Under the pieces are notes generated by a model. That model was not told the DNA's origin. It searched no databases and saw nothing but the letters and a program-made list of their open reading frames with translations. The position numbers and the translations under genes were made by a program. This document shows positions 1-32,722 of a stretch of DNA of 32,722 nt, piece by piece (within the stretch, counting starts at the first letter, position 1; the number at the start of each line of letters is the position of its first letter). Source of the stretch: Euryarchaeota archaeon RBG_19FT_COMBO_69_17 (GTDB lineage Archaea; Thermoplasmatota; Thermoplasmata; RBG-16-68-12); assembly GCA_001800825.1 (NCBI GenBank), contig MGWD01000047.1:7600-40321 (forward strand), written 5' to 3'.

Positions 1-1
1 G

Positions 2-442
2 ACCGGCCCGGCGGGTCCGGGCACCCTCATGAACAGCACGATGAGCGCTCCGTGGTTCACGGGCGACCTCCCGATCGTCGGTTGCACGAACATCCACTCC
101 CTGGACCTCACGGTCCCGTCCGCCGGGACGATCGTGATGACGTCGACGGTCCACCTCTGGGTGGACCACACCGCGGGAGTGACGGACTCATGGTCCTTCC
201 ACACGACGGACAGCCCGACGGATTGCAGTGCCTCGACGACGGACCGCGTCCGGTACACCGCCGAGATCCCGAGTTCGTGGCCCTCGGACAGCCTGATCAA
301 CCAAGCGGGCACCGTCGTGAACGCGTTCCCCGTCGCGGCCGGCACCCACACATTCTACCTGAACGTGGACATGTGGAGCGGCCAGAGCGTGGACGACCGG
401 GTCTCCGAGGCGTCCACGGTCCTCGTGTTCTACCCGTCGTGA
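2..442 (+). CDS. C-terminal part of a secreted/surface beta-sandwich-like protein, truncated by the window edge; reading frame open to base 2
   Basis: Frame reads ..TGPAGPGTLMNSTMSAPWFTGDLP...STVLVFYPS* with no stop back to the window edge; Ser/Thr-rich, beta-strand-like pattern. Confidence 0.55.
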   Translation, partial: TGPAGPGTLMNSTMSAPWFTGDLPIVGCTNIHSLDLTVPSAGTIVMTSTVHLWVDHTAGVTDSWSFHTTDSPTDCSASTTDRVRYTAEIPSSWPSDSLINQAGTVVNAFPVAAGTHTFYLNVDMWSGQSVDDRVSEASTVLVFYPS

Positions 443-471
443 GGCGAGCGATCTTTCAGGCAGGCCCGGGG

Positions 472-1365
472 TCACGTCCGCGGGACGCCCTCGGCGGATT
501 CCGCGGCCTGCACCGTATTCGACAGGAGCATCGCGATCGTCATCGGGCCCACGCCGCCCGGGACCGGGGTGATCGCCCGGGCCTTCGCCTTCACGGGCTC
601 GAAGTCGACGTCCCCGACGGTCCGGTACCCCTGCTTCATCGTCGGGTCCGGCACGCGGCTCGTGCCCACGTCGATCACGACGGCTCCGTCGCGGACCATG
701 TCCGCCGTGATCGTCCGGGGCGACCCCATCGCGGACACGAGGATGTCCGCGCGGCGAGTGTGGGCCGCGAGGTCGCGCGTCCCGCTGTGGGCCACGGTGA
801 CCGTCGCGTTCGCGCCTCGGGCCTTCTGGACGAGGAGGGCCGCGAGGGGCTTCCCGACGATGTTGCTCCGTCCCACGATCACGACGTCCTTCCCGCCCGG
901 GTCGTTCCCGCTCCGGAGGAGGAGCTCGACGACCCCCGCGGGGGTCGCAGGGGCGAACCGTGGCGTTCCGATGAGCACGAGACCGACGTTCTCGGGGTGG
1001 AAGCAGTCCACGTCCTTCCTCGGGTCCACGGCGGCCACGACGTCGGCCACGGGCATCTGGGGCGGGAGGGGCTGCTGGACGAGGATCCCGTGGACCTTCG
1101 GGTCCGCATTGAGCTTCCCGATCTCCTCCCGGAGGCGGGGCCAGGAGATGTCCGCGGGGAGGGTGATCGTCCAGTGGGCCAGGCCCATCTCCTCGCACGC
1201 CTTTCCCTTCATGCGGACGTAGAGCTGGGACGCGGGGTTGTCGCCCACGAGGACCGCGGTGAGGCCGTGGACGGTCCCGCGGGCGGCGAGCCGTTCGACC
1301 CGGATGCGGACCTCCGCGCGGATCCCGTCCGCGATCCTCTTCCCGTCGATGATCGATGCGCCCAT
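472..1365 (-). CDS. folD: Bifunctional methylenetetrahydrofolate dehydrogenase / methenyltetrahydrofolate cyclohydrolase
   Basis: MGASIIDGKRIADGIRAEV...GDNPASQLYVRMKGKACEEMG...VDCFHPENVG...PATPAGVVELL...VVIVGRSNIVGKPLAALL...VGPMTIAMLLSNTV; typical FolD motifs. Confidence 0.95.
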   Translation of the reverse strand: MGASIIDGKRIADGIRAEVRIRVERLAARGTVHGLTAVLVGDNPASQLYVRMKGKACEEMGLAHWTITLPADISWPRLREEIGKLNADPKVHGILVQQPLPPQMPVADVVAAVDPRKDVDCFHPENVGLVLIGTPRFAPATPAGVVELLLRSGNDPGGKDVVIVGRSNIVGKPLAALLVQKARGANATVTVAHSGTRDLAAHTRRADILVSAMGSPRTITADMVRDGAVVIDVGTSRVPDPTMKQGYRTVGDVDFEPVKAKARAITPVPGGVGPMTIAMLLSNTVQAAESAEGVPRT

Positions 1366-1543
1366 GCCCCGCCCCGCCGCGGTATCGGGCGGACCGGTAA
1401 AAGGTTTCAGCCCTCTCCGTTCGGGCGGTGACCATCGGGCGCAGCGCCCCGCCCCGGTGTACCTTTCTGGCGTCGGAGGGCCCCGGGGGTCGTTATCATC
1501 GGAGAAAACACTTAAGTCAGGACGGGGCTTTCCGGAGTCGGGA

Positions 1544-2056
1544 ATGCACTCCGACGATTGGTCTCGTTCCTTGACGGAACGACAGCGTGAGGTCCTCTCC
1601 ATCGTCGTGGAGAACAAGGTGTACCGGAACCGGGACTCGCGGATCCCGGAGCTCGCGGCCCAGATGGGCATCGCCCCGTCCGCCGTGGCGAAGCACCTCC
1701 TCGAGATCGAGAAGAACGCGCTCCTCCTGGTGACCGTGAGCCCCTCGGAGCAGGGCAAGCGGGTCTACGAGCGGCTCCAGCTCGAGCCGAGGCCCGCGCG
1801 GCGGCAGACGGCCGAGGCCCTCGATCCGCCGAAGATCGGGATCCTCCGGTTCCTCCGGGACCGGCCCGACGCGAGCGCGAACGAGATCGCGGAGGAGCTC
1901 CGGCTCTCGGAGTACACGGCCCTCAACTCCCTGCGGGTCCTCGCCACGATCTCCCTCGTCTCGAAGCAAAGGGGCCCCGCCCTTCGCCGCGGCGTGCCCC
2001 CGTACGTGTACCGGCTGACGGCCCACGGCCTCGACGTCACCCATCGGTTCGCCTGA
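1544..2056 (+). CDS. Transcriptional regulator with two predicted winged-helix domains
   Basis: MHSDDWSRSLTERQREVLSIVVENKVYRNRDSRIPELAAQMGIAPSAVAKHLLEIEKNALL... then a second HTH-like IGILRFLRDRPDASANEIAEELRLSEYTALNSLRVLATISLVSK; AT-rich promoter-like aaaacacttaag upstream. Confidence 0.75.
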   Translation: MHSDDWSRSLTERQREVLSIVVENKVYRNRDSRIPELAAQMGIAPSAVAKHLLEIEKNALLLVTVSPSEQGKRVYERLQLEPRPARRQTAEALDPPKIGILRFLRDRPDASANEIAEELRLSEYTALNSLRVLATISLVSKQRGPALRRGVPPYVYRLTAHGLDVTHRFA

Positions 2057-2072
2057 CGTCGGCGCAAGGGAC

Positions 2073-3254
2073 ATGTATCGAGGCACGCCTTCGAGGGGGC
2101 GCGTGCACGACGCGATCGTGGTCGGCGCGGGCCCCGCGGGCGGGATGGCTGCGCGCAGGATCGCCGCCGCGGGGTTCCGGACCCTGGTCCTCGAGAAGAA
2201 GCGGGTCGTGGGGGAGCCCGTCCAGTGCGCGGAGGGCGTGAGCCACTTCGGCCTCGTCTCGAACGGCCTGCGACCCTCCGACGAGTGGGTCGTACAGGGA
2301 GTCCGGGGCGCCCGCTGCTTCCTCCCGGGCGGGAGCTCGTTCACGATCACGGACCTCCCCGGCTACTCGATTGACCGCGCCCGGTTCGATCGCTGGATCG
2401 TCCAGGGGGCCGTGGACACGGGGGCGGACCTCCGGACGGGGACCCGGGTCACGGGCCTCGCCCGCACGGATCGCGGATGGCGGGTCCGGGCGGACGGAGA
2501 GTCCTTCGACGCCCGCGTCGTCATCGGGGCGGACGGGCCCACGAGCCTCCTGGGCCGGATCGCGGGATGCGTGACGTCCACGGACCTGATCCGCGCGTAC
2601 GAGTATCGGTTCCCCAGGGGAGCGGTGGCCATCCCCGAGGAGGACCGGTTCCATCTCTTCGTGGCCCAGCGGTACGAGGGCGGCTACGCGTGGGTCTTCC
2701 CCCGGGGGGACGAGGTGAACGTAGGGGCCGGAGGTCACATCGACGCGTACGCGGCCACGATGGCCTTCTGCCGGGAGCGCGGGATCGATCCAGGACGGCG
2801 GATCGCGACGATCGCGGGGACGATCCCCTACCGCTTCGACGTCCGCGCGTACGCCCTCCCAGGGTTCGCGATTGCAGGGGACGCGGCGGGCGTCACGAAC
2901 CCCATGAACGGGGCGGGGATCCATCCGGGGCTGTTCACGGGCCGCCATGCGGGGGCTTGCGCCGCGGCGTCCCTGGCCGACGAGGACCCCGACGTGATGC
3001 TCGAGTACGACCGGATCGTCCGGGCGTCGCCCTTCGTCGACCCCGTCCTCCTGTGGGCCATCGAGCGGTTCCGTACATGGGACGACGGGCTCCTCGACTC
3101 CGTCGGAGCCGAGCTCGACGGGAGGAGCTGGCGGGACGTGGATCTCCCGCTCGCCCTGTCCGTCCTCCTCCGCAAACCGTGGCTCGTGCCCCGCTCCCGG
3201 TCGTTCCTGAGGATCCTCCGCGCCCTCGACCTCTGCGAGCGGTACGGATGGTAG
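2073..3254 (+). CDS. Geranylgeranyl reductase family FAD-dependent oxidoreductase (archaeal lipid saturation type)
   Basis: HDAIVVGAGPAGGMAARRIAAAGFRTLVLEKK (Rossmann GxGxxG), ...PVQCAEGVS..., ...AGDAAGVTNPMNGAGIHPGLFTGRHAG. Confidence 0.88.
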   Translation: MYRGTPSRGRVHDAIVVGAGPAGGMAARRIAAAGFRTLVLEKKRVVGEPVQCAEGVSHFGLVSNGLRPSDEWVVQGVRGARCFLPGGSSFTITDLPGYSIDRARFDRWIVQGAVDTGADLRTGTRVTGLARTDRGWRVRADGESFDARVVIGADGPTSLLGRIAGCVTSTDLIRAYEYRFPRGAVAIPEEDRFHLFVAQRYEGGYAWVFPRGDEVNVGAGGHIDAYAATMAFCRERGIDPGRRIATIAGTIPYRFDVRAYALPGFAIAGDAAGVTNPMNGAGIHPGLFTGRHAGACAAASLADEDPDVMLEYDRIVRASPFVDPVLLWAIERFRTWDDGLLDSVGAELDGRSWRDVDLPLALSVLLRKPWLVPRSRSFLRILRALDLCERYGW

Positions 3255-3313
3255 GCCGCGACACGGGGCCGCCAACAAAGGCTAAATAGAATCGGACGGC
3301 ATCGGGACCGGGA

Positions 3314-4273
3314 ATGGCGGAACAGGTGGGGACCCGCCAGCTCCGCGTGGGGAGTCGTCTCGAGTGGGTCCTCGCGAGCGGCGCGTTCGCCGTGACGGCG
3401 GAGATCGCGCCGCCCGCCTCCGCCTCGCCCGAGGACGTCCGCCGCGCGGCGGCCCTGTTCCGGGGCCACGTGGACGCGTGCAACGTGACGGACAGCCAGC
3501 GGGCCCAGGTCAAGATGTCCGCCCTCGCCGCGTCGGCCCTCGCGGCCCAGGAGGGCGTCGAGCCGATCATGCAGATGGTCCTCCGGGACCGGAACCGGAT
3601 CGCCCTCCAGGCGGACCTCCTCGGGGCCGCGGCCCTCGGCATCCGCAACGTCCTGTGCCTCCGGGGAGACGACCCCCAGGTGGGGAACGAGCGGGACGCT
3701 GCCCCCGTCTACGACCTTACGACGGAGGAGATGATTTCGACGTTCCGGCGGCTCCGCGACGGGGGCCTGCTGAGGGGCGGGGACAAGGTCGAGGCCCCGC
3801 CGAAGATCCTCATCGGCGCGGCCGCGAATCCGTTCGGCGGCTCCCTCGAGGAGAGTTTTGCAAACCTCCGGGGGAAGGTGACCGCGGGGGCCGACTTCAT
3901 CCAGACCCAGGCGATCTACGACGTCGACGCGTTCGAGGAGTGGATGCGGCTCGTGCGGAAGGAGTGGCTTCACGAGCGGGTCTACATCCTCCCCGGGGTG
4001 ATCCCCCTACGGTCCCCCAAGATGGCGAAGTTCATGGCGGAGAAGGTCCCCGGGGTCGTGATCCCGAAGGACATCCTCGAGCGGATGCACTCCGCCCCGG
4101 ACCCGAAGCAGGAGGGCGCGAGCATCGCCCTCCGCACGATCAAGGCGCTCCGCAAGGTCGAGGGCGTCGCGGGGGTCCACATCATGGCCGTGAACTGGGA
4201 GGAGATCGTCCCCGCGCTCGTGCGGGACGCGGGCCTCCATCCGAGGCCCGAGGTCCCCACCCCTCCCCCCTGA
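3314..4273 (+). CDS. Methylenetetrahydrofolate reductase (MetF-like)
   Basis: FAVTAEIAPPASASPEDVRRAA...DACNVTDSQRAQVKMSALAASAL...GIRNVLCLRGDDPQVG...ANPFGG...KVTAGADFIQTQAIYDVDAFEEWM...ILPGVIPLRSPKMAKFM. Confidence 0.9.
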   Translation: MAEQVGTRQLRVGSRLEWVLASGAFAVTAEIAPPASASPEDVRRAAALFRGHVDACNVTDSQRAQVKMSALAASALAAQEGVEPIMQMVLRDRNRIALQADLLGAAALGIRNVLCLRGDDPQVGNERDAAPVYDLTTEEMISTFRRLRDGGLLRGGDKVEAPPKILIGAAANPFGGSLEESFANLRGKVTAGADFIQTQAIYDVDAFEEWMRLVRKEWLHERVYILPGVIPLRSPKMAKFMAEKVPGVVIPKDILERMHSAPDPKQEGASIALRTIKALRKVEGVAGVHIMAVNWEEIVPALVRDAGLHPRPEVPTPPP

Positions 4274-4346
4274 CCCGCCCTCCGTCTCCCTTCAAGCTTC
4301 CGATGAACCTTTAATTGGGAGCCCACCATTCCGCCTCGGCAATCAG

Positions 4347-5879
4347 ATGGGATACCCTCGCCGCGCCCTCCTGAGCGTCTCGGACAAGGAGGGGCTCGTG
4401 GAGTTCGCGCGGGGGCTCCGGGACCTCGGATTCGACCTCATCGCGACGGAGGGCACCGTGCGGCTCCTCGGGGGCGCCGGGGTGCGCGCGACGAGCGTGT
4501 CCGACTACACGGGCGTCCCGGAGGTCCTGGGCGGGCGGGTCAAGACCCTCCATCCGAAGATCTTCGCCGGCATCCTCGCGCCGCGCGGGGACGAACCGGA
4601 CCTCGCCGAGATGGGGGCGGGCCCGGTCGAGCTCGTCGCCGCGAACCTGTACCCGTTCGAGGCCGTCGTCGCGAAACCGCGGGTGGACCCCGCGGAGGCG
4701 ATCGAGAACATCGACATCGGCGGCGTGACCCTCATCCGGGCCGCGGCAAAGAACGCGCATCGGGTCGCCGTCGTCGTGAGGCCCTCCCGATACCATCAGG
4801 TCCTCGATGCCCTGAAGGCCGTGGGGACCGTCCCGCCCGAGCTCCGCGACGAGCTCGCGATGGAGGCGTTCGAGTACACGTCCGGGTACGACGCGGCGAT
4901 CTATAACTACCTCTGGAAGAAGGCGGGGCGCGCCCTGCCTCCCGCCCTCCGCCTCGCGTACACGAGGGCCGCCGACCTCCGTTACGGGGAGAATCCGTAC
5001 CAGAAGGCGGCGTTCTACCGGGACCCCGCGGCCCCCGTGCCGAGCATCGCGCGGCTCGAGACCCTCCACGGGAAGGAACTCAGCTACAACAACCTCGTCG
5101 ACCTCGAGGCGGCCCTCCGCGTGGCCTCCGAGTTCTCGGAGCCCGCAGGGGTCGTCATCAAGCACACGAACCCCTCCGGGGTCGCCGTGCGAGCGGACCT
5201 CGCGGAGGCCTACACCGCGGCCCACGCCGCGGACGTGAAGGCGGCCTACGGATGCGTCGTGGGCCTCAACCGAACGGTGGACCGGGCGACGGTCCGCGCG
5301 ATGAAGGGGCACTTCGTCGAGGCGATCGTCGCGCCCGACTTCGCGCCGGACGCCCTCGAGGCGCTCCGGAAGCGGAAGAACCTGCGGCTCGTCCGGACGG
5401 GCGCGCCGTTCCGCCCCCAGGAGGAACTTGAGATGACGAAGGTCTCCGGCGGGATGCTCGTCCAGAGCCCGACGTATCCGGAGTTCCGCGCGGACATGTT
5501 CCGCGTCGTCACGAAGAAGGCGCCGACGGCGGGCCAGATCGACGACATGATCTTCGGGATGCGCGTGTCCAAGTTCGTGAAGTCGAACAGCATCGTCCTC
5601 GTGAAGGACCGAACGACCGTGGGAATGGGGGCGGGCCAGATGAGCCGCGTGGACAGCGTGATGCTCGCGCGGGTCAAGGCGGGGGACCGGGCGAGGGGGT
5701 CCGTCCTCGTGAGCGACGCGTTCTTCCCGTTCCGGGACGGGGTCGACGAGGCGGCCCGGGGAGGGGTGTCCGCGATCGCCCAGCCCGGCGGCTCGATCCG
5801 CGACGCGGAGGTCATCGAGGCGTGCGACGAGCAGGGGATCGCGATGGCCTTCAACAAGGTGAGGCTCTTCCGGCACTGA
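4347..5879 (+). CDS. purH: Bifunctional AICAR formyltransferase / IMP cyclohydrolase
   Basis: RRALLSVSDKEGLVEFARGL...GRVKTLHPKIFAGIL...IDIGGVTLIRAAAKN...LRYGENPYQKAAFY...KHTNPSGVA...VSDAFFPFRDGVDEAARGGVSAIAQPGGSIRD; full length 510 aa. Confidence 0.97.
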   Translation: MGYPRRALLSVSDKEGLVEFARGLRDLGFDLIATEGTVRLLGGAGVRATSVSDYTGVPEVLGGRVKTLHPKIFAGILAPRGDEPDLAEMGAGPVELVAANLYPFEAVVAKPRVDPAEAIENIDIGGVTLIRAAAKNAHRVAVVVRPSRYHQVLDALKAVGTVPPELRDELAMEAFEYTSGYDAAIYNYLWKKAGRALPPALRLAYTRAADLRYGENPYQKAAFYRDPAAPVPSIARLETLHGKELSYNNLVDLEAALRVASEFSEPAGVVIKHTNPSGVAVRADLAEAYTAAHAADVKAAYGCVVGLNRTVDRATVRAMKGHFVEAIVAPDFAPDALEALRKRKNLRLVRTGAPFRPQEELEMTKVSGGMLVQSPTYPEFRADMFRVVTKKAPTAGQIDDMIFGMRVSKFVKSNSIVLVKDRTTVGMGAGQMSRVDSVMLARVKAGDRARGSVLVSDAFFPFRDGVDEAARGGVSAIAQPGGSIRDAEVIEACDEQGIAMAFNKVRLFRH

Positions 5880-5887
5880 GGGGGACG

Positions 5888-6529
5888 ATGGCGAGGATCC
5901 GGGTCGGCGTCCTGGCGTCGGGCCGCGGGACGGACTTCCAGAGCCTCGTCGACGCGCGGGACCGTGGGGACCTCGATGTCGAGCTCGCGGTCCTCGTGTG
6001 CAACGTCCCCGGGGCGCCCGTGACCGAGCGCGCCCGGACGGCCGGCGTCCCCGTGGCCGTGGTCGACCACCGGCCGTTCAAGGGAGACCGGGAAGGGTTC
6101 GAGCGGGAGGTCGCGAAGGTCCTCAAGGGGCGTCGCGTGGACCTCGTGGTCTTCGCGGGCTTCATGCGGATCGTCTCCCCCTATTTCGTGAGGGAGTTCC
6201 CGCTGCGGGTCATCAACATCCATCCCTCCCTCCTCCCCGCGTTCCCGGGGACCCATGCCCAGGCGGACGCGCTCGCGTTCGGCGCGAAGGTCTCGGGATG
6301 CACGATCCACTTCGTCGACGCCTCCGTGGACGGCGGGCCCATCATCCTCCAGAAGGCGGTCCCCGTCCTCGACGACGACACCCCGGAGACCCTCGCGGCG
6401 CGGATTCTCGAGCAGGAGCATGTGTTCCTGCCCCTCGCGGTCCGGCTGTTCGCGGAGGGGCGGCTCAAGGTCGAGGGACGGCGCGTCCGGATCGATGGGT
6501 CCGGCATGGACGTCCCGAGGCCCGCGTGA
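5888..6529 (+). CDS. purN: Phosphoribosylglycinamide formyltransferase
   Basis: RIRVGVLASGRGTDFQSLVDA...VVFAGFMRIVSPYFVREFPLRVINIHPSLLPAFPGTHAQADALAFGAKVSGCTIHFVDASVDGGPIILQKAVPV. Confidence 0.95.
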   Translation: MARIRVGVLASGRGTDFQSLVDARDRGDLDVELAVLVCNVPGAPVTERARTAGVPVAVVDHRPFKGDREGFEREVAKVLKGRRVDLVVFAGFMRIVSPYFVREFPLRVINIHPSLLPAFPGTHAQADALAFGAKVSGCTIHFVDASVDGGPIILQKAVPVLDDDTPETLAARILEQEHVFLPLAVRLFAEGRLKVEGRRVRIDGSGMDVPRPA

Positions 6530-6600
6530 GAGGCGTCCCCACGCAAGGGGGCGTCCCCGAGGGGCGGGCGTCTCCCGAACGGCAGCACATCCCAGAAAAT

Positions 6601-6648
6601 AAAGGCCGTTCAGGAATCCCGAACGGCCTCGTTGTGGAGGGATGCTTG
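6601..6648 (+). repeat. Hairpin repeat copy 1: AAAGGCCGTTC-(9 nt)-GAACGGCCTCGTTGTGGAGGGATGCTTG (orientation arbitrary)
   Basis: Perfect 9-bp inverted repeat AGGCCGTTC/GAACGGCCT (6603-6611 / 6621-6629); the 28-bp right part is identical to 6826-6853. Confidence 0.85.
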
Positions 6649-6795
6649 TTTCAGCGGGAGTGAAATGGTCCGGATTCTATAAAAGAGTTATTCGACCGCG
6701 CTCGAACACGTCCAAGGAGAACGGAACATTTCCCCGAGGTGGAATCGGGAAAGACAGAACATTTCGCGGACGCAGGACAGCGGCCTGAAAAAAGG

Positions 6796-6853
6796 AAAGG
6801 CCGTTCTCGCAAGAAGAAAGCCAGGGAACGGCCTCGTTGTGGAGGGATGCTTG
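6796..6853 (+). repeat. Hairpin repeat copy 2: AAAGGCCGTTC-(19 nt)-GAACGGCCTCGTTGTGGAGGGATGCTTG
   Basis: Same arms as copy 1 (6798-6806 / 6826-6834); 28-bp exact direct repeat at 6826-6853. Confidence 0.85.
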
Positions 6854-7045
6854 CGCGACTGACTACGATGCGGTGATATTTCAATGTTCGGCCAAGGGTG
6901 TTCAACCGGGCTTCAGGAGCTCCGGCCGGCCGCTCGAAATCCCCGTCCGTCGACGCGGGGCGAGGAACTCGCAAGCCTTATGGCGGGCGGGTCGTTCAAC
7001 GGCCCGGGGTCGTCTGTGAAGGGCGTCGGGAAGTTCGGCGAGGTC

Positions 7046-7513
7046 ATGGCCGGGGAGAAGGGGAAGGTCAGCTACGACGACGTCATGGCGAGGCTCGGCA
7101 AGATCATCCGCTCCGGGAGCGCGCGGAAGGCAATCACGGACTTCGTCTGCCGGGAGCTGCGGAAGATCCCCCACTACGCGTGGGTCGGCATCTACGACGT
7201 CCAGGGGGGCGAGCTCGTCCTTGCGTCCTGGTCGGGACCGTCGGCGACCCAGCACACACGGATTCCCCTCGGCCAGGGAATCTGCGGGGCCGCGGTCACA
7301 GAGCGTGCGACGGTCGTCGTACCCGACGTCGCGAAGGACCCCCGGTACCTCCAGTGCTTCCTGAACACCCGGTCCGAGATCGTCGTGCCGATCTTCCGTG
7401 ACGGTCAGCCGATCGCGGAGATCGACATCGATGCCGAGACGGAGGGCGCCTTCGGTCCCACGGACCAGAGGTTTCTGGAGTCCGTCGCGGAGGAGCTCGG
7501 GGTCATTCTCTGA
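7046..7513 (+). CDS. GAF domain protein, possibly free methionine-(R)-sulfoxide reductase-like
   Basis: AWVGIYDVQGGELVLASWSGP...IPLGQGICGAAVTERATVVVPDVAKDPRYLQCFLNTRSEIVVPIFRDGQPIAEIDIDAE. In-frame starts also at 6980 (ATG) and 7016 (GTG); start uncertain. Confidence 0.8.
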   Translation: MAGEKGKVSYDDVMARLGKIIRSGSARKAITDFVCRELRKIPHYAWVGIYDVQGGELVLASWSGPSATQHTRIPLGQGICGAAVTERATVVVPDVAKDPRYLQCFLNTRSEIVVPIFRDGQPIAEIDIDAETEGAFGPTDQRFLESVAEELGVIL

Positions 7514-7592
7514 AACCGGAATATCGGAGGATCTTGCGAAGGCCTCTTATCCCCCGACGGCCTACTACGTCCTAATCGGAGGAGGTAGACCC

Positions 7593-8000
7593 GTGCCCCA
7601 TCCAGCCTACTTCGTCCTCGCCCTGGCCTTCGTGTCCGCCGCGGCCGCAGGAATCGTCGTCCGGGACGCGGACGATGCCCCCGCGCTCACGACGGTCGAA
7701 GGAATCGTCACGCACGTCGCGTGGAACCCGCACTTCGAGGTCGCCGTCGCGTACGAGCTGAGGAACGAGAGCGCGAACGCGACGTACTCCGTGGAGTTCG
7801 GGCCGCCTTGGTGGTGGGCGGAGGTCGGCCTCCCGGAGATCCAGGTCAACGACACCCTGAAGGTTGAGGGGGTCCTCCACGAGGAGAACCACATCGACGC
7901 GTACACGATCTGGGTCGACGGCGGGGACGCGTTCGTCCTCCGCGAGGCGGGCAAGCCCGACTGGGCCCAGGTCGCCTCGGGGCGCTCCGAAGACGCCTGA
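7593..8000 (+). CDS. Small exported protein, resembling the DUF6152-type beta-barrel pattern
   Basis: GTG start after ggaggtag; signal-like MPHPAYFVLALAFVSAAAAG; TVEGIVTHVAWNPHFEVAVAYELRN...YSVEFGPPWWWAEVGLPEIQVNDTLKVEGVLHE. Confidence 0.65.
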   Translation: MPHPAYFVLALAFVSAAAAGIVVRDADDAPALTTVEGIVTHVAWNPHFEVAVAYELRNESANATYSVEFGPPWWWAEVGLPEIQVNDTLKVEGVLHEENHIDAYTIWVDGGDAFVLREAGKPDWAQVASGRSEDA

Positions 8001-8079
8001 TCGCGACGTCCCACGCGGGGCTTCGACGGCCGTCCAATAACCCCTTTATCCCGCGGCCACGCTGGCCCCGGGAAGGTGC

Positions 8080-8373
8080 GTGACCATGCCCATCCCGACA
8101 TGGATCGTGGCCGTCCTCGCGGCCTCCGGGCTCGCGCTCGGGGGAGCGGCCGCCGCCGGGGTACCGGTGGCGTCCCTCCTCCTGGGGCAGGGCGCGGACG
8201 CGAGCGGTCATCCGTCCAACGAGACGAACGGTGTGCCTCCGGGCCCGCCGGTCTGGCTCGGGGACAGCGCGCCGTACGGGACCCCGACGTGGCTGAACGA
8301 GTCCGCGCCGTACGGCCCGCCAGGCTGGCTCGTCCTGCCGCCCGGCGAGCCCGCGGTCCCGACGGCCCCTTAG
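8080..8373 (+). CDS. Small exported Pro-rich protein with internal WLx(D/E)SAPYG repeats
   Basis: TM/signal-like IPTWIVAVLAASGLALGGAAAAGVPVASLLLG; VWLGDSAPYGTP / TWLNESAPYGPP / GWLVLPPGEP. Confidence 0.6.
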   Translation: MTMPIPTWIVAVLAASGLALGGAAAAGVPVASLLLGQGADASGHPSNETNGVPPGPPVWLGDSAPYGTPTWLNESAPYGPPGWLVLPPGEPAVPTAP

Positions 8374-8451
8374 GTTGTGGGCGAGGACGGGGACCGCCCG
8401 TCCTCCCTGTTTTTTGTCGGGACGGGACATGGCCGACGGGAGCCGACGACG

Positions 8452-9540
8452 ATGAACCCCCCGCCCTCCCCGCCTCCTCCCGTCGATCGGGGAGCCCTCG
8501 CGGACGTCCGCCGGCGGTCGCGCCGCCGACGGGCCATCGGCGCTGCCTTCATCCTGGCGACCTTCGCGGGCAGCTTCGCCGGCGTCTGGGTCCTGGAGAC
8601 GAGCGGGGTCCTCGAAGGCCCCGAGTGGGCCTTCACGATGACCCAGGTCGCTGACCTCCGGGCGAGCGGGGTCGACGGGTCCGGCCAGGTCGTGTGCCTC
8701 GTCGACACGGGGATCGAGCGGGACCATCCCGCCCTCCGGGCCGTACCCCTTCTCGGCTGGCGGGACTTCGTGAACGGGAGGACGATGCCCTACGACGACG
8801 ACGGTCACGGGACCTCGATGGCGGCGATCCTCGCGGCCCGCGGCCCCTTCGAGGGCGTCGCGCCCGGGGTGGCCCTGCTCGTCGCGAAGGTCCTCGACGC
8901 CCAGGGCCGAGGGACCTCGGGCTCCCTCGCGCAGGCCGCGGCCTTCTGCGCAGACCCGGACGGGGACGGCGACCCCGCGGATGGCGCGTCCGTAATCAGC
9001 CTCTCCCTCGTCGCGACGGCGACGGACCTCCCCGTCGGATCCGACGTGGCCGCGGCCGTGAACGCGGCCCTCCGGCAGGGGATCGTCGTCGTCGCGAGCG
9101 CGGGGAACGACGGCCTCGCGGACGACGGGGACGTGCAGCGGCCCGCCTCGATCCCCGGGGTCCTCGCGGTGGGCGCCGTGGACTCCTTCGGGGCTGTGGC
9201 CCGTTTCAGCTCGATGGGATTCTCCGCGGGCCGGGTGGACCCGGACCGAAAGCCTGAGCTCGTCGCCCCCGGGGTCGACCTCCTGTCCGCGGGCCGGGCC
9301 GGGACGTACCGGCTCGTGAGCGGAACGTCGACGTCCGCAGCGTTCGTCGCGGGAATCGTCGCCCTCCTCCTCGAAGCCCATCCCGCCCTCGCGGGCGCGG
9401 GCACGTACGCGGGCGTGGCCGCGATCAAGGCGGCCCTGGCGGGGACGGCCGCCCCGGGGGCGGGGCAGGCGCTGCCCCACGATCCCCGCTTTGGATACGG
9501 GATCGTCCGGGCCCTTGCCGCGTCCGACATCCTCGGGTGA
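8452..9540 (+). CDS. Subtilisin-like (S8) serine protease with N-terminal transmembrane segment
   Basis: Triad motifs VVCLVDTGIERDHP, DDDGHGTSMAAI, LVSGTSTSAAFVAGIVALL, plus VVVASAGNDG. Confidence 0.92.
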   Translation: MNPPPSPPPPVDRGALADVRRRSRRRRAIGAAFILATFAGSFAGVWVLETSGVLEGPEWAFTMTQVADLRASGVDGSGQVVCLVDTGIERDHPALRAVPLLGWRDFVNGRTMPYDDDGHGTSMAAILAARGPFEGVAPGVALLVAKVLDAQGRGTSGSLAQAAAFCADPDGDGDPADGASVISLSLVATATDLPVGSDVAAAVNAALRQGIVVVASAGNDGLADDGDVQRPASIPGVLAVGAVDSFGAVARFSSMGFSAGRVDPDRKPELVAPGVDLLSAGRAGTYRLVSGTSTSAAFVAGIVALLLEAHPALAGAGTYAGVAAIKAALAGTAAPGAGQALPHDPRFGYGIVRALAASDILG

Positions 9541-9545
9541 GGAGC

Positions 9546-11297
9546 TCAGCGGCCGTTCACGGGCGGGACGGGCCCGACGGGCGGGACGGGCGCGAAGCCG
9601 CTCGACGTCGGGAGGTCCCAGCCCCTCATCGCGAGCCCGATCGTCCGCTCGACCCGCTGCTCGACGGGGGCCGAGGAGCCTCCGAGCGACTCGACCGCGC
9701 GCAGCCTCGGGAGGAGGCCCTGGCGGTTCGCGTTCTGGATCTCGAGCCCCGGCCGCCGGTTCACCTCGAGGACGACGGGCCCGTGCCGCGCGTCGAGGAC
9801 GATGTCGACGCCCGCGAACCCGAGGCCCGAGGCCTCCTGGGCCGCGCAGGCAGTCTCGAGGACCTCGCGCCACCGCGGGACCTGAAAGCCGCGCAGGGAC
9901 ACGCCCGTGTCCGGGTGCACGTCGACCCGGACCCCGTTCCAGACCGCAGAGGTCAGGCGGCCCGTGACGAGGTCCACGCCCGCCCCGACGGCCCCCGTGT
10001 GGAGGTTCGCGCGGCCCTTGGACGCCTTCGTCGGCAGGCGGGCCATCGCCATGACGGGATGGCCGAGGAGGGTCAGGACGCGGACGTCGAGGACGCCCTC
10101 CGGGGCGAGGGGATTCAGGGTGGGGTCCTGCTCGAGGTGCTCCTCGAGAATCGCGGAGTCGCCCATCCCGTCGTTGAAGTCCCCGTCCACGATCCGCTGG
10201 ATGTGATGGAGGACCTGATCCGGACTCTCCACATGGCCGTTCACGCGGAACCCGCCCGGGACGCGCCCCTTCACGAGGAGGATCCCCTCGCCCCCGTACG
10301 CGGACGCGGGCTTGACGGCGAAACGCTCGAGCCCGCCCAGGAGGGCCGCGGCCTGGGGCAGGTCCTTCCGGCCCCGGACGACGAGGTATGTCTCCGGCAT
10401 GGGGATCCCCTGGGGGACGAGGAGGGCCTTCACCCGGGCCTTGTCGAGGGTTGCGAGGAGCCCCTTCGGGTTGTACCGGTCCACGTAGTCCCGGTTCCGC
10501 CGGTTCATCGTGAGGATGCCCCCGTCGAGGGCGTCGTCGCGGCCGGGCCTCGAGCCACGGAACCGGAACCGCTCGGAGATCCGGAACTTCACCCGGGTCC
10601 CGAGGAGCCAGTTCAGGAGGACGAGGCCCGTCCACGAGAGAGGGTTCCGGGCGACGAACGCGACGAGCGGCTCCTGGACCATGACGACGTAGGCCACGAC
10701 GATCGCGACCGTCGTGAGGCCGAGGGTCCGGAGGGACTTCGCCCAACCCACCCGGAGGATGTCCTCGACGAACCGTTCCGCGAACCACGCCGTGATGAGG
10801 ACGGGGAAGACGGCGGCGTACGCGAGGCCCGGGGCGCTCAGGTACGCGCCCGCGAGGGTGGACCCGACGGCCACGAGGGCGACGATCGTCACGAGGATCG
10901 CGACCCGGTGGGCCTCCTGGATCCCCTCCCGGGAGATCGCGCCCCTCGCGAGGACGACGGCGAGGAGCATGAACGCGAAGATGAGGAACCCGAGGACGGG
11001 CCCCGCGAGGAGGAGGGAGACGGCGACGATCACAGCGCCGAAGGTCCCGTACGTCTTGAGCCCGACGAGGTTCCGGAGAATCGCGACGGCCGTCGCGCCC
11101 AGGACGATCTGGAAGAACACGTGGAGGGAGAGGAGGGATGCGACGAAGGGCGCCACGCTGAGCTGGAACCACAGGGTGACGGCTCCGATCACGGCGACGA
11201 AGGCGAGGAACGGCGCATGGTTCGGACGGGGCCGGGACACGGGGACAGGACTCCGCTTCGGACGCGCCCGGCATCCCGGGCGACGACATCGCCTCAC
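9546..11297 (-). CDS. Membrane protein fusing a 7TM_transglut-like domain to an ATP-grasp (alpha-L-glutamate ligase-like) domain; start uncertain (GTG 11297 or 11240)
   Basis: N-terminal multi-TM region containing RNLVGLKTYGTFGAVIV...FPVLITAWFAERFVEDI...LLLNWLLGTRVKFRISERFRF, then GILTMNRRNRDYVDRYNPKGLLATLDKARVKALL...QGIPMPETYLVV...RFAVKPASAYGGEGILLVKG...GFAGVDIVLDARHGPVVLEVNRRPGLEIQNANRQGL. Confidence 0.85.
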   Translation of the reverse strand: MRRCRRPGCRARPKRSPVPVSRPRPNHAPFLAFVAVIGAVTLWFQLSVAPFVASLLSLHVFFQIVLGATAVAILRNLVGLKTYGTFGAVIVAVSLLLAGPVLGFLIFAFMLLAVVLARGAISREGIQEAHRVAILVTIVALVAVGSTLAGAYLSAPGLAYAAVFPVLITAWFAERFVEDILRVGWAKSLRTLGLTTVAIVVAYVVMVQEPLVAFVARNPLSWTGLVLLNWLLGTRVKFRISERFRFRGSRPGRDDALDGGILTMNRRNRDYVDRYNPKGLLATLDKARVKALLVPQGIPMPETYLVVRGRKDLPQAAALLGGLERFAVKPASAYGGEGILLVKGRVPGGFRVNGHVESPDQVLHHIQRIVDGDFNDGMGDSAILEEHLEQDPTLNPLAPEGVLDVRVLTLLGHPVMAMARLPTKASKGRANLHTGAVGAGVDLVTGRLTSAVWNGVRVDVHPDTGVSLRGFQVPRWREVLETACAAQEASGLGFAGVDIVLDARHGPVVLEVNRRPGLEIQNANRQGLLPRLRAVESLGGSSAPVEQRVERTIGLAMRGWDLPTSSGFAPVPPVGPVPPVNGR

Positions 11298-11365
11298 GAG
11301 CGTCCGTCGAATTAAAGGATGATTGAACGCTCTTCGAAGCGGCAACGGACGTCGGACCCGGGCCG

Positions 11366-11914
11366 CTAGAGGCGGAACTCGCCCCATACGCGGATGAACG
11401 TGTCGATCTGGTCCTGGGTCGCGAGCTCGTATGTGGCCATGAGCCGCGCGACGGCCTTGGGGTCCGCCACGCGGTAGCCCCGCTCCCGGGCCTCCGCGCG
11501 GTCCACGACCCGCGACGCGAGCATCTTCTTGAGGTGGTGGGACAGGGTGGAGCCGGACACGGAGACCTGGGCGAGGATCTCCTTATGGGACGCGGAGTCC
11601 CGCTCCATGAGGAACGCGAGGACACGGAGCGGGACGGGCTGGCGCAGGAGGGCGAGGGCCACCTTCTCCCAATCCGAGAGGGCGGGGCGGACCTCCTCGC
11701 TCCCGGGGACGGACCGCGGGTAGTAGCGCTTGTACTCCCCGTCCATCGATGCCGCTACGAGTTCGTGCTTCTCGAGGAAGCGGAGGTGGTAGTCGACAAG
11801 GGTGATCGAGAGACCCAGGGCGCGCGCGATCTCGCGGAGATGGAAGCCCGGGTTCTTCTGGACGAACCGGAACAGGTCCCTCCGCGTCTCGACGGCGAGG
11901 ACGGTCTCATCCAT
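11366..11914 (-). CDS. Transcriptional regulator with two winged-helix (ArsR/MarR-like) domains
   Basis: ETRRDLFRFVQKNPGFHLREIARALGLSITLVDYHLRFLEKHELV... and PLRVLAFLMERDSASHKEILAQVSVSGSTLSHHLKKMLASRVV. Confidence 0.85.
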   Translation of the reverse strand: MDETVLAVETRRDLFRFVQKNPGFHLREIARALGLSITLVDYHLRFLEKHELVAASMDGEYKRYYPRSVPGSEEVRPALSDWEKVALALLRQPVPLRVLAFLMERDSASHKEILAQVSVSGSTLSHHLKKMLASRVVDRAEARERGYRVADPKAVARLMATYELATQDQIDTFIRVWGEFRL

Positions 11915-11930
11915 GGAGACCACGCGAGGT

Positions 11931-12206
11931 TCACCGGCGGAGGGTGAAGCCGTAGAAGAAGGCGAGGATTGTGAGATCGAAGGCGCCCCACAGGACGACG
12001 AGCGTGGGCAGGGCGATCTCCAGGAGGAAGAGGGCTGCCGTGAGGACGATCCCCTTCGCGAAGAACATCCCGAACGCGGCCCCGAGGAACACCATGTGAC
12101 GGTCCTTCGTGCGCCGCCAGGCGAGCAGCGCGATCGCGGTCAGGGCGAGGGCGAAGACGGTCACCGCCGCGACGAGAAAGTTCTCGACGGCCACCAGGGG
12201 AACCAC
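11931..12206 (-). CDS. Small (91 aa) multi-pass membrane protein
   Basis: Three hydrophobic stretches: VENFLVAAVTVFALALTAIALLAW, MVFLGAAFGMFFAKGIVLTAALFLL, IALPTLVVLWGAFDLTILAFFYGF. Confidence 0.7.
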   Translation of the reverse strand: MVPLVAVENFLVAAVTVFALALTAIALLAWRRTKDRHMVFLGAAFGMFFAKGIVLTAALFLLEIALPTLVVLWGAFDLTILAFFYGFTLRR

Positions 12207-12244
12207 CGGGTCCGTAAAGGGCGCCGACGTTAAGGATTCCGCGT

Positions 12245-13354
12245 CTACTCGCCCTTCCGCCGTCGACGTCCCGCGAGGAGGACGGTCGTCCCGACGAGGG
12301 CCGCCATGGCGACGAGGGAGACGCCGTACAGGAGGGCGTCGCCCTGGAGGTCCGGGGGCGGCGGCAGGAGGAGGATCCCCTCGTAGGCCGCGCTCACGAC
12401 GCCGAGGGTCGGGTCGTGGACGATCCGGACGAGGTCCGCGTCGAGGCCTTCGGGGAACGCGAGGAGGAGCTCGTAGCCCTCCTCCGGGAGCTCGCTCCAG
12501 TGGGTCGACCGGACCACGAGGGGCCCTTCAACGCCGTCCGCGGTCGCGTTATTCGCCCAGGAGAAGAACATCGTCGAGGGCCTCGCACCCGATGTGATGT
12601 TGATCCAGCTCTCGTCCGAGCTGAACCCTCGCCTCGCGTCCCAGCTGTCATGCTCGAAGTCCATCGCGCTCTCGTCCGAGGACTCCACGCGGAGGGCGAT
12701 TCCGACCCGAGATCCGGGCACCTCGAACGTGTGGTTGAGATGGAGGTCCATCTTGACCTCCATCGGGGTCAGGATGCGGTCCGGCCCGAGCCGCAGGAAG
12801 CGCTGGGCCGCCGTGAGGACGAGGAACGCGTCCGTGCCGGGCCGCCATGTGGAGCGCAGCTCGAACGTGTGGACGAAGCCCCCGTCTGCGCTGGTGGCTT
12901 CGCGGTGGGACATCGTCAGGTTCTCGAACGCGGACCCACCGAGACTCCAGTCGCTCACGATCTCGTCGTCCAAGATCAACCCGTTCCCGTCCGCGTCGGC
13001 CCACTCGAAGAGCCGGTCGAACTTCGCGGTGAAGGAACCCGCGTAGCCTCCAGTGTCCTCGCGGAAATAGGTCAGATCGAAGGCGCCCTGCTCGTACGTC
13101 AGGCGGAACCGATCGTCAGCGGGCGCGCCGACGGAGTTGCTGCTGAGGAACAGGTTCCTCGGCGCGATCGCGGGCAGGACGCCCCCGTCCACCGTCCGCT
13201 CCGTGCGATCCTCGATGTCGTCGGGCACGAGGTCCCCGTCCGCGTCACCGCCATCCGCGCGGGCGACGCTCGACGCGAGGACGAGGAAGGACGCCGTGGC
13301 CATGGCGAGGACGGCGGAGCCCCACGGCCGGTCACGCCCAAAAGCCATCGCCAT
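12245..13354 (-). CDS. Secreted, membrane-anchored surface protein with Asp-rich Ca-binding-like loops
   Basis: Signal-like SAVLAMATASFLVLASSVARA; DADGDLVPDDIEDRTE and DADGNGLILDDEI; C-terminal TM ALLYGVSLVAMAALVGTTVLLAGRRRRKGE. Confidence 0.75.
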   Translation of the reverse strand: MAMAFGRDRPWGSAVLAMATASFLVLASSVARADGGDADGDLVPDDIEDRTERTVDGGVLPAIAPRNLFLSSNSVGAPADDRFRLTYEQGAFDLTYFREDTGGYAGSFTAKFDRLFEWADADGNGLILDDEIVSDWSLGGSAFENLTMSHREATSADGGFVHTFELRSTWRPGTDAFLVLTAAQRFLRLGPDRILTPMEVKMDLHLNHTFEVPGSRVGIALRVESSDESAMDFEHDSWDARRGFSSDESWINITSGARPSTMFFSWANNATADGVEGPLVVRSTHWSELPEEGYELLLAFPEGLDADLVRIVHDPTLGVVSAAYEGILLLPPPPDLQGDALLYGVSLVAMAALVGTTVLLAGRRRRKGE

Positions 13355-13368
13355 TCGATTCAGGTCGG

Positions 13369-13378
13369 GATATAAAGA
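13369..13378 (-). promoter_or_regulatory. TATA box for the surface protein gene at 13354
   Basis: Minus strand reads CTTTATATCC about 20 bp upstream of the ATG at 13354; consistent with a leaderless or short-leader transcript. Confidence 0.6.
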
Positions 13379-13462
13379 CGTTGTTTTACGCTTTTCGAAG
13401 CCCCGCCTCCCGGTCCCGCTCCGCGGAAGGCCACGAAACGCCATCCACCGGGTCGCCCGCCC

Positions 13463-13684
13463 TCACTCCTGGACGACTTCCCCGAACGCCATTCGGCGGT
13501 GGACCCGCGTGATCCGGATCTTGACCTGGTCGCCGACCTTCGTGCCCGGCACGAAGACGACGAAGTTCTGGATCCGGGCCAGGCCGTCGCCCTCCCGTCC
13601 CATGTCCTCGATCTTGGCTTCGTACACCTTGCCCTCTTCCACGGGGGCGACGGGAGGGCGGAAGCCCGATCCGCTATTCGACAT
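13463..13684 (-). CDS. TRAM domain protein
   Basis: PPVAPVEEGKVYEAKIEDMGREGDGLARIQNFVVFVPGTKVGDQVKIRITRVHRRMAFGEVV. Confidence 0.92.
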   Translation of the reverse strand: MSNSGSGFRPPVAPVEEGKVYEAKIEDMGREGDGLARIQNFVVFVPGTKVGDQVKIRITRVHRRMAFGEVVQE

Positions 13685-13768
13685 CCGATGCACCGATCGG
13701 CGGCGCGCGGCCGCCGATGGGTTCGCATCCCCTGCGGCGTATTTAATGATATAGGCAGGCCGAAGGCC

Positions 13769-14191
13769 TCATGCGTCCCGCGCGGAGCCGAAGTCGTAAT
13801 CCGTGTCCGAGGGGCGCGAAAGGCGGAGGGAGAGAATCAGAAAGACGATGCCGAGGATGAGGACGATGAGCCCCACCGCCGCGACGAGTCGGTTCACCTG
13901 GCCGAACGCCTCGAATGCGTCGTACTCCCCGACGGAGATCCGGAACACGTCATGAAGCCAGGAGCCGAGGGCGATCCCGGGCCCCCCGAGGAGGATGAGG
14001 GCGACCCCGAGGTAGAAGAGGAGTTTTTCCCGGAGGCCCACCCGCTTCTCCGGTTTCACCGCGGCCTCCGCGGGCATCTCGAGGACCTCTTCCGCGAAGA
14101 GCTCCCCGCACTGCGGGCACTCCGAGGCGTCGAGGGCCACCGCGGAGCCGCAGCTCGGGCATTCGGCCAAGGCTTCCTCCGGTTCGGGCAT
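13769..14191 (-). CDS. Zinc-ribbon membrane protein
   Basis: AECPSCGSAVALDASECPQCGELF plus two hydrophobic segments. Confidence 0.75.
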   Translation of the reverse strand: MPEPEEALAECPSCGSAVALDASECPQCGELFAEEVLEMPAEAAVKPEKRVGLREKLLFYLGVALILLGGPGIALGSWLHDVFRISVGEYDAFEAFGQVNRLVAAVGLIVLILGIVFLILSLRLSRPSDTDYDFGSARDA

Positions 14192-14369
14192 GCGCGTCCG
14201 AATGGGGTCGTTCCAGGGCTAAAGTCGTTTGCCCCCGGCTATCCGTTTCGAGAACCGGGGGCCCGGGGAGCGCCGGGGTCGGCCTCTCAGAGCGGGAAGG
14301 ACGGCTCCGACGACGGAGTCACAGTCGGCGCCATACGCGAAGGCCGCGGTCGAGCACGGAGCTGCCGGT

Positions 14370-14735
14370 TCAGAACAGCTCCGCAATCGCCTCGAACACG
14401 GGGGGCCATACGAGCAGGACGGCCACGAGGAGCGAGACGAGGAAGACCCCGAACCACCGCCTCATGTTCAGCTCGCGCTTCCGGAGCGCGACGTGGAGGA
14501 TGAGCCAGCCCCCGAGCCACGCGCTGAACGCGATGACCTCCTTCCCGCTGTACGGGCCGATCCCCGTGTTCAGCGTAATCGCGGTCCTGAACCCCGCGTC
14601 GATCGCGGAGATGATGTTCACGAGGCCGAGGACCAGGAGTCCGATGACCGCAGCCAACAGGGCGGCGACGGCGACCCCGCTCGGGATCCGGACGTCTCCG
14701 GGCGTCTCGTGGGACATCTCGACGGCAGCGTCCAT
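14370..14735 (-). CDS. Small multi-pass membrane protein, adjacent to the 14736 gene
   Basis: Three hydrophobic stretches; the next coding region starts directly upstream on the same strand with no gap. Confidence 0.65.
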   Translation of the reverse strand: MDAAVEMSHETPGDVRIPSGVAVAALLAAVIGLLVLGLVNIISAIDAGFRTAITLNTGIGPYSGKEVIAFSAWLGGWLILHVALRKRELNMRRWFGVFLVSLLVAVLLVWPPVFEAIAELF

Positions 14736-15350
14736 TCAGCCCACCTCATTCAGCTTCGTGATCGCAGCACCCAGGATGTAGGCCAGGAGAAGAAAGGCCC
14801 ATCCGAGGAGGAACGTGATGCTCGCGGCGGCGCGAAGCTCCGGGTTCCCCTTGAGCGCAGGCCCGTACTTCCAGATCAGGAAGGTCGAGGCGACCATCGT
14901 CGGGAGCGTGAACAGGGCGATGAACTCCTTGAACTCGAAGAAGACCTGGTGGACCTCGGGCATGTTCGCGAGGAAGAACGCCCGCGGGCCGCCGGGGCCC
15001 CGGTACCAGATGTAGATCCAGTTCCCGAAGGCCACCGTGACGCCCGCCATGAACGTCGAGAACGCGGTCAGCCACTTCAGGTCCTTGAACGCGCCCAGCT
15101 GCCCCGTGTACAGCCGCCACGAGAGATACACCGCAATCGTCGACCCGAGGAGGAACACGGTCGCCCCCATGCCGTGGAACGCGCTGATGACTTCCCACTG
15201 CGACTCCCCCACCAGGATCGACGGCGGTGCCGTGATCGCGGCCACGAGGCCGACGACGGCGACCGCTCCGACGATCAGGAGGAGCAAGGTCGCGAGCGAG
15301 GGTTCCATCCTCCGAATCCGACTCACGAACGGAAGCTCCAATCGCTTCAC
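14736..15350 (-). CDS. Multi-pass membrane protein of unknown function
   Basis: About 5-6 hydrophobic segments with intramembrane or near-membrane His: VISAFHGMGATVFLLG, NMPEVHQVFFEFKEFIALFTLPTMVAS. Confidence 0.7.
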   Translation of the reverse strand: MKRLELPFVSRIRRMEPSLATLLLLIVGAVAVVGLVAAITAPPSILVGESQWEVISAFHGMGATVFLLGSTIAVYLSWRLYTGQLGAFKDLKWLTAFSTFMAGVTVAFGNWIYIWYRGPGGPRAFFLANMPEVHQVFFEFKEFIALFTLPTMVASTFLIWKYGPALKGNPELRAAASITFLLGWAFLLLAYILGAAITKLNEVG

Positions 15351-15466
15351 CCTCTAGCCGAGGAGCAAGGCGATGGCCGTATCTATCTTTGGCCCTTTGT
15401 GCAAATGCTGGAATACCGGTTTGGCTCGAATGCCTCTGCACGGGAGACGTTGTCCCAACCTGAGGC

Positions 15467-15757
15467 TCAGGCCGTCGGCTTGACCTTGGAGAGCCACGGG
15501 ACGTGGACCTGGCCCACGAGGTCCCGCCACTCGGCGGGCATCGGGTGCCCCTCGTCGTCCCGGCGGTACCAGTCCGCGACCTGGTCGACCTTGAGGTCCC
15601 GGCCTGAGACCGTGATCAGGAGGGCGTTGCGCACGCTCGCGGCGGCCTCCGCGGCGACCTTGTTCTCGAACACGGCCGCGTACGGGGTCTGGGACATCCA
15701 CCAGAGGACGAGGTAGTACGTCTTCCTCGGAGACGCTCGGGTTCGCTTGGTCTTCAT
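15467..15757 (-). CDS. Hypothetical protein
   Basis: MKTKRTRASPRKTYYLVLWWMSQTPYAAVFENKVAAEAAASVRNALLITVSGRDLKVDQVADWYRRDDEGHPMPAEWRDLVGQVHVPWLSKVKPTA; TATA-like CTTTATTC upstream. Confidence 0.55.
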   Translation of the reverse strand: MKTKRTRASPRKTYYLVLWWMSQTPYAAVFENKVAAEAAASVRNALLITVSGRDLKVDQVADWYRRDDEGHPMPAEWRDLVGQVHVPWLSKVKPTA

Positions 15758-15857
15758 CGCGGGGCCAATCCTGTGCCTCAGCCGAGACAGCGGCAATTCG
15801 ACGGACCTCGGAGAATAAAGGCCTTGTTGGACGGTTCTCGGTCCTGAGAACGCCGCC

Positions 15858-16445
15858 TCAGTCCTCGAACCACACGCCGCACGCGCAGCGGATCGCGTCC
15901 GCCGCTACCAGGACCCCGCACTTTGGGCAACTGTAGGAGACCTCGGGCCGCTCCGGCTCGAACCGGGTCCCGCACACAGGGCACGCGTCCTCGAGCTCGG
16001 GGACGCGGGAGTCGCATTCGGGGCAGGCGAAGGTCGGGGCGTGGGCCGCGAACCGGGTCCCGCACACGCAGGCCGTCGCGCGCTCGGAGACGAAGCGGCC
16101 GCACGAGGGGCACTGGAACAGGACGACGGAGGTGTCCGCCTCGCGGAGGAGGGGGGACGGGCGGGTCGCGACATCGTGGACCTTCTGGATATCCGCAAGG
16201 AGGTCTGAGAGGGTCCGTGAGACGTCCGCGGGGGGGGTCGGCGGGCGGCGGGCGGGTCGATCGACGAGCCGGCTCATCGCGTACTCCCCTCCCGTGCTCC
16301 CCGCGAACGCGGCCCCGCAGAACTGGCAACGGTCCTCGTGGAACGGGGTGAGTTTGCGGCAGTTCCAGCAGAGGATCCCCGGCTCCGGGCGCTGGGAACC
16401 GCTTGCCTCTCGGAGGAGACCTCGATCACTCGGGCGGGGGCCCAT
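15858..16445 (-). CDS. Protein with four tandem zinc ribbons
   Basis: CWNC/CQFC, CPSC/CVC, CPEC/CPVC, CPKC/CAC cysteine pairs. Confidence 0.75.
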   Translation of the reverse strand: MGPRPSDRGLLREASGSQRPEPGILCWNCRKLTPFHEDRCQFCGAAFAGSTGGEYAMSRLVDRPARRPPTPPADVSRTLSDLLADIQKVHDVATRPSPLLREADTSVVLFQCPSCGRFVSERATACVCGTRFAAHAPTFACPECDSRVPELEDACPVCGTRFEPERPEVSYSCPKCGVLVAADAIRCACGVWFED

Positions 16446-16614
16446 GGCTCGTTCCTCCCGCGGGAGGCACATCGCGCTCCGAGCCGATAAGGGGTCGGGC
16501 CAAATTTGTCACGCGTGAGAATCAGTTACGACGGGCCTGCGCAACCGGGAGACGTTCTCATTCCCAAGGGCGCGAATAGTTTAAGTGAGTCCCTCGCTTC
16601 ACATCGGCCTCACG

Positions 16615-18753
16615 ATGGCGAAGATCCTCGTGTGCATCGCATGGCCCTACGCGTCCGGCCCGCGCCACCTCGGGCACGCTGCGGCGACGTTCATCCCCGC
16701 GGATGTCTTCGCCAGGTACCACCGGATGAAGGGGGACGAGGTCCTCGTCGTCGGCGGGACCGACATGCACGGCACCCCGACGACGGTCCGGGCGGACGAG
16801 GAGGGCGTCCCGCCGAACGTCGTCGCGGAGAGGTTCCACGCCCTCCACGCGAAGAACATCGAGGATCTCGGGGTGAGGTACGACCTCTACTGGAACACGG
16901 CGGACCCGCACCACAAGCAGTGGTGCCAGGAGATCCTCCTCGGCCTCCGGGACAAGGGCCACGTCTACGAGGCGACGATGGTCTCCCCCTTCTGCACGAC
17001 GGACGGCCGCTTCCTCCCCGACCGCTACGTCGAGGGCACGTGCCCGAACTGCGGGTTCGACCGCGCGCGAGGGGACCAGTGCGACAGCTGCGGCCACCTG
17101 TGGGACCCGTTCGAGCTCAAGGAGCCGAAGTGCCGCATCCACGGCACGCCCCCTGTGCCCCGGGAGACGAACCACCTGTTCTTCCGGCTCAGCGCCTTCC
17201 AGGAGCGGCTCCGGACCTGGCTCGCGTCGGGGAAGGACCACTGGCGCCACCACGTCCTCACGTTCGCGAACAGCTGGATCCGGGAGGGGCTGAAGGACCG
17301 CCCCGTGACGCGCGACCTCGACTGGGGGATCGAGGTGCCCCTCCCCGGGTTCGCGTCGAAACGGATCTACGTGTGGTTCGAGGCCGTCATGGGTTACCTC
17401 ACCGCGACGAGGGAGTGGTACCTCCGAGCGGGGAAGCCCGAGGGCTGGCGCGACTTCTGGTACGACCCCGCGGCCCGGCAGTACTACTTCATCGGCAAGG
17501 ACAACATCGTGTTTCACACGATCATCTGGCCTGCGATCCTCCTTGGGTCCGACGACCGGCTCGTCCTCCCCCACGACGTCCCCGCGACCCAGTACCTGAA
17601 CATCTCGGGGGAGAAGATGAGCGCGGGTCGCGGCGAGGGCGTCTGGCTCCCGGACCTGCTCGCGCGGTTCGATCCCGACCAGATCCGCTACTATGCGATC
17701 GCGACGGCGCCCGAGACGAAGGACTCCGAGTTCGGGTGGGAGGACTTCGCGCAGCGGAACAACAGCGAGCTCCTCGCGGTCTACGGGAACTTCGCGCATC
17801 GCGCACTGACGTTTGCGGACCGCAACTTTGCCCATGCGATCCCCGAGGCGGGGTTCCTCGACGCCGCGGACAAGGCGATGGTCCGGGCCGTCGAGGAGCA
17901 GTGGGGGAAGGTCGGTCGGAACCTCGAGTTCGTCCACGAGAAGGACGCCCTCCGGGAGGCAATCCAGCTCGCGCGGCTCGGGAACCAGTACTTCGACCAG
18001 AAGGCGCCCTGGGACCTCCTCCGGAAGGATCGGGTCGCGTGCGGGACCGCGATCCACGTCGCCCTGCGGGTCGTGAAGGCCCTCACCCTCACCCTCGCCC
18101 CGTTCCTCCCCTTCTCCAGCGCGAGGCTGTGGCACGCCCTCGGTTACGATTCGGACGTCCACGGGCAACGCTGGGAAGAGGCCGTCGAGGACGTGCCTGA
18201 AGGCCAGCCCCTCCGGGTCGGGAAGCCGCCCTTCGCGAAGATCGAGCTCGCGCCGAAGCCCGCAACGGGCCCTGCGGATCGCTTCGACGTCCGCGTGGCC
18301 CGGATCGTCGACGTGGCGGACCATCCCAACGCGGACAAGCTGTACGTGCTCCAGGTCGACTTGGGCGTCGAACGGAGGCAGATCGTCGCGGGGATCCGGG
18401 AGCACTACCCGCCGGAGGCCCTCCGCGGCCGGAAGATCGCGCTCCTCGTGAACCTGCAGCCCGCGAAACTCCGCGGGGTCGAGAGCAACGGGATGCTCCT
18501 CGCGGGGGAGGACGAGTCGACGGTCGGCCTCGTCAACGTCCCTGAGGACGCCCCCGTGGGCGAACAGGTCCTCGGGACGCGGGGGGCCGCCGAGCTCCCG
18601 TTCTCGGAGTTCCAGACGTACAAGCTCCAGGTCGCCGAAGGCGGCGTCGTCCAGTTCCTCGGGAAGGCGGGCGAGACGAAGGTCTCCCTCCAGGTGAAGG
18701 GCGTCGGCCTGACCGTGGACAAAGGGCTCCCCACGGGGACGTGGGTCCACTGA
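16615..18753 (+). CDS. metG: Methionyl-tRNA synthetase with C-terminal tRNA-binding (EMAP-II/Trbp-like) domain
   Basis: KILVCIAWPYASGPRHLGHAAATFIPADVFARYHRMKG...VVGGTDMHGTP...CPNCGFDRARGDQCDSCG...KDNIVFHTIIWPAILLG...LNISGEKMSAGRGEGVWL; C-terminal FDVRVARIVDVADHPNADKLYVLQVDLG. Confidence 0.97.
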   Translation: MAKILVCIAWPYASGPRHLGHAAATFIPADVFARYHRMKGDEVLVVGGTDMHGTPTTVRADEEGVPPNVVAERFHALHAKNIEDLGVRYDLYWNTADPHHKQWCQEILLGLRDKGHVYEATMVSPFCTTDGRFLPDRYVEGTCPNCGFDRARGDQCDSCGHLWDPFELKEPKCRIHGTPPVPRETNHLFFRLSAFQERLRTWLASGKDHWRHHVLTFANSWIREGLKDRPVTRDLDWGIEVPLPGFASKRIYVWFEAVMGYLTATREWYLRAGKPEGWRDFWYDPAARQYYFIGKDNIVFHTIIWPAILLGSDDRLVLPHDVPATQYLNISGEKMSAGRGEGVWLPDLLARFDPDQIRYYAIATAPETKDSEFGWEDFAQRNNSELLAVYGNFAHRALTFADRNFAHAIPEAGFLDAADKAMVRAVEEQWGKVGRNLEFVHEKDALREAIQLARLGNQYFDQKAPWDLLRKDRVACGTAIHVALRVVKALTLTLAPFLPFSSARLWHALGYDSDVHGQRWEEAVEDVPEGQPLRVGKPPFAKIELAPKPATGPADRFDVRVARIVDVADHPNADKLYVLQVDLGVERRQIVAGIREHYPPEALRGRKIALLVNLQPAKLRGVESNGMLLAGEDESTVGLVNVPEDAPVGEQVLGTRGAAELPFSEFQTYKLQVAEGGVVQFLGKAGETKVSLQVKGVGLTVDKGLPTGTWVH

Positions 18754-18756
18754 GCG

Positions 18757-19212
18757 TCAGGCCACCCCCGCGTGGGTGCCGGCCGCGAGGAGGACGGCGT
18801 CGTCGGCCAGGGCCTTGAGGGCGAGGCCGAAGGTGATTTCGCGGACGAAGGCCCCGAGGTCGGACGGCACCCATTCGAGGCGCAGCCCGCCCCACGTACT
18901 GCCCCCCGAGGCCACGATCCCCGTCTCCCCCTCGACCCGGACCCTCCCGAAGAAGGAGAACGTGACGACGTACGACCGACCGCGGTGCTCGAACGTCCCG
19001 CGGGACCATCCGAACCGGATCTCGAGGATCCCCTCCGCCCGGGCAGCGGTGATCCGGGAGGACCAGCCGCCGTAGCGGACCTGCCCGCCCTCCTCGGGAC
19101 CCGGGCCCGGGATGAAATGCCAGCCGCCGGGCCTCCGTTCCACGGGGACCGCGATCCCGTCCGCGACCAGCCGACCGCCCGTGAAGACGCCGGGCTTCGC
19201 CTCGAGGATCAC
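18757..19212 (-). CDS. Hypothetical protein (about 151 aa), GTG start
   Basis: VILEAKPGVFTGGRLVADGIAVPVERRPGGWHFIPGPG...YGGWSSRITAARAEGILEIRFGWSRGTFEHRGRSYVVTFSFFGRVRVEGE...; strand and position fit the divergent neighbour at 19305. Confidence 0.6.
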   Translation of the reverse strand: MILEAKPGVFTGGRLVADGIAVPVERRPGGWHFIPGPGPEEGGQVRYGGWSSRITAARAEGILEIRFGWSRGTFEHRGRSYVVTFSFFGRVRVEGETGIVASGGSTWGGLRLEWVPSDLGAFVREITFGLALKALADDAVLLAAGTHAGVA

Positions 19213-19304
19213 GCGGCCCCGATGGGTCGCGCGGGACCTTAAGGCACGGGCCCGCCGTGGCCGCGCGCAAGGGTTTAAGGGAACGAGCCCTTGTGCGCCC
19301 GCCC

Positions 19305-19967
19305 ATGCTCGTGGACCTCCACAACCACACGCGGCACTCGCCCGACTCCCGCGTGGACCCACGGGAACTCGTGACCCTCGCCCGGCGGATCGGGCTCGAC
19401 GGGATCGCCGTGACGGACCACAACGCCGTCGGGGGGGTTCGGGAGGCGGAGGACGCCGCGGGGCCCGGGTTCCTCGTGATCCCCGCGTGCGAGATCTCGA
19501 CGTCGGAGGGCCACGTCCTCGCGTACGGGGTCCGAGAGGCGATCCCGAGGGACCTCGGGGTGCGGGAGACGGTCGAGCAGATCGCCGCGTTGGGGGGCGT
19601 CGCCGTCGCCGCCCATCCGTACCGGTTCTGGTCCGGGCTCGGCGAGGTCGCGACGACATCCGCAACGTTCGCCGCGTACGAGACCCACAACGGCCGGACC
19701 CTCCGGCCCGCGAACGAGCGGGCCCGGGAACTCGCGCGGTCGAACGGCGTGGGCTCCACGGGCGGGAGCGACAGCCACTTCCTCAACGAACTCGCCTGCG
19801 CCATCACGGCGATCAACGCGGGGGCGATGGGCCTCGATGGCGTCCTCCAGGCAATCGCCCAGGGGAGGACGCAGGCCCAGGGTCACGACCGGGGCGCCGC
19901 CGGCACCTTGAGGTACGTCACGAAATGCGTCGGGGAATGGACCCTCCGCGGGATGCGGCGGATCTGA
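19305..19967 (+). CDS. PHP domain metal-dependent phosphoesterase
   Basis: MLVDLHNHTRHSPDSRVDPRELVTLARRIGLDGIAVTDHNAVGG...PACEIST...VAVAAHPYRF...GSTGGSDSHFLNEL. Confidence 0.92.
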   Translation: MLVDLHNHTRHSPDSRVDPRELVTLARRIGLDGIAVTDHNAVGGVREAEDAAGPGFLVIPACEISTSEGHVLAYGVREAIPRDLGVRETVEQIAALGGVAVAAHPYRFWSGLGEVATTSATFAAYETHNGRTLRPANERARELARSNGVGSTGGSDSHFLNELACAITAINAGAMGLDGVLQAIAQGRTQAQGHDRGAAGTLRYVTKCVGEWTLRGMRRI

Positions 19968-20327
19968 CTAGAGGTACTCCTCGATCCTGGCGGCGTACTT
20001 CTCGATGGACCCCTTGAGCGTCCGGACGTCCGCGTCGCGGGGCGTGTGGAGGACAAACAGTGCCTTGGGCCCGTCGTTGATGATGACGACCCGGCTGTTC
20101 TCCAGATTGATCACGACGCTCTCGAGGCGCTCCTTGAGCTCCGACGTCGCGGTCTCCGCAGCGCCGAGGAGGATCGCGAACATCGCCACGAACGTCTCCG
20201 AGTGCGCGCCCTTGGGCACCGTGCCCGCGATGTGCATCCCGCTGCGGGACACGAGGACCGCGTCCTGGACGCCCTCGTCCTTCTCGATCTCGTGCAAGAT
20301 CGACTCGATCGCGGCGATATCCGCCAT
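19968..20327 (-). CDS. Roadblock/LC7 domain protein
   Basis: IESILHEIEKDEGVQDAVLVSRSGMHIAGTVPKGAHSETFVAMFAILLGAAETATSELKERLESVVINLENSRVVIINDGPKALFVLHT. Confidence 0.85.
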   Translation of the reverse strand: MADIAAIESILHEIEKDEGVQDAVLVSRSGMHIAGTVPKGAHSETFVAMFAILLGAAETATSELKERLESVVINLENSRVVIINDGPKALFVLHTPRDADVRTLKGSIEKYAARIEEYL

Positions 20328-20424
20328 GGATGTGACTCCCTGGACCTGACGGTCTCGGGCCCGCACCGGATTGAGGCCGACTCGCATTAAACCTTTTCGT
20401 CCCTGTTTCGGAGGGGGAGAAGGT

Positions 20425-20832
20425 TCAGGCTCCGCGGAGGAGCGCGTCCATCGCGAGGACCGCGTCGACCGCGCGGTCCGCGGCGTCGATCCGCGCGAGC
20501 GCCTGCTCGTCCGTCATCCCGGGTCCCGTGATCCCGAGCCCGACGGGCTTGCCGGTGCGGAGGACGACGTCCTGCAGGGCCTTCGCGACCGCGTTGACGA
20601 TGACCTCGTCGTGGAGGGTCTCGCCCTTGATCACGGCCCCGAGGGCGACGGCCCCGTCGACGTCCGCTCGCTCGAGGACGCGCTGGACCGCGAGGGGGAT
20701 CTCGAAGGAGCCCGGGACGCGGAGGACGCTCGTCACGCGGAGGCCCCGGTCCCGGGCGCGCGCGAGGGCCCGCTCGACCATGCGGTCGACGACCTCACGG
20801 TTGAACTCCGCGGCGACGATGGCGACCCTCAC
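20425..20832 (-). CDS. ribH: 6,7-dimethyl-8-ribityllumazine synthase (GTG start)
   Basis: RVAIVAAEFNREVVDRMVERAL...VLRVPGSFEIPLAVQRVLE...DGAVALGAVIKGETLHDEVIVNAVAKALQDVVLRTGKPVGLGI. Confidence 0.95.
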   Translation of the reverse strand: MRVAIVAAEFNREVVDRMVERALARARDRGLRVTSVLRVPGSFEIPLAVQRVLERADVDGAVALGAVIKGETLHDEVIVNAVAKALQDVVLRTGKPVGLGITGPGMTDEQALARIDAADRAVDAVLAMDALLRGA

Positions 20833-21302
20833 GTCCGCTCCACCCGGACTGGACCCGCGTCCGCGTACCCTTCCCGCTGCCCCGTCCCCGCGCGGGCCCG
20901 GATCGCCTCGGGACGGAACAGGAGGTCGTAGGCGTTCACCGCGTGCTCCCGCGTCCGGCGGTCGAAGAGCCAGGCGAGCTTCACGTCGTCGGGTGCCTCC
21001 TCCTCGTGGACCATGACCCCGATGATGTGCTTCCCGACCGCGGCCTGGACCGCCTGGAGGCCGATGTCGGCCGCGAGGGCGCAGTCCTTGTCGACGGTCT
21101 GCCGGCCGACCATCCCGAGGGCGATCACGAGGTCGCAGCCCCGATCGAACAAAATGCGGGCGCCGGCCGCGAGGTCCTTGATCCCGGGGACCGTGTATCG
21201 GACGACCTCGTAACCCCCGCCCTGCTTCCGGAGCTCGTCCCCCGCGGCGGCGGCCATGTCGAACCGGGAGAAGCTCGTGTCGACGATCCCGATCCGTTTC
21301 AG
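20829..21302 (-). CDS. ribC: Archaeal-type riboflavin synthase, apparently starting at CTG
   Basis: (L/M)KRIGIVDTSFSRFDMAAAAGDELRK...RYTVPGIKDLAAGARILFDRGCDLVIALGMVGRQTVDKDCALAADIGLQAVQAAVGKHIIGVMVHEEEAPDD...LFDRRTREHAVNAYDLLF; no ATG/GTG/TTG at the expected N-terminus. Confidence 0.9.
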   Translation of the reverse strand: MKRIGIVDTSFSRFDMAAAAGDELRKQGGGYEVVRYTVPGIKDLAAGARILFDRGCDLVIALGMVGRQTVDKDCALAADIGLQAVQAAVGKHIIGVMVHEEEAPDDVKLAWLFDRRTREHAVNAYDLLFRPEAIRARAGTGQREGYADAGPVRVERT

Positions 21303-21802
21303 CCGTCCCCGCCGGGAGGTCCCTTCCGCCCGGGGCCCTCCGCGCCCGCGGGCCCGCCTTCGATCTGGCGCAACCGTTCCTGCAACGCGAGCCACTCGCC
21401 CACCTTCCTCACGATCTTCCGCGTGCCGTCGAGGTCCCCTTCGAAGCGGGGAAGCCGGACGACCCTCGTCCCGAGCCCCCGGCGCCGGCACTCCTCGAGG
21501 ATCCGGTCCTCGTTGTGGATCTGATCGAAGCCGAGGGCGATGACGTCGGGCCGGAGCTCGTCGAGGATGTCGTAGATGTTCCCCTCGCGGCCCAGGATCG
21601 CGCGGTCCACAGGCTTGAGGGACTCGACGAGCTGCAGGCGGGACGCCTCGCCCGTGATCGGCTCGTGCTTGAACCTCCGCGCCGTCGCGTCCCGTGCGAC
21701 AACGACGACGAGTTCGTCCCCGAGGCGGCGCGCCTCCCGGAGGAAGTAGACGTGGCCCGGATGGAGGAGATCGAAAACCCCCGTCGCCATCACGCGGACC
21801 AT
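21299..21802 (-). CDS. ribL: Archaeal FAD synthetase (nucleotidyltransferase); alternative start 21811
   Basis: MVRVMATGVFDLLHPGHVYFLREARRLGDELVVVVARDATARRFKHEPITGEASRLQLVESLKPVDRAILG. Confidence 0.9.
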   Translation of the reverse strand: MVRVMATGVFDLLHPGHVYFLREARRLGDELVVVVARDATARRFKHEPITGEASRLQLVESLKPVDRAILGREGNIYDILDELRPDVIALGFDQIHNEDRILEECRRRGLGTRVVRLPRFEGDLDGTRKIVRKVGEWLALQERLRQIEGGPAGAEGPGRKGPPGGDG

Positions 21803-22488
21803 GCGCGCCACGCCCGGACGATGTCCTGCCCTTCCAGGAAGACGAGATTCCGGTCTCGCGCATATGCCTTTGCATCCGCCTTGGAGAGGGCGCGTCCGTC
21901 GTCCGCCATCATCTCGCAGATCGTCGCGCTCGGCACGAGGCCCGCCATCGCGAGGAGGGCCGTCGTGAGCTCCGTGTGGCCGCGGCGCGCCTCGAGGAGG
22001 GGCTCCGCGGCGTTCAGGAGGGGGACGTGACCCGGGGAGCGGAACTCCCGCGCGAACGCGTGGGCGGCCCAGCCGTTCTCCCGGCGGATGGCCTCCCCCG
22101 CGAGGGCCGCGAACCGCGAGATCGTGAGGGCGCGGTCCCGGTCCGTGATCCCCGTGAACGTGTCCCGGTGGTTGACCGTGATCGAGAAGGCGCTATGGCG
22201 GTCGTACCGCATGTCCTCCGACGCGAGCTCCTTCAGGAGCGGGTACGCGGTCCCCGCGGTCCGTAGCACGTCCGTCATGAACGGGAGTCCGAGCCTTTCG
22301 CGGACGTCCCCGCGGAGGGTCACGCAGATGAGACCCCCCGCGTCCCGTCGCATCCGCCGGATCGCGTCGGGGGTCACGGCCCCGCTCGCGAGGGTGAGGT
22401 CCGTCTCCTCCTCCCGGCCGTCCGCGTCGTAGACGAGGACGAAGTCCCCCCGGCGGAGGGCCTCGAGGGCGGCACGGATGGCGTCCAC
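21790..22488 (-). CDS. ribB: 3,4-dihydroxy-2-butanone 4-phosphate synthase
   Basis: IRAALEALRRGDFVLVYDADGREEETDLTLASGAVTPDAIRRMRRDAGGLICVTL...RHSAFSITVNHRDTFTGITDRDRALTI...FRSPGHVPLLNA...GHTELTTALLAMAGL. Confidence 0.95.
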   Translation of the reverse strand: MDAIRAALEALRRGDFVLVYDADGREEETDLTLASGAVTPDAIRRMRRDAGGLICVTLRGDVRERLGLPFMTDVLRTAGTAYPLLKELASEDMRYDRHSAFSITVNHRDTFTGITDRDRALTISRFAALAGEAIRRENGWAAHAFAREFRSPGHVPLLNAAEPLLEARRGHTELTTALLAMAGLVPSATICEMMADDGRALSKADAKAYARDRNLVFLEGQDIVRAWRAWSA

Positions 22489-22525
22489 GAATCTCGGGAC
22501 TCCCCGGGCTTATTTCAAGTTTATT

Positions 22526-22547
22526 GTAGCTACCCGTTTGACGGTAG
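22526..22547. promoter_or_regulatory. Operator-like inverted repeats upstream of ribB: GTAGCTAC and CTACC-N8-GGTAG
   Basis: 8-bp palindrome 22526-22533; 5-bp inverted repeat 22530-22534 / 22543-22547, next to TATA-like AATAAACTT on the minus strand. Confidence 0.45.
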
Positions 22548-22607
22548 TTGAGAGTGCGTTCGACACGGGTCGGAGGACTTATCCGGACCGGTCTGATACC
22601 GCGGGCG

Positions 22608-23663
22608 TTGCTCGATGAGGCGGCCGTCGCGCGGGTCGATCGGGGCGGCCTGCGAGACATCATCGCCTCCATGCCGGACCAGCTCCTCGACGGGTTCCGC
22701 CTAGGGACGGGGACCCACGCGGACACATCGAAGGCGGAGCGGGTGTTCCTCGCGGGGATGGGGGGCTCCGCGATTGCGGGGGACATCTTCCGCTCATGGG
22801 CGACGAACCGCGCCCGCCTGCCGATCCAGGTCGTCCGGGACTACCGCCTACCGTCCTACGCGACGCCGGGGGACGTCCTCGTGGCCGTGAGCTACTCCGG
22901 GACGACGGAGGAGACCCTCGCCGCGACGGCCCAGGCCGTGAAACTCGGGTGCCGGATCGTCGCGGTCACGTCGGGCGGGCGCCTCGCAGCTCTCGTCCAG
23001 GAGGCGGGCGGGCCGACGATCCGGGTGCCCCCGGGCCTTCCGCCCCGAGGCGCGTTCGGCCTCCTCTTCGGAATCCTCGCGGCCGTCGGGGAGGAGTGGG
23101 TCTACGGGGACCTCCGCGGGGAGCTCGAGCGGGCCGTCGTGCACCTCAAGGACCTCCGCGGGCGGCTCGGGCCGTCCGTCCCCCTCGCGACGAACCGCGC
23201 GAAGGCCCTCGCGAAACGGCTCCGGAACCGCACCCCCGTCGTCTATGCGGCGCCGCCCCTCACGGCCGTCGCGAAGCGGTGGCAGACCCAGCTCAACGAG
23301 AACGCGAAGGTCCTCGCCTTCGCGTCCGAGTTCCCCGAGGCGGACCACAACGAGATCGTCGGCTGGTGCTCGGACGCCTCCGCCCGCCGGTTCGTCCCGA
23401 TCATGTTGCGGGACGCGGACGAGACCCCGGAGATGCGGCACCGCCTCGACGTGACGGAGGGGCTCGTCGGACGGCACGCGCGCGTGGACCGGATCGAGGA
23501 CGACGATGACGAGCTCCTCGGGCGGCTCCTCGGCCTCCTGTTCCTCGGGGACTACGTGAGCCTGTACCTCGCGGCCCTCCGCGGGGTCGACCCGACACCC
23601 GTCAAGGCGATCGACGAGCTCAAGGCCCGGCTCGCGGCCCCCGCTCGCCGAAGAAAAAAATGA
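22608..23663 (+). CDS. Bifunctional phosphoglucose/phosphomannose isomerase; TTG start proposed (ORF open from 22548)
   Basis: RVFLAGMGGSAIAGDIFRSW...VSYSGTTEETLAATAQAVKLGCRIVAVTSGG...RWQTQLNENAKVLAFASEFPEADHNEIVGW. Confidence 0.92.
   Translation: MLDEAAVARVDRGGLRDIIASMPDQLLDGFRLGTGTHADTSKAERVFLAGMGGSAIAGDIFRSWATNRARLPIQVVRDYRLPSYATPGDVLVAVSYSGTTEETLAATAQAVKLGCRIVAVTSGGRLAALVQEAGGPTIRVPPGLPPRGAFGLLFGILAAVGEEWVYGDLRGELERAVVHLKDLRGRLGPSVPLATNRAKALAKRLRNRTPVVYAAPPLTAVAKRWQTQLNENAKVLAFASEFPEADHNEIVGWCSDASARRFVPIMLRDADETPEMRHRLDVTEGLVGRHARVDRIEDDDDELLGRLLGLLFLGDYVSLYLAALRGVDPTPVKAIDELKARLAAPARRRKK
23653..23660 (-). terminator. Oligo-T terminator for the tRNA-Ser gene
   Basis: Minus strand ...CCTCGGCGTTCATTTTTTTCTTCGG: T7 immediately 3' of the tRNA. 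Confidence 0.65.
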
Positions 23664-23664
23664 A

Positions 23665-23783
23665 CGCCGAGGGGGAGATTTTCAGGCAGCCGTCGCCCGA
23701 GCGGCGGGAGCCATTTGAACTCCCGAGGCCTTGCGGCCACCAGCTCTCCAGGCTGGCGCCCTACCGGACTAGGCGACCTCGGC
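23665..23783 (-). tRNA. tRNA-Ser(GGA), interrupted by a 35-nt intron in the T-loop (59/60)
   Basis: GCCGAGG TC GCC-TAGTCCGGTAG-GGC G CCAGC-CTGGAGA-GCTGG TGGCCGCAAGGCCTC GGGAG-TTCAAA[intron]T-CTCCC CCTCGGC G; 7-bp acceptor and 5-bp T-stem pair perfectly only after intron removal. Confidence 0.93.
23679..23713 (-). other. Non-canonical tRNA intron: TGGCTCCCGCCGCTCGGGCGACGGCTGCCTGAAAA
   Basis: Bulge-helix-bulge: GGGAG-UUCA-AAU-GGC... pairs with ...GCC-UGAA-AAU-CUCCC (4-bp central helix UUCA/UGAA, two 3-nt AAU bulges). Confidence 0.88.
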
Positions 23784-23813
23784 ACCCAGCGCGCGAGCGA
23801 TGGGCTCCGTCGG

Positions 23814-23819
23814 TATAAA
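23814..23819 (-). promoter_or_regulatory. TATA box for tRNA-Ser
   Basis: Minus strand CCTTTATACCG about 31 bp upstream of the tRNA 5' end. Confidence 0.7.
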
Positions 23820-23847
23820 GGTTCCCGGGCGACCCCCCGGGCGCGCG

Positions 23848-24801
23848 TCACTTCCAGAGCTTCGGGTACGTCCCGGGTTCCATGAGGACCCGCGACGTTT
23901 CCACGGCGACCCCGGACTTCGCGATGACGATCTCGTCCGACGTCAGGGCGGCCTTCCCGAAGAGGACGGCCTCGCCCTTCGCGGTGAACACCCCGACGAC
24001 CTGGCCCCGCCTGACGTGGGGATCGAGCTTCGCGACGCCGGGCACGGCGAGATGGGCCCCATGGGAGAGAGCGTCCACGGCCGTGTCCTTGACGATGATC
24101 CGGGGGAGGTGCGCGAGGAGGGACTCCTGGGGCCGGAGGACCCGGATGAGGGGGCCCTCGTCGCCCTCCTTCCGGTACTCGAGGGCGTCCCGGAACGCGT
24201 TGAGGGGGAGGGCGTCCGACTCCGCGAAGGACGCCGTGCGGGTGCGGCGCAGGTCGACCATGTTCGCCCCCACGCCCAGGGCCTCCCCGACGTCCGCGCA
24301 CAGGGTACGGATGTACGTGCCCGACTCGCAGCGAACCCGAAAGAGCACGTTCCGCCCGTCGACCTCGAAGGCCTCGAAGGCGTAGACGTGGCGGGCCCGT
24401 TGCTCTCGCTTGACCGCGGACCGGACGGGCGGGATCTGGTAGATCTCCCCGACGAAGCGGGCGATCATGGACCGGATCCTCCGCTCGTCGACGTCCTGGT
24501 GGAGCTGCATCACGCCGACGTACTCCTTGTCCCCCTCGAGCACGGCCTCGAGGCCGCGGGTCGCGTCCGCGAGGGCCACGGGGAGGACCCCCGTGACCCG
24601 CGGGTCGAGGGTCCCCGAATGGCCCGCCCGCGGGACGCCGAACATGTCGCGGACCCACGCGCTGACCTGGTGGGACGTCGGGCCCTGGGGCTTGTCGACG
24701 ACGGCGACCCCGAGGCGGATCCGGTCCTCGACGGACCGATCCTCGGGCCTCCGTCCGTGTTTCGACTCCGGCGTGTCATGCAGGACGACGAGGTCGCTCA
24801 T
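23848..24801 (-). CDS. cbf5: tRNA/rRNA pseudouridine synthase Cbf5 (archaeal TruB/dyskerin) with PUA domain
   Basis: VVDKPQGPTSHQVSAWVRDMFGVPRAGHSGTLDPRVTGVLPVAL...KEYVGVMQLHQDVDE...IYQIPPVRSAVKREQRARHVY...RCESGTYIRTLCADVGEALG. Confidence 0.96.
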   Translation of the reverse strand: MSDLVVLHDTPESKHGRRPEDRSVEDRIRLGVAVVDKPQGPTSHQVSAWVRDMFGVPRAGHSGTLDPRVTGVLPVALADATRGLEAVLEGDKEYVGVMQLHQDVDERRIRSMIARFVGEIYQIPPVRSAVKREQRARHVYAFEAFEVDGRNVLFRVRCESGTYIRTLCADVGEALGVGANMVDLRRTRTASFAESDALPLNAFRDALEYRKEGDEGPLIRVLRPQESLLAHLPRIIVKDTAVDALSHGAHLAVPGVAKLDPHVRRGQVVGVFTAKGEAVLFGKAALTSDEIVIAKSGVAVETSRVLMEPGTYPKLWK

Positions 24802-25337
24802 CCGTCCACCCGCGACGCGACGAGGGCGACGATCTCGTCGGGTGCCTTGTCGGAGGAGTCGATGAGGAGGTCGAACACCTGGGTGTCGTCAAGATCGATC
24901 CCGTAGATGGATCGGTACCGCGAGCGCTCGGAGCGCCCCCGGTCCGCGATCTCACGCATCGCCACGTCCACGGCCTTCCCCTCCCGTCCCGCGATCCGCT
25001 TCGCGCGGACCTCGAGGGGCGCGTCGATCCACACCTTGAGGCACGGCACGCGCCGCTCGGATAGGAGCTGGGCTTGGATGCGTCCGTCGACGACGACGTC
25101 GTGGCCTAGGCTGTCCTCCCGAAGGACGCGCTCGAGCACGCGTCCGTCGAGCTCCCGGTCGATCGACGCGTCCGACTCCGCCTTCCGGCCGAAGGCCGCG
25201 AGGTCCATCCCCGCATCCCGCGCCATCTCCCGGAACAGGAGCCCCGCGGACACGAGGACGTACCCGTGGGCCGCCGCGAACCGCTCCGCGGCCGTCGTCT
25301 TCCCGCCCCCCGGGGGCCCGCCGATGACGACGATCAT
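24798..25337 (-). CDS. cmk: Archaeal cytidylate kinase
   Basis: MIVVIGGPPGGGKTTAAERFAAAHGYVLVSAGLLFREMARDAGMDLAAFG...ERVLREDSLGHDVVVDGRIQAQLL. Confidence 0.92.
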   Translation of the reverse strand: MIVVIGGPPGGGKTTAAERFAAAHGYVLVSAGLLFREMARDAGMDLAAFGRKAESDASIDRELDGRVLERVLREDSLGHDVVVDGRIQAQLLSERRVPCLKVWIDAPLEVRAKRIAGREGKAVDVAMREIADRGRSERSRYRSIYGIDLDDTQVFDLLIDSSDKAPDEIVALVASRVDG

Positions 25338-25348
25338 TCGGGGTCCCC

Positions 25349-26089
25349 TCAGGAGGCCCCGTCGGCCTCGGCATTCAGGGGCACGTCGAGCTCGCGGAGC
25401 CGCCGTCGGAACCGGAAGTACTTGAGGGCCCGGGACACAATCTGTCCGAAGGGGATCGCGAGGAGGGAGTAGAGGAGGACCCACGACGGGAAGACGTAGA
25501 TTGAGGGGAGCCAGACGTTGGAGGACCAGGGGACCGCGATGAACGGGTTCCCGTTCGCGAGCAGGGTGCTGTCCACGAAGGACCGGATCCACGTGAACAT
25601 GATCACGAACGCCAGGGTCGTGACGGCCATCGACTTGTAGGGCGCGAAGATCATGTCCTGGGCGTCCTTCGAGAATCCCTTCTGGATCTCCTGGAGCTTC
25701 TTGAGCCGCGCCTCGTTGCCCTTCCGCATCGCGTCCATCTGTTCCTTCCGCCACGCGGCCATGACGCGGTTCGTGCGGGCCATCTTGACCCAGTTCGTGA
25801 AGTAGTCTCGGACGATGGACGAGGCCGTCGTCGTGAGGGCGCCCGCGACGAGGATCGTGATCACAGGGAGGGCCCCGCCGAAGCCCAGGACGGGCATGAG
25901 GACGGCGCCCGCCACGGCTGCGAAGCCCCCCGCGAGCTGAGGGTCGAACAGGGTCCAGAAGGAAAGGATGAACAGGAAGATGAGGACGAACCGGGACAGG
26001 CTGGGCGCAGCCGCTGGCGGACGGGTAGGTGCCTCCTTCTCGGGCGCCTCTTCGGCGGGTGCCTCGTCGGAGTCTTCGTCGTCGGCCAC
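25349..26089 (-). CDS. DUF106/EMC3-like (YidC/Oxa1-superfamily) membrane protein
   Basis: TM segments flanking charged NRVMAAWRKEQMDAMRKGNEARLKKLQEIQKGFSKDAQDMIFAPYKSM; SNVWLPSIYVFPSWVLLYSLLAIPFGQIVSRALKYFRF. Confidence 0.88.
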   Translation of the reverse strand: MADDEDSDEAPAEEAPEKEAPTRPPAAAPSLSRFVLIFLFILSFWTLFDPQLAGGFAAVAGAVLMPVLGFGGALPVITILVAGALTTTASSIVRDYFTNWVKMARTNRVMAAWRKEQMDAMRKGNEARLKKLQEIQKGFSKDAQDMIFAPYKSMAVTTLAFVIMFTWIRSFVDSTLLANGNPFIAVPWSSNVWLPSIYVFPSWVLLYSLLAIPFGQIVSRALKYFRFRRRLRELDVPLNAEADGAS

Positions 26090-26138
26090 GGCCCGACGAA
26101 AGGGCCTGTTCTTATAAGGGTTTGCGAGCCCGCGCGAC

Positions 26139-26507
26139 TCAGCCGCCCGAGGGGGCCGTGGGCCCGCCCCCGAGGGCTTGCTGGATCTTCTCCCCGAGCT
26201 GCTCGTACCGCTCGGAGAGGGACTTCTCCTGCTTCTGGAGGGACTTCACGCGGATCGTGAGGGTCTCCTTGTGCTCCTCGAGCTCGTTCCGGAGGCCCTC
26301 CCGGTCGTCCTGCCGGACGAGGAGCATCCCGATGCTCTTGTAGATCGGCGTCCCGTCGGCAACCTTGCCGAGCTCCTCGAGGGTCCCCTCGATCTCCCGG
26401 AGCTTCGCCTCGAGCTGGACGCGCTGGGATGCGAGGACCTGGAGCTGCTGCTGCAACTGCTGGTACTGGGCGATCTGGTTCTGCAACTGGGGCGAGATCT
26501 CCTTCAT
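26139..26507 (-). CDS. pfdB: Prefoldin beta subunit
   Basis: ISPQLQNQIAQYQQLQQQLQVLASQRVQLEAKLREIEGTLEELGKVADGTPIYKSIGMLLVRQDDREGLRNELEEHKETLTIRVKSLQKQEK. Confidence 0.95.
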   Translation of the reverse strand: MKEISPQLQNQIAQYQQLQQQLQVLASQRVQLEAKLREIEGTLEELGKVADGTPIYKSIGMLLVRQDDREGLRNELEEHKETLTIRVKSLQKQEKSLSERYEQLGEKIQQALGGGPTAPSGG

Positions 26508-26737
26508 CGTTCGGCCTCCTCTCCCACGCGCGCGGCGACGTCGGCCCAGCGCAGGTACGAGTTCACGGCGGCCCGCAGGGAGCTCGTGTCCTCTGCGTCG
26601 ATCCGGATCGTGAGACGTCTGCGGCCGCCGGACAGGCGGACGCGGGCCTTCGGGAATTCCTGGCCCGACTCCGGTTCCAGGGCCCTCCGGACGACGTCCG
26701 CCCGGGGCCCCTCGATCGTGATCGCGGCCCGCCGCAT
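26504..26737 (-). CDS. pcc1: KEOPS complex subunit Pcc1-like
   Basis: AAITIEGPRADVVRRALEPES...RLSGGRRRLTIRIDAEDTSSLRAAVNSYLRWADVA; ATGA-type overlap with pfdB. Confidence 0.85.
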   Translation of the reverse strand: MRRAAITIEGPRADVVRRALEPESGQEFPKARVRLSGGRRRLTIRIDAEDTSSLRAAVNSYLRWADVAARVGEEAER

Positions 26738-26739
26738 GG

Positions 26740-26874
26740 TCACCGCGCCTTCACGAGCTTCTTCACGTTCGGGCGTTCCTTGTAGAAGATCTTCGAGCCG
26801 CACCGTTCGCACTGGATCCCGACCGTGTTGATGTTCGTCCGGATCGGCTCGAAACAGATCGCGCACTTGTACAC
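26740..26874 (-). CDS. rpoP: DNA-directed RNA polymerase subunit P (Rpo12), GTG start
   Basis: (M)YKCAICFEPIRTNINTVGIQCERCGSKIFYKERPNVKKLVKAR. Confidence 0.93.
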   Translation of the reverse strand: MYKCAICFEPIRTNINTVGIQCERCGSKIFYKERPNVKKLVKAR

Positions 26875-26876
26875 GG

Positions 26877-27167
26877 TCAGGCCTCCTCGGGCTCGGGGGC
26901 CTCCGCCTTCTCGCCCGCCTCGGGGACCTCCCGCTTGAATGAGGTCGTGACGACAGGTCGGTACGCCCCACCTGCGAACACGGCGCCGCACCGGCGGCAT
27001 GCCCAGACGCCGGACGACCGACGCTTGACCGCGACGGCTTGGCAGTTCGGACACACGTGCCGCTGCCGAAGGCCCGCCTCGATCTCCTGGACGCGGCGGC
27101 GAATCCGCACGCCGTAGCGGGGGCCGTAGCGCCCGACGGCGCCGACCTTCCGAGTGCGACGCGCCAT
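26877..27167 (-). CDS. rpl37ae: Ribosomal protein L37Ae
   Basis: [69 protein letters not shown]. Confidence 0.95.
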
Positions 27168-27175
27168 GGGGATCC

Positions 27176-27952
27176 TCAGCTCTGGAGCAAGGGACGGATC
27201 CCGCGACCCACCTTCTGGCTGGTCTCGATGACCCGCTTGACCTCGTCGTAAGAGAAGCTTCCACTTAAGCCTTTTTGCATGGCTCGGATGTCCCCGTTCT
27301 CGTCCGTCGTCGCCGTGAGCCGCGCGCGGGCCATGCGCTCCTCGTCGAGGCTCGGGTCCACGAGGAGGAGGTCCTTGATCTTCGCCACGGTCACGCTCAC
27401 GGGCCAATGCTCCACGGGCAGGGGGAAGTCCTCGCCGACCCCCTGGGCCTTCGCGGGGACGACCGTCGACGCGAGGGCGGCGACCGCGCCATAGGACGCT
27501 GCGTCGAAGAGGTTCCCGTCGTAGTCGAGGACGTGGATGTCGATGAACATGACCCACACCTTCTCCTTCGGCGTGATGCAGAGCCTCCCCACGTTGACCA
27601 TCTTGGACTCGCGGATCCCGCGGTCGACGACCCGGGCGAGTTCGATCGCGTCGGGCCGCGGGGGGCCTGCCTCGAACGTCGGACTTGCCATGGGGATGAG
27701 CTCGACGCTCGTGGACAGGACGCCCGTGTTCGGGGTGTCGGGATAGGGTTCCCCCGTCGCCATCTTCACGCCGACGAGGACCTCCGTCTTGCCCAGATGC
27801 ACCCGGGCGCTCCCCTCTGCCGTCGTGATGAGCCCCTTCTCGATCACGAGCTTCCGCGGCTCGTCGAGGGCCCTCCCATCCGTCCGCTGGCCGCCCGAGG
27901 CGAGGCGGTAGATGTAGTCCCGCATGAGGTCCGAGACGATCTCGACGCTCAT
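27176..27952 (-). CDS. rrp42: Exosome complex protein Rrp42
   Basis: [77 protein letters not shown]. Confidence 0.96.
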
Positions 27953-28791
27953 GGGGACCCCTCCCGGCCGAGGTCGTCGAGCTGGGAATCGAACGCGACC
28001 TCCGCGGGCGCGGGCGATGGGGCGGGCGCCGCCGCGGCTTCTCGGAGGATCTCGTCGACCGTCGCGGAGTAGCGGCGCCGCAGGGCATCCCGCTGCAGGT
28101 CGTAGATGCGCTTTGCCGCGTCGATCGAGAGGCCCATCGCCTTTTGGAACTCGTCGTACGTGAGGTGGCCGTCCATCTGGAGGAGGACGATCTCCCCCGT
28201 CCGAGGGACGATCGCCATGGGGCAGTCCGCCTCCCCGAAGTTGTCCTCGTCCTTGTTCAGGTCGAGGCACACGACCCCGCCGATCTTCCCGGACGCACAC
28301 GAGGTCACGAGGTCCTTCATCGGCACGCCAGCGTCGGCGATGGCGACGGCGGCCGCCGTGAGGCCCGCGCACCGCGTGCCCGCGTCCGCCTGGAGGACCT
28401 CGATGAAGATGTCCACGGAGGTCCGCGGGAACTGCTCCTTGAAGATGACGGAGGAGAACGCCTCCGAGATGACCTTCGAGATCTCGACGGAGCGCCGATC
28501 GGGGCCCGGCCGCTTCCGGTCGGAGACGGAGAAGGGGGCCATGTTGTAGCGGCACTGCACGAGGGCCCTCGCGGGGTCCTGGAGATGCCTCGGGTGGGCC
28601 TCCCTCGGGCCGTACACGGCGGCGAGGACCTTGTTCCCGCCCCACTCGACGTACGCGGACCCGTCCGCGCGGCCGAGGACGCCCGCCTCGATCCGGATGG
28701 GCCGGAGCTCGTCAAAGCGCCGCCCGTCCAAGCGGACGCCGTTCTCGTCGATCAGCTTCAGTTCCTTTGGGATGTGCTCGATGTCTTCCAT
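27949..28791 (-). CDS. rrp41: Exosome complex exonuclease Rrp41
   Basis: [51 protein letters not shown]...[10 protein letters not shown]-type motif ([10 protein letters not shown])...[25 protein letters not shown]. Confidence 0.97.
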
Positions 28792-28804
28792 TCGAATCCT
28801 TCCG

Positions 28805-29503
28805 TCACGCGGGCCCTCGTCCCTCTCTCCCGCGGTACGCGTCCTCGAGGAACTCGCGCACGGCCTCCGTGAGGCCGTGGGCCTGGGCCTGCTCCTCGAT
28901 GAGCCGGATCGCGCGCACCGCGATGGCGGTGTCCCGGTCGGCCCCGTCGAGCCAGATCCGCCCGTTCTGGCCGACGTAGATGCGGCACTCGGTCTCCTCC
29001 TTCAGCAGGTCCAGCATGCTCCCCTCCTTCCCGATGATCCGCGGGACCTTCGTCGGAGAGACCTCCACGAGCTGGCCGCCCTCGATCCGGCGCGCTTCGC
29101 GGTCCTGCATCGTGAGCTGGACCTTCTTCGCCTCGTCAACGCTCAGGACGTGGGCGAGAATCGCGTCCCCGACGTTCAGGAACCGCGTGGTGTCGCCGAA
29201 CTCCACGTGCCACGGGCTCTCCGTCGCATGGAGGGGCGCGGGGTACGGGGAGTTGATGTCCACGAGCCAATGGGATGGCCCGACGTCGACGACCTCGCCG
29301 ACGACGGCGTCGCCGGGCTCGGGGATGTAACGGCCGGACAGCGGGATGACGCTGACCCGCCCGTCCTTCTCGGCGAGGACGCCGAGATGGGCCGAGTAGA
29401 CCTTGCCGCCTTCGCCGAAAGTTCCGGGACCGGGTTTCACTCCCGGGCCGCCCACGGACTCGCCAGGGATGACAATCTGGCGAACCGGGCCTTTGCCTTC
29501 CAT
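28805..29503 (-). CDS. rrp4: Exosome complex RNA-binding protein Rrp4 (S1/KH)
   Basis: [11 protein letters not shown]...[18 protein letters not shown]...[33 protein letters not shown]...[32 protein letters not shown]. Confidence 0.96.
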
Positions 29504-29581
29504 TGGGTTCTCTCTCTCACGCGAACGCGTCGAAACGGTCCCGGCTACTTATCGTTTTGGGTCGCCCGCCCCTCGCCCGGG

Positions 29582-30322
29582 TCAGAGACGCTGGTCCTGC
29601 TTCAGGATGCGCGTCTCCACGTTCCCCTTCGTCTTCGCGTTGAGCTTCTCGAGGAACTCCGTCTGCATCCCTGCGGGCATCTCCACGACCCCAATCCACG
29701 CCCCCGTAGACTGCCACTCCTCCCGGAGGATTGTCCCGAACGCCTTGAGGTCGCCGTAGCACTTCGCGCTGTCCTCCGCGCTCAGCTTCACGGCGATGCG
29801 GACTTTCTCGAATCGGATCGGGATGAGGGGGCGCAGGGCGCTGAGGACGTCCTTCACCTGCTCCTCGACCCCCTTGAACGGGTCCACATGGACCTTCGCC
29901 TCCTCCATCGCGATCTCGATCCGTTGGGGAGGGTGGGGCGCGCCTGTCTGGGGGTTGATCGCGTTCGCCGCGATGTACTGGATGATCTGCCTGCGCTTCG
30001 CCTCGAGCATCTGGCGGCGCTGCTCCGTCGTGAGCTGGATCTCGCCCTTCAGGATGACCTGCTTCGCGACGGCGAGGGGTTCCGTCGTGCCGAAGAACTC
30101 GGCCATCTTCTCCTCGGAGGCTTTGGAGCCTTTGTGGGCGTCCCGGAACACCTGGTCGATTGCGAGCTCGCGGAGGAGGTCGACCTCCTTCCCGTCGCGG
30201 AGGGCCTGGACCGCATCCGGCTTTACGATGACCTCGAACCGCTCGCCGGACTTCTCGATCCGCGCGATCACATACTCGGAGAAGACGTCATCCCGTCGGT
30301 CGGAGCGAAGCTCCTTCGGCAT
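29582..30322 (-). CDS. Ribosome maturation protein SBDS
   Basis: [29 protein letters not shown]...[23 protein letters not shown]...[61 protein letters not shown]. Confidence 0.97.
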
Positions 30323-30331
30323 GGGCTCCCC

Positions 30332-31057
30332 TTAGGCGGCCGCGGGGATCCGGGAGAGGTACTCGGAGACCTCGGCCTCCGACAGGCGGCGGAACTTCTC
30401 GCCCTCGACGACGACCCCGACCTCGATGGCCCGGGCGTCGAGCTTCTCCCCCTCGGACGCCTTCTGGAGGGCCTCGAGGCCCAGGATGACGGCATCGTCC
30501 TTTGCGATCCCGTCCTTGTACTTCTCCTCGAAGAGCTCCATGACCGCGTTCCGGCCCGCGCCGATGCTGCCCGCCTTGTACGACACAAGGGCCCCGCTCG
30601 GGTCCGTCTCGAACAGGTGGGTCCCCAGATCGTCCACGCCGGCCACGAGGAGGGCTGTGCCGAAGGGGCGGACGCCGCCGTACTGGGTGTAGTTCTGCTT
30701 GTAGTCGCAGATCCGCTTGACGAGGAGGTCCACCCCGATCCGCTCGCTGTACGTCACCTTGTTGATCTGGGCGACGAGGCGGGCGTAGTCCACGAGGACC
30801 CGAGCGTCGGCCACGAGGCCCGACGTCGCGGCGCCGATGTGATCGTCGATCTGGAAGATCTTCTCGATGGAGGAGGTCTCGACAAGCCTCGACCCGATCT
30901 TCTTGTCCGCCATCAGCACGATCCCGTTCTTGAACTTCAGGCCGGCCGTCGTGTTCCCGCGGGTGACCGCAACCCGCGCGTATTCGACCTGGAACAGGCG
31001 GCCGTCGGGACTGAAGACGGTGATTGCTCGGTCGTAGGCCATTTGACCCGGCTGCAT
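30332..31057 (-). CDS. psmA: Proteasome alpha subunit
   Basis: AYDRAITVFSPDGRLFQVEYARVAVTRGNTTAGLKFKNGIVLMADKKIGSRLVETSSIEKIFQIDDHIGAATSGLVADARVLVDYAR. Confidence 0.97.
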   Translation of the reverse strand: MQPGQMAYDRAITVFSPDGRLFQVEYARVAVTRGNTTAGLKFKNGIVLMADKKIGSRLVETSSIEKIFQIDDHIGAATSGLVADARVLVDYARLVAQINKVTYSERIGVDLLVKRICDYKQNYTQYGGVRPFGTALLVAGVDDLGTHLFETDPSGALVSYKAGSIGAGRNAVMELFEEKYKDGIAKDDAVILGLEALQKASEGEKLDARAIEVGVVVEGEKFRRLSEAEVSEYLSRIPAAA

Positions 31058-31071
31058 AAGACGCCTCTTCG

Positions 31072-31099
31072 CCGCCTAATAAGGCGGTCGCTTATAAGG
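31072..31099 (-). promoter_or_regulatory. psmA promoter: TATA box (CCTTATAAGC) plus a 6-bp inverted repeat CCGCCT-AATA-AGGCGG between TATA and start
   Basis: Minus strand CTTATAAGCGACCGCCTTATTAGGCGGCGAAGAGGCGTCTTATG; TATA overlaps the pop5 stop codon. Confidence 0.6.
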
Positions 31100-31421
31100 G
31101 TTCTTTCCGGGACGCGCGCGCAGACTGGGTCGCGCGGTCGTCGAGATACTTCGACGTCGCCCTCCGGATCGTCCCCGATGTCCCGAGGGTTACCGTACGG
31201 ACGGATTCCCCCGCGACGCGCTCGATGGACCGCAACGCGGCGATCGTCTCGTCCTTCCGCACATGGATGCACCGGGCGAGCCCGAGCCGACCGTTGAAGC
31301 CCACGAGATGGGGCCGTGCCGGGAGTCCGCGGAGGGCCTCGAGGACCTCGTCCGGGGAGAAGGCTCGAGGGCCTTCCACGCGGAACGCGATGTAACGGTA
31401 CCGCGGCCGGCGGGTGCTCAC
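31092..31421 (-). CDS. Ribonuclease P protein component Pop5 (Rnp2)
   Basis: RYRYIAFRVEGPRAFSPDEVLEALRGLPARPHLVGFNGRLGLARCIHVRKDETIAALRSIERVAGESVRTVTLGTSGTIRRATSKYL. Confidence 0.85.
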   Translation of the reverse strand: MSTRRPRYRYIAFRVEGPRAFSPDEVLEALRGLPARPHLVGFNGRLGLARCIHVRKDETIAALRSIERVAGESVRTVTLGTSGTIRRATSKYLDDRATQSARASRKEPL

Positions 31422-31476
31422 GCTCGCCCGGTAGGGAATGAAGGGAAAAGAAGGTTGGGGAAAAAGAGGAGGAGGT

Positions 31477-32610
31477 TCAGCGTACTTCGTCGACGTCGCT
31501 CGACGTCGCCACGGGGCCCGTGTAGATGTCCTTGCCCATGATGGACTTGGACTTCACGCCCGTGATCACGAGGAGGACGCGGATCGTGTTCGCGAGGTCG
31601 TCGTCCACGGAGCAGCCCCAGATGATCCGCGACATGGGGTTGATCTTCTGGCCGACGATCTCCGCCGCGCGCTCCGCCTCGGACACCGTGAGATCGGGTC
31701 CGCCGACGACGCGCACGAGGGCTCCTCGCGCGTGGGTGAGGTCCACTTCGCCGAGGAGGGGGGACTCGAGGGCCTCGTTAATCGCGTACTCCACGCGGTC
31801 CCGCTCTTCCTCGCTTTCGCCGATCCCGATCATCGCGACCCCGCCGCCCTTCATGATCGTCATGAGGTCCGCGTAGTCGAGGTTCACGAGGCCCGGCTTC
31901 GTGATGATCTCCGTCATGCCCTTGATGGATTGCATGAGGATCTCGTCCGCGACTTTGAACGCAGCGTTGATCGGCAGCCGGGGTACGAGCTCGAGGAGCT
32001 TGTCGTTGTAGATCACGATCGTCGTGTCGCAGAACTTGCGGAGCTTGTCGAGGCCCGCCTCCGCGTTCTCCATGCGGATCTTCCCTTCGGACTTGAAGGG
32101 CATCGTCACGACGCCCATCGTGAGGGCGCCCTCGTCCTTCGCGACCCGGGCCACGTACTGGGCGGACCCCGTGCCCGTGCCGCCGCCCATGCCCGCCGTG
32201 ATGAACACGACGTGGGCCCCGCGGATGAAGTCCCGAATCTCTTCCTCGTTCTCGTGGGCCGCCTGCTCCCCGACCTCGGGGAGGGCCCCCGCGCCGAGGC
32301 CCTTCGTCAGGCGCTTCCCGATGAGGATCTTCTTCGGCGCGTGGACGGAGAGGAGGTGCTTGGCGTCCGTGTTGATCGCGGCCATCTGGGCGCCCGAGAT
32401 CCCGGCCTCGCTGCACCGGTTGATCGTGTTGGATCCGCCGCCCCCGCAACCGACGATCTTGATCGACACGTTGATCGAGTCGACGATCTTCTCGATCTCC
32501 GCGTCGTCGTCCGTCTTCTTCGGCTCGGCCTTCGCCTGCGCCTCTCGCTTCTCCTGTTCCTTCACTTCTTCCTGGTGCCGGGCCAAGGCCTCGTTGAGAA
32601 TCGACTTCAT
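31477..32610 (-). CDS. ftsZ: Cell division GTPase FtsZ
   Basis: [38 protein letters not shown]...[24 protein letters not shown]...[38 protein letters not shown]...[24 protein letters not shown]. Confidence 0.97.
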
Positions 32611-32722
32611 CGAACCATCCCATCCCGATGGACTCTGACGCCGGGCGAATCGGGCTGAGGGTATTTAAAAGTAGTCATACATTCGTCTGACGCTTCCTCA
32701 AGCCCGCATCTGCCGTCGGGAC

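Follow-up and report, generated by a model that had tools for sequence, protein, structure and literature searches.

Position 59/60 is a listed non-canonical site of tRNA introns and is abundantly occupied in Thermoproteales; known non-canonical introns with a bulge-helix-bulge (BHB) motif range from 11 to 129 nt, and several can occur in one tRNA (PMC4090602). Reviews state that splicing endonucleases (EndA) of the alpha'2 type process BHBs only at the canonical position (PMC4090602, PMC4033280, PMC6379350). Archaea with alpha4 or alpha'2 EndA are likewise reviewed as carrying canonical-position introns only, the loops of other EndA types being used to explain intron diversity. Non-canonical introns have been described as a nearly exclusive feature of Crenarchaea, three euryarchaeal methanogens being the exceptions (PMC3218864), and Asgard archaea have later been added to their carriers (PMC11291895). 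Thermoplasmatota are described in reviews with only single introns at 37/38, and no description of non-canonical tRNA introns in Thermoplasmatota was found in the accessible literature; tRNA databases and most subscription papers, which may list such introns, lay outside the scope of this search.

The window (the whole 32,722-nt stretch of DNA analyzed here) encodes on its minus strand, at 23783–23665, a tRNA-Ser(GGA) interrupted at 59/60 by a 35-nt intron. The original prediction had placed the intron at 23713–23679, and its coordinates, boundaries and numbering were all upheld, with comparative tests in agreement. Exon 1 (23714–23783, 70 nt) extends from the acceptor 5' strand (23783–23777) through the D-arm, the anticodon arm with anticodon GGA (23749–23747), the variable arm and the T-stem 5' strand GGGAG (23724–23720) to the T-loop residues UUCAAA (23719–23714). 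The intron (23679–23713), delimited by a strict BHB and by comparison with relatives, precedes exon 2 (23665–23678, 14 nt), which starts at U60 and contributes the T-stem 3' strand CUCCC (23677–23673), the acceptor 3' strand CCUCGGC (23672–23666) and the discriminator G73 (23665). The minus strand reads GCCGAGG...GGGAGUUCAAA, followed by the 35 nt and UCUCCCCCUCGGCG, and the predicted spliced junction is GGGAGUUCAAAUCUCCCCCUCGGC, joining GGGAGUUCAAA to UCUCCCCCUCGGC. The 59/60 numbering is correct, with U54 U55 C56 A57 A58 A59 before the intron and U60 after it, and the 84-mer left after intron removal forms a complete class II cloverleaf (acceptor 7/7, T-stem 5/5, 7-nt T-loop UUCAAAU). ARAGORN and Rfam both call tRNA-Ser(GGA) here, and both force a wrong 3' end on it (30.8 bits).

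The BHB claimed for the junctions proved to be strict. The T-stem (5/5) forms the outer helix, UUCA (23716–23719) and UGAA (23681–23684) form a 4-bp central helix, and GGC (23710–23712) pairs with GCC (23687–23685) in a 3-bp inner helix. Two 3-nt AAU bulges flank the central helix, with cuts predicted after the second A of each, between 23714 and 23713 in the 5' bulge (23715–23713) and between 23679 and 23678 in the 3' bulge (23680–23678). Shuffling the intron produced a strict BHB in only 128 of 200,000 trials (6e-4). In the minimum free energy structure of the unspliced transcript the acceptor and T-stem strands are already paired around the intron, and the whole-transcript fold is only modestly better than those of shuffles (z = -1.71). 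The intron also contains a CUCCC (23706–23710) that offers the T-stem strand GGGAG an alternative partner and is the decoy taken by ARAGORN. It is kept in 9/9 species with the T-loop-intron tRNA-Ser(GGA), and the predicted ensemble in some sister species prefers it over exon 2 (0.61 vs 0.27 in G016), so that the transcript may have to refold or be assisted by protein; in these folding models it may act as a competitor, vying with exon 2 for the T-stem. A mature 3' end formed through the intron CUCCC was rejected, since the T-loop would be 9 nt and the acceptor stem broken. The G024 intron has an equivalent element, ACUCC.

Upstream of the gene lies a TATA-box-like CTTTATACC (23812–23820, minus strand), whose CTTTA core is present in 9/9 aligned species and to which general knowledge of archaeal promoters would assign a promoter role. 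A T-tract (23654–23660, minus strand) just 3' of the gene likely serves as an archaeal terminator. The upstream neighbor is a TruB/Cbf5-like pseudouridine synthase ORF (23848–24801, minus strand) and the convergent neighbor a SIS-domain sugar isomerase-like ORF (22548–23663, plus strand), both names being read from sequence. These two ORFs were used as locus markers in relatives, and the SIS protein also for tree inference.

The EndA architecture, which the original prediction had proposed to inspect, turned out to be of the alpha'2 type and to lack the particular loops associated with broad-specificity EndAs. A single EndA gene is present, a 478-codon open frame with two fused PF01974 repeats, and no further PF01974 match or separate beta subunit gene was found in this genome. 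The protein matches A. fulgidus EndA (1r0v/2gjw) over its full length, and the Tyr/His/Lys triad is intact in its C-terminal repeat (GFKYG..., QHAKYLVH, HGVKKQ). With the Crenarchaea-specific loop (CSL) of A. pernix EndA and the CSL-grafted construct 3p1y as loop references, no Crenarchaea- or ARMAN-specific loop (ASL) was detected, there being no insertion between the FYG-like and LSLLE motifs of the catalytic unit; the alignment at the loop site is ungapped against 1r0v and 2gjw and requires gaps against 3p1z and 3p1y. By these sequence criteria the enzyme is an alpha'2 EndA without CSL or ASL. The fused two-repeat EndA also occurs in 25 other genomes of the class, and no loop insertion was seen in the 24 closely alignable class EndAs sampled; the EndA of G068 is divergent and Thermoplasma-like. 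The ligase RtcB is encoded in this genome as well.

Taken with the anatomy of the gene, these components suggest a route to the mature tRNA. The precursor would be transcribed with its intron, the acceptor stem and T-stem forming around it, and the T-loop UUCA would pair with UGAA at the intron 3' end to give the strict BHB. The alpha'2-type EndA would cleave each bulge behind its second base, leaving RtcB to join the exons into the 84-nt tRNA. Recognition by EndA would be set by the BHB motif and not by its position in the tRNA, which is plausible given that the homodimeric EndA of Ferroplasma acidarmanus (Thermoplasmatota) removes a BHB intron inserted into a non-tRNA hairpin (PMC8707768). 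An alpha'2 EndA can probably handle 59/60 introns because the T-stem and T-loop provide ready-made BHB halves, and the strict BHB of this tRNA requires no new enzyme property. We infer, with a probability of about 0.94, that the locus is the cell's single functional tRNA-Ser(GGA) and that its 59/60 intron is excised by the alpha'2 EndA and the exons joined by RtcB.

The best of the competing explanations, itself very improbable, holds that the gene is decaying, its 3' end broken by an insertion while another copy serves the cell. The low score and wrong 3' end returned by standard finders would fit such a pseudogene, but tRNA searches of this genome, which is 94% complete, identified one tRNA-Ser(GGA) only. 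The original prediction had named an intronless Ser(GGA) gene elsewhere as the sign of a decaying copy, and no second intact or intronless one was found in this genome. The same searches recovered 38 other tRNAs above the family cut-off, the remaining Ser genes being GCT, TGA and CGA. They found no Trp or Pro(CGG) gene and no complete Gln(CUG) gene in this genome, and these three may be interrupted. The same gene and intron recur in eight further species of the genus, all genomes compared being metagenome bins. Among the nine species, exon 2 is invariant (mean pairwise difference 0.000), exon 1 differs by 0.032, the intron by 0.137 and the flanks by 0.34–0.42, a strong constraint on the exons that speaks against decay. 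Single copy number and exon constraint in nine species together argue that, on comparative grounds, this is a real functional gene, reflecting neither decay nor assembly error.

Decay of T-loop-intron copies has nevertheless occurred in some sister species, which lends the pseudogene explanation a measure of support. A Ser(GGA) motif search returned exactly one gene in 18 of 19 genus genomes; in the 19th (G007) the motif differs and a T-loop-intron Ser(GGA) gene is present. Nine of the 19 genomes carry the T-loop-intron gene and ten a different tRNA body with a 37/38 intron, yet both types share the locus, adjoining the SIS gene and/or TruB, and the tree of the neighboring SIS protein requires at least four switches between them. 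Fossils of the T-loop-intron gene were identified in five of the ten genomes with the 37/38 type: a 5' fossil in four (G006, G011, G012 and G013) and, in G014, a 47-nt stretch of intron and exon 2 that is 94% identical and has its T-stem changed to CTCAC. The T-loop-intron gene was thus seen in decay only where a substitute Ser(GGA) occupies the locus, which again disfavors decay here.

Loci across the genus, among them L066, L070, L071, L075 and L076 (the last in G014), present a picture of repeated replacement of the T-loop-intron gene by the 37/38-intron gene, with 5' or 3' fossils left behind. Two further ideas about the intron were considered. In this genome it resembles exon 2, and the idea that it arose when the tRNA 3' end was duplicated in tandem is left open at best, because the acceptor-like part is missing from the introns of sister species. 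A box C/D-like motif (UGAUGA...CUGA), noted by eye in the introns of some species, was discarded as too short and not conserved in this genome.

Even less probable is that the insert stays in the mature tRNA, unspliced, as an enlarged T-loop. Splicing being itself deduced, and the acceptor and T-stems being able to form with the insert in place, the idea deserves consideration, but it leaves unexplained why the insert bears exactly the EndA motif, and with 42 nt in the T-loop the D-loop/T-loop elbow would be lost. Near relatives, moreover, provide exact empty sites. The last 29–30 nt of the spliced tRNA-Ser(GGA) are identical to those of intronless Ser(GGA) genes in genomes of related families (for example G030, G025, G029, G052 and G039), and in such orthologues with identical 3' end the 35-nt insert is missing precisely at the 59/60 bond. 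Pairing in the introns of other families also argues against an unspliced insert. In other class members, 90 distinct T-loop introns of 34 nt show compensatory covariation in the inner helix: one of its pairs is formed in 89%, by five pair types, whereas shuffling leaves 43%. The fourth central-helix pair is A-G in 86 of these 90, leaving a 3-bp helix and a mismatch, and the same imperfect BHB is found in two tRNAs of this genome.

A scan of the genome's other tRNAs for atypical introns, suggested with the original prediction, showed the intron to be no one-off. Using a T-loop BHB search with calls confirmed by full T-stem and acceptor pairing, we found 59/60 introns also in the initiator Met, a GGGCCCG-type CAU tRNA, Lys(CUU) and Lys(UUU). 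The initiator Met gene (contig C47, near 42300–42440, about 2 kb past the window end on the same contig) has a 32-nt T-loop intron with an imperfect BHB and, by reading, a 37/38 intron. Lys(CUU) likewise carries, by reading, a 37/38 intron besides that at 59/60; its T-loop intron is present in 4 species, with an exact empty site at 59/60 in 13. For the GGGCCCG-type CAU tRNA the 59/60 intron was found in 14, and three sister-genus genomes encode the same mature sequence without this intron. Lys(UUU) (contig C25, 33445–33609) apparently has three introns, in the D-loop, at 37/38 and in the T-loop, and this arrangement is also seen in G003 and the sister-genus genome G019. That the whole structure arose by faulty assembly or binning of a single metagenome, as a fragmented bin with an estimated contamination of 6.4% might suggest, can be dismissed for practical purposes, since it recurs in eight other genus assemblies, including soil MAGs EA_24 and EA_5, at the same locus where checked, and the four further tRNAs, spread over three other contigs and the present one, carry the same intron kind.

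Beyond this genome, Leu(UAA) genes with 28–31-nt T-loop introns were found in G019 and G016, and the class includes at least eight families in which the tRNA-Ser T-loop BHB is recognizable. In public genomes, the tRNA-Ser form turned up in far more than 100 contigs, almost all of which bear the label Thermoplasmata or Euryarchaeota archaeon, with a few Woesearchaeota; the matches include Candidatus Lutacidiplasma silvani and Methanomassiliicoccales bins. A class-wide pattern count of 146 among 400 genomes includes false positives (for example intronless genes with a chance CTCCC behind them) and is not a prevalence. Woesearchaeota tRNA-Ser genes with T-loop introns were noted at four loci, and in some of them the anticodon arm apparently holds another intron. 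Other tRNA loci of the present genome are also irregular: tRNA-Pro(GGG) (C43, 5942–6625), misread by ARAGORN, has a probable D-loop intron of ~34 nt, a 3' part of tRNA-Gln(CUG) directly follows a RelE-like ORF (C14, 13967–14621), and a 3' fragment of tRNA-Thr(GGU) lies on C42 (3327–3987). The Gln(CUG) and Thr(GGU) pieces are possibly split, truncated or integration-scar tRNAs.

The spliced-intron reading thus identifies a known kind of intron in an unexpected lineage, where it belongs to a set of 59/60 introns. The original prediction had considered the position unusual for Thermoplasmatota, and this assessment stands: against the reviews, T-loop introns occur in Ser, Lys, Met-type and Leu tRNAs of a class with plain alpha'2 EndAs. 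The coevolution model of EndA and introns becomes directly testable in this class, and the A-G mismatched BHBs are where enzyme tolerance would matter. A tentative and rather doubtful extension is that the EndAs of the class gained tolerance for other positions and imperfect BHBs by a route without CSL or ASL, which, if true, would break the accepted link between loops and intron diversity. T-loop-intron genes are misread or missed by ARAGORN and the general tRNA model, which makes the tRNA complement of these genomes appear incomplete.

Compared with known 59/60 BHB introns, the tRNA-Ser(GGA) intron is alike in position and motif, and its 35 nt fall within the known length range, whereas its host is a member of the Thermoplasmatota with an alpha'2 EndA lacking CSL and ASL; the groups known to be rich in non-canonical introns mostly have (alpha-beta)2 or epsilon2 EndAs with specific loops. 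It has the BHB motif and the EndA/RtcB pathway in common with canonical 37/38 introns, but its outer helix is the T-stem and not the anticodon arm, and its central helix derives from the conserved T-loop UUCR. Multi-intron or non-canonical tRNAs outside Thermoproteota are also known from Methanopyrus kandleri, Methanothermobacter and Korarchaeum (PMC4033280, PMC6379350); M. kandleri EndA, however, is (alpha-beta)2, and the alpha2 EndA of Korarchaeum has a CSL-like loop that the enzyme described here lacks. The tRNA-Thr(GGU) locus of Caldiarchaeum subterraneum (PMC3293823) is similar in having alternative intron forms within a close group and fragments of the old gene nearby, whereas the alternative found here has a tRNA body of its own and a 37/38 intron, and occupies the same locus in ten species.
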